DNA of 64,000 nt from Rhizobium binae (GTDB lineage Bacteria > Pseudomonadota > Alphaproteobacteria > Rhizobiales > Rhizobiaceae). Positions 1 to 64,000 of the stretch are shown piece by piece. The notes beneath the pieces were generated by a model. It was not told the origin of the DNA and did not search any database. It saw only the letters and a program-made list of their open reading frames with translations. Location of the stretch: the NCBI RefSeq assembly GCF_017357225.1, contig NZ_CP071607.1:62001-126000 (forward strand), in the 5' to 3' direction. The translations under genes and the position numbers were made by a program. Positions within the stretch are counted from its first letter, which is position 1. Every line of letters begins with the position of its first letter.

Positions 1-1032
1 CGGCAGCAGCATATCGACGAGGCCGAGTTCGCTGGCGCGCTTGGCGCGCAGCAGCTGTTCCTCGCGCGGCTTGACGCGCGGCACGATGAGGGCCGGCTTG
101 TCGAAGGAGAGAATTTCGCAATAGGTGTTGTAGCCGCCCATGGCGACCACGCCGGTGGCGCCGTCGATCAGCTCTTCCATGTGATTGTCGAACTCGATTA
201 CCTCGATATAGGGAATGGCTTCGCCCTTCTGCACCAGCTTGGTGCGCTCGGCCGCCGGCATATAGGGTCCGAGCACGACGAGCGCCTTCTGCGTCAGCGT
301 CGGATCGGCCTCATAGGCATTCAGCACGTCGTGGACGAGATCGGAGCCGTCGCCGCCGCCGCCAGTCGTGACCAGCAGGTAATTGTCCTTGCGGGCGTTG
401 ATCGAGGTCTTGCCCTTGGAGACGCTGCGCTGCAGGAAGCCGACGAAATCCATCTTCCGGCGCAGGCTGGCCGGCACGTCGAGACCGATCAGCGGGTCGT
501 AGAAATCGGGCGGGCCGTAGACCCAGACGCTGTCGTAATATTGGTCGATCTTCTGCATGATGCCGTTCCTCTTCCACTCGGCGTCGAGCAGATGCGGCGC
601 ATCCATGATCTCGCGCAAGCCGAGCACCAGCACGGTGCCGCGGGCCTTGAGATAGGCGAGCGTATCTTCGACCTCGCCCTTCAATCCCATCGGCTCCTTG
701 TCGACGATGAAGATATCGGGCTGGAAGGTCTCGGCCGTGTGGCGGATGCTCGATTCGCGCATCTTCAGCGTCTCGTGCAGGTCGATGTGGCTGGCGAGCG
801 ACGTATATTCGCCGTTGCGGAGCTTGATGACGCTCGGGATCTTCACGAAGTCGACGCGGGCGCGGTAGTCGAAGGCGCCGGCGATCGTCGCACCGGAAAT
901 GATCAGGATGTTGAGGCCGCGATAATCCTCGACCAGCGCATGGGCGATGGCGCGACAGCGGCGCAGGTGGCCGAGGCCGAAGGTGTCGTGGCTGTACATG
1001 AGGATGCGTGCATCTTCGAGACGTCTGGCCAT
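1..1032 (-). CDS. Glycosyltransferase, MurG-like (GT28-type) family, 3' end cut by the window edge
   Basis: Reading leftwards from an ATG at 1032-1030 with a GGAGGG ribosome site just upstream, the frame stays open for 344 codons to the window edge, so the C-terminus is missing. The N-terminus shows MYSHDTFGLGHLRRCRAIA, the glycine-rich nucleotide-sugar transferase start typical of MurG-like predicted glycosyltransferases. Around residues 225-235 is a TTGGGGDGSD loop, and near residues 295-305 VAMGGYNTYCE, the donor-binding motif of this fold. It probably transfers a sugar to a cell-surface or lipid acceptor; the acceptor cannot be inferred. The same-strand ABC operon ends at 1129, about 95 bases upstream, with a hairpin between, so co-transcription is uncertain. 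Confidence 0.85.
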   Translation of the reverse strand, partial: MARRLEDARILMYSHDTFGLGHLRRCRAIAHALVEDYRGLNILIISGATIAGAFDYRARVDFVKIPSVIKLRNGEYTSLASHIDLHETLKMRESSIRHTAETFQPDIFIVDKEPMGLKGEVEDTLAYLKARGTVLVLGLREIMDAPHLLDAEWKRNGIMQKIDQYYDSVWVYGPPDFYDPLIGLDVPASLRRKMDFVGFLQRSVSKGKTSINARKDNYLLVTTGGGGDGSDLVHDVLNAYEADPTLTQKALVVLGPYMPAAERTKLVQKGEAIPYIEVIEFDNHMEELIDGATGVVAMGGYNTYCEILSFDKPALIVPRVKPREEQLLRAKRASELGLVDMLLP

Positions 1033-1097
1033 GGGGGTTCCCTCCGGGGTGAAGAACATATTTAGCACCCCCGCCGTCCGGAGGCCATGAGGCGGGA

Positions 1098-1117
1098 GCG
1101 GCGCGTTAAGGCGCCGC
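1098..1117. terminator. GC-rich hairpin between the ABC operon and the glycosyltransferase gene
   Basis: A perfect 7-bp stem (GCGGCGC / GCGCCGC) with a 6-base loop lies 12 bases past the permease stop codon. The only T-run (CTTTT) follows it on the plus strand, whereas the flanking genes read leftwards, so it is not a classical intrinsic terminator for them. It may act as a 3' stabiliser or partial terminator. Confidence 0.35.
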
Positions 1118-1128
1118 CGGCTTTTCTG

Positions 1129-2301
1129 CTATTTGTAGGGATCTGCCGCATCGCGCAAGCCGTCTCCCAGAAAGTTGAACGCCAAAATGACAAGAACAAC
1201 AGGAATGATCGGAAAGAGCAGCCAAGGATAGAAGGCGATGACGCTGACGCTTTTTGCCTCGGTCAGCAGAATGCCCCAGCTGGTGATCGGTGGGCGGAGA
1301 CCGAGGCCGAGGAAGGAGAGTGCGGTCTCGCCGAGGATCATGCCGGGGATCGAAATCGTGGCCGAAGCAATGAGATGCGACATGAAGCCCGGCACCAGAT
1401 GGCGGCCGATGATGCGCGGCGTGCTGGCGCCCATCAGCTGGGCGGCCTGCACGTAATCCTCCTCACGCAGCGCCAGCAGCTTGGAGCGCACGGCACGCGC
1501 TAACCCGGTCCAATCGATAATGCCGAGGATGACGGTGATGCCGAAATAGATAACGATCGGGCTCCAGGTCACCGGCATGATGGCGGCGAGCGCCATCCAG
1601 AGCGGCAGGCTCGGCAGCGATTGCAATACTTCGATGAGGCGCTGGACGATGAGATCGAAAACGCCGCCCCAGTAACCGGCAAGGCCGCCGATGACGATGC
1701 CGAGCACGAAGCTGATCGCGATGCCGATAAGACCGATCGTCAGCGATATCCGCGCGCCGTAGAGGATGCGCGAGAGCACGTCGCGGCCTAGCCGGTCGGT
1801 GCCGAGCAGGAACATCTGGCCGCCGATCGCCGGGCAGACGAGGTGATAGTCCGAGGCGACGACGCCCCAGAATTTATAGGAATCGCCGCGGCAGAAGAAA
1901 CGGATTGGCTGCACGTCGTTCGGCTTGTCGACATAGATGCGGTGCAGCGTGTCGAGATCGAGCGTCATGCTGCGGCCGTAGACGAAGGGGCCGACGAAGC
2001 TGCCCTTGTCGAAGAAGTGGACCCGCTGCGGCGGCGCATGGATGTAATCGACGTTGCGCGTGTGCAGGCCGTAGGGCGCCAGGATCTCGACGATCAGGAT
2101 CATCAGGTAGATGGCGGCGAGAAAGATCCCGGAAATCAAGGCGAGCTTGTGCTGCTTGAACTTCCACCACATCAGCTGCTTTTGCGAGGCGAGATGGATG
2201 CGCGATTGCGCCGCCGTCATGGTTTCGGTCGCATGCGGATCGAAGGGCGCAGTCGAGACGTAATGGGGAAGCGGCGCGCCGGGTGCGGGAAGGGGCGACA
2301 T
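1129..2301 (-). CDS. Peptide/opine-type ABC transporter permease (DppC/OppC family)
   Basis: Inner-membrane permease of 390 residues, longer than the usual ~300 for DppC/OppC because of an N-terminal extension and a large periplasmic insert between the first membrane segment (about residues 53-75) and the core. The insert is followed by the family hallmark FLLGTDRLGRDVLSRI (about 165-180). The EAA loop that contacts the ATPase is recognisable in LREEDYVQAAQLMGAS, and the protein ends DGLRDAADPYK, the normal OppC-type terminus. Its start codon overlaps the stop of the preceding permease (TAATG), so the two are translationally coupled. It is the last gene of the four-gene operon starting at 7099. 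The substrate is unknown; long OppC forms also occur in transporters for oligosaccharides, so peptides are not assured. Confidence 0.93.
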   Translation of the reverse strand: MSPLPAPGAPLPHYVSTAPFDPHATETMTAAQSRIHLASQKQLMWWKFKQHKLALISGIFLAAIYLMILIVEILAPYGLHTRNVDYIHAPPQRVHFFDKGSFVGPFVYGRSMTLDLDTLHRIYVDKPNDVQPIRFFCRGDSYKFWGVVASDYHLVCPAIGGQMFLLGTDRLGRDVLSRILYGARISLTIGLIGIAISFVLGIVIGGLAGYWGGVFDLIVQRLIEVLQSLPSLPLWMALAAIMPVTWSPIVIYFGITVILGIIDWTGLARAVRSKLLALREEDYVQAAQLMGASTPRIIGRHLVPGFMSHLIASATISIPGMILGETALSFLGLGLRPPITSWGILLTEAKSVSVIAFYPWLLFPIIPVVLVILAFNFLGDGLRDAADPYK

Positions 2302-3299
2302 TATTTGGTGCTCCTGCCTTGCAGACGGATGCGGGGATCGAGGAAGCCGAGGGCGATATCGGAAATCAGCACGCCGATGACATTAAGAAAGGCGAGGAAC
2401 ATCAGGAACGAGCCGGCAAGATACATGTCCTGGCTCTGCAGCGCCTTGATCAGCATCGGCCCGGTCGTTTCCAGCGACAGCACGATCGCGACGATTTCGG
2501 CGCCCGAGATGATCGACGGCAGAATCGAACCGATATCGGCGATGAAGAAGTTGAGCGCCATGCGCAGCGGATATTTGACCAGCGCCCGCATCGGATGCAG
2601 GCCCTTGGCGCGGGCCGTCGTCACATATTGTTTCTGCATCTCGTCGAGCAGGTTGGCCCGCAGCCGCCGGATCATGCCGGCCGTACCCGCCGTGCCGACG
2701 ATGATCACGGGAATCCAGAGGTGGGCGAGGATCGACTTCGCCTTCGCCCAGCTCATCGGCTCGTTCAGATATTCCTGGCCCATCAGGTGGCCGATCGACA
2801 GACCGAACCAGACATTGGCGAAATACATCAGGATCAGCGCCAGCATGAAGTTCGGAATGGCGATGCCGAGCAGGCCGAGGAAGGTCAGCCCATAATCACC
2901 CCAGCTATACTGGTGCGTGGCCGAATAGATGCCGATCGGAAAAGCGATGAGCCAGGTGAGCAGAATCGTCGTGAAGGAGACGAGGATGGTCAGCCACAGG
3001 CGGTCGCCGACAACGTCGGACACCGGCAGCTGGTATTCGAAGGAATAGCCGAAATCGCCGTGCAGCATGCCGCCGACCCAGTAGAAATAGCGCACGATCT
3101 CCGGCTTGTCGAAGCCGTATTGCTGGCGCATCTCCTCGATTTCCTGGAGATTGGCGGTCTCGCCCGAAGCGCGCAGCTCGGCGATCTGGCTCTCGAAGAA
3201 GTCACCCGGCGGCAGTTCGATGATCGTGAAGACCAGCGCCGAAATGACGAAGAGCGTCGGGACCATGGCGGCGATGCGCCAGAGAATGTATCTGAGCAC
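2301..3299 (-). CDS. Peptide/opine-type ABC transporter permease (DppB/OppB family)
   Basis: Permease of 332 residues, normal for OppB/DppB. It starts MLRYILWRIAAMVPTLFVIS, the typical first transmembrane helix of the family. A periplasmic loop (about 35-100) precedes five further hydrophobic segments. The cytoplasmic EAA-type loop is in the stretch TARAKGLHPMRALVKYPLR (about 225-245). The C-terminus ends with a FLDPRIRLQ motif usual in OppB proteins. It sits 3 bases after the binding-protein gene and overlaps the next permease by one base, so all four genes form one transcription unit. It pairs with the OppC-type permease to form the channel. Confidence 0.93.
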   Translation of the reverse strand: MLRYILWRIAAMVPTLFVISALVFTIIELPPGDFFESQIAELRASGETANLQEIEEMRQQYGFDKPEIVRYFYWVGGMLHGDFGYSFEYQLPVSDVVGDRLWLTILVSFTTILLTWLIAFPIGIYSATHQYSWGDYGLTFLGLLGIAIPNFMLALILMYFANVWFGLSIGHLMGQEYLNEPMSWAKAKSILAHLWIPVIIVGTAGTAGMIRRLRANLLDEMQKQYVTTARAKGLHPMRALVKYPLRMALNFFIADIGSILPSIISGAEIVAIVLSLETTGPMLIKALQSQDMYLAGSFLMFLAFLNVIGVLISDIALGFLDPRIRLQGRSTK

Positions 3300-3302
3300 G
3301 CC

Positions 3303-5210
3303 TCAGGCCTCCTTGTACCAGAATGCATCCGGCATGTAGATGCCGAGATAGGAGGTGGGATCGAAGCCGTAGAGCGCTTTCTCCGGCAGGTTCTGCAGCT
3401 TGGCGGCGCGAAGGATCGGCTGCAGCGTGCTGTTGATGAGGCCGATCGAAAACACCTGCTGCGTATAGAGAGACAGCATCTTGTGCCAGATGGCCTGACG
3501 TTCCTCGAATTTCGCGGTCGAGCCCCACTGGTTGAGCAGATCGACCAGCTCGGCTGCCTCCGGCAGGTCGGGTGCCACGCCTTCCTGGCCGGCGGAGAGG
3601 TAATGCATTCCCCAGAGCGGCCATTGCAGCTGATCGTCGAGCGTCGGGGCGAGCCCGGACGGCGACATGTCGGCCGTCGGCACGCCGTTGTCGAGACCGT
3701 ACCAGATCGACATCATGATGGTGCCGCTCATGGCGCGGTTGCGGAAGACGTCGCGCTGCGACGTCCGGGTATAGAGCGCCAGGCCGACATTGGCCCAGTG
3801 GTCGTGCACCAGCTCCAGCACGTCGGTATCGAGGTTGCTCTCGCCGGCTGTTTCGACGGTGATCTCGGCGCGCCGCCCATCGGGCAGCAGCCGGATGCCG
3901 TCATCGCTGCGCTTGCTCAAACCAAGCTCGTCGAGCAGACGATTGGCCTCGTCGGGGTCGAACTTGACGTAGGCGTCGGCATATTCCTGCTTGAAGAGCG
4001 GGCTGTCGGGCAGAACGGTATCGGCGCTCGGCGTGCCCAGCCCGTAGAAGGCGACCATGTTGATCTCGTGCCGGTCGATCGCGAGCGACAGTGCCCGGCG
4101 CAGGCGCGCGTCGCGAAACAGGCCGCGCCATACCTCGTCGGCGCAGTTGAGGTTCGGCAGCAGCGTGATACGCGAGCCGCGCGCGACCTTCCAGAGATTG
4201 ACTTTTACCGGGAAGCGTTTCTCGGCCTCCTTGAGGAAGGTGTAGTCGTTGAAATCGATGCCTGTCGCCTGCAGATCGGCTTCGCCGGCGCCCGCCTTGG
4301 CGGCGATGATCGACGAGGAGGAAACGTTGAGGATGAAACGGTCGAGATAGGGAAGCTGCCTGCCGGTCTCGTCAACACGGTGGAAGAACGGGTTGCGCTC
4401 GAAGACAAATTGCTCGGCCGGCAGCGCCGTCGTGTTGTGCCAGGGATCGAGCGTCGGCAGGTTCGGATTCTCAGGACGGTAGGAGCGCGCCATCTTGATG
4501 TGCAGATCCTGCCACTTCTTGACGCGGTAGGTCTTCATCATCTGTTCCATCTTCGCCTCGTCGGGCTGGAATTTCTTATGGAACTGCTTGAGGTAATGCG
4601 CCGGCCCGAAGATGACGAGCGGTATGGGGCCTGCCAGCGTCGGCAGGAACATCGGATTCGGTTTTTCCCACGTATAGCGCACCGTCAGCGCATCGAGCAT
4701 CTCGAAGCGCGGCAGGCTGCCGTGCGGACGAAGCTCAAGCGCGCCGCCGCCCGGCGTGAGCTTGTCGTTCAGGATGACGTCTTCCCACCAGTAGCGGAAA
4801 TCGTCGGCGGTGAACGGCTCCCCATCGGACCATTTATGGCCTTCGCGCAGCGTGAAGGTGAAGACCGTGTCGTCCTCGGAGCGGAAGTCGGCGAGGATAT
4901 CCGGCTGGAACCGCAAGTGCTTGTCGTAGCCAACCAGGCGGGAATAGCCGTAGATCGTCATGAAGCGGATGTCGCGCTGGCTGCCGATGATGGTGCGTAC
5001 CGTGCCGCCATAGGCGCCGGGTTCGAGCCCCATCTCCTTCAGATTGACGATGCGCGGACGGGCGGGAATGCGATCGGCCATCGCAGGCAGGCTGCCTGAT
5101 GCCAGCTTCTCCTTGAGGAATTCCGGTTCGACAGCCTGCTCGGCCCGAAGCACCGCCGGCGCGATTGCGGCGCCGACGAGGCCGCCCAGAAAGGTGCGAC
5201 GCGTTACCAT
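3303..5210 (-). CDS. Large periplasmic ABC solute-binding protein (SBP family 5) with Tat-like leader
   Basis: Family 5 extracellular solute-binding protein of 635 residues, distinctly longer than DppA/OppA (about 540). The leader [20 protein letters not shown] has a twin-arginine motif (RRTFLG) followed by a hydrophobic stretch and a likely cleavage near residue 23, so Tat export is plausible. Family-typical segments include FTFTLREGHKWSDGEPFTADDF (about 118-139) and LRRALSLAIDRHEI (about 375). The gene starts one base inside the stop of the double-ATPase gene (TGATG). Large SBP5 proteins in rhizobia include alpha-galactoside binders such as AgpA, so the ligand could be an oligopeptide or an oligosaccharide; the sequence alone does not decide. 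Confidence 0.9.
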   Translation of the reverse strand: MVTRRTFLGGLVGAAIAPAVLRAEQAVEPEFLKEKLASGSLPAMADRIPARPRIVNLKEMGLEPGAYGGTVRTIIGSQRDIRFMTIYGYSRLVGYDKHLRFQPDILADFRSEDDTVFTFTLREGHKWSDGEPFTADDFRYWWEDVILNDKLTPGGGALELRPHGSLPRFEMLDALTVRYTWEKPNPMFLPTLAGPIPLVIFGPAHYLKQFHKKFQPDEAKMEQMMKTYRVKKWQDLHIKMARSYRPENPNLPTLDPWHNTTALPAEQFVFERNPFFHRVDETGRQLPYLDRFILNVSSSSIIAAKAGAGEADLQATGIDFNDYTFLKEAEKRFPVKVNLWKVARGSRITLLPNLNCADEVWRGLFRDARLRRALSLAIDRHEINMVAFYGLGTPSADTVLPDSPLFKQEYADAYVKFDPDEANRLLDELGLSKRSDDGIRLLPDGRRAEITVETAGESNLDTDVLELVHDHWANVGLALYTRTSQRDVFRNRAMSGTIMMSIWYGLDNGVPTADMSPSGLAPTLDDQLQWPLWGMHYLSAGQEGVAPDLPEAAELVDLLNQWGSTAKFEERQAIWHKMLSLYTQQVFSIGLINSTLQPILRAAKLQNLPEKALYGFDPTSYLGIYMPDAFWYKEA

Positions 5211-7099
5211 CAGCGCAACTCCTCGATATCGACGCCCTTGCGGGCGCGCACCAGATGGCCGTCGCCGAGATCGGCATAGGCCAGCTCGGAGGCATCATCA
5301 TGATCAGCGGTGAAGGTTGGGCCCCAGTTCTGCTTGTCGGCGGCGCCGTTTTCGCGCAGCGCCTTGAAATCGAGCGGCCGGTCGAGATCGGGGAAAGGGA
5401 CGGCGGCGAGCAGCGATTTCGTATAGGGGTGTACTGGATCGCGCAGGATGATTTCGCGCGGCGCGATTTCAACGATGCGGCCCTTGCACATGACGGCGAT
5501 GCGGTCGGCCATGTAATCGACGACGGCGAGGTTGTGCGAGATGAACAGATAGGTCAGCCCCAGTTCCTTCTGCAGATCCTTCAAGAGGTTGAGGATCTGC
5601 GCCTGGACGGAGACGTCGAGGGCTGAGACCGGTTCGTCGAGGATGACGAGTTTCGGCCCGAGGGCAAGCGCGCGTGCAATGCCTATGCGCTGGCGCTGGC
5701 CGCCGGAGAAGCTGTGGGGGTAACGGCTGAGATAGCGCTTGTCGAGGCCGATCGCCCCCATCAATCCTTCGACCTTGCGCTTGCGCTCGGCGCTGTCGCC
5801 GCGATCGTGGATCTCCAGCGGCTCGCTGAGAATGTTGCGCACCGTCATGCGTGGCGAAAGCGAGGAGACCGGATCCTGGAATACCATTTGGATCTTGGTG
5901 CGCATATCCTGCAGTGCCTCGCCGCGAACGGAAAGCAGGTCGATCACGTCCGTGCCGTCGTTGAACATCACCGCGCCGCCGTCCGGCGTGATGGCGCGCA
6001 TCAGAATCTTGCTGAGTGTCGTCTTGCCGCAGCCTGATTCGCCGACCAGGCCGAGACATTCGCCGCGGCGAATGTCGAAGCTGACATCGTCGACGGCGCG
6101 CAAGACGGTGGCCTCATGCCTGCCGAAGAGGCTGCGCCTGCGCGTCTTGTAGGTCTTCGAGAGATTGGAGACGGACAGCAGCGTGCCCGGGGTCTCCGCC
6201 TGCAGCGGCTTCTTCTTGCCGACCAGCGTCTCGAGATTGACCGGCACATCGCGCAATGCCTTCAGCCGCTCGCCAGGTTTCATGTCGAAATGCGGAACGG
6301 CGGCCATCAGTGCCTTGAGATAGGGATGCTGCGGGTTGCGGAAGATCGCCTCGACCGGCCCGGCTTCCATGATCTCGCCGTGATAGATGACGACCACCTC
6401 GTCGGCCATGTTGGCGACGATGCCGAGATCGTGGGTAATGAGCAGCATCGCCATACCGAGCTTGGCCTGCAGTTCTCGCAGCAGTTCGAGGATCTGCGCC
6501 TGGATCGTCACGTCGAGCGCCGTCGTCGGCTCGTCGGCAATCAGCAGCGCCGGCTTGCAGATCAGCGCCATGGCGATCATCGCGCGCTGGCGCATGCCGC
6601 CGGACAATTCGAACGGATACATGTCGTAGGTGCGGTGCGGATTGGAAAAACCGACGAGGCCGAGCATTTCCTCGGTCCTTTCACGCGCCTCCTGCTTGTC
6701 GCTCTCGGTGTGGATCAACAGCACTTCGCTGATCTGGTTGCCGATCGTGTGCAGCGGCGACAGCGAGGTCATCGGCTCCTGGAAGATCGTCGCCATGCGC
6801 CGGCCGCGCAGGTCGCGCATTTCCTCGCTGTCGCGCGACAGGGAGAGGATATCGGTCGTATTGCCATCGAGCGGATCGGTGAAGAGGATGCTGCCGGATG
6901 CCTTGGCCGGATTGGGCAGAATGCCCATGACTGCCTGGCTGATCACCGATTTGCCCGAGCCGGATTCACCGACGAGAGCGGTGACCTTGCCTGGAAGGAT
7001 GCGGAGATTGGCTTCCTTTACGACACGCAGCCGGTCGCCGAAAACGGAGAAGGAGACATCGAGGTTCTCAATACGCAACAAATCGGCAGCGGACGCCAT
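5210..7099 (-). CDS. Fused double ATP-binding protein of the peptide-type ABC transporter (DppD-DppF fusion)
   Basis: One 629-residue protein with two complete ATPase halves. Half 1 has Walker A GESGSGKS (about residue 43), signature LSGGMRQR and Walker [13 protein letters not shown]. Half 2 has Walker [10 protein letters not shown] (about residue 350), signature FSGGQRQR and Walker [13 protein letters not shown]. Each half carries the C-terminal oligopeptide-transporter extension ([30 protein letters not shown]). It is the first gene of the operon, cytoplasmic, powering the permeases at 1129-3299. An FNR/FixK-type palindrome lies 71-84 bases upstream of the start codon. Both nucleotide sites look catalytically intact. 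Confidence 0.93.
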
Positions 7100-7141
7100 A
7101 CCAATGAAATTCCCCAGTCTTCTGTGTTCCCGTTAAGGCAC

Positions 7142-7183
7142 ACTATCGTACCGCAAACGGGGTGTCTAGTTGATGACAATCAA
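7142..7183 (-). promoter_or_regulatory. Perfect FNR/FixK-type box with spaced -10 element upstream of the ABC operon
   Basis: TTGAT-GACA-ATCAA at 7170-7183 matches the anaerobox consensus TTGAT-N4-ATCAA exactly. Reading leftwards, a possible -10 GATAGT lies at 7147-7142, centred 32 bases from the box centre. That is the spacing expected for a class II promoter activated from about -41.5 (start near 7135, 36-base leader to the ATG at 7099). Rhizobial FixK/FnrN activators of microaerobic and symbiotic genes bind this sequence. The link to this operon is inference from position. Confidence 0.6.
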
Positions 7184-7253
7184 GGGGATATTGCCGCCTT
7201 TCGCCGTAGTGGTGCGGACGAAACACGCAGTTTTATCGGTGCCGGCCGGCCTT

Positions 7254-8597
7254 TTACTGGATGAACTTCTCCATGCTGGTGCGCTTGACCTGTTTCTTGG
7301 CGTCCCGATGCAGCAGAATGACCTGCTCGGCTTCGGAAAGTCCGTTCTGCACGGCCTCGCGGAAATGTTCGTCGACATGGATCTCCGGGGCCGGCGCGCG
7401 CGGCTGCAGCACCGTCACCTTCTGGCGGATGCCGCGCAACTTCTCTTCGCCGAGCCGCGTCCACTCGCCGCCGCAATAACCGGCGAAGGCCTGGCTGGCG
7501 ACGACCTCGCGGCCGTATTTCTTGGTAAGGATCTGCAGACGCTGCACCTCGTTGACCGCCGATCCGAAGGCCGAGAAGGTCAGGCGGTCCTTCAGGCCGA
7601 CATTGCCGAACATGACGTTGCCGACATGCAGGCCGATGCCGTAGCCGATCTTGCTGAGCCCCTTCTGCTCGCGTTCGCTGTTGAGTTCGGCAACCCGCGC
7701 CTGGGCCTGGTGAACGGCCGAAAGTGCTGCCTCGCAGGCTATCTTCGACGGATCCTTGTGGCGCCCGCAGGGATAGACGGCCAGGAATCCGTCGCCGAGG
7801 AAGCTCAAGATTTCGCCGCCATTGCGGTTGAAGGGGGCGGCGATCGCGTCGAAGAACTGGTTCAGCGTGTCGATATAGGCCTGGCGGCCCTCCTTTTCGG
7901 CATACATGGTGGATTCACGCATGTCGCCCATGACGAGAGCCGCACGGATCGTCTCGCCGTCGCCGCGGCGGATCTGGCCGTTCAGCACCCGCTTGCCGGC
8001 GTCGCCGCCGAGATAGGTGGTCAGCATATTGTTGGCGAGCTTGCCGAGCACCGCCATCTTGGCGGCGACCGCCAGATGGTTCTGCATTCGCAGCAGCGCA
8101 TCGATCATGTCGTCGGCAAAGCCGTTATTGTGGTCGGTCGACCACGAGCCCATCATGCCCTGCACCGAGCCGTCGCCGAAGGGCTGCACGAAGGCGAGGT
8201 AGTCGGTGATCTTGTCCTTGCGCAGATCCTCGAAGATCGGGAATTCGGCCGGCCCTTCCTGCGACAGCCGGCGGCGGATGTGCTGCAGGTTGTTGTCGAG
8301 CAGGTAATAATAGGGGCTCTGCAGGAAGCGGTCCGGCTTCTGCCCGGCCGGCATGCGAAAGCCCTCGATGGTGACGCCGCTGGCGCGCCGCCAGGTGAAG
8401 CTCAGCGCATCGTAGAGCGGATGCAGCATCGAGAACGTCAGGTGCACGCGCGCGATCGGCAGACCGGCGGCGGCAAGCCTTTCGCAGAAACCGCGCACGA
8501 TGTTTTCAAGCTCGTCCCCGGCCAGCGAAGAGTTGGTCAGCCATTCAGCGACCCGGTCCAACAGGATGGAGGACACGCTGGATTCGATCGTGCTCAT
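7254..8597 (-). CDS. Adenylate/guanylate cyclase catalytic-domain protein (class III)
   Basis: Predicted soluble class III nucleotide cyclase of 447 residues from the ATG at 8597; upstream in-frame ATGs up to 8666 would add 23 residues with no family character. The N-terminal half (about 1-195) has no motif I can name and may be a sensory domain. The catalytic domain (about 215-400) carries the first metal aspartate in MGDMRESTMYAE, the second in SFLGDGFLAVYP, and the transition-state region FSAFGSAVNEVQRLQ. It should make cAMP (or cGMP). The C-terminal tail (EQVILLHRDAKKQVKR) is polar. It stands alone, separated by about 150 bases from the ABC operon. Rhizobia carry many such cyclases and its input signal is unknown. 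Confidence 0.85.
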   Translation of the reverse strand: MSTIESSVSSILLDRVAEWLTNSSLAGDELENIVRGFCERLAAAGLPIARVHLTFSMLHPLYDALSFTWRRASGVTIEGFRMPAGQKPDRFLQSPYYYLLDNNLQHIRRRLSQEGPAEFPIFEDLRKDKITDYLAFVQPFGDGSVQGMMGSWSTDHNNGFADDMIDALLRMQNHLAVAAKMAVLGKLANNMLTTYLGGDAGKRVLNGQIRRGDGETIRAALVMGDMRESTMYAEKEGRQAYIDTLNQFFDAIAAPFNRNGGEILSFLGDGFLAVYPCGRHKDPSKIACEAALSAVHQAQARVAELNSEREQKGLSKIGYGIGLHVGNVMFGNVGLKDRLTFSAFGSAVNEVQRLQILTKKYGREVVASQAFAGYCGGEWTRLGEEKLRGIRQKVTVLQPRAPAPEIHVDEHFREAVQNGLSEAEQVILLHRDAKKQVKRTSMEKFIQ

Positions 8598-9044
8598 TCT
8601 CGGTATGATCCTCATAATGCACGCCATCCCCCAGAGACAAAAATCCCTTGGCCGGCACATTTTCATGCGCAGGTCACAAGGAAATCAGGATGTGCGAGCG
8701 GTAATATTGTGTCAACGATCTACCGAAAGCCCGGCAGTGGCGCCCCTCAGCTCCCCATGGCGGGGAATCGGACGGGTGGTCCTTTCACAGCGGTTCATTA
8801 TCAAAAATCAAAATAGGGGTGCTGCATGTGCGAAACAATGGGGACGAGGATTTTTTTGTGCCCCAAAGTTGCAACAAAGGATTGTGCCGGGGCATTTCGA
8901 CCACACTCGGCAAAGGATCTTTCAGCATGCCGTCGACCGAGGAGGGATTTGATCGCTAACCGTCGCTTTTGCCGCCGGGGAGAAGAGGACTCCGGGTTTA
9001 ATTCACCGCAATCATGCATTAGATCAGCTTCCTGATTTTCCCGT
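8598..9044. other. Intergenic stretch between cyclase and nucleotide-sugar dehydrogenase genes
   Basis: About 450 bases between divergent genes, visibly less GC-rich than the surroundings, with several A/T runs around 8800-8860. An imperfect GGGG...CCCC hairpin surrounds the T-run near 8840-8866. Both promoters must lie here. I found no convincing ORF, RNA gene or operator. Confidence 0.5.
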
Positions 9045-10397
9045 TTGAAAGATCCCGCCTTGGCCATCTCCATCTCCGACACGCTTTTGCAGAAGATCGA
9101 AACCCGCGCGGCGCGCGCCGGCGTCATCGGGCTCGGCTATGTCGGCCTGCCGCTGGCGATGGCGGTGGCGCGCAGCGGCTTTGCGGTTACCGGCTTCGAC
9201 ATCGACCCGTCCAAGATGGTGGCGCTCGATGCCCGCCGCTCCTACATCGACGCCGTCAGCGACGCAGCCCTTGCCGCCGAGATCGATGCAGGCCGCTTCC
9301 AGGCGACCACCGATTTTGCCGGTCTTGCCGCCTGCGACATCATCATCATCTGCGTGCCGACGCCGCTCACCAAACATCGCGATCCCGATCTTTCCTTCGT
9401 CGAGGCGACGTCGCGCTCGATCGCCCGGCATCTGCGACCCGGCCAGCTCGTCGTGCTGGAATCGACCACCTATCCCGGCACGACCGACGATGTCGTCAAG
9501 GTCATTCTCGAAGAGACCGGACTGAAATCCGGCGTGGATTTCTTCGTCGGCTTCTCGCCGGAGCGCGAGGATCCCGGCAACCAGCATTATAACACCGCTA
9601 CAATCCCGAAGGTCGTCGCCGGCGACGGGCCTAAAGCGCTCTCCTTGATGAAAGCCTTTTATGGTGCGGCGGTATCGACCGTCGTTCCGGTCTCTTCGAA
9701 TGCGACGGCCGAGGCGGTGAAGCTCACCGAAAACATCTTCCGCTCCGTCAACATCGCCCTCGTCAACGAGCTGAAGACCGTCTATGCGGCGATGGGCATC
9801 GATGTCTGGGAAGTGATCGAGGCGGCCAAGACCAAACCCTTCGGCTACATGCCCTTCTATCCCGGCCCCGGCCTTGGCGGCCATTGCATCCCGATCGATC
9901 CCTTCTACCTCACCTGGAAATCGCGCGAATACGAGCTGCCGACCCGCTTCATCGAGCTTGCCGGCGAGATCAATTCGGCAATGCCACGTTATGTAGTCGG
10001 CAAGCTCGCCGAGGCGCTCGACATCCGCGCGGGCAAGGCTCTGAGCCGCAGCCGGGTGCTGGTGCTCGGGCTCGCCTACAAGAAGAACGTCGCCGATATA
10101 AGAGAGAGCCCGTCGCTGCGGCTGATCGAGATCATCGAGGAACGCGGTGGACGCGCAGACTATCACGACCCCTTCGTCGCCGAGGTCCCGCCGACGCGCG
10201 AACACCAGGCGCTGAAAGGCCGCCGATCGGTGGCGCTGACGCCGGACGCCGTTTCCGGCTACGATGCGGTGCTGGTCGCAACCGACCATGACAGCGTGGA
10301 TTATGCGGCGCTTGCAAAAAGCGCCGCACTGATCATCGATACCCGCAACGTCTTCAACCGCCTCGGCCTTTCGGCCGATCACGTCATCAAGGCGTGA
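9045..10397 (+). CDS. Nucleotide-sugar dehydrogenase (UDP-GlcNAc/UDP-glucose 6-dehydrogenase family, WbpA-like)
   Basis: NAD-dependent enzyme oxidising C6 of a nucleotide sugar to the uronic acid in two steps for surface polysaccharide synthesis. The Rossmann motif GVIGLGYVGLPLA is near residue 27 and the catalytic cysteine is Cys281 in GPGLGGHCIPIDPFYL, a form typical of the WbpA/TviB branch (UDP-N-acetyl-hexosamine) rather than UDP-glucose dehydrogenase proper. The C-terminal UDP-binding domain contains LGLAYKKNVADIRESPS. The gene seems to start at a TTG (9045, or 9060 with a shorter leader); no good ATG exists. It converges on the DUF3095 gene, overlapping it by 11 bases. No other polysaccharide genes are adjacent. 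Confidence 0.9.
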   Translation: MKDPALAISISDTLLQKIETRAARAGVIGLGYVGLPLAMAVARSGFAVTGFDIDPSKMVALDARRSYIDAVSDAALAAEIDAGRFQATTDFAGLAACDIIIICVPTPLTKHRDPDLSFVEATSRSIARHLRPGQLVVLESTTYPGTTDDVVKVILEETGLKSGVDFFVGFSPEREDPGNQHYNTATIPKVVAGDGPKALSLMKAFYGAAVSTVVPVSSNATAEAVKLTENIFRSVNIALVNELKTVYAAMGIDVWEVIEAAKTKPFGYMPFYPGPGLGGHCIPIDPFYLTWKSREYELPTRFIELAGEINSAMPRYVVGKLAEALDIRAGKALSRSRVLVLGLAYKKNVADIRESPSLRLIEIIEERGGRADYHDPFVAEVPPTREHQALKGRRSVALTPDAVSGYDAVLVATDHDSVDYAALAKSAALIIDTRNVFNRLGLSADHVIKA

Positions 10398-11562
10398 CGG
10401 CAACGCCGGAAAGCGCCTTGCCGGTCATCCGGCTCGCGGCCACCGCATAACCGCCGGACGCGCCGTCGATGAAATGCATATGGTCGCGCGAGATCGGCGT
10501 CGGCACGAAGCAGGTCATCAGCGCCGAGGCCTGCCGATGCAGGCCGTAGCGGGCGATGCCCTTTGCCCGCGCAGCTTCCAGCAGTGCCTCGATGCGTTTC
10601 AGATGTTCGGCATCGACATCGACCGTCATTTTCAGGCCGTCGTCGAACTTGCGGAAATCGGAATTGCCGGCGACGTCGCGCTTGTAGCGGCGCGCATCGA
10701 AGCGGCCGAGCGGAATGCCGAGCTTGTAGCAGGCGACGGTGATGGCGAGCTGCAGGAAGATGATCAGCTTCTGGCGCAGTCGCCGGCCGGCCGGCGCCGT
10801 GGCCTTGGCCTCGCGATTGATACCGTGCAGCGAGAAGGCGAAATCCGGACCGCCGGCCGGCACCGGATGGCTGCCGCGGTTTTGCTCGCCGGTGATGGCG
10901 ACGATGCCGTTGATGAGGTCGCGGAATTCTTCGCCCGGCCGGCCTTCGCCGGGAACGGCGATGATCGAGACGATCTCGCCGTTCTGCGCATCGATCGGGC
11001 TCCAGCGGCAGGAGAGGCCGGTAAGATCCGGCCGCGTACCGGGTGCAGCGCGCTCGACGCCGTAACGGCCCTGCTTCATCTGCCGTTCCGCCCAACTGGT
11101 GCCGCCGCCCCAGAACATCGCATAGGTGACATAAGGGCTTGCGGAGTAGCGCGCGACGCGCACGTCGAGCCCCTCGGCGCGGGTGTCGGCGACCGGGACG
11201 ATGGCGACGCGCAGCATCAGGCCGAGATCCTCCTCGACCCAGACCTGCACGGCGGCAAGCGCCTCTCGCGCCGTCTGCTCGAGCGCGCCCGGCAGCGCAA
11301 TCAGCGCGCCGTCGCCGCCGAAGACGAAGGGATAGTCGCCCTTGCCGACGGCGTTCAATACCGCCGAAATGACGCTGGCGCCCGCCATGTTGACGTCCTT
11401 GTAGCGGCCGCCGGCGATCGCCTGGGTCGAGCCGACGATATCGGCAAGCGCCAGCACCCACCCATCAGGCAGCGGCCGGTAGTTGGCGGCATCGGTCACG
11501 CCCTCGAAGGCGCTGAAGAGCGGTACGGCGGCAAAGAAGTCTTCGTCGGTCACGGTTTCCAT
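10387..11562 (-). CDS. DUF3095 family protein, class III cyclase-like
   Basis: The 391-residue protein starts at ATG 11562 behind AGGA; an upstream in-frame ATG at 11613 is less likely. It matches the DUF3095 family by its N-terminal part. LALADIVGSTQAIAGGRYKDVN followed about 40 residues later by FVFGGDGALIALPG strongly resembles the two metal-aspartate motifs of class III nucleotide cyclases (DIxGST...GDG). The C-terminal half (GRFDARRYKRDVAGNSDFRKF and following) has no family I can name. Whether it makes a cyclic nucleotide is not established here. It overlaps the 3' end of the convergent dehydrogenase gene. Confidence 0.85.
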   Translation of the reverse strand: METVTDEDFFAAVPLFSAFEGVTDAANYRPLPDGWVLALADIVGSTQAIAGGRYKDVNMAGASVISAVLNAVGKGDYPFVFGGDGALIALPGALEQTAREALAAVQVWVEEDLGLMLRVAIVPVADTRAEGLDVRVARYSASPYVTYAMFWGGGTSWAERQMKQGRYGVERAAPGTRPDLTGLSCRWSPIDAQNGEIVSIIAVPGEGRPGEEFRDLINGIVAITGEQNRGSHPVPAGGPDFAFSLHGINREAKATAPAGRRLRQKLIIFLQLAITVACYKLGIPLGRFDARRYKRDVAGNSDFRKFDDGLKMTVDVDAEHLKRIEALLEAARAKGIARYGLHRQASALMTCFVPTPISRDHMHFIDGASGGYAVAASRMTGKALSGVAVTP

Positions 11563-11684
11563 GTCATCGATCCTAGCACAGACCCATATTGGTGCTGCAA
11601 CGCCAATTCCCATTTACGGCAATCGACTTGGCAAGGTTTCAGTGTTAGCACGCGGTCACGATTTCATGACGGATACGGATTTCG

Positions 11685-12164
11685 ATGAGCCGCCTCGACA
11701 GCTTCATTCGCCGGTTGACGGCCCAACGCGATATTTTGAACGCGATCACCGATCTGGTCGCCGAAATCGACGGCCCGGTGTTGGAGTTCGGCCTCGGCAA
11801 TGGCCGCACCTATGACCATCTGCGCGAGCATTTCCACGGCCGCCGCATCATCGCCTTCGACTGGGAGGTTCGCTCCTATTCGGCCTCGACCCCGGAGCCG
11901 GAAGATATGGTGACCGGCAATATTCGCGACTCCGGCCAGGCCTTCCTCGGCATCGGCGCAGCCCTTGCCCATGCCGACATCGGCACCGGCCATGACGAGA
12001 TCGACGCCGTGACGCTGACCTGGCTGCCGCAGCTGATGGCCGGCGTGCTCGCTCATAACGGCATCGCGGTCAGCGGCCTGCCGCTCGAGCATCCGGAGCT
12101 CACGGCACTGCCGCTGCCGGAGGGGATCAAGGAAGGACGGTATTTCTTGTATCGGAGAGCTTGA
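11685..12164 (+). CDS. Small SAM-dependent methyltransferase-like protein
   Basis: A 159-residue protein with one Rossmann-type SAM motif, GPVLEFGLGNGRTYDHLREH (about residues 30-49), and an acidic second strand FDWEV. It resembles the short class I methyltransferase-like proteins of alphaproteobacteria (Pfam Methyltransf_17 type). The substrate is unknown, and such short forms may lack a separate substrate-binding domain. It is divergent from the DUF3095 gene across a 122-base gap and followed 86 bases later by a GFA-family gene. Confidence 0.75.
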   Translation: MSRLDSFIRRLTAQRDILNAITDLVAEIDGPVLEFGLGNGRTYDHLREHFHGRRIIAFDWEVRSYSASTPEPEDMVTGNIRDSGQAFLGIGAALAHADIGTGHDEIDAVTLTWLPQLMAGVLAHNGIAVSGLPLEHPELTALPLPEGIKEGRYFLYRRA

Positions 12165-12250
12165 GGGTGCAAGGGGCTGCGGATGGGCCTTCGCAACAAG
12201 CTCAATTTTATCGACGCCGATTCTTTCTTGCTGGTTGAGGAGGAGAAAAA

Positions 12251-12760
12251 ATGAAGCGCATCGAGATGGAGGTGAGCGGCGGCTGCCAGTGCGGTGCCGT
12301 GCGCTACCATGCAACCGCTATGCTCGACAATTCGCATCTCTGCCATTGCCGCATGTGCCAGAAAGCCTCGGGCAACATCTTTGCCGCGCTCGTCGCCGCG
12401 CCCGATGATGCGCTCAGCTGGACACGTGGCAAGCCGAGTGTCTGGAAGAGCTCGGAGCTTGTCGAGCGCGGCTTCTGCGCCAATTGCGGCACGCCGTTGT
12501 TCTTCCATCACCTGGAGAACGGCCGCACCAACCTGATGATCGGTTCGCTTGACGATCCCAATGCTTTCCCGCCGCTGGCCAACACCTGCACCGAGAACAT
12601 GGTGACGTGGTTCGAGACGATCACGGGCCTTGAAAATACCGGGGCAACCGAAACCAACGGCGCCGACTGGGCCGCGGCGATCAGGGCGAGCAACAACCAG
12701 CACCCCGATCGCGATACCACCTCATGGACGGTGAGGGTGCGTGAGGCTGAGTCCTACTAG
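12251..12760 (+). CDS. GFA-family (CENP-V/GFA domain) zinc-binding protein
   Basis: 169-residue cytoplasmic protein of the glutathione-dependent formaldehyde-activating (GFA) fold. It has the characteristic cysteines GCQCGAVRY (about 13-21), CHCRMCQKASG (about 34-44) and FCANCGTPLF (about 76-85), which bind two zincs in the family. GGAG precedes the ATG. Most members are unassigned enzymes, so formaldehyde activity should not be assumed. The C-terminal tail beyond residue 130 (rich in N, D and T) is not part of the core domain. Confidence 0.88.
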   Translation: MKRIEMEVSGGCQCGAVRYHATAMLDNSHLCHCRMCQKASGNIFAALVAAPDDALSWTRGKPSVWKSSELVERGFCANCGTPLFFHHLENGRTNLMIGSLDDPNAFPPLANTCTENMVTWFETITGLENTGATETNGADWAAAIRASNNQHPDRDTTSWTVRVREAESY

Positions 12761-12770
12761 GAGCAAGACC

Positions 12771-13226
12771 TCACGAGGCACAGGAATAAGCCGTCGCTGA
12801 GCGAGCCGTCAGTTTTGCTTCGAATTCATCCGCAATTTCCTTGAGCGTCACACTGCCCAACCGACGCAGCAGCAGGGCCTCAGCGTCCTTCATCGCATCT
12901 GCCAGCGCGCCATTCACCGCCTGTTCCACCAGGCATTGCGGCTGATCGTCGGCGGGGCCGATGGCAAAGAGGTGGGGTTCGCCAAGCGCCTTGTAGACAT
13001 CGAGCAGGCTGATGTCGGACAAAGGGCGCGCCAGAGTCCAGCCGCCGCCATGGCCCTTCTCCGATCGGACATAGCCTTGCTCGCGAAGGCCGGCCATGGT
13101 GCGGCGAACGACGACGGGGTTGGTGTTCAGCATTTTTGCAATCGTATCGGAGGTCGCCGACTGCGCGTGCCGGTCCATATGGATCAGCACGTGCAGCATG
13201 CGGGAAAGGCGGCTGTCGTTGCGCAT
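12771..13226 (-). CDS. Rrf2-family transcriptional regulator without a complete Fe-S cysteine set
   Basis: A 151-residue regulator starting at the ATG at 13226; longer in-frame starts reach back into the operator and are unlikely. The winged-helix domain (about 1-75) includes RMLHVLIHMDRHAQSATSDT and the wing GYVRSEKGHGGGWTLARPL. IscR-type members hold a cluster with three spaced cysteines after the wing. Here only one cysteine (PQCLVEQAV, about residue 98) lies in that region, so a thiol switch or ligand-free mode is more plausible than an Fe-S sensor. It is divergent from a flavin oxidoreductase, with a perfect inverted repeat between. Confidence 0.88.
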   Translation of the reverse strand: MRNDSRLSRMLHVLIHMDRHAQSATSDTIAKMLNTNPVVVRRTMAGLREQGYVRSEKGHGGGWTLARPLSDISLLDVYKALGEPHLFAIGPADDQPQCLVEQAVNGALADAMKDAEALLLRRLGSVTLKEIADEFEAKLTARSATAYSCAS

Positions 13227-13263
13227 GGTTCTATCCTGTCGATCAAGCATGCCAATATTGCAG

Positions 13264-13287
13264 GTCACTTGTAACAAGACAAGTGAC
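13264..13287. promoter_or_regulatory. Probable Rrf2 operator: 9-bp perfect inverted repeat
   Basis: GTCACTTGT (13264-13272), spacer AACAAG, ACAAGTGAC (13279-13287). The site is between the divergent Rrf2 gene (start 13226) and oxidoreductase gene (start 13361). It lies 38-61 bases upstream of the regulator's ATG and just upstream of a candidate -35 for the oxidoreductase, so one bound dimer could control both. Confidence 0.65.
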
Positions 13288-13294
13288 ATGAGAC

Positions 13295-13324
13295 TTGACC
13301 GCATCGTTTCACGTAACTTATGAT
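13295..13324 (+). promoter_or_regulatory. Candidate promoter of the flavin oxidoreductase gene
   Basis: TTGACC at 13295-13300 and TATGAT at 13319-13324 with an 18-base spacer resemble a housekeeping sigma promoter. The start codon is 36 bases beyond the -10 element. Confidence 0.45.
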
Positions 13325-13360
13325 GATTCATGAAAGTGCAACGTCGAAGGAGTCATCCGC

Positions 13361-14266
13361 ATGTCCTACGAAGTCATCGTCATCGGCGGCAATTTCGCCG
13401 GCCTGTCGGCCGCCATGCAGCTTGCCCGCGCGCGCCGCCGCGTCCTGCTTGTCGACGCCGGCATGCCGCGAAACCGGTTTTCGCAGGCTTCGCACGGCTT
13501 TCTCGGCCAGGATGGTAAGGCGCCGGCGGCGATCATGGGTGAGGGGAAGAGGCAGCTTTCGCTTTATCCGAACATCACGCTGCATGACGGCAAGGTCATC
13601 CGCGCCGAGAAAGTGGATGAGGAATTCGTCGTCACCATCGAAGGCGGCGGCGAAGAACGCGCTGCCCGCCTCATTCTCGCAACCGGCATCAGCGACACGC
13701 TGCCCGATATCCCCGGCCTCAGCGAACGCTGGGGCCGCTCGGTGCTGCACTGCCCCTATTGCCACGGCTTTGAGGTGAGCGGTGGTGAACTCGGCGTGCT
13801 GGCAAACCATCCGCATTCGGCCCATTCGGCCATGATGATCCCTGATTGGGGCGCGACCACCTTCTTCACCCAGCCGCTGTTCGAGCCCGATGAAGAGCAG
13901 TTGGCACGGCTGAGGGCCCGTGGGGTACGCATCGAGCGCAGCCCGATCGTGGAGCTGTTGGGCGCCAGCCCGAAACTCCAGGCGGTGCGTCTCGCCGATG
14001 GCCGCACCGTGCCGCTCGACGCCATATTCGTCGCGCCGAAGACGGCAATGGCGAGCCCCATGGCCGAACAGCTCGGCTGCGCCTTCGACGAGGGTGCCTT
14101 CGGGCCGGTCATCCGCATCGGCGAAAACAAGGAGACCAGCGTCAAGGGCGTCTTCGCCGCCGGCGATGCCGCGAGCTCCATGCACAGCGGCACGCTCGCC
14201 TCGGCCTCGGGAGTGCTCGCCGGCGTATATTGCCATCAGTCGCTGGTGATGCAGTCGGCTACTTGA
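13361..14266 (+). CDS. NAD(P)/FAD-dependent oxidoreductase, thioredoxin-reductase-like
   Basis: A 301-residue flavoprotein with an N-terminal FAD motif VIVIGGNFAGLSAAMQLARA (residues 4-23), a redox-active pair in LHCPYCHGFE (about 130-139) as in thioredoxin-reductase-like proteins, and a C-terminal GVFAAGDAASS FAD-binding motif. The NADPH-binding glycine motif in the middle is degenerate (GELGVLANHPHSAHS), so the electron donor is uncertain. Starts behind AAGGAG. It is the divergent partner of the Rrf2 regulator, which probably represses it and may sense its redox substrate. Confidence 0.87.
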   Translation: MSYEVIVIGGNFAGLSAAMQLARARRRVLLVDAGMPRNRFSQASHGFLGQDGKAPAAIMGEGKRQLSLYPNITLHDGKVIRAEKVDEEFVVTIEGGGEERAARLILATGISDTLPDIPGLSERWGRSVLHCPYCHGFEVSGGELGVLANHPHSAHSAMMIPDWGATTFFTQPLFEPDEEQLARLRARGVRIERSPIVELLGASPKLQAVRLADGRTVPLDAIFVAPKTAMASPMAEQLGCAFDEGAFGPVIRIGENKETSVKGVFAAGDAASSMHSGTLASASGVLAGVYCHQSLVMQSAT

Positions 14267-14480
14267 GGTGGAAGCAGGAGTCTCCAACGAGGTCGGCGAC
14301 CATGTCGCCCAGTGCTCTGCGGAAAAGGCTTGATGATGAACGTTGCTTTAGATTGTAAGCCGATGCGGTGGGCTTATTGCAATTTATGCGTTTGAATTGT
14401 AGCTGTTCTTCAGCCGGAACGGCAATCACAGCAAGCGCGGTTATTACCGCTTAGCAAGCAGGAAATGGGGGGCATTTAAC

Positions 14481-14924
14481 ATGGGGTTTACTGAAGCTGT
14501 TCGCACTGTTTTGAAGCAGAAATACGCAACCTTTTCCGGCAGGGCCTCCCGCTCGGAATATTGGTGGTTCATGCTATTCTATCCGATCGCGCTGTTCGGA
14601 GTTGCAATTTTTGCCTTTGCGCTCGCCATTGCTACTAGTGGTGGCGGAGCCCCATCGCCGGTTCACTATGCTGTAGTTTTCTGGATGTTGTTCACCCTCG
14701 CGATTGCTTTGCCGATCATAGCCCTGCAGGTTCGCCGCTTCCATGATCGGAACATTTCCGGCTGGTGGTACCTCGCGCTGTTTATCCTCTGTTTCGTTCC
14801 CTATCTCGGTTTCGTCGCACTCCTTGCGATTATTGTTTTTTCGATGCTTCCAGGCACCGAAGGCCCGAACAAATTCGGACCCGATCCGCTGCGTCCCGAC
14901 GCAAGAGCGGAGGTCTTTGCCTAG
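14481..14924 (+). CDS. DUF805 family membrane protein
   Basis: A 147-residue protein with the DUF805 pattern: N-terminal FSGRASRSEYWWFMLF, three or four hydrophobic segments (about 33-55, 68-85, 100-125), a conserved QVRRFHDRNISGWW and the C-terminal GTEGPNKFGPDP. It is an integral inner-membrane protein of unknown function. It ends 3 bases before the DUF4129 gene, so it may be the first gene of the MoxR operon. Confidence 0.88.
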   Translation: MGFTEAVRTVLKQKYATFSGRASRSEYWWFMLFYPIALFGVAIFAFALAIATSGGGAPSPVHYAVVFWMLFTLAIALPIIALQVRRFHDRNISGWWYLALFILCFVPYLGFVALLAIIVFSMLPGTEGPNKFGPDPLRPDARAEVFA

Positions 14925-14927
14925 AGC

Positions 14928-15674
14928 ATGATTATCCGCAATCTCGGCATGCTGGTGGCTCTGTCGCTCGCCGCCTCTGCTCAGTTTCCGCCTGCGTGGG
15001 CGCAGGACAGCGCAAGTCAGCAGGTCGACGGCAGTCATCCAAGGAGCGGCGCCGGAGTGGAATACGCTTCGCAGTGCGCGCTGAACGGATTGCGCTGCAC
15101 GCTCGTCTATGGCGACGTCCCGGCCAACGAACCAGCATCGAAGACGACGTCCTCACCACGCGCCAAGCCTTGGACGATGCCACGTGGGCCAGCCATCGGC
15201 GGCCCTCTGGCGGTTGTCATCGTGATCGTCGGCCTGCTCGCGGCCATCGGCCTCTGGATGCGTTTCGGAAACGGCGGGATGCTGCTGGCGTCTGCGCCTC
15301 GCGACGTGAAGCGGCGGGGCGAGGCGCCGGAAAGCTGGCGCACGTCCCTACCCGAGGCCGAGGAAAGGCCTGGCGATTTTCTTCAGCGCATTGGCGCCAT
15401 GGCGGATCGCCGGCAGGCGGTTGTCCTGCTGCTCAGGCATTGCCTGGTGCATGCGGCCGACATTACCGGAACGCGTCTTTTCCGCTCGGACACGGAGCGC
15501 GCGGTTTTTGCCCGCCTGCCGCAAGATATGCCCGAGCGCGATCGCCTGGAAAATTTCCTGACGGCGGTGGAGCTCGTTCATTATGGCGGCCGCACGCTTG
15601 CGGAAAACCATTTCGGCACGCTTTTCGCAACCGCGCGTGGCTTGCTGTCGATCGGCAGGCTGGCCGATGCGTAA
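14928..15674 (+). CDS. DUF4129-type membrane protein of the MoxR cluster
   Basis: A 248-residue protein with an N-terminal signal peptide or anchor (about 5-25, ending PPAWAQ), a low-complexity polar stretch, one transmembrane helix (about 87-107) and a C-terminal cytoplasmic domain. The C-terminus (LLRHCLVHAADITGTRLFRSDTER ... ELVHYGG) matches the DUF4129 pattern. Such proteins usually sit beside MoxR and DUF58 genes. Its stop overlaps the next gene by 8 bases. Confidence 0.75.
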   Translation: MIIRNLGMLVALSLAASAQFPPAWAQDSASQQVDGSHPRSGAGVEYASQCALNGLRCTLVYGDVPANEPASKTTSSPRAKPWTMPRGPAIGGPLAVVIVIVGLLAAIGLWMRFGNGGMLLASAPRDVKRRGEAPESWRTSLPEAEERPGDFLQRIGAMADRRQAVVLLLRHCLVHAADITGTRLFRSDTERAVFARLPQDMPERDRLENFLTAVELVHYGGRTLAENHFGTLFATARGLLSIGRLADA

Positions 15675-16941
15675 CTCTGCCGCCGTCCTGACCCTCGGGC
15701 TGTTGCTTGCGCTGGCGGCACTGGCAATTTTTGCGTTGTCGCGCAGTAGCGATTACGACCGCTCGCCCCTCGGCAACAAGGGGTTGGAACTGTGGCTGCA
15801 AGCCAAGGGCATATCCGTCCTCCGATCCGACCCTCATGTAGCCCGGGCGCCGTCGGAAATCTCGTTGCGCATCATTCCCCTATCGATCGGCCATGCCGAG
15901 GCTGCCGCATCCCGGTCAGGCGATGAAACGGATGACGCAGATCCGGAAAACCTGAGCGAGGAGGCAAGCCGATACGCCTTGCCGACGCTGGTCATTCTGC
16001 CGAAATGGCGTGGCAGTGTCGCAACGGAGGGTGTCGCCGATAAATCAGGACTGGTTGAGTTCGGCGACATCAGCGACGAGCTCGACAAGATCGGTTTTTC
16101 GGATTTTGGCTTCGCCCGCAGCAAGACCGCTTTTGAAGAGGCGCAGCCGCATCTGCAATCGGGCCAGCCAATCAGGATCGCCCTCTATCAGGCCCAGACC
16201 TTCGAGCGGTCGAGCCTCCCGAGCGGCTGCCGTGAACTCATGGGCATGTCGTTGGGCGCGCTTCTCGTCCACTGCGAAAACCATAATCAAGTCTATCTGC
16301 TGTCGGATCCCGACCTGCTGAACAATCACGGGCTGGCTCTCGCCGACAACGCCTCTTTTGCCGTGTCGCTCGTGAGGCTGCTGCGTCGAGGGGCCGCAAC
16401 ACGGCCGGTCTATCTGGACACCGCTGGCGAACCCTTGGACAGCGAGAAACCGGCGGACGAGGGCCGCTCCTATGAGCGCTCCTCGTCCGACCTCAAGCGG
16501 TTTTTCGCCTATCCCTTGTCCGTCATCTGGGGAATTCTCGTCCTCGTCTCGGCCACCTGCTTCTGGCGCGGCGCCTATCGCTTCGGGCCGCCTTTGCGCG
16601 AGGCATCGGCAAACCTCGAGCTGTCGAAGACCGCCGCGATCGAAGCCACGGCGCGGCTGCTGCGGCTTTCGGGCAATGACGGCCGGATGACCGGCCAGTT
16701 CGTGCTGCATCTGCTCTCCGACAAGGCGCAGCTGCTCTTCGGCCCCGGCGCCGGAAACGAGGCCGGGATAGACCGGCTGTTCAAGCGCCTGGCGCGCCAC
16801 GATCAGGCGGCGGCGCGGGCATTGCATTCCTCGGCGCAGGCGCTGATCGATCGCGGCGACGCCATGACGCGGGCGGATCTGCACCGCAATCTCGAGACAT
16901 TCAGAAAATTATTGAGGAGCATTGAGCTTGGAGCTAGGTGA
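15667..16941 (+). CDS. DUF4350-type membrane protein of the MoxR cluster
   Basis: A 424-residue protein starting at the ATG at 15667, inside the end of the preceding gene; earlier in-frame codons run antigenically unlike a leader. A hydrophobic N-terminal segment (about 4-23) is followed by LGNKGLELWLQAKGISVLRSD, typical of DUF4350 proteins, where the extracytoplasmic domain resembles a glutamine-amidotransferase-like fold. A second membrane segment lies about residues 280-300 (FAYPLSVIWGILVLVSATCFW), followed by a cytoplasmic C-terminal region. Its 3' end overlaps the MoxR gene by 20 bases. The function is unknown; presumably it works with the MoxR ATPase. Confidence 0.75.
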   Translation: MRNSAAVLTLGLLLALAALAIFALSRSSDYDRSPLGNKGLELWLQAKGISVLRSDPHVARAPSEISLRIIPLSIGHAEAAASRSGDETDDADPENLSEEASRYALPTLVILPKWRGSVATEGVADKSGLVEFGDISDELDKIGFSDFGFARSKTAFEEAQPHLQSGQPIRIALYQAQTFERSSLPSGCRELMGMSLGALLVHCENHNQVYLLSDPDLLNNHGLALADNASFAVSLVRLLRRGAATRPVYLDTAGEPLDSEKPADEGRSYERSSSDLKRFFAYPLSVIWGILVLVSATCFWRGAYRFGPPLREASANLELSKTAAIEATARLLRLSGNDGRMTGQFVLHLLSDKAQLLFGPGAGNEAGIDRLFKRLARHDQAAARALHSSAQALIDRGDAMTRADLHRNLETFRKLLRSIELGAR

Positions 16942-17884
16942 ATTTCGCAATCTCATCGCCGCGGTTCGCGGCGAAATCGGCAAAGCGGTGCAGGGGCAGG
17001 ATGCAATCATCGATCTCGTGCTGATCTCGCTCTTTGCCGGCGGTCATTGCCTCGTCGAAGGCCCTCCCGGCACCGCCAAAACCCTGCTTGCCCGGTCGGT
17101 CTCCGCGGCCATGGCGCTGGACTACCGGCGCATCCAGTTCACGCCGGATTTGATGCCCGGCGACGTGTTGGGGGTCAATCTGTTCAACTTCCAGACCAAC
17201 CAGTTCCACCTGACCAAGGGGCCAGTCTTCACCGACATCCTCCTGGCGGACGAAATCAACCGCGCGCCGCCGAAGACACAGTCCGCCCTGTTGCAGGCGA
17301 TGAACGAGCGGATGGTCACGCTTGATGGCACTGATTATGCGCTCGGGCCCGATTTTTTCGTGCTGGCGACGCAGAACCCGATCGAACAGCAGGGCACCTA
17401 TCCCTTGCCGGAAGCACAGCTCGATCGTTTCCTGTTCAAGCTCATCGTCGATTTTCCCGACCGCGACACGGAAATTGCTATCCTCACCAAGCATGCAGGC
17501 CAGGCGCTGAAATCGGATATGCGCAACGCCGGCATTCGACCGCTCGTCACCAGTGCCGCGCTTGCCGGGGGACGCGCGCTGATCGATGCGATCCATCTCG
17601 ACAAGACGATCCTGACCTATGTCGTCGACCTGGTGCGCGCCACGCGCTCCGATCCCGACATTCTCTACGGCGCATCGACGCGCGCGGCTGATGCGCTTGC
17701 CGCGGCCGTGCGCGTGCGTGCGGCTTTCGAGGGCCGGGATTACGGTCTGCCGGATGATGTTCAGGCATTGCTGGTGCCGGCATTGCGCCATCGCATCGTG
17801 CTTTCGCCTTCGGCCGAGATCGACGGGCGCACGCCGGACGAGGTGCTGCGCAACATCAACAACCGCGTGGATGCGCCCCGGTAA
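16922..17884 (+). CDS. MoxR-family AAA+ ATPase
   Basis: A 320-residue AAA+ ATPase, probably starting at TTG 16922 behind GAGGAG, or TTG 16928. Walker A is GPPGTAKT (about 47-54), Walker B LLADEINRAPPKTQ (about 108-121), and sensor 1 VLATQNPIEQQGTYPLPEAQLDRF is a MoxR signature. MoxR proteins act as chaperone-like ATPases on von Willebrand A-domain partners; here the partner is presumably the DUF58 protein encoded 1 base downstream. The tightly overlapping genes around it suggest a single complex at the membrane. Confidence 0.92.
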   Translation: MSLELGEFRNLIAAVRGEIGKAVQGQDAIIDLVLISLFAGGHCLVEGPPGTAKTLLARSVSAAMALDYRRIQFTPDLMPGDVLGVNLFNFQTNQFHLTKGPVFTDILLADEINRAPPKTQSALLQAMNERMVTLDGTDYALGPDFFVLATQNPIEQQGTYPLPEAQLDRFLFKLIVDFPDRDTEIAILTKHAGQALKSDMRNAGIRPLVTSAALAGGRALIDAIHLDKTILTYVVDLVRATRSDPDILYGASTRAADALAAAVRVRAAFEGRDYGLPDDVQALLVPALRHRIVLSPSAEIDGRTPDEVLRNINNRVDAPR

Positions 17885-19204
17885 ATGCGGCCATCCCGAT
17901 ATCTGATCGCGCTTGTTCTTGCCATGGCGACGGTGACGATCTTCGTCAGCGTGTGGTGGCGCGACATGAGCACTCCACTCATCGGTCTATGGCTCGTGCT
18001 TGCCGGCGTGACGGTCGGCGATCTCGCGCTGTCGGCCCTGGCGGGTCGGATGACGGTCGAATTCGATCTGCCGCCACAAGGCTTTGTCGGCCACACCGCC
18101 GCCTTCACGGTCGCCATAAGCCCACAGAAGGGCGCGCTGCCCGGGAAGATCGATATCCGGCTCGATCTCGCGCCTGAGCTTGTCATCGGCGCCGGCAGAT
18201 TGCCGTGGGCAACATCGGACACCGGAGAAAAGCCGACGAGGGCTTCCGTGGATATTCATCTGACGCGACGCGGACAATTCGCGATCCACGGCCTGTGGCT
18301 GAAATGGCCCTCGCGCCTGCGGCTGCTCGAGATCATCGCGCATTTGCCGGTGGTCAGGGAGATCACCGTTCTGCCCGACATATCGCCGGTGCTGTCAGGG
18401 GCGATCAAGACCCAGATCCTGCCGCTCGAAGCCGGCCAGAAGGATTTGCGGCTGCGTGGCGAGGGATCGGAGTTCCATCAGCTGCGGGAATTCGCAAGCG
18501 GCATGGATCCGCGCAGCATGGATTGGAAACGCTCCGCCCGAATGCGCAGTCTCGTCGTGCGCGAGATGCGGGCCGAACGAAACCACCAGATCATCCTGTG
18601 CATCGATTCCGGACGGCTGATGGCGGAGCAGCTCGCCGGCTTCGCCAAGCTCGACCGCGCCATCAACGCGGCCCTTGCCATGTGCTGGGGGGCGGGGCTC
18701 GCCGGCGATCTCGTCGGACTCTACAGCTTCGACAGCCGCCCGCGCCTCTTCGTGCCGGCTCTGCCGGGACGTGCGGCCTTTGCGCGGCTGCAGACGGTGT
18801 GTGCCGGCTTGCGCTATGAAACCCAGGAGACCAACCATACGCTCGGCCTGACGCATCTCTCGGCGCGCCTGAAGCGGCGTTCGCTGATCGTGATATTCTC
18901 CGATTTCGTCGACAGCATTACGGCAGAGCTGATGATCGAGAACATCCAGGTGCTCGCCCGGCATCATTTCATCGTCTATGTCGCGCTGCGCGACCCGATG
19001 CTGGCAAAGCTCATCGAACCCGAGGAGATGACGCTCGATGCCATCGCCCGCTCGGTCGCGGCCCGCCAGATCCTGCATGAAAGGCGCGCCGTCATGGAAA
19101 AGCTGGCGCGTCTCGGTGTACTCTGCCTCGACAGCACGCCGGAGGCGCTGACCTCCGATCTCATCGCCCGCTACATCGAAATAAAATCCCGTGAGATGAT
19201 ATAA
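17885..19204 (+). CDS. DUF58 domain protein (von Willebrand A-like)
   Basis: A 439-residue protein with two N-terminal membrane segments (about 7-22 and 32-52), a beta-rich extracytoplasmic-looking domain and the DUF58 core at about 190-230: EGSEFHQLREFASGMDPRSMDWKRSARM. The vWA-like metal site appears as IILCIDSGRLM. DUF58 proteins are the standard partners of MoxR ATPases. It starts immediately after the MoxR stop and shares one base (TAATG) with the SpoIIM-type gene. Confidence 0.9.
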   Translation: MRPSRYLIALVLAMATVTIFVSVWWRDMSTPLIGLWLVLAGVTVGDLALSALAGRMTVEFDLPPQGFVGHTAAFTVAISPQKGALPGKIDIRLDLAPELVIGAGRLPWATSDTGEKPTRASVDIHLTRRGQFAIHGLWLKWPSRLRLLEIIAHLPVVREITVLPDISPVLSGAIKTQILPLEAGQKDLRLRGEGSEFHQLREFASGMDPRSMDWKRSARMRSLVVREMRAERNHQIILCIDSGRLMAEQLAGFAKLDRAINAALAMCWGAGLAGDLVGLYSFDSRPRLFVPALPGRAAFARLQTVCAGLRYETQETNHTLGLTHLSARLKRRSLIVIFSDFVDSITAELMIENIQVLARHHFIVYVALRDPMLAKLIEPEEMTLDAIARSVAARQILHERRAVMEKLARLGVLCLDSTPEALTSDLIARYIEIKSREMI

Positions 19205-20280
19205 TGGATATCGGTATCGACGGCAGGATAGACAGCGGCGCGACGCTCTCCGCCGGCGCGGTCCCGAGCGATTTGCTTCGCTCGGCGCGCTTTCGGCTGG
19301 AGCGCGAGGGCCATTGGCGTCAGCTGGACGAACTGGTCAGGCGGGCGGAGAAGGGCGGTGCCGCTGCGCTCGGCTATGATGAGGTCCGCAATCTCGCGAG
19401 CGGCTACCGGCAGGCGATGAACTCGCTGAGTGTGGCGCGCGACATTTCTCTCGACCGTGCACTGATCGCCTATCTGGAAAGCCTCTGCGCCCGGGCCTAT
19501 CTCGTCGTCTATGCGCCGCAGGAAAGCCTGGGGGGACTGGCGACCCGCCTGCTGCTGCAGGGCATTCCGCAGGCGGTGCGCCGATCGGCCCTGCCTCTTT
19601 TCATCGGTTTTCTGGCGCTCATTCTGGGCGCGGTCGCCGGCTACAGGCTCTGCACGAGCGATCCAAGCTGGTTCTATACGCTCGTGCCGCCCGAGATGGC
19701 CGACCAGCGCACGCCCGATGCCTCGGCCGATTATCTCCGTTCCACCATCTATGGCAATGAAGGCCATGACAGCGATCGGCTCGCCGCATTTTCCACATAT
19801 CTCTTTTCGCACAATACGAGCATCGTCGTGCTGATCTTCACGCTCGGTGTTTTCATGTCGCTGCCGAGCTTCGTTCTGACCTTTTATAACGGGCTGATCC
19901 TCGGCGCGTTCTTCGCAATGTTTTATCAGCGGGGGCTGGGGTATGACGTCTTCGCCTGGCTCTCGATCCACGGCGTGACCGAGCTTGCGGCAATCTCCAT
20001 TGCCTGCTCGGGCGGCGCAAGGCTGGGGCTTGCCGTTCTGCTCCCCGGCCCGCGAACGCGCAGGCAAGCCTTGCGCCATCAGGCGCATGACGCCGTCAAG
20101 CTGGCGATCCTCGCCGCGCTGATGCTTATTATCGCCGCCCTCATCGAAGGCTTTCTGCGCCAGCTGATCCAGGATCCCACCTGGCGCCTCGCCATAGGCT
20201 GGGGAACGGGCCTCTTCTGGCTCGGCTGGCTGCTGCTCGGCGGCCGTGACGGCAAAGCGCCACGTGAGGCCGTGCGATGA
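19204..20280 (+). CDS. SpoIIM-family (stage II sporulation protein M-like) membrane protein
   Basis: A 358-residue integral membrane protein with a cytoplasmic N-terminal helical domain (1-125) and several transmembrane helices (about 133-153, 210-230, 235-255 and two near the C-terminus). The segment HNTSIVVLIFTLGVFMSLPSF followed by FYNGLILGAFFAMFY and SIHGVTELAAISIACSGGARLG is the conserved SpoIIM/DUF95 core. The organism is a Gram-negative non-sporulator, so the name only denotes the family. It overlaps both neighbours (1 and 4 bases) in the MoxR operon. Confidence 0.88.
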   Translation: MDIGIDGRIDSGATLSAGAVPSDLLRSARFRLEREGHWRQLDELVRRAEKGGAAALGYDEVRNLASGYRQAMNSLSVARDISLDRALIAYLESLCARAYLVVYAPQESLGGLATRLLLQGIPQAVRRSALPLFIGFLALILGAVAGYRLCTSDPSWFYTLVPPEMADQRTPDASADYLRSTIYGNEGHDSDRLAAFSTYLFSHNTSIVVLIFTLGVFMSLPSFVLTFYNGLILGAFFAMFYQRGLGYDVFAWLSIHGVTELAAISIACSGGARLGLAVLLPGPRTRRQALRHQAHDAVKLAILAALMLIIAALIEGFLRQLIQDPTWRLAIGWGTGLFWLGWLLLGGRDGKAPREAVR

Positions 20281-21176
20281 GCCAATCGGTCACGGACGGC
20301 AAGCGCGTCGAGCAATTCATCCCGCCGGAGGGCGTGCCGATCACCTTTGCGATCGCCGCGCTTGCAACCCGCTTCGGGGCGCAATTCCTCGACATCCTCT
20401 TCACCGGGATCCTCATCTTCATCTGTTCCTTCGTTATCGCCTTCACCGGCATCCTGCCTGCGAGCGCCGAGACGATGCTGATCGTCCTCCTGGGGTTTCT
20501 GGTGCGGACCCCCTATTACATTCTCTCCGAGCTCATCTGGAACGGACGTACGCCGGGAAAGAGGATAACCGGCATCCGCGTCATCAACATGGATGGACGG
20601 CGGCTGACGCCGCACCAGGTGACCGGCCGCAATCTCATGAAGGAGGTGGAGATCTTCGCCCCCATGACCCTTCTGGCGTCGGTCGGCATTCAGTCGGCCT
20701 GGGAAAACGGCTTGACCGGCCTCTGGCTTCTGACGGTGGTGATCGTTCCGCTCGGCAACCGGCGCCGGCAAAGGCTCGGCGACATGATCGCCGGCACCCT
20801 GGTGGTCGACAATCCGCGCTCGGTGCTGCTCTCCGACCTCGCTCTGCCTGCGCCTTCAGCCGCATCATCACAGGCGGCCTTCGATTTCCTGCCGGAACAT
20901 CTCGATGTCTACGGCAAATATGAGCTGCAGACACTGGAGGACGTACTGCGCGACGCGACCAAGACCTCCAACCATAAGGAGATCGCCCAGATCGCGCGCA
21001 CCATCACCCGGCGGATCCAGTATGAAGACACCGTCAAGCCCGGCCAGGAGCTGCTTTTTCTCAATGAGTTCTACCGCGCTCAGCGCGAGCATCTGGAGAG
21101 CCTGAAGCTTTTCGGGACGGTTCGCGAGAATAAGTTTCATGAGCATGCGCGGGCAGAGGCGAAGAAGCTTGTTTGA
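20277..21176 (+). CDS. RDD-family membrane protein
   Basis: A 299-residue protein with the RDD domain in its first 190 residues: LATRFGAQFLDILFTG (the usual Arg and Asp in the first helix), further helices and the loop WNGRTPGKRITGIRVINMDG. Near the end of the domain NRRRQRLGDMIAGTLVVDNPR is typical. The C-terminal 100 residues are soluble and helix-rich (ELQTLEDVLRDATKTS...). It overlaps the SpoIIM-type gene by ATGA and ends the operon. Its role in the cluster is unknown. Confidence 0.88.
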   Translation: MSQSVTDGKRVEQFIPPEGVPITFAIAALATRFGAQFLDILFTGILIFICSFVIAFTGILPASAETMLIVLLGFLVRTPYYILSELIWNGRTPGKRITGIRVINMDGRRLTPHQVTGRNLMKEVEIFAPMTLLASVGIQSAWENGLTGLWLLTVVIVPLGNRRRQRLGDMIAGTLVVDNPRSVLLSDLALPAPSAASSQAAFDFLPEHLDVYGKYELQTLEDVLRDATKTSNHKEIAQIARTITRRIQYEDTVKPGQELLFLNEFYRAQREHLESLKLFGTVRENKFHEHARAEAKKLV

Positions 21177-21270
21177 TATGCGCGCGAATGTGCGGACGAA
21201 ATCGAATATTGGAAATAAATTTCAGTTGGTTATGTTGACTCGATTAATGGAACAATTTTGGGGCAATTGG

Positions 21271-21807
21271 ATGTTGCGCGGTGTTCTTTTACGTTTGCTG
21301 GCGCTTGCCCTGTCCATACAGGTCGTTCCTACCGAAGTCGCTTTGGCCGATAATCATTCAAACGTTCAACGAATCGCCGCCGCCGATCCGGCCATGGCCA
21401 AAGCTCACGAGAAATCCCTAGAGGGCTTGGGCGCCTTCCTTGAGAAATTACGCAACCCACCGCCCGGAACTGGAAATTACAACATCAAACTGGGTTTCAT
21501 AGACACGGCTGAGGGTGTGGCGCTGATCACGGATCAGAAGACGGAGGCGGAGGCGGAGTTCATGTGGGTCGGCCACATACAGGTATCAGGTGACCACTTT
21601 GCTGCTCTTCTTGGAGATACGCCGGAAACTGTCCATAACATCAAGTCCGGTGATCGCGTCCAATTTGCGAAGTCAGATATTTTCGATTGGGTCTATTTCG
21701 ATAATGGGAAAATAAAAGGAAATTATACCGATTGCCCGTTGCTGTTGGCTGGTCCGAAAGCAGAGTTGGAAATATATCGCCTTGTTTTCGGCCTGGTTTG
21801 TGACTGA
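21271..21807 (+). CDS. Secreted DUF2314 protein
   Basis: From the ATG at 21271 (GGGG about 8 bases upstream) the protein has 178 residues, beginning with a clear signal peptide MLRGVLLRLLALALSIQVVP with likely cleavage after VALA. In-frame ATGs at 21247, 21232 and 21139 would bury that signal, so I prefer 21271. The mature part contains YNIKLGFIDTAEGVALITDQ, MWVGHIQVSG and SGDRVQFAKSDIFDWVYFDN, the DUF2314 (YegJ-like) pattern. Function unknown, periplasmic. The local base composition is lower in GC than the upstream operon, so it may be a separate acquisition. Confidence 0.75.
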   Translation: MLRGVLLRLLALALSIQVVPTEVALADNHSNVQRIAAADPAMAKAHEKSLEGLGAFLEKLRNPPPGTGNYNIKLGFIDTAEGVALITDQKTEAEAEFMWVGHIQVSGDHFAALLGDTPETVHNIKSGDRVQFAKSDIFDWVYFDNGKIKGNYTDCPLLLAGPKAELEIYRLVFGLVCD

Positions 21808-21865
21808 TCGCGATACTGACCAAAGGCTCACCATAGCGCTTAAGCCGAAAATTGCCCGAATAACG

Positions 21866-23779
21866 CTAACCACCGCTCTCCCCAACCAACTCCCAGATAT
21901 CCACCTTCTCAGCCCGCCCCTTCACCTGCACGAGGCCCAAAGGCCGAAACGCGAAGCAATTGCCGACCGCCTCGTGGACGGACGCGCTCACCAGGATCGA
22001 CGTCCCGAATTCCTTGTTCAATCCTTCCAGCCGTGAGGCGACGTTGATCGTATCGCCCATGGCCGTGTACTGTTGCCTGGAGATCGCCCCGAAACTGCCG
22101 ACGACCGCCGGGCCGGTGTGCAAGCCAAATCGCGTGATGAGCGCTGGACGGCCATTCTTGCCGTTTTCCTCGTTCAGGCTGTCGACCGCCGCTTTCATGG
22201 CAAGCGCGCATCGGCAGCCATGTTCGACATGCCTGGCATCCTCAACAGGGGCGTTCCACATCACGAAAATGGAATCGCCGAGATACTGGACGACCGTGCC
22301 GCCATTCCGCTCGGCGATGGTGTTCAGCAATTCGAAATAGGTCGAGAGCGTCTCGACGACGTCCTCTGGCGAATTCACCTCGGATATGGTCGTGAAGTCC
22401 CTGATATCGGTGAACAGCACGGTCACAATCTGCCGCTTCGCCTTGACGACGGCTTCTCCCTCGGGACTGACGATCCGTCGCACCACTTCCCGCGGGACAT
22501 ACAGGGCAAACTGGCCGATGGCGCGGCGGCTTGCCGAAAGTGCGCTCGCCAGCGTGTTGATTTCCGATATCCAGGAATGCGACACGGCTTTCTCGGTGAC
22601 ATCGAGATCACCGATCCTGCGCGCCTCGTCGGCGAGGCGATAGAGAGAGCGGCTGACCATGCGCGAAAGCGCCACCGATGCGCCGACACCCGCGATCAGG
22701 AGCGCGCCGGCGATCAGGAGATTGCGCACGAGCAGGCGGTTGGCCTCGGCCACAAGCTCCTCCAGCGGCACGACGATTGCCGCGGTGCTGCCCCGGAACA
22801 GACCGGACACGCTGACCGGAGCGATCTGCACGAGATGGCGTTTGCCATCAAGGTCGAGCCGTGCCAGGCCGCCGTTTGCGAAGGCGGGATCACGCCGCAG
22901 CCTGGCCACGGTGTCGAGGCTCACGTCGAAACCGTTTGCCGTCGCGCCCAAGGCCCCCGATGTTCTCGACCATATTGCGATGATCCTGGCCATGATCCCG
23001 GGGTCTGAATGGGCGACGAGATTGCCGCCGCTATCGATGATGTAGGCGCGCGCATGTGGTGAAATCCCCTGCGTATCCAGCAGGCGACTGATTGTCTGCA
23101 AGTGAATGTTGATGCCGACGACCACCCGGCCGTCGCCTCTCATCGGTGCGGCGATCGTCAGCGTCGGAACCTTGAGTGTCCCGGTGACATAGGGGCCGAC
23201 GGAGACCGGAACCCCGTCCTGAACGACGGACTGATACCAGGGCCTTTGCCGCGGATCGAAGAATGCAAACTCGATGTCGCGTTCGCCGATCGGTCTTGCC
23301 TGGATGTCGAGAAAGCGAAGCGTCGATATGACGTCCGGGCCCTGACGTTCTGCGATCATTCTGATCGCGAAAGCCGTGCCGTCCGGCGCGGCGAGGGTCT
23401 GGCGAACATCCCTCCTTGCGGCGTTGATGACCTGCAGGTACGAACCGTCCGGGTATCCCGTGTAGATGCTTGTCGCCTCCGGCACGTTTCGCAGGATTTC
23501 CAGAAAAAGTTCCTGTTTTGCCTGGATATCCTGAGGCGGCGGGGAAAGAAGCTGCGGCAGGGTCGATGCCAGCGCGACAGCCTCTGTGCCTCCCTGCAGA
23601 GTATTGCGGTACCCCTCGATCAGCCGCAAGCTCATCTGGCGCATCTGCTGTGCGCCCGCGTTTAGCGCGGCATCACTTCCCTGCCTGAATGCCATCCAGA
23701 TGATCGGCGTCGCCGTGCAAAGCAGCGACGCGACGACCAGGACGCCGAGATGCAGTCTCAAGGGTTTGGACCAGCGCAC
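21866..23779 (-). CDS. Membrane-bound dCache-HAMP class III nucleotide cyclase
   Basis: I place the start at GTG 23779 (637 residues), preceded by GAGGGG. The frame stays open to 24037, but that extension is Arg/His-rich and overlaps the divergent gene's upstream region. Domain order: transmembrane helix (about 12-32), periplasmic dCache-type sensor (about 40-300, with FFDPRQRPWYQSVV and GRVVVGINIHLQ), second helix (about 315-335), HAMP linker (SRSLYRLADEARRIGDLD), and cyclase domain with metal motifs TVLFTDIRDFTTISE and YLGDSIFVMWNAP and the GDTINVASRLEGLN motif. It should make cAMP in response to a periplasmic ligand. Similar proteins in rhizobia are orphan sensors. Confidence 0.9.
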   Translation of the reverse strand: MRWSKPLRLHLGVLVVASLLCTATPIIWMAFRQGSDAALNAGAQQMRQMSLRLIEGYRNTLQGGTEAVALASTLPQLLSPPPQDIQAKQELFLEILRNVPEATSIYTGYPDGSYLQVINAARRDVRQTLAAPDGTAFAIRMIAERQGPDVISTLRFLDIQARPIGERDIEFAFFDPRQRPWYQSVVQDGVPVSVGPYVTGTLKVPTLTIAAPMRGDGRVVVGINIHLQTISRLLDTQGISPHARAYIIDSGGNLVAHSDPGIMARIIAIWSRTSGALGATANGFDVSLDTVARLRRDPAFANGGLARLDLDGKRHLVQIAPVSVSGLFRGSTAAIVVPLEELVAEANRLLVRNLLIAGALLIAGVGASVALSRMVSRSLYRLADEARRIGDLDVTEKAVSHSWISEINTLASALSASRRAIGQFALYVPREVVRRIVSPEGEAVVKAKRQIVTVLFTDIRDFTTISEVNSPEDVVETLSTYFELLNTIAERNGGTVVQYLGDSIFVMWNAPVEDARHVEHGCRCALAMKAAVDSLNEENGKNGRPALITRFGLHTGPAVVGSFGAISRQQYTAMGDTINVASRLEGLNKEFGTSILVSASVHEAVGNCFAFRPLGLVQVKGRAEKVDIWELVGESGG

Positions 23780-24107
23780 GAGCTTCCCCTCGAAATGCGG
23801 AGACGTCTCAGCGCACCTATCGTCCCGATGCTCGTTCGCCTGTGCGAAATGAGCGTCCCCAGCGATGCCAGCTAACTGCTTTTTTCGGGCTTGCACAAGG
23901 TGTCGATGTGGACACGCCTCATGTCGCGGATAGCTCGACTGCGGCCGCGAAAAATTGATTCGTGGTTCCATCTCCTTGCCGGCACGTAGATATCGATTCA
24001 TCCAGACCAGCCTGATCGCGGGCCAAACAGGATTCACGCCGAACTGGTCGGTGGGACTGATCGGGTATATAATCGCCGATCACCTTGTTGGCTTGGGGGA
24101 GAGCCAG

Positions 24108-25019
24108 ATGCGTGAGCTGATCGGAAGCGTGCTTTTCTATTTGGGGGTTCTCACCGCTGCCCATGGCGGCCCGCTTCACGAGGCGGTCAAGAGCGGTGAC
24201 CTGACCGCGATCACGGCGGCGCTTGATGCCGGCGCCGACATTGAGGAGCAGGAGAAGGGTGCAACGCCTCTCTTCCTGGCAATTCGCAGCAATCATCCCG
24301 AAGCAGCAGAATTGCTGATCGAGCGCGGCGCCGGGGTCAACACCCCCTCGTCGCTCGGCCTGCCGATCACCGGCGCGGTGCTGACGAACTCTGTCGATCT
24401 CATGCGGCTGTTATTGGCGCATGGCGCTGACCCGAACGCCGCCGCACGGGGCGAGCGCATGTTGCACTTTGCGGTCGCGAACGGCTGCCTCGATTGCGTC
24501 AGGGTGCTCGTGGAGGCCGGCGCGGACGTCAACGCCGTCTGGGTCCGGGGCGATCCCGCCCGACTGCCGGCCGTTGTCACGCCCTATCATCTTGCAAAGC
24601 ATGACAACCATGCCGACATCGCCGCCTATCTGCTGGCGCATGGCGTTACCATTTTAAAGCCCGAGCCGATTTCCGCCAAGCTGGCAAAGGGTGATCCGGC
24701 AAAGGGCAAGGCGTACTTTGCCCCCAACTGTTCCTCCTGCCATGCCACGCGAGCGCAGGGTGGCCCCACGCGGGGGCCAAATTTGTGGAACGTCGTCGGA
24801 CGCGACAAGGCTTCGGCGAAATTCGATGGCTATTCGCAAACCCTGCTGGCCTGGGAGGGATCCTGGACTTATGAGGACCTCAACATTTTTCTCGCCGGTC
24901 CCACGCTCACAACGCCGGGCGTCGACATGGAAGTCCGTGCTGCACCGGATGAAACGGATCGGCTTGATGTGATCGCCTATCTCAGAACGCTTGCCGACAC
25001 GCCGGCGCCGCTGCCGTGA
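24108..25019 (+). CDS. Ankyrin-repeat / c-type cytochrome fusion protein
   Basis: Starts at ATG 24108 behind GGGGAGAG (303 residues); the upstream open frame has no signal. An N-terminal leader (about 1-18) is followed by about five ankyrin repeats, visible as PLHEAVKSGDLTAITAALDAGAD, TPLFLAIRSNHPEAAELLIERGA and similar units to residue 185. A C-terminal class I cytochrome c domain follows (about 195-300), with haem motif CSSCH, GPNLWNVVGRDKAS and a distal methionine candidate in DMEVRAAPDE. Export plus haem attachment implies a periplasmic electron-transfer or redox-signalling role. It is divergent from the dCache cyclase. Confidence 0.88.
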   Translation: MRELIGSVLFYLGVLTAAHGGPLHEAVKSGDLTAITAALDAGADIEEQEKGATPLFLAIRSNHPEAAELLIERGAGVNTPSSLGLPITGAVLTNSVDLMRLLLAHGADPNAAARGERMLHFAVANGCLDCVRVLVEAGADVNAVWVRGDPARLPAVVTPYHLAKHDNHADIAAYLLAHGVTILKPEPISAKLAKGDPAKGKAYFAPNCSSCHATRAQGGPTRGPNLWNVVGRDKASAKFDGYSQTLLAWEGSWTYEDLNIFLAGPTLTTPGVDMEVRAAPDETDRLDVIAYLRTLADTPAPLP

Positions 25020-25057
25020 CGGCGCCAACGACGACCCTGATGGTTTTTCAAGTTCGC

Positions 25058-25936
25058 CTAGGACAAAAACAGCACGTTATACTGATCGACATTCCCGGGC
25101 AGATCCCGCACCTTCATCTCCTCCTCCCGGTCCTCGAACAGGACGAGGCAGTGCTGGTAGAAGCCGGAGAGCATTGAAACGAAAGCTTTCGTCCCCTCTG
25201 GGCCGTAGAAGAGCGGCGTGAATTCCATATGGAGCGGCACGCGGCGGGAAAGCAGCGGCAGCATCGAGCGGCAGGCGACGGGCTCGTAGCCTTCGATATC
25301 CATCCAGACGAGACCGATGGCGGCTGGATCGATCGAGAGGTCGGCCAGGATTTCGGATACCGGTTTTACCGGCACGCTGATCTTTCGGTCGCTCGGGCTC
25401 TGGCGCAGGGCACTGCTCTTGCCGTGATTGTTGCGGTTCAGGAAAAAGTCGATCTCGCCATCGCGTTCGCCGGCGGCGCAATTAACGAGGCTGACCTTCT
25501 CCTCCAGCCGGTTCTGGCGGATGTTGAGCTCGAGCAACGGGAAATTGCGCGGATCGGGCTCGATGCTGACGATCCGGGCGTAGGTGCCGCTCAGGGCGAA
25601 ATAGACGGTCTGGGTGCCGATATTGCCGCCGATCTCGAGCAGCGTCGCCTCCTTTCGAAGCAGGCCGCGCTCGCGCAGGATGACGATCAGCCGGTCGACG
25701 GCCTCGCGCTCGAAATGGCCCTTCCGGAAGACCTTGCGGCCGATATAGTCGGCGGGCGAAAAAGTCATCAGATGGTCGCCGGCGTCGACCGTCATCGAGA
25801 CGACGCGCGGGCCGATATTTTCGACCAGCAGGCGGCGGCCGAAGCGGGTATCGAAGAAGCGCGAGGCCGCGGCATTGCGCGCCTTGCGCAGCCGGCGGCT
25901 CCAATATTTGGCGGTAAGCCAGGGCTTGCCGGGCAT
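25058..25936 (-). CDS. FkbM-family methyltransferase
   Basis: 292-residue SAM-dependent methyltransferase of the FkbM type. The SAM motif is LLEIGGNIGTQTVYFALSG (about 102-120) and IVSIEPDPRNFPLLELNIRQN the acidic strand. The conserved VSEILADLSIDPAAIGLVWMDIEGYE (about 190-215) includes the family Asp. FkbM enzymes methylate sugar or small-molecule hydroxyls. Its start overlaps the stop of the upstream CyaC-type cyclase gene by one base (TGATG), so the two are co-translated, although no functional link is obvious. Confidence 0.88.
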   Translation of the reverse strand: MPGKPWLTAKYWSRRLRKARNAAASRFFDTRFGRRLLVENIGPRVVSMTVDAGDHLMTFSPADYIGRKVFRKGHFEREAVDRLIVILRERGLLRKEATLLEIGGNIGTQTVYFALSGTYARIVSIEPDPRNFPLLELNIRQNRLEEKVSLVNCAAGERDGEIDFFLNRNNHGKSSALRQSPSDRKISVPVKPVSEILADLSIDPAAIGLVWMDIEGYEPVACRSMLPLLSRRVPLHMEFTPLFYGPEGTKAFVSMLSGFYQHCLVLFEDREEEMKVRDLPGNVDQYNVLFLS

Positions 25937-27648
25937 CAGTCTTTTCCTTCGAGCGGTTCTGCCGCTTTCTCTCTCGGAATGACATAGACTTTCAAGGGCA
26001 GTGCGCGGCCCCGCACGCTGATTTCACGGCTTTCGATGCCGGAAAGATCGGCGCCGGAAAGGGTCGCCACCGGCTCGGAGATGACGATCGCCGCTTCGAA
26101 TTCCTTGGCGGCACTTTCCAGCCGGCTCGCGACGTTCACGGTATCGCCGATCGCGGTCATGCTGCGCACCCGGCCATAGCCCATCGTGCCGACGACGGCC
26201 GGGCCGGTGTGGATGCCGATGGCGATGCGCAACGGCAGCGTCAGTTCGTCGGCGAGTTCTGCAGCGAGTTTTTCGATCTCAGCGACGATCGCCGCGGCAG
26301 CGGTCAGCGCCTGGCGGCAGGCCTCCTCCGGCGCCGTGCCGAGGCCGAAGAGCGCCATGGCGCCATCGCCAATGAACTTGTCGAGCCGCCCGCCCGCCTG
26401 CTCCACCGCCTTGCCGATGATGGCGAAATAGCGGTTCAGCAGGAAGACGACGTCGAAGGGCAGGCGCGTTTCCGTCAGCGTGGTGAAATGGCGGATATCG
26501 ACGAAGAGCACGGCGATCTCGCGTTCGCGGCCGGGGCTTGTCTCCTGGCTGTTGGCGGGAAGGGCGGTTTCGACCGCCGGCACCAGAAGCGGGGCGACCG
26601 CCACATCGCGGTCCGGGCGCAGCTGGCAGGCAAGGCGAACGTCGGGGCCGGCATTGATCCGCTTGAGCGTCGTCTGTTCCATCTTGTCGGGCGTGGGCAG
26701 GCTTTCATAGTCGCCGAGGATCTGCACGCGGCAGGTGGAGCATTGGCCCTTGCCGCCGCAGACGGAATAATGCGGCAGACCGCCGAGCCGGCTTGCTTCC
26801 AGCACCGTGAAGCCGCGCGGCACGCGGATCACCTCGCCGCCCGGATAATGCACCGTCACCTGGTCGAGGCGCTCCTTCAGCCGGCGCCGGGCGCGGGCGA
26901 CGACGACGAGGAGCAGCGAGGCCGAAAAGGCGCCGTAGAGCCCGGCGCGGACCGTGGCGATTCGGGCGCGAACCTCGGGGTCGTGGAGATAGTGGGCGTT
27001 GAGGTTGACCTCGTAGGGATTGGTCGTCAACTGATAGGAGGGATCGGCAAGGGTGCGGCCCATCTCAACGAAACCGAGAACCGACAGCACCGGCACGAGG
27101 ATCGCCAGCGCCAGCAGCAGCGGCGCGGAGCCCGCATACCACGGTCGGTAGCGCAGCCAGAAATGGATGCCGATGCAGCCATGGAACCAGACGGCGATGA
27201 CGCCCAGCACCTGGCGCGCGCCATTTGCCGGGTTCCTGATCCAGAGCTGCTCGACGACCGTCTCGTAATCGTCGATATAGCCATAGAGCTCATGGGCGAT
27301 GCGCGTGCCGATGACATGGTCGATCAGAAGCAGCGGGATCAGCAGGCCGAGCACGATCTGCGCCGTTTCGCCTTTCGGCATGACCAGGCTGCGGCGCATG
27401 TAGATGGCGCGCAGCACCAGCCCCATATGGATCAGCACCGAGGCATAAAGCACTGCGGTGCCGGCGGGATTGCGCCAGGTGGCGAGGAAAAGGTGGTGGG
27501 CCTTGTCGGCGGCGGCGAGCGAAATCAGCCCGAGCGCATGGTTGGACAAATGCAGCAGGACGAAGATGAAAATGATCAGGCCGGAACCAAGCCTCGCCCG
27601 TCTGATCGCGCGCTCCGAAAAAATCCCTGTGACTGAGGCCGTCGTCAT
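25936..27648 (-). CDS. cyaC: CyaC-type redox-responsive adenylate cyclase (6TM haem anchor + 2Fe-2S + cyclase)
   Basis: 570 residues in three parts. Residues 1-255 hold six hydrophobic helices with histidines in each bundle (SNHALG, DKAHHLF, LIHMGLV, LIDHVIGTRIAHELYG, WFHGCIGIHFW), like succinate-dehydrogenase cytochrome b anchors. Residues about 256-345 are a ferredoxin domain with CGGKGQCSTC and a fourth Cys in LACQLRP for a 2Fe-2S cluster. Residues about 370-550 are the class III catalytic domain (LFVDIRHFTTL, FIGDGAMALFG, GDTVNVASRL). This is the architecture of Sinorhizobium meliloti CyaC, described as a quinone-responsive dihaem adenylate cyclase. I therefore infer cAMP output coupled to quinone-pool redox state. 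It is followed by the overlapping FkbM gene. Confidence 0.88.
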   Translation of the reverse strand: MTTASVTGIFSERAIRRARLGSGLIIFIFVLLHLSNHALGLISLAAADKAHHLFLATWRNPAGTAVLYASVLIHMGLVLRAIYMRRSLVMPKGETAQIVLGLLIPLLLIDHVIGTRIAHELYGYIDDYETVVEQLWIRNPANGARQVLGVIAVWFHGCIGIHFWLRYRPWYAGSAPLLLALAILVPVLSVLGFVEMGRTLADPSYQLTTNPYEVNLNAHYLHDPEVRARIATVRAGLYGAFSASLLLVVVARARRRLKERLDQVTVHYPGGEVIRVPRGFTVLEASRLGGLPHYSVCGGKGQCSTCRVQILGDYESLPTPDKMEQTTLKRINAGPDVRLACQLRPDRDVAVAPLLVPAVETALPANSQETSPGREREIAVLFVDIRHFTTLTETRLPFDVVFLLNRYFAIIGKAVEQAGGRLDKFIGDGAMALFGLGTAPEEACRQALTAAAAIVAEIEKLAAELADELTLPLRIAIGIHTGPAVVGTMGYGRVRSMTAIGDTVNVASRLESAAKEFEAAIVISEPVATLSGADLSGIESREISVRGRALPLKVYVIPREKAAEPLEGKD

Positions 27649-27831
27649 TCATTCCCGTTCTTGTCGATGTAACCGCAGGCTCATAGAGATTGCGAAAAAG
27701 GCGGAATTGCTTCGAGCGCGATCACATTCCATATGCTTATGCGCAAGTTTTAGGGAATGGGACAATAGCGGAATTTTTCGTCCGGCCGCGAGCGCCGATT
27801 TGGAAACAGTCTGTCTTATAAGGGATGCGGC

Positions 27832-28926
27832 ATGCGGGTGGCTTTCTACGCGCCGATGAAATCGCCGAACCATCCGGTGCCGTCGGGCGATCGGCTGATG
27901 GCGCGGCTGCTGATCCGGGCGCTGCAGCTTGCCGGGCACGAGGTCGAGGTCGTCTCCGAATTCCGCAGCTATGCCACAACGCCGGAGGCGGCAGCCGCAC
28001 TCGAACATGCCATCGCTCGCGAAGGCGAGCGGCTGCGGCTGAAATGGCAATCCGCGCCGCGCCCCGAACTCTGGTTCTGCTACCACCCCTATTACAAATC
28101 GCCCGATCCCTTCGGGCCTGCGATCTCGGCCGAATTCGCCATTCCCTATGTCACTGCCGAGGCCTCCTATGCGGCAAAGCGGGACGAAACCGGCTGGGCG
28201 GGGCAGCAGACGCGTGTGGGCGAGGCGGTCCTGCAGGCGGCAGTCAACATCTCCTTCACCGGTCGAGACCAGGCCGGACTTGCGGCCGCCTTTCCGCAGG
28301 CGCGCCTTGCCGGCCTCAAACCCTTCATCGACACGGCGCCGTTCGAGAGCCTGTCGCCGGCGCCCGATCCGCGCCGGCTGATGGTGGTGGCGATGATGCG
28401 GGCCGGCGACAAGATGGAGAGTTACGCGATGCTCGCAAAGGCTTTGCGGCTGGTCGAAGGCCGGCCCTGGACGCTCGCCGTCATCGGCGACGGTCCGATG
28501 CGCCTGCAGGTGCAGGCGCTGTTTGCGGATTTCCCTGCCGGCCGCATCGAATGGCTGGGCGAGCGGGACGGGGCAGAGATCGCCGGCTTGCTCGGATGCG
28601 GCGGCCTGTATGTCTGGCCCGGCTGCGGCGAAGCTTACGGGCTTGCCTATCTGGAAGCTCAGGCCGCCGGCCTGCCTGTCGTCGCGCAGCGGACGGCCGG
28701 TGTGCCCGCCGTGGTCGAGTCCGGGCTGACCGGCCTGCTCACGCCCGAGGGGGATGTCGCCGCCTATGCCGGCGCCGTCGCAGCCCTGCTTGACGATGGG
28801 CAAAAGCGCGAGGCGATGGGACGGGCGGCACGGCGCTTCGTGCTTGCGGAACGCTCGCTGGCGACGGCGGCCGAGCGGCTGGACGGAATTTTGCGCGACC
28901 TTGCAGCAACGGGAGTGATGGGATGA
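27832..28926 (+). CDS. Glycosyltransferase family 4 (GT-B fold)
   Basis: 364-residue GT-B enzyme. The N-terminal nucleotide-sugar-acceptor domain begins MRVAFYAPMKSPNHPVPSGD, and the C-terminal donor domain contains WTLAVIGDGPMRLQVQAL, RIEWLGERDGAEIAGLLG and YVWPGCGEAYGLAYLEAQAAGLPVV, the E-x7-E motif of family 4 retaining transferases. It likely builds an exopolysaccharide or glycoconjugate. It overlaps the downstream polysaccharide deacetylase gene by ATGA, so the two enzymes probably act on one product. Confidence 0.88.
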   Translation: MRVAFYAPMKSPNHPVPSGDRLMARLLIRALQLAGHEVEVVSEFRSYATTPEAAAALEHAIAREGERLRLKWQSAPRPELWFCYHPYYKSPDPFGPAISAEFAIPYVTAEASYAAKRDETGWAGQQTRVGEAVLQAAVNISFTGRDQAGLAAAFPQARLAGLKPFIDTAPFESLSPAPDPRRLMVVAMMRAGDKMESYAMLAKALRLVEGRPWTLAVIGDGPMRLQVQALFADFPAGRIEWLGERDGAEIAGLLGCGGLYVWPGCGEAYGLAYLEAQAAGLPVVAQRTAGVPAVVESGLTGLLTPEGDVAAYAGAVAALLDDGQKREAMGRAARRFVLAERSLATAAERLDGILRDLAATGVMG

Positions 28927-29675
28927 TCGACGGGACGAGCTTCGAACCGCTGCAGCGCGAGCTCGACCGCTGGCAGGCCGCCGGCCGCGTGGCCCGCTTC
29001 TGGCTGCGCGACGACGATGCGATCGAGCCGACGCCGGATCTGGAAAGGCTGCTGGCGGTCACCGGCGAGAGCGCGGTGCCGCTGACGCTCGCCGTCATTC
29101 CCGGCCTGACCGGCGAGGCGCTGGCGGCCCGGCTGACGGCGGAATCCGCCGTCAATGTCGCCGTGCATGGCTGGTCGCATACCAACCATGCCGGGCCGGG
29201 GCGCAAGAAGCAGGAACTCGGCGGCGATCGGCCGGCGGAAATAGTGCTCGGCGAACTGGCCGAAGGGTTCCGGCTGCTGGAGCGGCGGCATCCCGCACGT
29301 TTCCTGCCGGTGCTGGTGCCGCCGTGGAACCGGATCGACTCCGCCCTCATCCCGGCGCTGCCCGGCCTCGGCTTTGCCGCGCTTTCCGTCTACGGGCGAG
29401 CCAAGCCGGGTGGCCCGCTGTCGCTTCTCAACACCCATGTCGACATCATCGACTGGCATGGCACGCGCGGCGGCCGCGGCGACGACGAGTTGGTCGCCGA
29501 ACTGGTGGCGGAGTTGCGCGACCGGTTTGCCGGCAGCGACGAGCCGATCGGGGTGCTGACCCACCACCTGGTGCACGACGCGGCCGCCTGGAATTTCCTG
29601 TCGGCTCTGTTTGCGGCGACCAGCCGGCATCCGTCCGTTCGCTGGTTGCCGGCGCCTGCATTGCTGCGAGCTTAA
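28923..29675 (+). CDS. Polysaccharide deacetylase-family protein
   Basis: 250-residue protein with NodB-like fold features: the first motif is WLRDDDAIEPTPDLERLL (two aspartates), the second NVAVHGWSHTNHAGPG (His-x3-His metal ligands), and the later PPWNRIDSALIPALPGLGF. A catalytic histidine may be in VLTHHLVHDAAAW. It probably removes acetyl groups from a polysaccharide or is a hydrolase of that superfamily. It starts within the stop of the glycosyltransferase gene and ends just where a short palindromic repeat begins. Confidence 0.85.
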   Translation: MIDGTSFEPLQRELDRWQAAGRVARFWLRDDDAIEPTPDLERLLAVTGESAVPLTLAVIPGLTGEALAARLTAESAVNVAVHGWSHTNHAGPGRKKQELGGDRPAEIVLGELAEGFRLLERRHPARFLPVLVPPWNRIDSALIPALPGLGFAALSVYGRAKPGGPLSLLNTHVDIIDWHGTRGGRGDDELVAELVAELRDRFAGSDEPIGVLTHHLVHDAAAWNFLSALFAATSRHPSVRWLPAPALLRA

Positions 29676-29721
29676 CGCATATCGCGCAAAAGTGTGCAGC
29701 GGTTGCGGCAACGACATGCGT
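29675..29721. repeat. Rhizobial-type palindromic intergenic repeat
   Basis: ACGCAT at 29675-29680 pairs with ATGCGT at 29716-29721. Between them lies GCGCAAAAGTGTGCAGCGG, a sequence I recognise as a frequent intergenic element in Rhizobium genomes. It starts at the last base of the deacetylase stop codon and sits between convergent genes, so it may also serve in 3'-end formation. Confidence 0.5.
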
Positions 29722-29783
29722 AAACAAAAAGCTAATGCGCAAGGAGCGAATCTGAAAGATCGTGACGCCCTTCAGTCGATAAG

Positions 29784-30659
29784 TCAGACGGCATGAACGC
29801 GTCCGAGGAAGTCCCGCATCAGGGCAGCGACCGCGTCCAGATGCGTCTCGAGCAGCCAGTGTCCGCCGTCGAGCAGATGCAGCTCGGCTTCCGGCAGGTC
29901 ACGGAAATAGGCCCGCGCCGACTTTTCCGGCATGTAGTGGTCGTTCGGCCCCCAGACGATCAGTGTCGGCGGTCTGTTTTCCCTGAGATATTTCCGATGC
30001 TCTGGAAACCAGGCGCGGTTCTTCTTCAGTCCGGCGATCAGCTCGATGGCGATTTCCTTGCGCCGCGGCGTTACCAGCGACCAATGCAGCTTCCAGAGAT
30101 CCGGCGGTATGGTTTCGCCGAGAGGCGGCGGCAGGTGGTTGAGGAATTCCTCTTTGAAGGTCTCTTCGCTGATTGCCTCGGCCAGCGCCTTCCTCATCTC
30201 CGTCGGCGGGAGGCTCCATGTCGCCTCGATATCCGCGTATTTCGGCCCGAGGGCGTCTTCATAGGGGATGTCGCCATTCTGGATGATCAGCGCCGTGATC
30301 CGCCTGGGATCTCTGATTGCCAGCCGCGTGCCGATCGGCGAGCCGAAATCATGGAGATAGAGGGCGAAGCGGCCGACGTCGAGCGCGCCGACGAAAGCCT
30401 CCAGCCAGGCGGCATAGCCGTCGAAGCTGTAGTCGAAATCGTCGGGCGTGCCGCTGTTGCCGGCGCCGGGGAAATCCGGTGCAATCAGACGCCAGCGATC
30501 GGCAAGGCGCGGCATCAGATTGCGAAACTCGTAGGACGAACAGGGATAGCCGTGCGGCAGCAACAGCACCGGAGCATCCGGTGGGCCGGCCTCGCGGTAG
30601 AAAGTCTCGATGCCGGCGATCGTCATGACGCGATGGCGGACGAGAGCGGCCACGCTCAC
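29784..30659 (-). CDS. Alpha/beta hydrolase, epoxide hydrolase/haloalkane dehalogenase-like
   Basis: 291-residue hydrolase with oxyanion motif LLPHGYPCSSYEFRNL (about 33-48) and nucleophile elbow LYLHDFGSPIGTRLAIRDP (about 97-115). The nucleophile is Asp rather than Ser, as in epoxide hydrolases and dehalogenases. A late Asp lies in WGPNDHYMPEKSARAYF and the catalytic His in LDGGHWLLETH. The substrate is unknown. It overlaps the upstream GFA gene by ATGA, giving a two-gene unit. Confidence 0.85.
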   Translation of the reverse strand: MSVAALVRHRVMTIAGIETFYREAGPPDAPVLLLPHGYPCSSYEFRNLMPRLADRWRLIAPDFPGAGNSGTPDDFDYSFDGYAAWLEAFVGALDVGRFALYLHDFGSPIGTRLAIRDPRRITALIIQNGDIPYEDALGPKYADIEATWSLPPTEMRKALAEAISEETFKEEFLNHLPPPLGETIPPDLWKLHWSLVTPRRKEIAIELIAGLKKNRAWFPEHRKYLRENRPPTLIVWGPNDHYMPEKSARAYFRDLPEAELHLLDGGHWLLETHLDAVAALMRDFLGRVHAV

Positions 30660-31048
30660 CTTCGGTCCTCCTCATGCTGCTCGGCGCCTTCCACCGGTCG
30701 CAGCCACGGTTCGCGACGCTTGATCCAAAGTTCGTAGCGCGGCACGAGGGGCGTCGGGGCTTCGGACAAAATGCCGAGCTTGATTTCGGCCTCTTCGTCA
30801 TCGACGGAAAACAGCCGCGAACCACAGCCGGTGCAGAAATGCCGGCCGCGAAATTCGCCGGTTTCCCCTGAATATTCGAATTGGGCGGCGGGCCAGATTC
30901 CATAGAAGGTGAAGGCCGAGCCGCTCTCCTTCCGGCAGTCGGTGCAATGACAGATGCCGACGCGCAAAGCCTCGCCCCGAACAGAAACCTGCACCTGCCC
31001 GCAAAGACAGTTTCCGGAAAGCACGGTCATCGCTGATACCCCGTTCAT
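30656..31048 (-). CDS. GFA-family zinc-binding protein
   Basis: About 130 residues if started at ATG 31048 (ATG 31030 is an equally possible start; a 31105 start adds a non-family leader). Cysteine motifs are GNCLCGQVQV, CHCTDCRKESGSAFTF and FCTGCGSRLFSVD, the two zinc centres of the GFA/CENP-V fold. It is unrelated in neighbourhood to the GFA gene at 12251. It overlaps the downstream alpha/beta hydrolase, hinting at a shared detoxification role that the sequence does not define. Confidence 0.85.
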   Translation of the reverse strand: MNGVSAMTVLSGNCLCGQVQVSVRGEALRVGICHCTDCRKESGSAFTFYGIWPAAQFEYSGETGEFRGRHFCTGCGSRLFSVDDEEAEIKLGILSEAPTPLVPRYELWIKRREPWLRPVEGAEQHEEDRR

Positions 31049-31126
31049 GATCTCGCAATTGCGGGGAAACGGCCTGACCTTGCATCTGTTCCCTTGGCAG
31101 CTCACGCTCTGCGGGCTGCCGATGGT

Positions 31127-31957
31127 TCAGATCACCACGGTCTGGTTGTCGCGGGCGGCGAAGGATTCGGGAAAGGCGGCCTGCGCCTGCGCTTCCATCT
31201 GCGCCAGCTGTTCGTCCGTGCGCGAGGGGGCGTGATGGAAGAGAGCGAAGCGCTTGGCGCCGGCCATTCTGGCCAGCTCGGTGCCATGCTGCCAGGTCGA
31301 ATGGCCGAAGCCTTTGAAACGCTGCATCTCGTCTTCATTGTAGGTGCAGTCGTAGACGACGAGATCGGCGCCCTGCATCATCTCCAGCGAGACCGGGTCA
31401 TAGCTGCCGGGGATATGCTCGATGTCATAGATCAGAGCGATCGACCTACCCCGCCATTCGATACGGTAGCCGATGGCGCCGCCCGGATGGTTGAGCGTGA
31501 ACGTTTTGATCTCGACACCCTCATGCGGGCTCAGAACCTGGCCGGCATGGAAGTCGCGGAAGTTCATCGTCGCCTGACAGATGTCGGTCTTGACGGGGAA
31601 CCAGGGCGGGCTGATGAACTGCTCGACCATTTCCCGTGTGCTCATCTTGCCGTCGAGATGGCCCGACCAGATGTTGACGTTGATCGAGGGATAATAAATC
31701 GCCTTGAAGAAGGGCAGGCCGATGATGTGGTCGTAGTGGCAATGGCTGAAGAACAGATCGACGTCGCTGACGCCGTCGGCAAGCAATGACAACCCCGCCT
31801 CGCGCAGGCCGGAGCCCGCGTCGAAAAGCATCCGATGGTTTCCGCAGCGAATTTCGATGCAGGATGTGTTACCGCCGTAGCGGTCGAACTCGGGGCCCGA
31901 TACGGGAATACTGCCGCGGACGCCCCAAAATTTTATCTGAAACAGTTCTGTCGTCAT
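31127..31957 (-). CDS. MBL-fold metallo-hydrolase
   Basis: 276-residue metallo-beta-lactamase fold protein. It opens with IKFWGVRGSIPVSGPEF, found in cyclic-nucleotide phosphodiesterase-like and RNase Z-like MBL proteins, then the metal motif FFSHCHYDHIIGLPFF (about 70-85), YDCTYNED, and a late His in FGHSTWQHGTEL and FALFHHAPSR. It probably cleaves a phosphoester. Given the number of cyclases nearby, a cyclic-nucleotide phosphodiesterase is an attractive but unproven option. It is separated by about 80 bases from the GFA gene on the same strand. Confidence 0.82.
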   Translation of the reverse strand: MTTELFQIKFWGVRGSIPVSGPEFDRYGGNTSCIEIRCGNHRMLFDAGSGLREAGLSLLADGVSDVDLFFSHCHYDHIIGLPFFKAIYYPSINVNIWSGHLDGKMSTREMVEQFISPPWFPVKTDICQATMNFRDFHAGQVLSPHEGVEIKTFTLNHPGGAIGYRIEWRGRSIALIYDIEHIPGSYDPVSLEMMQGADLVVYDCTYNEDEMQRFKGFGHSTWQHGTELARMAGAKRFALFHHAPSRTDEQLAQMEAQAQAAFPESFAARDNQTVVI

Positions 31958-32269
31958 CGTTTTTCAAACCGGCCTTCCCGCTTCGCCATCGTACTCATAG
32001 TTTATCCCGATGCGAAGCAGCAGAATTCACGGGTTTGCCTGCGCCCCCTTTCACTCTCCTAACCGCTAGCGGAAGAAGAAGTAGATTTTCCTAAGCAATC
32101 GGCTTTCGCGTCGGAAAGCAACCCAGTATGGTTGGTTTTCGGTAAATGGGCTGCTGGGGCGGGGCGTTTTCCGCAAGTCATGCCTATTAGATGGTTGCGC
32201 GCGATCGAAAAAACAATTGCCGCGCCGGGCGACGGAATGTTCGCTGTATGCCGGCTGCTGCCGGCCGCG
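31958..32269. other. Intergenic region between the MBL-fold gene and pcaB
   Basis: About 310 bases containing the MBL-fold gene's promoter (leftward) and the end of the pca transcript. I found no coding signal, operator or strong hairpin. Confidence 0.5.
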
Positions 32270-33316
32270 TCACGCAGTTCCGAGTCTCTTGATATTTCCG
32301 ATGAGTTCCACGGCGAGCCGCAGCGAGGCGGCGGTCGCCACGGTCATTTGCGGCAGCAGCAGCCATTCGAGCGTCCAGGCGGCACCCGAGCGTTCCTGTT
32401 CATGGACGAGCGACTGGTGGATACCGGAGATCGCCGTGGCATTGAAGCGGGCAAGCGAGACCAGGACTTCGGCGGCGACCGGATTCTGTTTGTGCGCCAT
32501 CGCCGAGGAAGTGCCGCCGCCTGCCATTTCGATCTCGTCGCCGGCCTGGGCGAGCAGGGCGATATCCTGGCCGATCTTGCCCAGGCTGCCCGAGATCGAC
32601 GCAAATAGGCCGGCGATATCGGCGATCACCAGGCGCGTGCTCTGCCATTGGGTTATATCGGTAAGGCCAAGCTCCTGGGCGAGCGAGGCGCGAATTGCCG
32701 GGCCTTCCGGCCAGAGTTTGTCGAGGGTGCCGGCCGCACCGCCGAACTGGACGGGAAAATTCTGCTCGGTCAGCCGGTCGCGATAGGTCGTCAGCGGCGC
32801 GCGCCAGGCTGCGAGACGGTCGGCGACGGTAATCGGGATTGCCGCCTGCATGCGGGTATGACCCATGAGCCGGTTGCGGCCGAACCGGCCATCGAGCCCG
32901 TCCAGCCCTGCAATGACGGCGGAAAGCCGGCCGGCAAACAGGAAAACCACCGCCTTCAGCCGGATCATCAGGCTGGTGTCGATGACATCCTGGCTTGTGG
33001 CGCCGAGATGCAGGCTCTTGCCGGCTTCCTCGCCGACCGCGGCCCGCAGCTGCTTGATGAAATCGGGGACGACGACGCCGTCGCGCGCCGCTGCCGAGCG
33101 AAGACTGGCGAGATCGGGGGAAAAGCCGGCGCAGGCTGCGGCGATCTTTTTTGCCGCTTCTGCGGGGATGAGCGCGTGATCGGCTTCGGCTTTGGCGAGC
33201 GCCGTTTCGAAGGCGGCCATGGCGCGGAGATCGGCTTCGGCGGAAAAATAGGGCGCGATCTCATCGTCGCCGATGAGGCCGGAGAGAAAGGGATGGTCGA
33301 AGGGCGATGCGGTCAT
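32270..33316 (-). CDS. pcaB: 3-carboxy-cis,cis-muconate cycloisomerase
   Basis: Converts 3-carboxy-cis,cis-muconate to 4-carboxymuconolactone in protocatechuate degradation. The 348-residue protein belongs to the fumarase/aspartase superfamily, with signature GGGTSSAMAHKQNPVAAE (about 258-275) and LHLGATSQDVIDTSLM (about 100-115). It is about 100 residues shorter than pseudomonad PcaB, as in other rhizobia. It is the last gene of pcaDCHGB, 161 bases after pcaG, with a palindromic repeat in that gap. Confidence 0.94.
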   Translation of the reverse strand: MTASPFDHPFLSGLIGDDEIAPYFSAEADLRAMAAFETALAKAEADHALIPAEAAKKIAAACAGFSPDLASLRSAAARDGVVVPDFIKQLRAAVGEEAGKSLHLGATSQDVIDTSLMIRLKAVVFLFAGRLSAVIAGLDGLDGRFGRNRLMGHTRMQAAIPITVADRLAAWRAPLTTYRDRLTEQNFPVQFGGAAGTLDKLWPEGPAIRASLAQELGLTDITQWQSTRLVIADIAGLFASISGSLGKIGQDIALLAQAGDEIEMAGGGTSSAMAHKQNPVAAEVLVSLARFNATAISGIHQSLVHEQERSGAAWTLEWLLLPQMTVATAASLRLAVELIGNIKRLGTA

Positions 33317-33397
33317 GGTCTGCTCTTTGTGGCTGCGGCCCCCTCATCCGGCTGCCGCCACCTTTTCCGCGAGGGCAGAATGGATTTTGTGGCACTG

Positions 33398-33423
33398 TAC
33401 CCTCTCCCCGCGGGGAGAGGGTA
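33398..33423. repeat. Perfect 26-bp palindrome in the pcaG-pcaB gap
   Basis: TACCCTCTCCCCG (33398-33410) is followed directly by its exact reverse complement (33411-33423). Flanking CCCCTCATCCG (about 33341) and GGGTGAGGGGG (about 33424-33434) extend the symmetry. Such CCCTCTCCCCGCGGGGAGAGGG elements are widespread bacterial intergenic repeats. In the pca mRNA it would fold into a strong hairpin between pcaG and pcaB. Confidence 0.7.
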
Positions 33424-33477
33424 GGGTGAGGGGGCTACTTGCGCAAGATTTCGTGAAGAAGCATTCTGCGAGACCCC

Positions 33478-34089
33478 TCAAATATCGAGAAACACCGTCT
33501 CCTTTGCCCCCTGCAAATGGATATCGAAATGACACGTCGCGCCGTCGCGGGTGGCGATCATCGTGGCGACGCGCTCGCGGTGTTCGATGCGCGATAGCAG
33601 CGGATCGGCGGCGTTGGCTTCCGTCTCTTCCGGGAAATACATGCGCGTCTGCAGACCGACATTGATGCCGCGGGCGACGATCCAGACGGTAATGTGCGGG
33701 GCTTGTCGGCGGCCGTCCTTGAAGGGGACGCGGCCGGGCTTGATCGTCTCGAAGCTGTAGACGCCGTCCTCGCTGCGTGTCGGGCAGCGGCCCCAGCCGG
33801 TAAAATTCGGGTCGGCGGCGCCGCGCATTTCCGAGGGGCTGTTGTAGAGCCCGGCGCTGTCGGCCTGCCAGATCTCGACGACGGCGTCGCGTACCAGGGC
33901 GTCGGCGCCGTCGAAGATGCGGCCGGTGACGGTGATGCGTTCGCCGAGCGTCTTGTCGTTGATCATCTGGGCGCCGAGATCGCTGTTGTAGACGCCCGTT
34001 ATGTCACAGAAATTCGGCGTCAGGCCGATATGGACATAGGGGCCCGCCGTCTGCGACGGGGTTTCCTTGAGATAGCCGAGCTGCTGCAT
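33478..34089 (-). CDS. pcaG: Protocatechuate 3,4-dioxygenase alpha subunit
   Basis: 203-residue alpha subunit of the intradiol ring-cleaving dioxygenase, which opens protocatechuate to 3-carboxy-cis,cis-muconate. Typical segments are TPSQTAGPYVHIGLTP at the N-terminus, ITVTGRIFDGADALVRDAVVEIWQADSAG, and FETIKPGRVPFKDGRRQAPHI. The catalytic iron ligands belong to the beta subunit. Its start lies 2 bases after the pcaH stop, so the subunits are made in equal amounts. Confidence 0.95.
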   Translation of the reverse strand: MQQLGYLKETPSQTAGPYVHIGLTPNFCDITGVYNSDLGAQMINDKTLGERITVTGRIFDGADALVRDAVVEIWQADSAGLYNSPSEMRGAADPNFTGWGRCPTRSEDGVYSFETIKPGRVPFKDGRRQAPHITVWIVARGINVGLQTRMYFPEETEANAADPLLSRIEHRERVATMIATRDGATCHFDIHLQGAKETVFLDI

Positions 34090-34091
34090 GG

Positions 34092-34841
34092 TCAGTTGCC
34101 CTCCAGCCTGTTTTCGAACATCGTCGAGCGGCGGCCGCGCAGCACGATATCGAATTTATAGGCGCGTGCATCCATCGGGATGGTGTTTCCCCAGTCCAGC
34201 GGCGCGATCAGCTGCTCGATCGCCGCCTTGTCGGGGATGGTGCCGACGATCGGACATTTCCAGATCATCGGATCGCCCTCGAAATACATCTGGGTGATCA
34301 GCCGTTGGGCAAAGCCGTGGCCGAAGATCGAGAAATGGATATGGGCGGGGCGCCAGTCGTTGACGCCGTTCGGCCAGGGATAGGCGCCGGGGCGCACCGT
34401 GCGGAAATGGTAGCGGCCTTCCTCGTCGGTGATGGCGCGGCCGCAGCCGCCGAAATTCGGGTCGATCGCCGCGAGATAACTTTCCTTCTTGTGGCGATAG
34501 CGCCCGCCGGCATTGGCCTGCCAGAACTCGACCAGCGCACCGGCAACCGGCCTGGCGCGCTCGTCGAGCACCCGGCCATGGACGATGATGCGTTCGCCGA
34601 TGGCGCTTTCGCCCGGCCGCGCGTAGTTCAGGATGAGGTCGTTGTCGAGTTCGCCGATGATCGAATGGCCGAAGACCGGGCCTGTGGTTTCGGAGATCGT
34701 GCCGTCGAGCGACAGCAGCGCGCGTTGCGGCGCGCGCAGCACCGAGGTTTTGTAGCCGGGGGTCAGGGCCGGCGCATGCCAGGCACGGTCGCGGGCGAAG
34801 AAGGCGCCGGTCTCCGGCCTGCTGTTTGCTCTTTCAGTCAT
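34092..34841 (-). CDS. pcaH: Protocatechuate 3,4-dioxygenase beta subunit
   Basis: 249-residue iron-bearing subunit of protocatechuate 3,4-dioxygenase. The intradiol signature is [34 protein letters not shown] (about 85-118), and [14 protein letters not shown] and [14 protein letters not shown] supply the expected Tyr and His Fe(III) ligands. It ends [17 protein letters not shown]. It starts 9 bases after the pcaC stop and is followed by pcaG after 2 bases. Confidence 0.95.
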
Positions 34842-34850
34842 GTTTCTCCC

Positions 34851-35249
34851 TCAGGCCGCCTTTTCGGCGTCCATTTGCGCAAAGGTCTGCTTTGCAATCT
34901 TGATCGCATGATTGGCGGCGGGAACGCCGGCATAGATCGCCACATGCAGGAGCGCCTCGCAAATATCCTGGCGCGTGGCCCCGGTATTGGCGGTGGCGCG
35001 CACATGCATGGCAACCTCATCGTCCTGGCCCAGAGCCGCCAGCAGGGCGATGGTGACGATCGAGCGCTCACGCTTGGTCAGGACAGGACGCGACCAGACA
35101 TGGCCCCAGGCCGCTTCGGTGATCAGCTCCTGAAAGGGGCGGTCGAACTCCGTGGCGGTCGCGGCTGCACGGTCGACATGGGCATCGCCGAGCACGGCGC
35201 GGCGGGTCGCCATGCCCTGCCGGTAGCGTTCGGAGGGAGTCTCGTTCAT
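34851..35249 (-). CDS. pcaC: 4-carboxymuconolactone decarboxylase
   Basis: 132-residue enzyme removing CO2 from 4-carboxymuconolactone to give 3-oxoadipate enol-lactone. It begins MNETPSERYRQGMATRRAVLG, and the conserved core is WGHVWSRPVLTKRERSIVTIALL with MHVRATANTGATRQDICEALLHVAIYAGVPAA. The start codon (35249) overlaps the pcaD stop by ATGA, favouring it over in-frame codons further upstream. It is second in the operon. Confidence 0.95.
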   Translation of the reverse strand: MNETPSERYRQGMATRRAVLGDAHVDRAAATATEFDRPFQELITEAAWGHVWSRPVLTKRERSIVTIALLAALGQDDEVAMHVRATANTGATRQDICEALLHVAIYAGVPAANHAIKIAKQTFAQMDAEKAA

Positions 35250-36055
35250 GGGCTGCTTTCTCCAGGCGAAATCGATGTGAGGAAGGCGCGGATGATCGCC
35301 GTCAGCGCTTCCGGCTGCTCGACGCAGGGAATGTGGGCACAGTCCGGGATGACCTCGTAACGGGCGCCCGGGATCAGCCGCGCTGTGGAAAGCACGAGAT
35401 CGGGCGGCGTCGAACCGTCCTGGTCGCCGACGATGCAGATCGTCGGCAAGGTGATCCTCTTGGCCGCTTCGGTCAAATCGGCGTCGCGGATCGCTTCGCA
35501 GGCGGCGATATAACCTTCGACCGGCTGGCGCGTCAGCATGTTGCAATAGCCGGAATAGGCCGTGTTTTCGGGCCGGCGGAAGGCGGGGGTGAACCAGCGC
35601 TCCATGATGGCGTCGACGATGCTGCCGATGCCGTTTTGCTCGACCGCGGCGATGCGGGCATTCCAGCTTTCGGCTGTACCGATCTTATGGGCGGTGTCGC
35701 TGAGGATGAGGGCGCCGACAAGATCCGGCCGCCGCTGATAGAGAGACTGGGCGATCAGGCCGCCGACGGAGAGGCCACAGATGACGGCGTTCTTCACCGA
35801 CAGCAGATCGAGCAGGCCGGCGAGATCGGTCGCATGGTCTTCGATCGACGCGGGGAGCTGGCCGAGATCGGACAGGCCGTGGCCGCGCTTGTCGTAAAGC
35901 ACGATGGCGTAGTCGCCGGCAAGCCGCACCACGACATCGCGCCAGATGCGGAAATCCGTCCCGAGCGAATTGACAAAGACAATCACCGGCCGGTCGGCGG
36001 GCGCGCCGATGACCTGATAATGGATCGTTACGTCGTTTATGCGGGCGAATTGCAC
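35246..36055 (-). CDS. pcaD: 3-oxoadipate enol-lactonase
   Basis: 269-residue alpha/beta hydrolase that opens 3-oxoadipate enol-lactone to 3-oxoadipate. The oxyanion region is VIVFVNSLGTDFRIW, the nucleophile elbow AVICGLSVGGLIAQSLY (Ser about 96), with acid IVGDQDGSTPP and His in IPDCAHIPCVEQPE. It is the first gene of the operon, behind an AAGGAGG site. Its upstream side is occupied by a mosaic of palindromic repeats that separates it by about 450 bases from pcaQ. Confidence 0.94.
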   Translation of the reverse strand: MQFARINDVTIHYQVIGAPADRPVIVFVNSLGTDFRIWRDVVVRLAGDYAIVLYDKRGHGLSDLGQLPASIEDHATDLAGLLDLLSVKNAVICGLSVGGLIAQSLYQRRPDLVGALILSDTAHKIGTAESWNARIAAVEQNGIGSIVDAIMERWFTPAFRRPENTAYSGYCNMLTRQPVEGYIAACEAIRDADLTEAAKRITLPTICIVGDQDGSTPPDLVLSTARLIPGARYEVIPDCAHIPCVEQPEALTAIIRAFLTSISPGESSP

Positions 36056-36101
36056 GTTACGTCCTCCTTATTCAAGTCCGGGCACACCGCCTCCGCCATC
36101 C

Positions 36102-36425
36102 GCGGCCTGGATCCTCGGGTCAAGCCTGGTCAAGCCCGAGGATGACGGAATGTGGGGTTAGCCTTCTCGCCAAACTGATCTCGTCCAACAGTGTCACACC
36201 GCATTGCGTGTTTTCACCAAGCCGCACTTTCTTTCCTATTCTCATCAGAGGAGCCCGGCCACAGGCGACAACGCCGCGAATGGCTCCTTGTGCTCTCCCG
36301 CCCTCCGTCATGCTCGGGCTTGACCCGAGCATCGACACGGCAACCACCGGCCGCGGCCTGGATCCTCGGCTCAAACCCGAGGATGACCGAGTGTGAGTTG
36401 CCTTCCCGGCAAAACTCGCCACCAT
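36102..36425. repeat. Mosaic of palindromic repeats (RIME-like) between pcaD and pcaQ
   Basis: Three inverted repeats with GC-rich arms lie here: ATCCTCGGG/CCCGAGGAT at 36111-36119 and 36135-36143; ATGCTCGGG/CCCGAGCAT at 36310-36318 and 36324-36332; and ATCCTCGGC/CCCGAGGAT at 36362-36370 and 36376-36384. The first and third are embedded in a longer diverged direct repeat (GCGGCCTGGATCCTCGG ... GAGGATGAC ... GCCTTC) at about 36102-36180 and 36352-36425. The pattern fits the rhizobial intergenic mosaic elements (RIME). The first copy also contains a short internal duplication of TCAAGCC. Confidence 0.7.
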
Positions 36426-36487
36426 CTCTCGACCTTAAAACTGAATGGTTGATCCGGTTAAGTAAAATGATATTTTCTGGCATTTCG

Positions 36488-36503
36488 ATAACCCCGGAGT
36501 TAT
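36488..36503. promoter_or_regulatory. Candidate PcaQ binding site
   Basis: ATAAC-CCCGGA-GTTAT, a perfect 5-bp inverted repeat 3 bases before the pcaQ start, resembles the PcaQ site I recall from S. meliloti (ATAACC-N4-GGTTAA). Close to the regulator's start codon, it fits autoregulation and could activate leftward transcription of pcaDCHGB. Confidence 0.5.
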
Positions 36504-36506
36504 GGA

Positions 36507-37439
36507 ATGATCGACAGCCGCATCAAGTTTCGCCATCTGCAGACTTTTGTCGAGGTGGCGCGGCAGAAGAGCGTCATGAAAGCGGCCGAATTGCTGCATG
36601 TCAGCCAGCCGGCGGTGACGAAGACGATCCGCGAACTGGAGCAGGTGCTGGGTGTCGACGTCTTCGAGCGCGACGGCCGCGGCATCAAGATCACCCGCTA
36701 CGGCGAGGTTTTCCTGCGGCATGCCGGGGCGGCGCTCACGGCGCTGCGCCAGGGTCTCGATTCCGTGTCGCAGGAACAGTTCGCCGAAGCGCCGCCGATC
36801 CGCATCGGCGCCCTGCCGACGGTCTCGTCGCGCATCATGCCGCGGGCGATGGAGCTCTTCCTCCAGGAGAAAACGTGGAGCCGGGTGAAGATCGTCACCG
36901 GCGAGAATGCGGTGCTGTTGGAAGAGCTGCGCGTCGGCGACCTCGATCTGGTCGTCGGGCGTCTGGCCGGCGCCGAAAAAATGGCGGGCTTTTCCTTCGA
37001 GCATCTCTATTCCGAGCAGGTGGTGTTTGCCGTGCGCGCCGGTCATCCGCTGCTTGACGGTCGGAAGTCGCTGTTCTCGGCCTTCGGGGACTATACGGTG
37101 CTGATGCCGACGCGCGGTTCGATCATCCGGCCGGTTGTCGAAAATTTCCTGATCGCCAACGGCGTTTCCAGCCTGCCTAACCAGATCGAGACGGTATCGG
37201 ATGCCTTCGGCCGCGCGTTCCTCAGGGCAAGCGATGCGATCTGGATCATCTCCAACGGCGTCGTGGCCGACGATGTCGCCGATGGGCGGCTGGCGCTTCT
37301 GCCGGTCGACACCGGCGAGACGAAGGGGCCGGTCGGGCTGACGATGCGCACCGATGCCGTGCCGTCGCTGCCGCAATCGATCCTGATGCAGACGATCCGC
37401 GAGGCGGCCGGGGAGCTTTCCCGAAGCCCGGCTCTTTAA
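36507..37439 (+). CDS. pcaQ: LysR-type activator of the protocatechuate operon
   Basis: 310-residue LysR-type regulator. The N-terminal helix-turn-helix is IKFRHLQTFVEVARQKSVMKAAELLHVSQPAVTKTIRELE (about 6-45), followed by the effector-binding domain (about 95-300). PcaQ activates pcaDCHGB in response to pathway intermediates such as beta-carboxymuconate in Agrobacterium and Sinorhizobium. The divergent position next to pcaD supports the name. Start: ATG 36507, the first Met of a conserved MIDSRIKFRHL. Confidence 0.92.
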   Translation: MIDSRIKFRHLQTFVEVARQKSVMKAAELLHVSQPAVTKTIRELEQVLGVDVFERDGRGIKITRYGEVFLRHAGAALTALRQGLDSVSQEQFAEAPPIRIGALPTVSSRIMPRAMELFLQEKTWSRVKIVTGENAVLLEELRVGDLDLVVGRLAGAEKMAGFSFEHLYSEQVVFAVRAGHPLLDGRKSLFSAFGDYTVLMPTRGSIIRPVVENFLIANGVSSLPNQIETVSDAFGRAFLRASDAIWIISNGVVADDVADGRLALLPVDTGETKGPVGLTMRTDAVPSLPQSILMQTIREAAGELSRSPAL

Positions 37440-37496
37440 ATCTGCTTGATGATTGTCCAGATTCGGACTATATCTCATTCAAGACAGGAGGCCATT

Positions 37497-38018
37497 ATGC
37501 AGCATGCGCAACGCGCGGACAGGGAAGGCGAGGGGCCACAGCGGCTGGAGATAGATCGCTTTGCGCCGGCCAACCGCCGGCGGCTGAGTGCACCCGCTTT
37601 GCGAACCTTCCTGGCGATCGCCGATCTCTGGGGCTTGAGCGAAGAACAGCGTCTGCTCGTGCTCGGCTATCCCTCCCGCTCGACCTATCACAGCTGGGCC
37701 AAACAGGCGCGCGAGCACGGGGCTTTCACGCTCGATGTCGATACGCTGACCCGGATCTCGGCCGTGTTCGGCATTCATCAGGCGCTCGGCGTGCTGTTTT
37801 CCGACGAACGCGCCGGCGTCGCCTGGCTGCGCACACCGCACCAGGCGCCGGTTTTCGGTGGGCATCCGCCGCTCGACATCGTGGCGAACGGAACCCAGGA
37901 CGGGTTGATGACCGTGCGCCGCTTCCTCGATGGCGCGCGCGGCGGCGTCTATATGCAGCCGAACAAGCTCGACGAAGCTTTCACGGCTTACGAAGATGCG
38001 GACATCGTCTTCCGGTGA
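37497..38018 (+). CDS. Xre/MbcA/ParS-type antitoxin of a RES toxin-antitoxin pair
   Basis: 173-residue antitoxin from ATG 37497 behind CAGGAGG. The N-terminal helix-turn-helix region (about 30-85) has LSAPALRTFLAIADLWGLSEEQRLLVLGYPSRSTYHSW, and the C-terminal DUF2384 toxin-binding region (about 95-170) contains RISAVFGIHQALGVLFSDE and HPPLDIVANGTQDGLMTVRRFLDGARGGVY. The last residues of this family plug the toxin active site. It overlaps the toxin gene by 4 bases (GTGA). Confidence 0.88.
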   Translation: MQHAQRADREGEGPQRLEIDRFAPANRRRLSAPALRTFLAIADLWGLSEEQRLLVLGYPSRSTYHSWAKQAREHGAFTLDVDTLTRISAVFGIHQALGVLFSDERAGVAWLRTPHQAPVFGGHPPLDIVANGTQDGLMTVRRFLDGARGGVYMQPNKLDEAFTAYEDADIVFR

Positions 38019-38713
38019 GGGACCGTTTTGCCGAGGCGCCGCGCCCATCCTACCGGCTGATCCCGTCGCAATTTCCACCGATCGGGCTTTTCGAGACGGT
38101 GACGCGGGCGGCCGATCTCGAAGCGGTGATGGAACTGGTCGGCTGGACCAACGACCGTCTCGTGGCCGACCGCATACAGCGGCTTCCCAGGGATGAATGG
38201 GTTTACGGCACTGCGAATGCCAGCATCGTCATGGCCGCCTTCCTGCATGTCGCCCCCGGCGGCACACGCTTCAACGGCCCCGATCTCGGCGCCTGGTATG
38301 CCGCCGACAATCTGAAGACAGCCGCCGCCGAGGTCGGCCATCATCTCAGGCGCGAGGCTGTCGCGCGGGGGGTGGCGACGATGGCGCGCACCTATCGAAG
38401 CTATTCGGCCATCCTGATCGGCGATTACCTCGACATTCGCGGCGAACAGGCGCTGCGGCCCGACGTCTATGACGGCACGAGCTATGCGGCCTCGCAGCTG
38501 CTCGGAGAACAGGTGCGCGCGAGCGGCGGCGCAGGCATTCTTTACGACAGCGTGCGGCTGAGAGGCGGCGTCAACATCGCCGCACACCGGCCGCGCAATA
38601 TTCGCGACGTGGTGCAGGCCGATCATTTCGAGATCACCGTTTCGGCCACCGACCGGCGCATCGACGTCAGAAAGCTTGCAAGCCGGCGACGACAGCCGAA
38701 AGGCGGCGCTTAG
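38015..38713 (+). CDS. RES-domain toxin (NAD+-phosphorylase type)
   Basis: 232-residue protein starting at a GTG that overlaps the antitoxin stop. Family features are SYRLIPSQFPPIGLFETV (conserved Arg), WVYGTANASIVMAAFLHVAPGGTRFNGPDLGAWYAA (the G-x-RFN and GAWYAA segments) and GGAGILYDSVRLRGGVNIAAHRP (Ser in YDSVR). RES toxins such as MbcT and Xre-RES toxins deplete NAD+. Whether it is chromosomally stabilising or defence-related is not clear. Confidence 0.88.
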   Translation: MRDRFAEAPRPSYRLIPSQFPPIGLFETVTRAADLEAVMELVGWTNDRLVADRIQRLPRDEWVYGTANASIVMAAFLHVAPGGTRFNGPDLGAWYAADNLKTAAAEVGHHLRREAVARGVATMARTYRSYSAILIGDYLDIRGEQALRPDVYDGTSYAASQLLGEQVRASGGAGILYDSVRLRGGVNIAAHRPRNIRDVVQADHFEITVSATDRRIDVRKLASRRRQPKGGA

Positions 38714-38714
38714 T

Positions 38715-39353
38715 CTAAATCGGCAACCGCGCCGCCCAGGCCTTGGCCGCCTTCGCCATCGTGGCAAGGTGATCGGTAGCGGAGAAGCCGGAGATTATCT
38801 TGCGCGGCTTGAGGTCGTGGTCGCCGTCCTCGAGCCAGAGGATTTCGATCCTCTCGGAAAGATCGTAGCCCGGCACCTCGTCGCGCGTGCCGAATTCGTC
38901 GCGCGTCCCCTGGCAGATCAGCGCAGGCGTCGTGAGCTGCTTGAGATGGCCCGTGCGCAGCTTATCCGGTTGGCCGGGCGGATGGAAGGGATAACCGAGG
39001 CAGAGGAGGCCGGCGATCTTCCCCTTGTCGTGGAGATCGTCGGCGATCATGCTGGCGACGCGGCCGCCCATCGACTTGCCGCCGATGATGAGGGGGCCTT
39101 TTGCGCCGAGCGCGGCAATCGCCGCCTCATATTCGGGATTGAGCGTTTCGGCGCGCGGCGGCGGCTTGCGGATTCCGCTGCGGCGGGCGGCCATATAGGC
39201 GAATTCAAAACGAGCGACGCGGAAATCGGCATCGGCAAGCGCCTTCGCCGTTGCCGTCATCGACGCAGAATCCATCGGCGCCCCGGCGCCATGCGCAAGC
39301 AGGATCGTGAAGCGCGCATCCTCGGGGCCCTGCAGCAGAAACCTGTCAAGCAT
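38715..39353 (-). CDS. Alpha/beta hydrolase of the KANL3/Tex30-like family
   Basis: 212 residues from the ATG at 39353; an upstream ATG at 39383 adds 10 residues. Features: ILLAHGAGAPMDSASM (oxyanion), LIIGGKSMGGRVASMIADD (Ser nucleophile), CQGTRDEFGTRDEVP (acid) and LWLEDGDHDLKPRK (His). Family members are uncharacterised hydrolases. It converges with the RES toxin gene with 1 base between, so the toxin-antitoxin cassette abuts it. Confidence 0.85.
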   Translation of the reverse strand: MLDRFLLQGPEDARFTILLAHGAGAPMDSASMTATAKALADADFRVARFEFAYMAARRSGIRKPPPRAETLNPEYEAAIAALGAKGPLIIGGKSMGGRVASMIADDLHDKGKIAGLLCLGYPFHPPGQPDKLRTGHLKQLTTPALICQGTRDEFGTRDEVPGYDLSERIEILWLEDGDHDLKPRKIISGFSATDHLATMAKAAKAWAARLPI

Positions 39354-39422
39354 CGGCAATCCTCCATCCGCCCTCGGAACCATGTCGACGGCCGTGACTT
39401 GTTCCTGGAAAGGAGACAGACA

Positions 39423-39605
39423 ATGTCAACGAACGACGAAAACGTAAAGCCGGAGCAGCGCCGTCCCAAGGATGTCAATTCCGTTCCCGGCAAGCCTGAA
39501 CCGGCCGACGCCAAATCGATGGCGCCGCCGGCGGTGCAGCCGGCTGGGGAGGGCGATAAAAGCGAGCGGCCGGTGGTCAATCCCGTCACCGGCGCCGCGC
39601 TTTAG
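39423..39605 (+). CDS. Small disordered hypothetical protein
   Basis: 60 residues from ATG 39423 behind AAAGGAGA. The composition is dominated by Pro, Lys, Glu and Asp (MSTNDENVKPEQRRPKDVNS at the start), with no hydrophobic core, so it is probably disordered. The strong ribosome site and Rhizobium-like codon use argue that it is real. A hairpin terminator ends 165 bases downstream, which would give a short transcript. No function can be assigned. Confidence 0.6.
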   Translation: MSTNDENVKPEQRRPKDVNSVPGKPEPADAKSMAPPAVQPAGEGDKSERPVVNPVTGAAL

Positions 39606-39734
39606 CGGCGACTCGCTGAAGGTGATACAGAAACCCCTTGAAACCGAGAAAGGGAGCGTCCATATAGCGGGCCTGCCTGAAAAATGGATGCGCCCGGTAT
39701 CGACGTCGTCGAGCTGATCGCTGTCCGACAGGAT

Positions 39735-39770
39735 AAGGGCGCTCCCCGCAAGGGTCGAGCGCCCTTTTTG
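39735..39770 (+). terminator. Rho-independent terminator
   Basis: AAGGGCGCT (39735-39743) pairs with AGCGCCCTT (39758-39766) and is followed by TTTGCTTTT. It reads rightwards and would end the transcript of the small protein gene at 39423, leaving a 3' untranslated region of about 130 bases. Confidence 0.75.
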
Positions 39771-39920
39771 CTTTTCAGCCCTCGGTGCCTCCAAGCAGTT
39801 TCTGTGTCGAGATCGGAGGAACCCCACCAAGATCTATATAGCACTTCGGGATCGCGAAATAGGTTGCGGGATTGAATTCATTCACTATTTCTCTGCGGCG
39901 CGATGGCCCAAACCGGCTCG

Positions 39921-39966
39921 AATTTCGGAATACCGAAGCGGGGTAATTTCGGGATTCCGAAGTGGG
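39921..39966. promoter_or_regulatory. Tandem palindromes TTCGG-N4-CCGAA, likely operator upstream of DUF899 gene
   Basis: Two copies, at 39924-39937 (spacer AATA) and 39948-39961 (spacer GATT), are centred 24 bases apart inside a 24-bp direct repeat AATTTCGG..T.CCGAAG.GGG. They lie about 110-150 bases upstream of the DUF899 start at 40073 and beyond the terminator at 39735-39770. The even spacing (about two helical turns plus) suggests cooperative binding of an unidentified regulator. Confidence 0.6.
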
Positions 39967-40072
39967 AAATTTTTTATTACCCTGTCGATTTTCACGTCCG
40001 CCGATCGTCATTGTAACGATGTGCTCCAATTCACCTTTGGTCGGCACATCAGGCAACGACAGGAGGATTGTC

Positions 40073-40774
40073 ATGGATAGCAGTCAGCTGGTACCCGCCG
40101 CCGTACTGGCGGCCAAGAACGGCGTCCGGTTCCCCAACGAGAGCGAGGAATATCGCATCGCTCGCGATGCGCTGCTCGCCGAAGAGATCGAATTGCGCCG
40201 CCACATCGAACGCGTTGCGGTACAGCGCCGGGCGCTGCCGCCGGGCGGCGCGGTGACGAAAGACTACCGCTTCGAAGGCGCCGGCGGTCCGATAAGCTTC
40301 AGCGAGCTGTTTGCCGACAAGGAAACGCTGGTCGTCTACAGCTACATGTTCGGCCCCGAGCGCGAGCGCCCGTGCCCGATGTGCACCTCGCTGCTGTCGG
40401 CCTGGGACGGCGAGGTGCCCGATATCCAGCAGCGCGTTGCGCTTGCGGTCGTTGCGCTTTCGCCGATCGGCAGGCTGCTGGCCTTCAAGAAGGAGCGTGG
40501 CTGGCAACACCTGCCGCTCTATTCCGATCCGACGGGCGATTACAGCCGCGACTATCACGCCATCGGCAGGGGCGGCGGCGATGATGCGGCCTTCAACGTC
40601 TTCACGCGGCGCGACGGCACCGTCCGCCATTTCTGGAGCGGCGAGATGGGCGAGGTGACGGCCGATCCGGGCGAGGATCCACGTGGCGCGCCCGATCTGA
40701 TGCCGCTCTGGACCGTGCTCGACTGCACGCCGGAAGGCCGGGCGCCGGACTGGTATCCGAAACTGTCCTATTGA
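40073..40774 (+). CDS. DUF899 thioredoxin-like protein
   Basis: 233 residues from ATG 40073 behind AGGAGG. The DUF899 pattern is visible in VTKDYRFEGAGGPISFSELFADKETLVVYSYMFGPERERPCPMCTSLL, with a CPMC motif in a thioredoxin-like fold, then LQHLPLYSDPTGDYSRDYHA-like text and VRHFWSGEMGEV. The family is unassigned; the motif suggests redox chemistry. The tandem palindrome upstream may control it. It converges with the J-domain gene, 12 bases apart. Confidence 0.88.
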   Translation: MDSSQLVPAAVLAAKNGVRFPNESEEYRIARDALLAEEIELRRHIERVAVQRRALPPGGAVTKDYRFEGAGGPISFSELFADKETLVVYSYMFGPERERPCPMCTSLLSAWDGEVPDIQQRVALAVVALSPIGRLLAFKKERGWQHLPLYSDPTGDYSRDYHAIGRGGGDDAAFNVFTRRDGTVRHFWSGEMGEVTADPGEDPRGAPDLMPLWTVLDCTPEGRAPDWYPKLSY

Positions 40775-40786
40775 GGCTGCAGGCCG

Positions 40787-41416
40787 TCAGCCGATGGAAC
40801 GGTTTCTCGGCGCCTCGGCCCATTCGATGTTGGTGACCGAGGCCTCCGGCAGCGGCGTCGGGTCGATATCGTAGACATAGCCGCTCAGCATGTCGGCGGC
40901 GCGTTCCGTCGCCTTGATCTTGGCTTCGGTTTCGGCCACCGCCTTGCCGATCGCCTCGATGCGGGCACGGAACATGTGCGCGAGCACATCCCGGCCCGAC
41001 TCTTTGGCGAGCCGCTCTAGATGCAGCCGGATTCGCGAGGCATGGCGCTCCAACTCGCTCTTGCTGAAACGCGCCTTGCGCAGTTCCTCCGAAAGGCTGT
41101 CCTGCATGACGGCGACGGGATCGAAACTTCCCGGCGCGCGCTCATCGAGTACCGCATCGGTGACGAGCTTCTCGATCATGACCAGCGCCTGCAACTCGGC
41201 CGCATCGGCGAATTCGACATCATAGCCGGTATCGTCGTAGACCTTGCGGCGGACCGGATCGAGGAGCAGCGCATAGGCCTTCTGCAGGTTGTCGAACGCT
41301 TGCGAATCGCCGCCCGAATCCGGGTGGGCGACCTTCGCAAGCTTGCGATAGGCTGCCTTCAATTGCGCTTCGTCCGCATCGCGTTCAACGCCGAGAATAT
41401 CGTATGGATCCGTCAC
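40787..41416 (-). CDS. J-domain (DnaJ-like) protein
   Basis: 209-residue protein with an N-terminal J domain: MTDPYDILGVERDADEAQL and HPD in KLAKVAHPDSGGDSQAFDNLQKAY (about 32-34). No Gly/Phe region or zinc domain follows; the remainder is a helical region (about 75-185) of unknown role. It should stimulate a DnaK-type chaperone for a specialised client. Confidence 0.88.
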   Translation of the reverse strand: MTDPYDILGVERDADEAQLKAAYRKLAKVAHPDSGGDSQAFDNLQKAYALLLDPVRRKVYDDTGYDVEFADAAELQALVMIEKLVTDAVLDERAPGSFDPVAVMQDSLSEELRKARFSKSELERHASRIRLHLERLAKESGRDVLAHMFRARIEAIGKAVAETEAKIKATERAADMLSGYVYDIDPTPLPEASVTNIEWAEAPRNRSIG

Positions 41417-41591
41417 GCCTGCTCCCCTGCTGCCCCTGGTCTCGCGGGCAGTCTAGGTCTTCTTCTGTATCAGAAAGGCGAAGTTTAGACCGAAAGCACG
41501 AATGACGTCCATGGCCCGACATGGAAATAGCCGCTGCGGACGCCGGGACTGTTGCGCGATTATCAAATTGTTTCAAGTCGTTGTGCCGCGA

Positions 41592-42167
41592 TCAGTTTGT
41601 AACGATCGAGACGAGATAACATTGGGCTTCACCGTCGACTTCAAGCACGCTTTCTGCCCGATTCTCGATCAGCAGCACATCGCCGGCCGCCAGCGCGCCG
41701 GTCTCGGCGCCCTGCCGGAACGACAGGGCGCCGCGGTGGCAGAGCAACAGGCATGTCGACGACATCAGCGGCAGGGTCTTGCCGCCGGCGATTTCGATGC
41801 GGACCAGTCGGTGGGTAATCCCCTCGCGGCGGGTCATGACATTGAGATCGGTGATTGCGCCGTCCTGCAGTTTCGCCGTGACTGGGATATCCGCCTGGAA
41901 GGCCAGCGGATCGCTCGCCGTCGTCAGCAGCACCGGCGCCCTGCCTTCGATGTCGAGCACCATGCCGTTGCCGTCGAGGATCGCCAGCGTGCGGTCGATG
42001 CCGGGAAAGATCGAGAACGGCCCGTCGGCCGCGACGGTTGCCATGCTGACGCGCCAGTCGAAGCCGGCGAGGCCGGCCGCTTCGGGCGAAACGGCGATCT
42101 CCACCGTCTCGCCGCCGCCGTTTTTCCACGGCATGCGCCTGTGATCGCTGGCGCGCAGGATCCGCAT
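41592..42167 (-). CDS. hutD: HutD-family protein of the histidine utilisation operon
   Basis: 191-residue cupin-like protein matching HutD: MRILRASDHRRMPWKNGGGETVEIAV at the N-terminus, FDWRVSMATVAADGPFSIFPGIDRTLAILDGNGMVL and an acid-rich middle. HutD has no known catalytic activity; it is thought to modulate the pathway by binding an intermediate. It is the last gene of the leftward hut operon, 5 bases after hutU. Confidence 0.9.
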   Translation of the reverse strand: MRILRASDHRRMPWKNGGGETVEIAVSPEAAGLAGFDWRVSMATVAADGPFSIFPGIDRTLAILDGNGMVLDIEGRAPVLLTTASDPLAFQADIPVTAKLQDGAITDLNVMTRREGITHRLVRIEIAGGKTLPLMSSTCLLLCHRGALSFRQGAETGALAAGDVLLIENRAESVLEVDGEAQCYLVSIVTN

Positions 42168-42172
42168 GGGGC

Positions 42173-43846
42173 TCAGTTCCCGAGAATGCCGGGCAGGCGC
42201 AGACCCTTGTCCCTCGCGCAGTCGAGGGCGATGTCGTAACCGGCATCGGCGTGGCGCATGACGCCGGTCGCCGGGTCGTTCCAGAGCACCCGCTCAAGAC
42301 GCCTGGCCGCATCGTCGGTGCCATCGGCGCAGATGACGACGCCCGAATGCTGGGAGAAGCCCATGCCGACACCGCCGCCATGGTGCAGCGATACCCAGGT
42401 GGCGCCAGACGCCGTGTTGAGCAGTGCGTTCAGCAGCGGCCAGTCGGAGACGGCGTCGGAGCCGTCCTTCATCGCTTCGGTTTCGCGGTTCGGCGAGGCG
42501 ACGGAACCGGAGTCGAGATGGTCACGGCCGATGACGATCGGGGCGGAAAGTTCGCCGTTCTTGACCATTTCATTGAAGGCCAGAGCCAGGCGGTGGCGGT
42601 CGCCGAGGCCGACCCAGCAGATGCGCGCCGGCAGGCCCTGGAAGGAGATGCGCTCTCTGGCCATGTCGAGCCAGTTGTGCAGGTGCTTGTTGTCGGGCAG
42701 CAGTTCCTTCACCTTGGCGTCGGTCTTGTAGATATCCTCCGGATTGCCCGACAGGGCAGCCCAGCGGAAGGGACCGATGCCGCGGCAGAACAGCGGCCGG
42801 ATATAGGCCGGCACGAAGCCGGGGAAGGCGAAGGCGTTCTCGAGGCCTTCGTCCTTGGCGACCTGACGGATGTTGTTGCCGTAGTCGAGGGTCGGAATGC
42901 CGGCATTCCAGAAGGCGATCATCGCTTCGACATGCTCGCGCATCGAGGCGCGCGCGGCCTTTTCGACCGCCTTCGGATCGCTTTCGCGCTTGGCCTTCCA
43001 CTCGGCCATCGTCCAGCCCTTCGGCAGGTAGCCATTGATCGGGTCGTGGGCCGAGGTCTGGTCGGTGACGATGTCGGGGCGGATACCGCGGCGGACCATT
43101 TCCGGCAGGATTTCGGCGGCATTGCCGAGCAGGCCGACGGATTTGGCTTCGCCGGCCTTGGTCCAGCGGTCGATCATCTCGAGCGCTTCGTCGAGCGTCT
43201 CGGCCTTGGCGTCGAGATAGCGGGTGCGCAGGCGGAAATCGATCGAGTCAGGGTTACATTCGACGGCGAGGCAGCAGGCGCCGGCCATGACGGCGGCGAG
43301 CGGCTGGGCGCCACCCATGCCGCCGAGGCCGCCGGTCAGGATCCATTTGCCCTTGAGATTGCCGCCGTAGTGCTGGCGGCCGGCCTCGACGAAGGTCTCG
43401 TAGGTGCCCTGCACGATGCCCTGTGTGCCGATATAGATCCACGAGCCGGCCGTCATCTGGCCGTACATGGCAAGGCCCTTCTTATCGAGCTCGTTGAAAT
43501 GGTCCCAGGTCGCCCAGTGCGGCACGAGGTTGGAGTTGGCGATCAGCACACGGGGCGCATCCTTGTGGGTGCGGAAGACGCCGACCGGCTTGCCGGATTG
43601 CACCAGCAGCGTCTCTTCTTCCGTCAGCGTCTTCAGCGTCGCGACAATGCGGTCGAAGTCCTCCCAGGTACGGGCGGCTCGGCCGATGCCGCCGTAAACG
43701 ACGAGCTCGTTCGGATTTTCGGCGACATCGGGATCGAGATTGTTCATCAGCATGCGCAGCGGCGCTTCGGTCATCCAGCTCTTGGCATTGAGCTCGTTGC
43801 CGCGAGGCGCACGGATTTCGCGGATATTGTGGCGTGGATTGCTCAT
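42173..43846 (-). CDS. hutU: Urocanate hydratase
   Basis: 557-residue urocanase converting urocanate to 4-imidazolone-5-propionate with tightly bound NAD+. The length is standard. Characteristic segments are [66 protein letters not shown] (NAD binding) and the C-terminal [23 protein letters not shown]. It is separated from hutG by 24 bases in the same operon. Confidence 0.97.
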
Positions 43847-43870
43847 GGCGGTTCCCCTGTCGAGTGATCG

Positions 43871-44680
43871 TTATCGTTTCAGGCCTGGCGCTATCTGCTC
43901 GATGCGCACCAGAATGTCTTTGAGATGGACGCGAAGCCTGTCCGCTTTCGTAGTGTCGTAGGCAAATGGCGGCGCCTCGCTCTGCAGATGGGTCGATTGC
44001 GCGAGCTCCATCTGGATCGCATGCACGCCGGTCTCGGGCCGGCCATAATGGCGGGTCGTCCAGCCGCCCTTGAAGCGGCCGTTGAGCACGCTGTCATAGC
44101 CATCTGCGGCTTCGACGACGGTCAGCGTCGCCTGCTCGATGGCGCCGTCGCATGTCCTGCCCATATCGGTGCCGATATTGAAATCCGGCAGCTTGCCTTC
44201 GAAGAGGAAGGGAATGTGCGAGCGGATCGAGTGGCAATCATAGAGGATCGCCACGCCGTGCATTGTTCTGACGCGCTCGATCTCGGCGGCAAGGGCGGCA
44301 TGATAGGGCGCATGAAAGTCCCTCAGCCGCGCCGCGATATCGGCCTCGTCAGGCGCCTGCCCATCCTTCCAGATCGCCTTGCCGTCGAAGTCCGTTTCCG
44401 GGACGAGGCCTGTGGTGTTCTGGCCTGGATAAAGGCTGACGCCCTGGGGATCGCGGTTGGCGTCGATCACATAGCGGTGGAAGGTGGCGCGCACGGTTGT
44501 GGCGTCGGACAGCAGGCCATCATACAGCTCGTGGATATGCCAGTCGGTATCGGCGAGGATCCGGCCATTGTCGTTGAGGCGATCGTAAATCGCCGGCGGC
44601 ACGTCGGTGCCAGTATGGGGGAAGGCGAGGATGACGGGGGAGGTGCCCCGATGAATTTCGTATGGGACGGTCATGGGCAA
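43871..44680 (-). CDS. hutG: N-formylglutamate deformylase
   Basis: 269-residue FGase-family amidohydrolase that releases formate from N-formylglutamate, the last step of the five-step route in which HutF first removes ammonia from formiminoglutamate. Motifs include SPVILAFPHTGTDVPPAIYDRLND, IDANRDPQGVSLYPGQNTTG and ILYDCHSIRSHIPFLFEG (metal ligands). The presence of hutF and hutG together, with no formiminoglutamase, agrees with that route. A 47-bp inverted repeat sits immediately upstream of the start. Confidence 0.94.
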   Translation of the reverse strand: MPMTVPYEIHRGTSPVILAFPHTGTDVPPAIYDRLNDNGRILADTDWHIHELYDGLLSDATTVRATFHRYVIDANRDPQGVSLYPGQNTTGLVPETDFDGKAIWKDGQAPDEADIAARLRDFHAPYHAALAAEIERVRTMHGVAILYDCHSIRSHIPFLFEGKLPDFNIGTDMGRTCDGAIEQATLTVVEAADGYDSVLNGRFKGGWTTRHYGRPETGVHAIQMELAQSTHLQSEAPPFAYDTTKADRLRVHLKDILVRIEQIAPGLKR

Positions 44681-44702
44681 AGCGCTCCGGCGGTGCGGGG
44701 GT

Positions 44703-44855
44703 TACCCCCCTCTGTCCTGCCGGACATCTCCCCCACAAGGGGGGAGATCAGCTGGGGGCACCCGCTTGCTCCAACATCAGCTGTTTGGGGAGGTGCCATC
44801 CGCATGCCGATCTCCCCCCTTGTGGGGGAGATGTCCGGCAGGACAGAGGGGGGTA
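44703..44855. repeat. Perfect 47-bp inverted repeat between hutH and hutG
   Basis: The left arm at 44703-44749 and the right arm at 44809-44855 are exact reverse complements (47 of 47), separated by a 59-base spacer. Each arm contains the string CTGTCCTGCCGGACATCTCC followed by CCCACAAGGGGGGAGATC, a familiar rhizobial intergenic repeat. It lies in the short gap between hutH and hutG, so the hut mRNA would carry a very stable long hairpin here. Confidence 0.85.
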
Positions 44856-44876
44856 CCGAGTGCGCAACCATCACGA

Positions 44877-46412
44877 TCAACCCTCCAGAACCGGCAAGAT
44901 GCCTGACGAAACCGAGGCGTTCAGCGCGCCCGTCGCCACCAGTTCCGCGGCGGCGGCGAGGTCGTTTGCCATGTAGCGGTCGACGTCCAGGCTCGGCACC
45001 TGCCTGCGGATTGCCGCGATCGCCTTCAAAAGCTCCGGGCTCGTTGCGAGCGGCGCGCGCAGTTCGACGCCCTGGGCGGCGGTCAGCGCCTCGATGCCGA
45101 TAATGCCGAACAGGTTTTCGGTCATCTGCAGCAGGCGGCGGGCGCCGTGGCAGGCCATCGAGACGTGGTCTTCCTGGTTGGCCGAGGTCGGCGTCGAATC
45201 GACCGAGGCGGGGTGCGACATCTGCTTGTTCTCAGACATCAGCGCCGCCGAGGTGACCTCGGCAATCATCAGGCCGGAGTTGAGGCCCGGCTTCTTGGCG
45301 AGGAAGGCCGGCAGGCCGTAGGAGAGCACCGGGTCCACCAGCAGCGCGATGCGGCGCTGCGAGATCGCACCGATCTCGCAGACGGCGAGGGCGATCTGGT
45401 CGGCGGCGAAGGCGACCGGTTCGGCGTGGAAGTTGCCGCCCGATACAACCGAATTGTCCGACAGCACCAGCGGATTGTCGGTGACCGCATTGGCCTCGAT
45501 CTCCAACGTGCGGGCGACCGAGCGCAAGAGGTCGAGGCAGGCGCCGTCGACCTGCGGCTGGCAACGGATGCAATAAGGATCCTGCACGCGCTCGTCGCCC
45601 TCGATGTGGCTCTGGCGGATGACGGAGTTTTCCAGCAGGCCGCGAAGCGCGGCTGCGGTATCGATCTGGCCCTTGTGGCCGCGCAAGGTATGGATATCGG
45701 CATGGAAGGGTGCCGAGGAGCCCATGGCGGCGTCAGTCGACATCGCGCCGGTGATCAAGGCGGACTGCGCGGCGCGATGGGCGCGGAAGAGGCCGGCAAG
45801 CGCCAGCGCCGTCGAGGTCTGCGTGCCGTTGATCAGCGCCAGGCCTTCCTTGGCGGCGAGCACGACCGGTTTCAGTCCGGCCTTTTGAAGGGCAGCTGCG
45901 CCGGAAAGGCGCTCGCCGCCGAAGAAGGCTTCGGCCTCGCCCATCATCACCGCCGCCATGTGGGCGAGCGGCGCAAGATCGCCGGAGGCGCCGACCGAGC
46001 CCTTTTCCGGGATCAGCGGGATGACGCCCCTATCAAGCATGCCTTCGATCAGCCGCACCAGCTCCAGCCGCACGCCGGAGGCGCCGCGGCCGAGCGAGAC
46101 CAGCTTCAGCGCCATGATCAGCCGGACGACATTTTCCGGCAGCGGCGCGCCGATGCCGCAGCAATGCGACAGGATGAGATTGCGCTGCAGCGTGGCGACG
46201 TCAGCGCTGTCGATCTTGATCGAGGCGAGTTTGCCGAAGCCGGTATTTATGCCGTAAACCGGCGCATTGCCGGCGGCGATTTCGGCAATGCGGGCGGCGG
46301 CCTTGGCGATACCGGCATCGAAGGCGGGATCGAGCCTTGCCGGCTCGCCGGTCCAATAGATGCTTTCCAGATCCTTGAGCGAGACGGAGCCCGGGTGGAG
46401 CGTAATGGTCAT
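44877..46412 (-). CDS. hutH: Histidine ammonia-lyase
   Basis: 511-residue enzyme deaminating histidine to urocanate. Ala142-Ser143-Gly144 in [14 protein letters not shown] form the MIO prosthetic group, with numbering identical to the Pseudomonas putida enzyme. [23 protein letters not shown] (Tyr280 type) and [10 protein letters not shown] (Glu414 type) are all intact. The ATG at 46412 overlaps the hutI stop by 4 bases; the longer open frame upstream is the hutI 3' end. It is a good internal control for the altered homologue at 54096. Confidence 0.97.
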
Positions 46413-47671
46413 CGACCGTTCCTTTCGCCTTTGAAGACGCGTGTATGAAGCGGGTTGAAGCCGATGCGGTAGACGAGCTCGGCAAGGCTCTCGATATTCC
46501 AGACGGCGAGATCGGCAGATTTGCCGGCTTCGAGCGTTCCGGTCTCGCCGATGAGGCCGAGGGCGCGGGCACCTTCGCGGGTGGCACCGGCGATGCATTC
46601 CTCGACGGTGAGGCCAAACAGCGTCGCCGACATGTTCATGGTGAGCAGCATCGAGGTGAGCGGCGAGGTGCCCGGATTGCAATCGGTGGCGATTGCGATC
46701 GGCACGCCCGCCCGGCGCAGCGCCTCCACCGGCGGCTTCTGCTTTTCATGAATGGCGTAGAAGGCGCCGGGCAGCAGCACGGCGACGGTGCCGGCGGCGG
46801 CCATTGCCGCAACGCCTTCCTCGTCGAGATATTCGAGGTGATCGCAGGAGAGCGCGCCATAGGCGGCCGCCAGCTTGGCGCCGCCGAGATTGGAGAGCTG
46901 CTCGGCATGCAGCTTGACCGGCAGGCCGAGAGCCTTCGCCTTGTCGAAGACGCGGGCGATCTCGGCCGTCGAAAAGGCAATGCCTTCGCAGAAGCCGTCG
47001 ACGGCATCGGCTAGGCCGAGATTATACATGTCGTCGAGACCGGGCAGCACAATTTCGTCGAGATAGTCGCCGTTGCGGCCCTTATAGTCGACAGGCGTCG
47101 CATGCGCGCCGAGATAGCTGGTGGCAACGCGGACCGGCCTGACATGGCCGAGCAGGCGGGCGCTCTGCAGCATCTTCACTTCGCCGGTTCGGTTGAGACC
47201 ATAGCCGGATTTGATCTCGATCGTCGTCACGCCTTCGGCAAGCAGCGTATCGAGCCGCGGCAGCGCCGTGGCGACAAGTTCCTCGACCGACAGGGCATTG
47301 GTTGCCTGAACGGAGGAGACGATGCCGCCGCCGGCCCGCGCAATCTCCTCATAGGAGGCGCCTTCGAGCCGCATCTCGAATTCGCGGGCGCGATTGCCGC
47401 CGTGAACGATATGGGTGTGGCAGTCGACGAGACCCGGTGTCACCCAGCGGCCTTCGAGATCGATGATGTCCGAGCGTTCGATCGCCGATGCCGGCAGCTC
47501 GCTTTCAGCGCCGGCAAAGGCGATGCGGCCGTTTTCGATCAGAACGGCGCCCTTTTCGATGATGCCGAGCCCGGCTTTGTCTGGTGCGAGCGTCGCCAGG
47601 CGCGCATTGCGCCACAGCGCCGGCCTGACGTCGGCGGATGCGGTCTCTTCAGAAAAATTGTTCCCGGTCAT
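46409..47671 (-). CDS. hutI: Imidazolonepropionase
   Basis: 420-residue amidohydrolase hydrolysing imidazolonepropionate to N-formimino-glutamate. The metal motif [23 protein letters not shown] and [16 protein letters not shown] plus [17 protein letters not shown] match the family. ATG 47671 is chosen because the upstream frame runs into the divergent hutF leader. It is first in the leftward hut operon. A perfect ATGTATATACAT palindrome lies 30-41 bases upstream. Confidence 0.96.
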
Positions 47672-47700
47672 CAGCTTTGCGCCTTTCCTTATGCCGAAAC

Positions 47701-47712
47701 ATGTATATACAT
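47701..47712. promoter_or_regulatory. Putative HutC operator between hutI and hutF
   Basis: ATGTATATACAT, a perfect 12-bp palindrome, lies in the divergent hutI-hutF region (starts at 47671 and 47794). HutC-type GntR repressors bind TGTATATACA-like sites, so one site could control both directions, with urocanate as inducer. Confidence 0.7.
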
Positions 47713-47793
47713 AATAAGCAGGTGACAAGAGAAATTTTGCGCGCTCTTCTGGAAAAGAAAGATCGGCGGCGCGGCAGAAGGGGAGAAAAGGCC

Positions 47794-49140
47794 ATGACCA
47801 CACTTCACGCAGGCACGGCGCTGACGCCGCAAGGCTGGCAGAAGGACGTGCGGCTGACGCTCGAGGCCGGGCGCCTCGCCCGGGTCGAGGTGGGCGTTGG
47901 CGCCGCGCCCGGCGATGAGCGCCATGCCCTGATCGTCCCGGCCATGGGCAATCTGCACAGCCACGCCTTCCAGCGGGCGATGGCCGGTCTTGCCGAGGTG
48001 CGCGGCCCGACAAACGACAGCTTCTGGAGCTGGCGCACGGTCATGTACAAGTTCGCTTTGGCGATGACGCCGGAGCATGTCGAGGCGGTCGCAGCCAAGC
48101 TCTACGCGGAGATGCTGGAGGCAGGCTTTTCCCGGGTTGGCGAGTTCCACTATCTCCATCATGATAAGGACGGAGCGGCCTATGCCAATATTGCCGAGCT
48201 TGCCGAACGTATCGGTGCGGCGAGCCAGGAGACGGGCATCGGTCTGACCCTGCTGCCGGTCTTCTATGCCCATTCCGGTTTCGGCGGCGCTCAGCCGATC
48301 GACGGCCAGCGGCGCTTCATCAATTCGCTCGAAAGCTTCGAAAGGCTGATGGAAGGATGCCGGGCGGTGATCGGCAGGCTCGACGGCGCCGAACTCGGAC
48401 TGGCGCCGCACAGTTTGCGGGCGGCTACCCCGGAGGAACTGGCCAGGGTCGTGCCGTTGGCGGGCGAAGGCCCGATCCATATCCATGTCGCCGAGCAGGT
48501 GAAGGAGGTCGAGGACTGCGTCGCCTGGTCGGGCGCGCGGCCGGTCGAATGGCTGCTCGATCATATGCCGGTGGATGAGCGCTGGTGCCTCATCCATGCG
48601 ACGCACATGACCGAGGACGAGACGCGGCGGATGGCGAAACGCGGCGCGATTGCCGGCCTCTGCCCGATCACCGAGGCCAATCTCGGCGACGGCGCCTTTC
48701 CCGCGCCGCTCTTCCTTGAAGAGGGCGGGCGTTACGGCATCGGCTCGGATTCCAACGTGCGGATCTCCCTGCCGGAGGAACTGCGCCAGCTCGAATATTC
48801 GCAGCGCCTGGCGCTGCGCGCCCGCAATGTCGTGGCCGCGCCCGGCGGTTCGACGGCGCTTTGCCTGTTCAACCAGGCGCTTGCCGGCGGCGGCGCGGCG
48901 CTGAAGGCCCCGGCGGGCATCGCCGAGGGCGGTCATGCCGATCTCGTTGCGCTCGATGCCACGGCCGTTCCTTATCTTTCCGGCGATCAGATCCTCGATC
49001 ACTGGCTGTTTGCCGGCGGCATTTCCGTCGATTGCGTCTGGGCGCGCGGCCGCAGGCAGGTAGAGGGCGGTCGCCATCTCAAGCGTGACGCCATCGATCG
49101 TCGATTCCTTGCTGCGATGGGTGAGTTGCTGGCTGCCTGA
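47794..49140 (+). CDS. hutF: Formimidoylglutamate deiminase
   Basis: 448-residue amidohydrolase converting N-formiminoglutamate to N-formylglutamate and ammonia. It starts at ATG 47794 behind GGGGAGA. Features: [25 protein letters not shown] (metal histidines), [31 protein letters not shown] and [16 protein letters not shown]. It supplies the substrate for HutG. It is divergent from hutI and followed by hutC. Confidence 0.95.
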
Positions 49141-49201
49141 AAAAGCGCTTTTCACGGTGGCGCATTCGATCTAGATCGGAAAACCAAATCGGAACTTGGC
49201 G

Positions 49202-49924
49202 ATGAATCAAAGCAGGGATACCACCTTGCATCAGCGCATCCTGGGCGACATCGAGGGCCGTATCGTCTCGGGCGAATGGCCGCCGGGGCATCGCATTCCT
49301 TTCGAGGTCGATCTCGCCACGCAGTATGACGTCTCGCGGATGACGGTGAACAAGGTGCTGACCCAGCTCGCCAAGGCCGGCCTGATCGAGCGCCGCAAGA
49401 AATCCGGCAGCTTCGTCACCCAGCCGCAGGCGCAATCGGCGGTTCTCGAAATCCACGACATCAAGGCCGAGGTGCAGTCGCTGAACCTGCCCTATTCCTA
49501 TGCGGTGTCGAAGAAGGCGAGCCGCAAGGCCAAGGCGGAAGACAGCCGCCGGCTGGAGCTGCCGGTCGGGTCCTCGGTCGTCGAGGTCGTCTGCATCCAC
49601 AATGCCGGCGCACGGCCCTTCTGTTTGGAGGAGCGGCTGATCAGCCTTGCGACCGTGCCGGAGGCGGCCGATGCCGATTTCCTGACGGTGGCGCCGGGGC
49701 CGTGGCTGCTCAACCAGGTGCCGTGGAGCACCGCCGAACACCGGATCCACGCCGTCTCCGCCAGCGCCGAGGTGGCGGCCGTCCTCGACATCGCCCGCAA
49801 CACCGCGTGCCTGGTGGTGGAGCGCCGCACCTGGAGCGGCGCCGGCCCGGTGACCCACGTGCGCTTCACCTATCCCGGCGATCGTCACGCGCTGGTGGCG
49901 CGATTCACACCGGCGTCGCAATAA
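49202..49924 (+). CDS. hutC: Histidine utilisation repressor (GntR/HutC family)
   Basis: 240 residues from ATG 49202 (TTG 49196 is possible). The N-terminal winged helix LHQRILGDIEGRIVSGEWPPGHRIPFEVDLATQYDVSRMTVNKVLTQLAKAGLIERRKKSGSFV is classical GntR, and the C-terminal UTRA domain binds urocanate in HutC proteins (residues about 80-235). It should repress the hut operons. A short palindrome CGATCTAGATCG at 49167-49178 lies in front of it. Confidence 0.92.
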   Translation: MNQSRDTTLHQRILGDIEGRIVSGEWPPGHRIPFEVDLATQYDVSRMTVNKVLTQLAKAGLIERRKKSGSFVTQPQAQSAVLEIHDIKAEVQSLNLPYSYAVSKKASRKAKAEDSRRLELPVGSSVVEVVCIHNAGARPFCLEERLISLATVPEAADADFLTVAPGPWLLNQVPWSTAEHRIHAVSASAEVAAVLDIARNTACLVVERRTWSGAGPVTHVRFTYPGDRHALVARFTPASQ

Positions 49925-49957
49925 ACTACAGGTTCCATATACAAGGTAACGAGTGTT

Positions 49958-50713
49958 TTAATCTTCGAACATCTTGCCGCTGCGCGCCTCGAGCCGATAG
50001 CGATAGCCGGGATAGACGAGGCGGGCGGTCGAGACCACCTGTTTGGCCGACCATGTGCGCCGGCGGATCGTCAGGCAGGGCTCGCTCTTCAGGATGGTCA
50101 GGAGCTTGCATTCCCAGGCCTGCGGCATCGCCGCCTCGACGACGTGCTCGGAGCCGCTGAGCGGGGCGGCGGCCGTCAAATAAGCGTTCGGCGTCAGCGT
50201 CGTGAAGTCCTGCTCCAGATATTCGGGAGCGGCCTCCGGATGGACGAACCGGTCCTCGATCTGCACGGGAACGCCGTTTTCGCTGTGCACGATCAGCGAG
50301 TGGAAAACGGCCGCGCCGATTGCCAGTTCCAAGGCGTCAGCAATCTCGGGAGAGGCGGTTTCCCGGGCCAGAACGACGACAGTGGCCTCGTGGATATGAC
50401 CGCGTTCGGCGATCTCCTCGGCGATGTTGCGCACCTCGAACAGCGCTGAATAACCCTTGCGCTCGGCCACGAAGGAGCCGACGCCCTGGATGCGGACGAG
50501 TTCGCCTTCGTTGGCAAGCTCGCGCAGTGCCCGGTTGGCGGTCATCTTGCTGACGCCGAGTTCGACGACCAGTTCGTTTTCCGACGGCACGCGGTATTTC
50601 GGCGGCCATTCGCCGCTGTGGATGCGGTCGAGGATCACCTGCTTGACGCCGGCGTAGAGCGGCGTGCTGTCATTTCCCGCCAGGTCGCGCTTCATTTCGC
50701 CGGAACGCTTCAT
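49958..50713 (-). CDS. GntR-family regulator with UTRA domain (HutC paralogue)
   Basis: 251-residue regulator with a GntR winged helix (about 20-80: LYAGVKQVILDRIHSGEWPPKYRVPSENELVVELGVSKMTANRALRELANEGELVRIQGVGSFV) and a UTRA ligand-binding domain. It is clearly related to the adjacent HutC. It converges on hutC (33-base gap) and is divergent from the amino-acid ABC transporter and lyase-like operon, whose promoter region carries an ATATGGTACCATAT palindrome. I infer that it controls that operon in response to its substrate or product; the name HutC is not justified. Confidence 0.88.
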   Translation of the reverse strand: MKRSGEMKRDLAGNDSTPLYAGVKQVILDRIHSGEWPPKYRVPSENELVVELGVSKMTANRALRELANEGELVRIQGVGSFVAERKGYSALFEVRNIAEEIAERGHIHEATVVVLARETASPEIADALELAIGAAVFHSLIVHSENGVPVQIEDRFVHPEAAPEYLEQDFTTLTPNAYLTAAAPLSGSEHVVEAAMPQAWECKLLTILKSEPCLTIRRRTWSAKQVVSTARLVYPGYRYRLEARSGKMFED

Positions 50714-50784
50714 TGCCTATTCCTTTTGCACGGATGCAATTTGCCACATAAACGACTTTCCTCTTGCATATCACAAAATATCTC

Positions 50785-50798
50785 ATATGGTACCATAT
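50785..50798. promoter_or_regulatory. Candidate operator of the GntR-2 regulated transporter operon
   Basis: ATATGGTACCATAT is a perfect 14-bp palindrome between the GntR gene (start 50713) and the binding-protein gene (start 50907). TTGCAT at 50764-50769 could be a -35 for rightward transcription, which would put this palindrome over the -10 region, a place suited to repression. It differs from the hut palindrome at 47701, fitting separate regulators. Confidence 0.6.
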
Positions 50799-50906
50799 AC
50801 AACCTCCCAATCGGTCCTGGACACAAAAATAGGACGGAAAGGGCAAGCCGGCGAAGATCGGCGTGGCGCCGCAAGGTCTGTTTCAACTCCAGAGGAGAAT
50901 TCATCA

Positions 50907-51749
50907 ATGAAATTCAGCACAATCCTGTTTTGCGGCGTCGCCGCTCTTTCCGCCTTTGCTGCCCCCGCCTTTGCCAAGGACTGGACGAAGGCGACCATCA
51001 CGCTTGAAGGCGCCTATGCGCCGTGGAACCTCACCAATGCCGACGGCACGCTCGGCGGCTTCGAGCCGGAGCTTGCCAAGGTGCTGTGCGAACGCGCCAA
51101 GATCGAATGCACGCTCGTCGCTTCCGACTGGGACGGCATGATCCCGGCGCTCAATGCCGGCAAGTTCGACGTCATCATGGACGCGCTGTCGATCACCGAG
51201 GAGCGCAAGCAGGTCATCGACTTCACCGTTCCCTATGCCGCGACACCCGCCGCCTTCGCCGCCGCCAAGGACAGCCCGCTGGCGAAAGCCGCCGGCACCG
51301 GCGCCACGATCAAGATGACGCCCGGCCAGACCGGCGTTAAGGAGATCGACGCGCTGAAAGAGGCCTTCAAGGGCAAGACGATCGGCATCCAGGCGGCGAC
51401 CGTCTATGCCAAGTTCGTCTATGACAATTTCGGCGACATTGCCGAGATCCGCGAATACAAGACCGGCGCCGACCGCGATCTCGACCTGCAAAACGGCCGC
51501 ATCGACCTCGGCTTCGATGACGCCGTCTATTTCGCCAATGCTTTCCAGGCCGCCAACGGCGCGCTCGACTTCACCGGTCCGGAGATCGTCGGCTCGATCT
51601 GGGGCGAGGGCGAGGGCCTCGGCGTCCGCAAGGCCGACACCGATCTGCGGGACAAGTTCAACGTGGCGATCAAGTCGGCGCTCGCCGACGGCACGGTCAA
51701 GAACCTTTCGATGAAGTGGTTCAAGGTCGACGTCAGTCCGCAGCAGTAA
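50907..51749 (+). CDS. Amino-acid ABC transporter periplasmic binding protein
   Basis: 280 residues from ATG 50907 behind AGAGGAG. The signal peptide MKFSTILFCGVAALSAFAAP is cleaved near AFA-KD. The SBP family 3 fold shows ITLEGAYAPWNLTNADGTLGGFEPELAKVLCERAKIEC and a domain-2 segment GKTIGIQAATVYAKFVYDNF. The length and FEPELAKVLC motif fit the lysine/arginine/ornithine/histidine binders. It is the first gene of an operon with two permeases, an ATPase and the lyase-like protein. Confidence 0.92.
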   Translation: MKFSTILFCGVAALSAFAAPAFAKDWTKATITLEGAYAPWNLTNADGTLGGFEPELAKVLCERAKIECTLVASDWDGMIPALNAGKFDVIMDALSITEERKQVIDFTVPYAATPAAFAAAKDSPLAKAAGTGATIKMTPGQTGVKEIDALKEAFKGKTIGIQAATVYAKFVYDNFGDIAEIREYKTGADRDLDLQNGRIDLGFDDAVYFANAFQAANGALDFTGPEIVGSIWGEGEGLGVRKADTDLRDKFNVAIKSALADGTVKNLSMKWFKVDVSPQQ

Positions 51750-51776
51750 TCGCTTCGGCCGTTTGGCCGCAGGCGC

Positions 51777-51804
51777 CGGTCTCCGGCTTTATCGCCGGAG
51801 ACCG
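51777..51804 (+). promoter_or_regulatory. Perfect hairpin between binding-protein and permease genes
   Basis: CGGTCTCCGGC (51777-51787) pairs exactly with GCCGGAGACCG (51794-51804), with a 6-base loop TTTATC. There is no T-tract, so it is better read as an mRNA 3'-end protector or processing signal that raises the level of the binding protein relative to the permeases than as a terminator. Confidence 0.6.
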
Positions 51805-51854
51805 CGTGTTATTCTCGATCGACAAGAACACTGCCACGGACGGGGAACGACGCT

Positions 51855-52580
51855 ATGGCAACCTTGGAACTGCTTGGCTTCGGCTCGACGGGATGGGGCG
51901 CGCTGCTCATTCTCGCCGCCTTGATGACGCTGGCCGTCACCGCGACGGCGCTTGCGATCGGCGCGGTGCTCGGCGCCATCGTCGCGGGTGCGAAGCTCTC
52001 CGGCAATCCTCTCCTCGTCGCCTTCGGCAATGTCTATACGACCGTCTTTCGCGGCGTGCCGGAACTGCTGATCATCTATCTCATCTATTTCGGCGGTTCC
52101 TCCGCCGTCACTTCGATCGGCAAGGCGATGGGCTACGAGGGTTTCCTCGGCCTGCCTTCTTTCGCCGCCGGCGCGCTTGCCGTCGGCATCATCTCCGGCT
52201 CCTATCAGGCGGAGGTGTTCCGCGGCGCCTATCTGGCGATCGCCAAGGGTGAGCTCGAAGCCGCTTCGGCGATCGGCATGAATCGCGGCATGCGCTTCCG
52301 CCGCATCATCATCCCGCAGGTGCTTCGCTTCGCCATTCCCGGCCTCGGCAATGTCTGGCAGCTTAGCCTCAAGGATTCGGCGCTGATCTCCGTCACCGGC
52401 CTTGCCGAGCTGATGCGCACCAGCCAGGTGGCGGCGGGTTCGACCCGGCAATATTTTCTGTTCTTCATCGCCGGCGGCTGCCTCTACCTGATCCTGACCA
52501 GCCTTTCCGACCGCATCTTCAACGGCGCGGAACGCCGCGCCAATCGCAGCATGCCGGCCTCCGCCATGGGCCAGGCGTAA
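51855..52580 (+). CDS. Amino-acid ABC transporter permease (HisQ-like)
   Basis: 241-residue permease with five or six membrane helices and the family loop QVFRGAYLAIAKGELEAASAIGMNRGMRFRRIIIPQ-like motif (here EVFRGAYLAIAKGELEAASAIGM, EAA loop about 125-150). It forms one half of the channel with the next permease. It follows the binding-protein gene after a 105-base gap containing a stable hairpin. Confidence 0.92.
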   Translation: MATLELLGFGSTGWGALLILAALMTLAVTATALAIGAVLGAIVAGAKLSGNPLLVAFGNVYTTVFRGVPELLIIYLIYFGGSSAVTSIGKAMGYEGFLGLPSFAAGALAVGIISGSYQAEVFRGAYLAIAKGELEAASAIGMNRGMRFRRIIIPQVLRFAIPGLGNVWQLSLKDSALISVTGLAELMRTSQVAAGSTRQYFLFFIAGGCLYLILTSLSDRIFNGAERRANRSMPASAMGQA

Positions 52581-52590
52581 GGGGACGACG

Positions 52591-53295
52591 ATGGATTTCA
52601 CCTTTCTCGCCTCGACCATGGTGACGCTGCTGAAAGCCGTGCCGACGACGCTGATCCTGTTTTCGCTGTCGATCTTCTTCGGCGGTCTGCTGGCGCTGGT
52701 CATCGTCACGATGCGGGTCAGCGGCAACCGCTATCTGTCGGGTTTCGCCAAGGGCTATATCTTCGTCTTTCGCGGCTCGCCGCTCTTGATCCAGATGTTC
52801 CTGGTGTTCTACGGCCTCGGCCAGTTCGGCGTCATCCGCTATTCCTTCCTCTGGCCGTTCCTGCGCGAGCCGATGGTTTGCGCCGTGCTGTCGCTGGCGC
52901 TCTGCACCGCCGGCTACACGGCGGAGATCTTTCGCGGCGGCATCCGCGCGGTTTCGCCGAAGGAGATCGAGGCGGCCCGTTCGATCGGCATGTCCGGCTT
53001 CCTGATGGTGCGCCGCATCCTGGCGCCGATTGCCTTCCGCCACGCGCTGCCGGCCTATTCCACCGAGATCGTGCTGATGATGAAATCGACGGCGCTCGCC
53101 AGCCTCGTCACCGTCTGGGAGGTCACCGGTGTGGCCCAGCGGCTGATCTCGCAGACCTACCGCACGATGGAAGTCTTCCTCTGCGCGGCGATCATCTATC
53201 TCGTTTTGAACTTCATCATCCTGCAGGGCATGGCTCTGCTCGAATATTCGCTGTCCCGACACCGCCGTGCGATCCCGCAGGCGCTGAAGGCCTAG
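52591..53295 (+). CDS. Amino-acid ABC transporter permease (HisM-like)
   Basis: 234-residue partner permease. The EAA loop is EIFRGGIRAVSPKEIEAARSIGMSGFLMVRRILAP (about 112-146), followed by transmembrane segments and an RxL-rich terminus. It begins 10 bases after the HisQ-like stop. With the ATPase it completes a polar amino-acid importer. Confidence 0.92.
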   Translation: MDFTFLASTMVTLLKAVPTTLILFSLSIFFGGLLALVIVTMRVSGNRYLSGFAKGYIFVFRGSPLLIQMFLVFYGLGQFGVIRYSFLWPFLREPMVCAVLSLALCTAGYTAEIFRGGIRAVSPKEIEAARSIGMSGFLMVRRILAPIAFRHALPAYSTEIVLMMKSTALASLVTVWEVTGVAQRLISQTYRTMEVFLCAAIIYLVLNFIILQGMALLEYSLSRHRRAIPQALKA

Positions 53296-53322
53296 GCGGA
53301 ACCTGAATCGATTGGAGCAACC

Positions 53323-54099
53323 ATGCCAGGCGTAACCCGACTTTCGGTCCGCAATATCCGCAAGAGCTTCGGCACGCACGAGGTGCTGCGCGGCATTTCC
53401 CTCGATGCTGAGGACGGCGACGTGATTTCGCTGCTCGGCGCCTCCGGCTCCGGCAAATCGACCTTTCTGCGCTGCATCAATCTGCTCGAAACCGCAAGCG
53501 ACGGTGAGATCTGGGTCGATGGCGAGCACATCGAGATGGTTCACAAGAACGGCAAGACAAGGCCGGCCAGCCAGAAGCAGGTCGACCATATCCGCTCCGA
53601 ACTCGGCATGGTGTTCCAGTCCTTCAATCTCTGGTCCCATATGACGATCCTGCAGAACGTCATCGAAGGGCCGATCCATGTGCTGAAGCGGCCGCGCGCC
53701 GACTGCATCGCCGAGGCCGAAGCGCTGCTCGAAAAGGTCGGCATCGCAGACAAACGCCATGCCTATCCCGCCCATCTCTCCGGCGGCCAGCAGCAGCGCG
53801 CCGCAATCGCCCGCGCGCTCGCGATGAAACCGAAGGTCATGCTTTTCGACGAGCCGACCTCGGCGCTCGATCCGGAACTTGTCGGCGAAGTGCTGCGCGT
53901 CATGCGGGCGCTTGCCGAGGAAGGCATGACCATGCTCGTCGTCACCCATGAGATGAGCTTTGCCCGCAACGTCTCGAACCGCGTCGTCTTCATGCGCGAG
54001 GGGCTGATCGAAAGCAGCGGCAAGCCGGACGAGATGTTCACAACAGGCGCGACCCCCGCCTTCCGCCAATTCATCGGCCATTTCGGAACAGGGCAATGA
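53323..54099 (+). CDS. Amino-acid ABC transporter ATP-binding protein (HisP-like)
   Basis: 258-residue ATPase. Walker [10 protein letters not shown] (about 38-46), Q-loop [13 protein letters not shown], signature [15 protein letters not shown] and Walker [13 protein letters not shown] are all intact. It resembles HisP in length and in its charged C-terminal region. Its stop overlaps the start of the lyase-like gene (ATGA, 54096-54099), so the importer and the lyase homologue are translated together. Confidence 0.93.
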
Positions 54100-55586
54100 C
54101 GATCACCATCGAGACCGTGCTGACCTGGCGCGACGTCGCGCGCGTCGGGGCAGGGGAAGCGCTTGCGCTGTCGCCGGCCGCCTGGGCGCGGGTCGAGCAG
54201 GCAAGCCGCATCGTCGCCAGCATCGTCGAGACCGGCGTGCGCGCCTATGGCGTCAACACCGGCGTCGGCGCGCTTGCCGATACCGTGGTCGACCGGGCTT
54301 CGCAAAGCCTGCTGTCACGCAGCATCGTGCTCAGCCATGCCTGCGGCGTCGGGCCGCTGCTGGCCGGCCGCGATGTGCGCGCCATCATCGCCGCCCAGAT
54401 CGCCAATTTCGCCCATGGCCATTCCGGCGTGCGGCGCGAGATTGTCCAGCATCTCACAGCCTTGCTGGAACATGATTGCATCCCCGACGTGCCGTCGAAA
54501 GGCTCGGCCGGTTATCTCACCCACAATGCCCATACCGCGCTCGTCCTGATCGGCGAAGGCAGCGCCACTGTGGCCGGTCGGCGCATGAGCGGCCGCGAGG
54601 CGCTGGCGGCGATCGGCCTGCAGCCGCTGGTGCTCGGCGCCAAGGAGGGTCTGAGCCTCGTCAACGGCACGGCCTGCGCCACGGGGCTGATCGCCACGGC
54701 GCTTTTGCGCGCCGAACGGCTGCTCGACTGGGCCGATGCCATCGCAGCGCTGACGCTGGAAGCGGCAGGCTGCCAGATCGCCGCCTTTGATGCGGCGGTG
54801 CTGGCGCTGCGCCCGTCTGCCGGGATCGAAAAGGTCGGAGCCAGCCTGCGCGGTCGGCTCCAGGGCAGCGGCCTCGTCGCCGCCGCCTTCGGCCGGCGCA
54901 CGCAGGATGCGCTCAGCCTTCGCTCGGTGCCGCATGCCCATGGCGCCGGCCGTGACGTTTTCGACAATTCCGCCCGCATCGCCGATCAGGAACTTGCCTC
55001 GGTCACGGACAATCCGGCCGTCTCAGGCACGCCGGAGCAGCCGATCGTCGCCTCCGAGGCCCATGCCGTCGCCCCGGCGCTCGGGCAGGCGGCCGACAGC
55101 TTGGCGATTGCGCTGGCGCAGATCGGCGCGATCAGCGAGCGGCGCATGGACCGGCTGGTCAATCCGCTGGTCAGCGGCCTGCCGCCGTTTCTGGCGAGCG
55201 ATGCCGGCAGCCATTCCGGCTTCATGATCGCGCAATATACCGCAGCCGCGCTCAGCAACGAGAACCGCCGGCTTGCCGCACCCGCGGCCATGGACGGGGG
55301 CCTGACTTCCGGCCTGCAGGAGGATTTCCTCGCCCATCCGACGGCGGCCGCCGGCAAGCTGCTCGCCGTCATCGACAATGCCGAATATATCCTGGCGATC
55401 GAACTGATGGCCGCGACCCAGGCGCATGATTTCCTGGCGGCGACGGCGCCGCGGGCGGTAGGCACGGATCTCGTCTATCAGGTCGTGCGACAGCGCATCT
55501 CCCATTATGGCGACGAGCGGCCGCTGAGCGGCGATATCGAGGCCGCGCGTAGTCTGATCCGCGAGACCGCGCCGCCGGCCGTCTAA
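54096..55586 (+). CDS. Histidine-ammonia-lyase-like protein lacking the MIO Ala-Ser-Gly motif
   Basis: 496 residues, clearly homologous to aromatic amino-acid lyases ([38 protein letters not shown]) and of usual length. The MIO segment is altered: hutH in this window reads [14 protein letters not shown], whereas here it is [11 protein letters not shown] (residues 136-146), three residues shorter with Ala-Ser-Gly missing. The active-site tyrosine segment QDPYCIR becomes QDALSLR (Leu273). The Tyr of YGVNTG, the NGT asparagine, Arg276 and the QED glutamate remain. MIO-based ammonia elimination is therefore unlikely. It may be a binding protein, or carry another activity on the imported amino acid. 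It ends the operon. Confidence 0.88.
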
Positions 55587-55596
55587 GCGAGGGCTG

Positions 55597-56139
55597 TCAG
55601 AAAGGTTTGCTGGTCGACGAATCCTGCTTGGCCGGCTCGCCGGCCTCGAGTCGTTTGAGGCACTGGGCGAAGGTTGGATAGAGCTGGTCCACCCGGGAAA
55701 GCGGCAGCGTCCAGTCGCCCTCGTCGCCGACAAAGGTCAACTGCACGTCAGGCGTTCCGGCAAAGGAATTCTTGATGATCTTCTTCAGTCCGGCGCTTCC
55801 CTTGCTGCCTTTGGGCCAGAGGCGAAGCGTGTTCTTGTCGAAGAATTCGGCGGCTACCACCTTCGTGATCGCCCGATCGGTCAGCGTCACCTCGGTCTTG
55901 GTGCCGGAAGGAATGTCCCATGTATTCTTTCCCACCAACCAGAACGTTTCGGCGGCGCTCTGGCGGAATTCCATGGTCTTGCCCAGTTCGCTGTCCCACA
56001 GCAGCCGGCAATAGGCAGGGTGTTCGCTGGCAAAGCCGACAGACCACTGTCTCGCGCCGCCCATCCATTCGGTCTCGCCCAAGGCCGAGACCGGCGGCAG
56101 GACGGCCGCCATCAGAACCATCGCGGTCAGAATTTTCAT
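55597..56139 (-). CDS. Secreted hypothetical protein
   Basis: 180-residue protein with an N-terminal signal peptide (MKILTAMVLMAAVLPPVSA, cleavage near ALG). The mature part is mostly beta/loop with GMKxEVTLTDRAITKVVAAEFFDKNTLRLWP-type text, no recognisable domain and a Ser/Lys-rich tail. It is probably periplasmic. It converges with the lyase-like gene (10-base gap). I do not recognise the family. Confidence 0.65.
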   Translation of the reverse strand: MKILTAMVLMAAVLPPVSALGETEWMGGARQWSVGFASEHPAYCRLLWDSELGKTMEFRQSAAETFWLVGKNTWDIPSGTKTEVTLTDRAITKVVAAEFFDKNTLRLWPKGSKGSAGLKKIIKNSFAGTPDVQLTFVGDEGDWTLPLSRVDQLYPTFAQCLKRLEAGEPAKQDSSTSKPF

Positions 56140-56329
56140 CGCCGAAACCTCTCCAGGTCAATCGCTCCAGCCATAGCAAAAGAAGGTTGAGCTTTTGCTA
56201 CCGAGCCGCCGGGATGGGCGACGAATGCTTTCATGAACGGCTCTCAAATGTCGAAAGGTCTTGAATTTGCGGCTCACCTTGCCGATCTGGCGGGGAACGG
56301 CATGATCAGAAGGGAGTTCGACGCCAGGC

Positions 56330-57058
56330 ATGAGCGAGGTTCAACGACGCGGGTTTTTGGCGAGGCTCACAGCGTATGAGCCGCTGACACTGATCACGCT
56401 GGCATCGGTTGCTGGCGGATTGTTCGTGCTGCAGCGGCTGACGAGCGAGGTGCTCGAGGGCGAGACCTTTGGTTTCGATAAGGCCATCCTGCTGGCGCTC
56501 AGACATCAGGGCAAACTTGGCGTGCCGATCGGTCCCGCCTGGCTGACCCATGCCGTCAGCGATATCACCAGCCTCGGCGGCGTCACCGTGCTGACGCTGA
56601 TGACCGTTCTCGTCACCGTCTATCTGCTGCTCGACCGGCGCTGGCCGATCGCGATCTTCGTCTTTTCCTCGGTACTGACCGGATGGCTGGCGAGCACGTT
56701 TCTGAAGATCCTCATTGCCCGGCCGCGCCCTGATATCGTGCCGCATCTCGTCGAGGTCAGCGATCTCAGCTTTCCCTCCGGGCATGCCATGGTCTCGGCG
56801 GTAACCTATCTGACCCTCGGCGCCTTGCTGGCGCGCACCCAGCGTTATCGCGCAACGCGGATCTTCGTGATCGGCGCCGGCGTCTTCCTGGCCGTCATCA
56901 TCGGGCTCAGCCGGATCTATCTCGGGGTTCATTATCCGACCGACGTTCTCGCCGGGTGGTGTGCCGGGGCGCTGTGGGCGCTCGGCTGCTGGCTGATCTC
57001 GAAGCGCTTCGTCCCGAGCCGCGCTCCCGATGCCGCTCCCGAGCGTGGATCGGAATAG
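56330..57058 (+). CDS. PAP2-family membrane phosphatase
   Basis: 242-residue integral membrane phosphatase. The three PAP2 motifs are intact: KILIARPRPDIVPH (about 125-138), FPSGHAMVSAVTYL (about 145-158) and SRIYLGVHYPTDVLAGW (about 189-205). It probably dephosphorylates a lipid such as undecaprenyl pyrophosphate or phosphatidic acid. It starts behind AAGGGAG, is convergent with the MscS-type gene and abuts it with no gap. Confidence 0.9.
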   Translation: MSEVQRRGFLARLTAYEPLTLITLASVAGGLFVLQRLTSEVLEGETFGFDKAILLALRHQGKLGVPIGPAWLTHAVSDITSLGGVTVLTLMTVLVTVYLLLDRRWPIAIFVFSSVLTGWLASTFLKILIARPRPDIVPHLVEVSDLSFPSGHAMVSAVTYLTLGALLARTQRYRATRIFVIGAGVFLAVIIGLSRIYLGVHYPTDVLAGWCAGALWALGCWLISKRFVPSRAPDAAPERGSE

Positions 57059-58579
57059 CTATTGCGGCATCTGGAACAAGTGGCGGATCCGCATCACCAG
57101 CGAGTTCATCGAGCCACCGTTCAGCGTCGTGCCTTCGACCGCAAAGGAATGCTGGCTCGTCTCGACGCGGCGAGACAGCGTGGCGGCAAGGTCATCGGCA
57201 ATGCCGGGCCTGTCATGCAGCAGTGGTGTCAGGCTGGCTTGGGCAATTTCGTAAATGACGACGAAGGTGAGCGCGCGCAGGCTTGCCGTTTCGCCGACGC
57301 CGATCAGCAGCCCGCTCTCGCCGAAATAATCGCCCGGCGCGAGCCGTCCGAGTTCGATTTCCTTGTGGCCTTCCTTTCGTGTCGCGAGGAGGGCGCCGCT
57401 GCGCACGATCATCAGCGACGTCACGATCTCGCCCTGCTTGACGAGAATCGCATCCTTCTTGTAGGTCCGCCGCGTCATCGATGTCGCCAGGGCCTCCTTC
57501 TCGTCCTCGGTCAGCGAGGAAAACAGCGGGATGGCATCGAGAAGCCTCAGCGGCGTGGGACGGTGCGTCTTTGCCACTTCGTCGGGTTGCACCCGGTCGG
57601 GGAGGGGGGCTGCGGCATCGATCGGCCGCGCCAGCGTGAGGCCGGCAGCCTTGATATGGCGGTAAACGAGATCGAATATCTCGTTCTTCGCCGGCCCGGC
57701 CTGTCCGATATCCCTGACGCGGAAGGACAGTTCCACCTCCACTGCATCGGCATTCAGGGATTTGACCTGCGCGCCCGGCTTCGGTTCGGGAAGGATCAAG
57801 CTGCTGTTCAGGAGCACGGTGTGCATGAGGTCAACGATGACGGACGGTCCGGTCGTCGGCACGACGCGGACCGTCAGCGTCGCTCCGTGGCTACGGTCGG
57901 GGCTGCTGAGGTTCGTTAGCCCCACTTTGGCAAGGAAGCTGTTGGGCAGGATAACGAGGTCGTTCGAGCCGTTCAGGAGATGTGTGGAGCGCCAGTTCGT
58001 TTCGACCACACGTCCTTCGACGCCGTCGTTGAGGACGATCCAGTCACCGATCGAATATGGTCGGCCGAGATTGAGGGCGATACCGGAAAAGACATCGTTC
58101 AGGGTACTCTGCAGGGCAAGGCCGAGGATGATGGCGAAGACGCCCGAAGTGGCGATAAGCGTGCCGACGGGAAAGCTGAAGACATAGGCAACCACAGAGA
58201 GGGTCGCCCCGAGATAGATCAGGCCGATGACAAGGTCCTGGATGAGGCGCCCCTCGCGGGGCTGGCGCTCGAAGATCAGGAAGACGCGGACAAAACCGAT
58301 CAGCGCCCAGGCGGCGTTGATCCACCAGATCACCTTGGCAAGAGCGATGAAGATGCGTTCGTAGGTCGTGGCCGTCGGAGGGCCGACTTGGTAGGGCACG
58401 ATATCATGGTAGAGCAGTAAGATGGTCAGCGCGGCGAAGAAGAACAACTGGCCGGCGAGCTTCCAGCTCGGGAAGGGGCGAAGGGCAATTCGGGTGACGA
58501 CCGCGCCGATCACGGCCAGAGTGCCGGCCTGGACGACAGGATCGGCAAGCATTCCGGACCATGTAAGTTCGTCAAGCAT
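57059..58579 (-). CDS. MscS-type channel with C-terminal cyclic-nucleotide-binding domain
   Basis: 506 residues with four N-terminal transmembrane segments (about 20-170). The MscS core follows (ATSGVFAIILGLALQSTLNDVFSGIALNLGRPYSIGDWIVL, about 140-180), then the beta domain ETNWRSTHLLNGSNDLVILPNSFLAKVGLTNLS. The C-terminal cyclic-nucleotide-binding domain (about 350-470) contains LVKQGEIVTSLMIVRSGALLATRKEG and LAPGDYFGESGLLIGVGETASLRAL; the canonical RxAS phosphate arginine is reduced to an ASLRAL-type segment. It resembles bacterial cyclic-nucleotide-gated MscS channels. A cAMP-regulated osmotic or signalling channel is likely but unproven. Confidence 0.88.
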   Translation of the reverse strand: MLDELTWSGMLADPVVQAGTLAVIGAVVTRIALRPFPSWKLAGQLFFFAALTILLLYHDIVPYQVGPPTATTYERIFIALAKVIWWINAAWALIGFVRVFLIFERQPREGRLIQDLVIGLIYLGATLSVVAYVFSFPVGTLIATSGVFAIILGLALQSTLNDVFSGIALNLGRPYSIGDWIVLNDGVEGRVVETNWRSTHLLNGSNDLVILPNSFLAKVGLTNLSSPDRSHGATLTVRVVPTTGPSVIVDLMHTVLLNSSLILPEPKPGAQVKSLNADAVEVELSFRVRDIGQAGPAKNEIFDLVYRHIKAAGLTLARPIDAAAPLPDRVQPDEVAKTHRPTPLRLLDAIPLFSSLTEDEKEALATSMTRRTYKKDAILVKQGEIVTSLMIVRSGALLATRKEGHKEIELGRLAPGDYFGESGLLIGVGETASLRALTFVVIYEIAQASLTPLLHDRPGIADDLAATLSRRVETSQHSFAVEGTTLNGGSMNSLVMRIRHLFQMPQ

Positions 58580-58689
58580 CGAAATACCAATTCATTCGAG
58601 AGCCGCCTTCAATGAAGCAAGGCAGGGCGTTGTCCGAGGTCACGGGGGTTCTCGACATCATCCTCCGGTTCGCCGCATCCTGATTTCTA

Positions 58690-59207
58690 ATCCAATCGCA
58701 AGGCAACCATAAAATAGACGCCAGCGCCCAAAGCGTCAGGAACGGGCTTCGGACATCGCTCAGCGGCGCTCCGAACTGCGAGACGGACACAATGCCGTTG
58801 ATGGCGGCGCTGCTGGGCACCAACGGCGCCAGATAATGCAGGACCTTCGGCATCGCCGCGGTCGGCCAGGAGAAGCCCGCGAGGAAGAAGAAGGGCAAGC
58901 CGATTGCTGCAAACGCCAGCCGGACGGTGAGCGGACTGCGGAACAATGCCGCGACGACCATGCCGAGGGCGCTCACCGCAAGCACGAAGGGCAGCGCGAA
59001 GACGAGGACGACGAGCGGGCTTCCGAGCCGCGGAAGATCATAGCGATAGGGCAGGACGATAATATAGAAGGGCAGCACCGCCGCCTGCAGGATGAGATAG
59101 GCGAGCAGCTTGCCGAGCACGGTCGCAAGAGCGCTGGCCTGCAAGGCCGTCGGATCATCTGTCCGCAGTGTCCCGAGCAGGCCGACGCCGATCAGCAGGA
59201 TCGTGCC
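58690..59207 (-). pseudogene. Remnant of an ABC-2-type transporter permease (N-terminal half missing)
   Basis: This open stretch translates to the C-terminal half of a YhhJ/YbhS-like ABC-2 permease (FYIIVLPYRYDLPRLGSPLVVLVFALPFVLAVSALG, FFFLAGFSWPTAAMPKVLHYLAP, SAINGIVSVSQFGAPLSDVRSPF). The family normally runs about 370 residues with a large periplasmic loop and an N-terminal anchor; the sequence before LLIGVGLLGTLR here is unrelated and positively charged. No ATPase or membrane-fusion partner is near. It looks like a decayed gene, partly overlapped by the MscS gene's start. Confidence 0.6.
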
Positions 59208-59357
59208 GGTCGCGCGGGGCTTCGTCGGATGCGGCGCAACAGGCTTCAGCCCGATCGCCGCGGAAGGACGGGTCAGACTTGCGCCGGTGATCAACCCTCG
59301 CGCTTGTGGCGCCGCATCCCTGCGGCGCCACAAATGCCTGTTTTCGATCAAAGTGTT

Positions 59358-59403
59358 AGAGCATGATCTCGTCGAAACCGCTCACCCTTTTCGGCATCAC
59401 GTT
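59358..59403. repeat. Rhizobial-type intergenic palindromic repeat, degraded
   Basis: AGAGCATGAT...ACCGCTCACCCTTTTCGGCATCAC resembles the frequent Rhizobium element AGAGCATGAT-N-AAACCGCTTCACACTTTTCGGCATCATGCTC; only part of the symmetry is retained. It lies directly behind the FAD oxidoreductase stop (59404) and may act in its 3'-end formation. Confidence 0.45.
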
Positions 59404-61965
59404 TCAGGTGCGCGGCTTCAGATTTTCGGGGTCGTAGATCGGCTTGTATCCGACGCCGACAACCTCCACCGGATAGGTCTCGGCAAAATACTCGATATTT
59501 AGCTTGCGCCCGACCTGGCAGTGCGACCAGGGCAGATAGGCCAGCGCAATATTCTTGCCGACCGTCGGGCCGTAGGCGATCGAGGTCGTGTAGGAGCGGC
59601 GGCCGAGTTCGTCGACCAGGACCTCGCCGGTGGCGGGATCGACGACCGGCAGGTTGCCGACCGGATAACGCTTGACGCCCGATTTGTCGGTATTCTCGGT
59701 CATCACGAGCGTGCAGAGCATGGCCGGCTGGTGCTCACGCGCCTTGTATTCCAGATGTTTTGCCTTGCCGCGGAAATCGGCTTCCTTGACCTTCGGACGG
59801 GCGAGATCGGCCTCGATCAGATTGTACTGGGTCAGCAGGTCGGCGTTCTGCAGACGCAGGCTCTTTTCCATGCGGCGCGAGTTTGCATAGGTCTCGACGC
59901 CGAAGGCCATCACGCCGGTCGAGCGCAGCGCGTCCCAGACGGCGAGGCCGTCCTCGTACTTCATGTGCAGTTCCCAGCCCTGCTCGCCGACATAGGAGAT
60001 GCGGAAGGCGGTGACCGTCTTGCCGGCGATTTCAATCGGCTTGATCGCTGCAAAGGCGAAGTTTTCCTGATCGAGACCGGCCGGATCGGCAACAACCTTC
60101 TTCAACGTCTCGCGGGCATTCGGACCCCAGATGCCGATGGTGATGTATTTCTCCGAGACGTCGGTGATGGTAACATCAAGGCCGCGATCCTGGGCGACGC
60201 GCTTCATGTAGTGCAGGTCGCGCGGGCCGGCATCGGCGCCGTTGACGAGACGGCAGCGGTCGGCCATGCGGAAGACGGTGAAGTCGGCGCGGACCATGCC
60301 TTCGTCGTCGAGGAAGTGGGTGTAGACGCCCTTGCCGATGTTGGCATCGCCGCCGATCTTGGCGGCGCACAGCCATTCCATCAGCTCGACATGGTCGGGT
60401 CCCTCGATATCGACCATGTGGAAGTGGCTGAGATTGACGATGCCGCAATCCTCGCTCATCGCCAGATGCTCGGCATTCGAGACGCGCCAGAAATGGCGGC
60501 TGTCCCATTCGTTCTCGCGAACCGGCACGCGGTCGCCGTATTTTTCCAGAAGGTGCTCGTTGGCGGCGTAGCCGTGGGCACGTTCCCAGCCGCCGAGCTC
60601 CATGAAGTAGCCGCCGAGTTCCTTTTCGCGCTCGTAGAAGGGCGAGCGCTTGACGTTGCGGCCGGAGGCATAGGGTTCGCGGGTGTGGACAGCCGGGAAA
60701 TAGATCTTCTGGGCGGCTTCAAAGCAACGGCCCTCGATGAACTCTTCCGTCAGCTGATGCGGATAGAAGCGGGCGTAATCGATGCTGTTGTGGTCGATTT
60801 CGGTACGGCCGTCGGTCATCCAGTCGGCGATCAGCTTGCCATAGCCCGGGCCATCCTTGACCCAGATGGCGACGCAATACCAGAGGCCGCGCACCTTCTG
60901 GCTCTCGCCGCAGGATGGACCGCCGGCGGCGGAAACCTGCAGCAGACCGTTGAAGGAATGACCTTCGTTATAACCGAGTTCGCCGAGGATCGGCGTCAGT
61001 TCCATGGCGCGCTCGAGCGGCTCGATGATCTGTTCCATCTCGAGATCGCGCTGCGACGGCGAAAGGCGGGCTTCGTGTTTTTCGAGAAGCTCGCGCGGAT
61101 GGCACATGCGCGGATTGTTGGCTTCGTAATAGCCCCACTCGATCTGGCCGCCTTCGGTCGTCGCCGGGTCGCCGGTATCGCGCATATAGGCGGAGTTGCC
61201 CTGGTCACGCAGCAGCGGGAAGCCGATTTCCTTGCCGGTGCCTTCGAACTCGTTATAGGGACCGAAGAAGGTGAGCGGGTGATCGACCGGCATGACCGGC
61301 AGGTCTTCGCCGACCATCTCGGCGATCAGGCGTCCCCAGAGGCCGGCGCAGACGATGACGTGGTCGGCCATGATCGTGCCGCGATGGGTGACGACGCCCT
61401 TGATCCGGCCGCCTTCGACGATCAGCGATTTCGCCGGCGTATTGCCGAACACCTGCAGCTTGCCGGCCTTTTCGGCGGCATCGACCAGCTTGCCGGCGAC
61501 GGTCTGCGAGCGCGGGATGACGAGGCCGGCGTCCGGATCGAACAGACCGCCCATCACCTGATCTTCCTCGATCAGCGGGAACTTTTCCTTGATCTCGGAA
61601 GGGCTGACATAATGGGCGCGCGTGCCGAAAGCGCGGGCCGAGGTGAGCTTGCGCTTGATTTCCTCCATCCAGGCATCGTCGCCTGCGCGGGCCACTTCGA
61701 GGCCGCCGATGCGGGCGTAGTGGCCCATCTTCTCGTAGAAATCGATCGAATATTGCGTGGTCCAGACCGACAGATAGTCGTGGCTGGTGGTGTAACAGAA
61801 GTCCGAGGCATGGGCTGTCGAGCCGATATCGGTCGGGATGCCCGACTTGTCGATGCCGACGATATCGTCCCATCCGCGCTCGACGAGATGGTGAGCGATG
61901 GAGGCGCCGACGATGCCGCCGAGCCCGATGATGACGACCTTTGCCTTTTCCGGAAATGCTGCCAC
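59404..61965 (-). CDS. FAD-dependent dimethylglycine/sarcosine dehydrogenase-like protein with aminomethyltransferase domain
   Basis: 853-residue two-part enzyme. Residues about 1-390 form the FAD oxidase domain (VVIIGLGGIVGASIAHHLVERGW, about 10-32; conserved substrate segment WVKDGPGYGKLIADWM). Residues about 450-845 form a GcvT-type folate-binding domain (DFTVFRMADRCRLVNGAD, GIWGPNARETLKKVVADP, ISYVGEQGWELHMKYEDGLAVWDAL, LPWSHCQVGRKLNIEYF). It should oxidise a methylated glycine and pass the formaldehyde unit to tetrahydrofolate. Similar proteins act on dimethylglycine, sarcosine or other methylamines; which one cannot be seen. The gene stands alone. Confidence 0.88.
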   Translation of the reverse strand: MAAFPEKAKVVIIGLGGIVGASIAHHLVERGWDDIVGIDKSGIPTDIGSTAHASDFCYTTSHDYLSVWTTQYSIDFYEKMGHYARIGGLEVARAGDDAWMEEIKRKLTSARAFGTRAHYVSPSEIKEKFPLIEEDQVMGGLFDPDAGLVIPRSQTVAGKLVDAAEKAGKLQVFGNTPAKSLIVEGGRIKGVVTHRGTIMADHVIVCAGLWGRLIAEMVGEDLPVMPVDHPLTFFGPYNEFEGTGKEIGFPLLRDQGNSAYMRDTGDPATTEGGQIEWGYYEANNPRMCHPRELLEKHEARLSPSQRDLEMEQIIEPLERAMELTPILGELGYNEGHSFNGLLQVSAAGGPSCGESQKVRGLWYCVAIWVKDGPGYGKLIADWMTDGRTEIDHNSIDYARFYPHQLTEEFIEGRCFEAAQKIYFPAVHTREPYASGRNVKRSPFYEREKELGGYFMELGGWERAHGYAANEHLLEKYGDRVPVRENEWDSRHFWRVSNAEHLAMSEDCGIVNLSHFHMVDIEGPDHVELMEWLCAAKIGGDANIGKGVYTHFLDDEGMVRADFTVFRMADRCRLVNGADAGPRDLHYMKRVAQDRGLDVTITDVSEKYITIGIWGPNARETLKKVVADPAGLDQENFAFAAIKPIEIAGKTVTAFRISYVGEQGWELHMKYEDGLAVWDALRSTGVMAFGVETYANSRRMEKSLRLQNADLLTQYNLIEADLARPKVKEADFRGKAKHLEYKAREHQPAMLCTLVMTENTDKSGVKRYPVGNLPVVDPATGEVLVDELGRRSYTTSIAYGPTVGKNIALAYLPWSHCQVGRKLNIEYFAETYPVEVVGVGYKPIYDPENLKPRT

Positions 61966-62227
61966 GTGCTGTTCCTTCTACATATCGCACGAACTAAATT
62001 TGACCCAGCCGCGCTTGGTTTGCGCTTCACGCAGGAGATCAGGATCTCATATCAGCCTTCGTAAGCGTGTCACGTTTAACGAAGCTGCAGAACTCCCGGC
62101 CTTCTTCGCATGTAAGCTGCGATGAGGGCATTATGCCTAAGGCTCATGACCGCCATTGGTCCTACGCCGCCGAGTAACGGCGCAATTGCGCTAGTCCGGA
62201 TCGCCGGTGAAGCAAAGCGCTTCCTCG

Positions 62228-62467
62228 TCACGGCGCCGAAATCGCCGTAAGCCGGTCGATATCCACCAGCACGATATCCTCCGAAACAGGCTCGCGATTG
62301 TGCAGGCGGAACCATTCCATCGCTTCGCGCACGCGCTCTCCATACGGCGATGGATAGGTACCCAGTCCGAGGACCCATTCGCGCACGGTTTCGCGCTCCA
62401 TCCGCCCGGCCCGGTATCGGTCGCAGACGGTATTCGCCGAGGCGACGAGATCATTGATGCTTTTCAC
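62228..62467 (-). CDS. Small hypothetical protein, downstream of an XRE regulator
   Basis: 79 residues from a GTG at 62467, preceded by GAGGG and 10 bases after the upstream small gene. Sequence VKSINDLVASANTVCDRYRAGRMERETVREWVLGLGTYPSPYG and following is highly charged and helix-rich, without a recognised motif. It looks like a genuine third gene of the XRE operon. Function unknown. Confidence 0.6.
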   Translation of the reverse strand: MKSINDLVASANTVCDRYRAGRMERETVREWVLGLGTYPSPYGERVREAMEWFRLHNREPVSEDIVLVDIDRLTAISAP

Positions 62468-62477
62468 GGGGCTACCC

Positions 62478-62738
62478 TCAATGCACGGAAGGTTCTTCGT
62501 CTTCGAGAAAGGACCGGATGCCGTCGCGCGCCACCACCGCCAGGAATTCGTCGAAGGCCTCCCGGTCGGTCGCAAAGGGCTCGTCCCAGCGGATCAGGTC
62601 TTCCGACTGGGTGACGACTTCCATCGTCCAGTCCTCGTTGCTGCCGGCGGTTCGGAAAATATCGACGAGCACGGTGACGCCGTCGTCGGTGAATTCTCCG
62701 GCCAATTCGGAGTGCTCAATCTTCTGCTTCTTCGTCAT
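62478..62738 (-). CDS. Small acidic hypothetical protein
   Basis: 86 residues, acidic (many Asp and Glu), starting at an ATG that directly follows the XRE regulator's stop. Motif-like text is SELAGEFTDDGVTVLVDIFRTAGSNEDWTMEVVTQSEDLIRWDEPFATDREAFDEFL. I do not recognise the family. Close packing with its neighbours suggests a three-gene operon. Confidence 0.65.
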   Translation of the reverse strand: MTKKQKIEHSELAGEFTDDGVTVLVDIFRTAGSNEDWTMEVVTQSEDLIRWDEPFATDREAFDEFLAVVARDGIRSFLEDEEPSVH

Positions 62739-63056
62739 TCAGCCGCCAGCGCCGGGAGGGGCGTCGTTTTTGAGATATTCTTCGTATTGAACCGTCCTGG
62801 TCTCGTCCGTGTCTATAGAAGCCGATGTCGATTTTGCCAAGCGAACGCCGGCGCCGCCGCCATTCTCCGGGATGAAAAGCACGCCGGCGTCTTGCAGGGC
62901 GCGCTTGATCGGCTGCAGCGTTGCCTCGTCAGGGGAGAGCTTGCCGGCCTCGAAACCGGCAATCGTCGCCTTGGCGATCTCGGAGGCTGCGGACAGATCC
63001 CGCTTGGACCAGGCGATGAGAGCACGCGCGGCACGGCACTGGGCTGGAGACAGCAT
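62739..63056 (-). CDS. XRE-family helix-turn-helix regulator
   Basis: 105 residues from ATG 63056 with a single HTH near the N-terminus (QCRAARALIAWSKRDLSAASEIAKATIAGFEAGKLSPDE), and RALQDAGVLFIPENGGGAGVRLAK after it. It closely resembles short XRE regulators of rhizobia. It starts a unit of three leftward genes. A longer open frame upstream (to 63155) is unlikely to be translated. It could regulate its own operon. Confidence 0.85.
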   Translation of the reverse strand: MLSPAQCRAARALIAWSKRDLSAASEIAKATIAGFEAGKLSPDEATLQPIKRALQDAGVLFIPENGGGAGVRLAKSTSASIDTDETRTVQYEEYLKNDAPPGAGG

Positions 63057-63252
63057 GAATATCCACCTGACATTGAGACTCTGATCTGGCTCTGGGCAGC
63101 ACCTGTGAAGATGTAAGCGCGCCCGAAGAAAGCAAGCCCATGAAATTCCTGCCACCTTTCATGCCTACCCCGATTGGGCGAGTGGCAGGGTTGATTGACT
63201 GCATATCAGCAGGGCCTAATTTAAGCTTCTTTGCCACGCCCGGGAGGTAACA

Positions 63253-64000
63253 ATGCGTGAGCCGGATATCCAGAAACTCGATGCACTCGTCGGCCGCCTT
63301 GTCGGCGATGTAGGCGCGGCGATATCAGGGGCCCTGGTCGTGCTTGGCGACAAGGTCGGGCTGTTCAAGGCGATGGCCGACGGGAAGCCGATGAGCGTTG
63401 AGCAGCTTGCCGCAAAGACCGGGATCAAGGAGCGCTATCTCAGGGAATGGCTGAGCGCCCAAGCGGCCGCGGATTATATCGTTTACGATGAAAAGACCGA
63501 TCGTTTCAGCCTGACGCCAGAACAGGCGATGGTCTTTGCCGAGGATAACAGCCCGGCCTTCTTCGTCGGCGCCTTCGAGGTGGTGCAATCCATGTGGATG
63601 GACGAGCCGAAGATCGCCGAAGCGTTCCGCACCGGCAAGGGTCTCGGCTGGCATGAACACAGCACCTGCCTGTTCCGCGGCACCGAGCGGTTCTTTCGCC
63701 CGGGCTACAACAGCCATCTGGTCAATGAGTGGATTCCGGCTCTGGCCGGCATGGAAGACAAACTCAAGGCCGGCGCCAATGTCGCCGATGTCGGCTGCGG
63801 TCACGGCGCTTCGACCATCCTGATGGCGCAGGCCTACCCCGCATCGCATTTTACCGGCTTCGACTATCACGGCCCGTCGATCGAAAGAGCCAAGGCCGCT
63901 GCCAAAGAGGCTGGCGTCGCCGATCGCGTCACCTTCGAGCAGGGCAAGGCGGCCGAATTTCCGGGCCGCGATTATGATATGGTCGCCATGTTCGACTGCC
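63253..64000 (+). CDS. SAM-dependent methyltransferase (winged-helix class I), truncated at the window edge
   Basis: 249 residues visible, start ATG 63253 behind GGGAGG. The N-terminal dimerisation winged helix (GALVVLGDKVGLFKAMADGKPMSVEQLAAKTGIKERYLREWLSAQAAADYI) is followed by the SAM motif VADVGCGHGASTILMAQAYP (about 178-197). This layout is found in several natural-product and quinone O-methyltransferases and UbiE-like proteins; the 3' end lies outside the window. Confidence 0.85.
   Translation, partial: MREPDIQKLDALVGRLVGDVGAAISGALVVLGDKVGLFKAMADGKPMSVEQLAAKTGIKERYLREWLSAQAAADYIVYDEKTDRFSLTPEQAMVFAEDNSPAFFVGAFEVVQSMWMDEPKIAEAFRTGKGLGWHEHSTCLFRGTERFFRPGYNSHLVNEWIPALAGMEDKLKAGANVADVGCGHGASTILMAQAYPASHFTGFDYHGPSIERAKAAAKEAGVADRVTFEQGKAAEFPGRDYDMVAMFDC

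Follow-up and report, generated by a model that had tools for sequence, protein, structure and literature searches.

Among the systems described so far, those closest to the locus analysed here are the histidine ammonia-lyase (HAL, HutH) of P. putida (1gkj/1b8f), which carries the Ala-Ser-Gly triad at its MIO site, and the ergothionase of T. denticola (6s7j/6s7q), which has the same PF00221 fold but lacks MIO and shows Leu instead of Tyr at the MIO-partner site. Ergothionase is also known from Burkholderia sp. HME13, the sequence comparisons presented here being made with the T. denticola protein. A further point of comparison is HutH1, encoded in the hutTu-hutXWV-hutH1 insertion of P. fluorescens SBW25 and P. 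aeruginosa; HutH1 is reported to be dispensable for growth on histidine, and HutXWV to take part in histidine uptake (PMC8871633).

In the window (the whole stretch of 64,000 nucleotides of Rhizobium binae that was analysed), a transporter operon ends in a gene (54096..55586, forward strand) for a PF00221 lyase of 496 residues that is devoid of MIO, belongs to a clade marked by GSxGY, and is proposed to be a histidine-betaine (hercynine) trimethylamine-lyase. The reading that we favour, with a confidence somewhat above even, is that this operon imports hercynine and opens it by means of a MIO-independent lyase, releasing trimethylamine and handing urocanate over to the Hut enzymes.

The lyase and its clade

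The lyase matches the PF00221 profile along its full length (residues 9-466; 458.6 bits, cut-off 27.3) and stays under the cut-off of the NCBIfam HutH model TIGR01225 (452.1 vs 539.15 bits). As the initial annotation had proposed, it is a HutH-like protein without Ala-Ser-Gly: in the alignment, S137-A138-G139-Y140 take the place of the triad, in a loop (GSAGY) three residues shorter than that of HutH, and without the triad the protein would have no MIO. The tyrosine of the QDPY motif, which is the MIO partner (Tyr280 in the P. putida enzyme), is replaced by Leu273, again as first described, and the Phe329 region is altered. Tyr51, His81, Asn190, Gln270, Arg276 and Glu409 are all retained. The AlphaFold model of the protein is good (pLDDT 89.8, pTM 0.91), with residues 401-408 poorly modelled. 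The intact hutH that had been put forward as an internal control (44877..46412, reverse strand; 511 residues from its likely start) does conserve its MIO triad.

That the loss might be shared by homologues, a point raised at the outset, is borne out by the data. MIO is missing in all of the best 80 of the 551 relatives found (70-96% identity) and in 22/22 further survey genomes, at 45% identity or above. Moreover, a three-residue gap followed by [AV]GYL occupies the MIO site in the 81 aligned proteins, none of which has the triad. Leu is found at the MIO-partner site in each of the 116 MIO-less proteins tallied, and both changes, Tyr-to-Leu and MIO loss, occur together in the proteins of this tally. 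For one MIO protein (L145), the alignment gives Tyr at this position where the text-pattern tally had Asp. All the named acid-base and substrate residues are invariant among 23 diverse aligned members of the clade, and dN/dS values for the lyase range from 0.085 to 0.24 (computed for 30 of 80 loci).

In the survey, the GSxGY clade is present in seven families of Pseudomonadota. It is supported in the tree (98/90) and separate from the ergothionase side (100/100). A first tree requires at least two changes of MIO state; in a second one, from which the long row L153 was dropped and to which the third lyase of the genome was added, the MIO columns being kept in both, the data do not reject a single clade uniting the MIO-less proteins (p-AU 0.37), and hence we make no claim of convergent MIO loss. 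Furthermore, 10 of the 11 plasmid rows listed in public records at 73% identity or above carry the label hutH on the window-type gene. Applied to GSxGY genes, such a label would mis-annotate histidine catabolism, and a betaine catabolic route may thereby go unseen.

The operon and its genomic context

Upstream of the lyase gene, and on the same strand, a profile search identifies a PAAT-type ABC transporter, composed of a substrate-binding protein (SBP_bac_3; 50907..51749, the search having begun at 50910, without the Met), two permeases (51855..52580 and 52591..53295) and a HisP-like ATPase (53323..54099), whose gene overlaps that of the lyase by ATGA, in agreement with the initial annotation. 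Divergent from the operon, on the reverse strand, lies a second HutC-family regulator of the GntR/UTRA type, HutC2 (49958..50713), whose score exceeds the cut-off of the NCBIfam HutC model TIGR02018 (295.9 vs 220 bits), so that its early description as a HutC paralogue holds. The perfect palindrome also described there, ATATGGTACCATAT, is located between regulator and operon (50785..50798) and probably serves HutC2 as its operator. For the 12-base core of the palindrome, 0.01 occurrences would be expected in the window even if one mismatch is tolerated, and the 7.06 Mb genome contains a single exact copy. Position and single genomic site support a private regulator acting on a putative operator; a single exact site also means that there is no wider regulon for comparison.

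The enzymes of histidine catabolism are encoded on the other side of HutC2. The urocanate hydratase HutU (42173..43846, reverse strand) is canonical, with 976.7 bits for the hutU model (cut-off 375) and, for the thiourocanate hydratase model, 690.7 bits where the cut-off is 930. It is accompanied by a HutG-type N-formylglutamate amidohydrolase (43871..44680, reverse strand), by an amidohydrolase (46409..48013, reverse strand) which we take to be HutI from its position and probable homology, and by the formimidoylglutamate deiminase HutF (47638..49140, forward strand), which has a HutF_N domain; for the last two, the coordinates are those of the listed ORF and the true start is probably downstream. 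The first HutC regulator, that of the hut cluster, follows (49196..49924, forward strand; 298.4 bits vs the HutC cut-off of 220).

Relatives of the lyase often adjoin hut genes and HutC-type regulators; several lineages also have betaine transporters (OpuAC, BCCT) beside them. The transporter is of the amino-acid/opine type, as in the window, in 61 of 100 loci; survey flanks cover 20 of the 23 survey genomes that have the clade. Other arrangements include an efflux system and a LysR gene in place of hut enzymes (L128), and CoA-transferase and hydratase genes at the locus of a basal member (L135). At L130, a BCCT gene lies beside the lyase, and an OsmF-type protein was also counted in the transporter tally. 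The cluster labels HutD, HutF and cluster-30 permease are presumptive ones, assigned in part after the window's own proteins.

Proposed reaction and alternative explanations

Hercynine, i.e., histidine betaine or N,N,N-trimethyl-L-histidine, is a betaine that fungi and actinobacteria produce. A profile search of the genome gave no EgtD (PF10017), and the cell is therefore unlikely to be a producer of hercynine. In the mechanism that we propose, HutC2, bound to the palindrome, would repress the operon as long as neither substrate nor product is present, the ABC transporter would take up hercynine, and the lyase would eliminate trimethylamine by acid-base catalysis without MIO. The imidazole would be held by Glu409 and His81 and the carboxylate by Arg276 and Asn190, with Tyr51 taking the beta proton and Tyr140, at the place of MIO, helping to line a pocket for trimethylammonium. 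Since trimethylamine, in contrast to ammonia, can leave without being activated by an electrophile, as it does in ergothionase, MIO would be dispensable. The urocanate produced would in turn be processed by the canonical HutU, HutI, HutF and HutG encoded a few kb away.

The earlier suggestion that the imported amino acid is acted on by a lyase of different chemistry is supported, and sharpened to a trimethylamine-eliminating lyase whose substrate and activity we infer; a mutase should likewise depend on MIO. If true, there would be a bacterial route leading from hercynine to glutamate and trimethylamine, and a naturally occurring case in which to study, by comparison, how a MIO enzyme functions after losing MIO. 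No paper naming a hercynine lyase was found in the literature searched, which was mostly outside subscription papers, so that its absence from print is not implied.

Some observations weigh against hercynine as the substrate: the window transporter belongs to the amino-acid/opine type, like most of those at the 100 loci, and 18 of these loci have none of the three kinds of transporter modelled; HutXWV is reported to take part in histidine uptake (PMC8871633), Hut enzymes are found in the examined flank of only 31 of 80 loci, L128 and L135 having the other genes mentioned above, a common origin with ergothionase is not rejected in the second tree, and PF11927 (heme-dependent amine demethylase) is absent from the genome in a profile search.

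A second ergothionase, i.e., a trimethylamine-lyase acting on ergothioneine, ergothioneine sulfonate or S-methyl-ergothioneine, would also combine this fold with the lack of MIO and with Leu at the MIO-partner site. The Tyr, His, Arg and Glu of the active site are kept in the T. denticola protein, and the MIO-partner stretch reads QDALSLR in the window lyase and QDPLSFR in ergothionase. Moreover, an ergothionase is reported from Agrobacterium radiobacter, for which an ergothioneine sulfonate pathway is also cited. Nevertheless, such an identity seems unlikely. Proteins on the ergothionase side carry GSxGxxD and are one residue shorter than HutH at this site, whereas the window clade carries GSxGY and is three shorter; the lyase lacks the GSxGxxD signature and is placed outside the ergothionase clade. 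Its neighbours are Hut enzymes, including a canonical HutU, and neither thiourocanate hydratase nor thiohydantoin desulfurase is linked to it. Both of these are encoded, together with ErtD, ErtE and their own MIO-less lyase of the ergothionase type, on contig C1 of the same genome, in what is a separate ergothioneine route. The initial annotation had also considered a known MIO-less branch: this stands in that ergothionase is a MIO-less relative, but the window lyase forms a clade apart, with a different replacement sequence.

An activity on another alpha-N-substituted histidine, such as histopine, which is an opine, or N,N-dimethylhistidine, with urocanate once more as the product, would agree with the closest solved relatives of the binding protein, which are the octopine- and nopaline-binding proteins (198.5 and 182.1 bits). 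It would also agree with an N-methyl-amino-acid oxidase-like gene that comes next downstream in 37 of 80 loci (gene strings, recurrent clusters only); under a stricter non-overlap rule, 31 of 80 loci have it at a distance of up to 5.5 kb. We likewise hold it to be doubtful: betaine-type transporters (OpuAC, BCCT) replace the transporter in other lineages, and in the absence of MIO a secondary or tertiary amine is a poorer leaving group. Asp occupies two ligand-pocket positions (HisJ 69 and 161) in 62/62 binding-protein rows, the window protein being counted twice, and in the alignment these two residues differ from those of the opine proteins. Besides hercynine, which we continue to favour, mono- or dimethyl histidine could be a further substrate, as suggested by the downstream oxidase.

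A non-catalytic pseudoenzyme, i.e., a sensor or binder of the substrate as had been envisaged from the sequence, here tuning the transporter or HutC2, would fit the absence of MIO and the overlap of the lyase and ATPase genes. However, this is quite improbable, since substrate and acid-base residues are invariant in the 23 aligned members; in addition, no transporter of the three modelled kinds lies near the lyase in 18 of 100 loci, and ergothionase is reported to stay catalytic despite the loss of MIO. A random decaying copy or a sequencing error, in whose favour no point was found, is refuted for practical purposes by the shared MIO loss and the dN/dS values given above.

HutH1 of Pseudomonas

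At two survey loci (L117, L118), the gene order is hutU-hutTu-hutXWV-hutH1-hutH with a MIO-less hutH1, i.e., the clade member occupies the same place as the HutH1 of P. fluorescens SBW25 and P. aeruginosa; judging from gene order, these members would be HutH1 itself. At L121-L123, the second lyase-family gene is not adjacent. We consider it marginally better than an even bet that the GSxGY clade, probably including HutH1, consists of hercynine trimethylamine-lyases. The Hut pathway would then have a second entry, and ergothionase would be joined by a second MIO-less form, recognizable by a Tyr that is invariant in the MIO site and by the Leu that replaces the MIO-partner Tyr. If true, this would account for HutH1 being unneeded for growth on histidine.

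PA5093 is a gene that we take to be of the HutH1 type. It bears the name hutG in one study, where mutants lacking it are reported to grow less well on histidine and urocanate (PMC12772324). Either the label is wrong or the deletion effect is a point against a role limited to hercynine. Unlike the hutXWV-hutH1 arrangement of Pseudomonas, the lyase gene of Rhizobium belongs to a separate operon with another type of transporter.

A maintained lyase without MIO

The genome around the window is of Rhizobium type (7.06 Mb), and the closest named relative by the lyase, among the best 80 of 551, is R. phaseoli (96% identity). Between 42 and 50 kb lies a hut cluster (hutU, hutG, hutH, hutI, hutF, hutC). 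After it come another regulator of the HutC family, HutC2 (49958-50713, minus strand), and a divergent operon encoding a binding protein, two permeases, an ATPase and the lyase (54096-55586, plus strand). In profile searches the lyase matches PF00221 along its full length, yet it falls under the NCBI HutH cut-off. In the alignment, Leu273 stands where HutH has the tyrosine partner of MIO, the cofactor made from an Ala-Ser-Gly (ASG) triad. Since the MIO loop is also replaced, while the HutH of the window (44877-46412) retains ASG, the triad loss reported in the initial annotation is confirmed.

Relatives were sought in one genome per species, giving 551 encoding stretches, of which the best 80 (70-96% identity) were kept. 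Among the window lyase and these best 80, the MIO site reads S---AGYL in 80/81 and S---VGYL in 1/81, and the equivalents of HAL Tyr53, His83, Asn195, Gln277, Arg283 and Glu414, in what we take to be the HAL numbering, are retained; Y280 and F329 of HAL also appear in PDB titles. At 45% identity or more, the clade occurs in 23 of the 398 phylum genomes surveyed (own genome included), from seven families, and MIO is absent from all 22 others; the seven next-best matches fetched, at about 40-42% identity to the window lyase, all have it. Tyr51, His81, Gly136, Ser137, Gly139, Tyr140, His143, Asn190, Gln270, Asp271, Leu273, Arg276, Glu409 and Asp410 are invariant in a 23-sequence alignment, and dN/dS against the window lyase is 0.085-0.24 (30 loci). 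Judged by these comparisons of sequence, the window lyase is a maintained protein.

Our best reading, which we hold with moderate confidence, is that the window lyase would remove trimethylamine from histidine betaine without MIO, served by an importer and a regulator of its own; ergothionase offers the precedent for such MIO-free elimination of trimethylamine. A broader claim is safer and quite probably correct, namely that the lyase carries out a MIO-free elimination on a histidine whose alpha-N is quaternary or otherwise substituted. The clade spans several families, its genes are called hutH in public records, and the proposed function is open to direct testing.

Transporters and the putative substrate

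Transporters within 5.5 kb of the lyase were counted with home-made profiles. The named loci (best 80 of 551) have an amino-acid/opine-type binding protein in 55/80, an OsmF-type OpuAC protein in 9/80 and neither in 16/80; the 20 survey loci have ProX-type OpuAC (10), amino-acid type (6), OsmF type (1), BCCT (1) or none (2). In L130, counted as OsmF type, a BCCT gene also adjoins the lyase. Representatives were assigned by Pfam and NCBIfam to the OpuAC and BCCT families, near ProV/ChoV-type ATPases. Some loci have other systems, with dipeptide-type transporters in L070 and L079 and an efflux system in L128. OpuAC transporters also adjoin both basal members of the clade, from a Rhizobium and a Klebsiella plasmid. 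The Klebsiella member has hutU, hutD, hutC and formimidoylglutamate deiminase close by; in the Rhizobium member their place is taken by CoA-transferase and hydratase genes.

The recurrence of quaternary-ammonium transporters across separate lineages, together with the retained imidazole and carboxylate residues of histidase, suggests hercynine (histidine betaine) as the simplest common substrate. Elimination of trimethylamine from it would yield urocanate, the first Hut intermediate.

The closest solved relatives of the window binding protein bind octopine and nopaline, both of them alpha-N-substituted amino acids. At the positions of Ser69, Ser70 and Asp161 in what we presume to be the HisJ sequence, Asp, Ala and Asp occur in 62/62 rows, and Trp at position 52 in 61/62, the window protein being counted twice in both. 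This acidic and aromatic pocket would fit a fixed positive charge; an opine ligand such as histopine is also possible. Lesser-methylated histidines would suit another neighbour, an N-methyltryptophan-oxidase-like gene listed next after the lyase in 37/80 loci (best 80 of 551) and absent beside the copy in the window; that of L017 (6365-7522) scores 422.6 bits (cut-off 257).

A plasmid-borne hut island (L136, 431-10304; Klebsiella pneumoniae plasmid pKP12, NZ_MZ690485.1) carries hutU, an OsmF-type betaine transporter, a GSVGY MIO-less lyase, hutD, hutC and formimidoylglutamate deiminase. With the window lyase as tblastn query, 226 Klebsiella plasmid records gave matches, but not every one carries such an island. 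On a plasmid of Rhizobium sp. ACO-34A (L137, 7992-15974), a GSVGY lyase 56% identical to the window lyase has as neighbours genes labelled (2Fe-2S) or aldehyde dehydrogenase, together with carbamoyl/Zn hydrolases; its product may there be processed independently of Hut.

Ergothionase and HutH1

The proteins compared from the ergothionase side have GSxGxxD-type loops (SSIGEGD in T. denticola), whereas the window lyase falls within a GSxGY clade (26 rows, support 98/90) that is separate from that side (8 rows, 100/100). The AU test does not reject a tree uniting the MIO-less proteins in one clade (p-AU 0.37), and the data would thus be compatible with one loss of MIO or two.

The genome's second urocanase lies near its third PF00221 protein, on contig C1. 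This lyase is MIO-less, with a GSIGCAD loop, and ergothionase is its best solved match. Also at this locus are genes for thiourocanate hydratase (1052.9 bits, cut-off 930), thiohydantoin desulfurase (598.8, cut-off 440), hydantoin-5-propionate amidohydrolase ErtD (775.9, cut-off 600) and N-carbamyl-L-glutamate amidohydrolase ErtE (633.4, cut-off 520), so that ergothioneine appears to be degraded by its own, separate route. The window lyase adjoins Hut enzymes whose HutU is canonical. Its loop type and separate clade and, with more weight, the C1 cluster and this neighbour argue against its being an ergothionase. The ergothioneine degradation cluster itself, with all four of the enzymes just scored above NCBIfam cut-offs, spans 7546-15054 of L163, outside the window. 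MIO-less ergothionase-side lyases with GS[IV]GAAD were also seen in L134 (7953-9458), L155 (7968-9587) and L159 (8001-9422), the first two adjoining ornithine-cyclodeaminase-family and YeiH/sulfate-exporter-family genes and L159 being unannotated.

HutH1 is the lyase of the hutTu-hutXWV-hutH1 insertion of Pseudomonas fluorescens SBW25 and P. aeruginosa; one study reports that histidine supports growth without HutH1 and gives HutXWV a part in histidine uptake (PMC8871633). Two survey loci, L117 and L118, which we take for pseudomonads by gene order, read hutC, HutD-like, hutU, permease, OpuAC transporter (three genes), MIO-less lyase, MIO-bearing hutH, hutI, hutG, with one permease more in L117. 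By this order, HutH1 probably belongs to the GSxGY clade. A MIO-bearing gene lies immediately 3' of the MIO-less one in five survey loci in all, and in L121-L123 a second lyase-family gene lies at greater distance. PA5093 carries the annotation of a probable histidine/phenylalanine ammonia-lyase. In another report, the deletion mutant of PA5093, there named 'hutG', grows poorly on histidine and urocanate (PMC12772324). If that label is correct as printed, the result counts against a hercynine-only role; if it is a slip, the result is uninformative on that role.

Probable regulation by HutC2

The core TATGGTACCATA of the palindrome at 50785-50798 sits between HutC2 and the operon and has a single, exact occurrence in the whole 7.06 Mb genome, 0.01 occurrences being expected in the window with one mismatch allowed. 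The exact core is present in 26/54 loci sharing the HutC2-operon arrangement; in 14 loci compared in sequence, it is exact in 5, has one base changed (TATGGTACCCTA) in 6 and takes neither form in 3. This position, the single genomic site and its sharing by relatives indicate that HutC2 is probably a private repressor of the transporter-lyase operon.

Further along (59404-61965), an FAD oxidoreductase of the dimethylglycine/sarcosine dehydrogenase type is fused to a GCV_T domain, with a possible role in methyl-group catabolism; several of the most closely related loci have relatives of it (cluster 20) near the operon.
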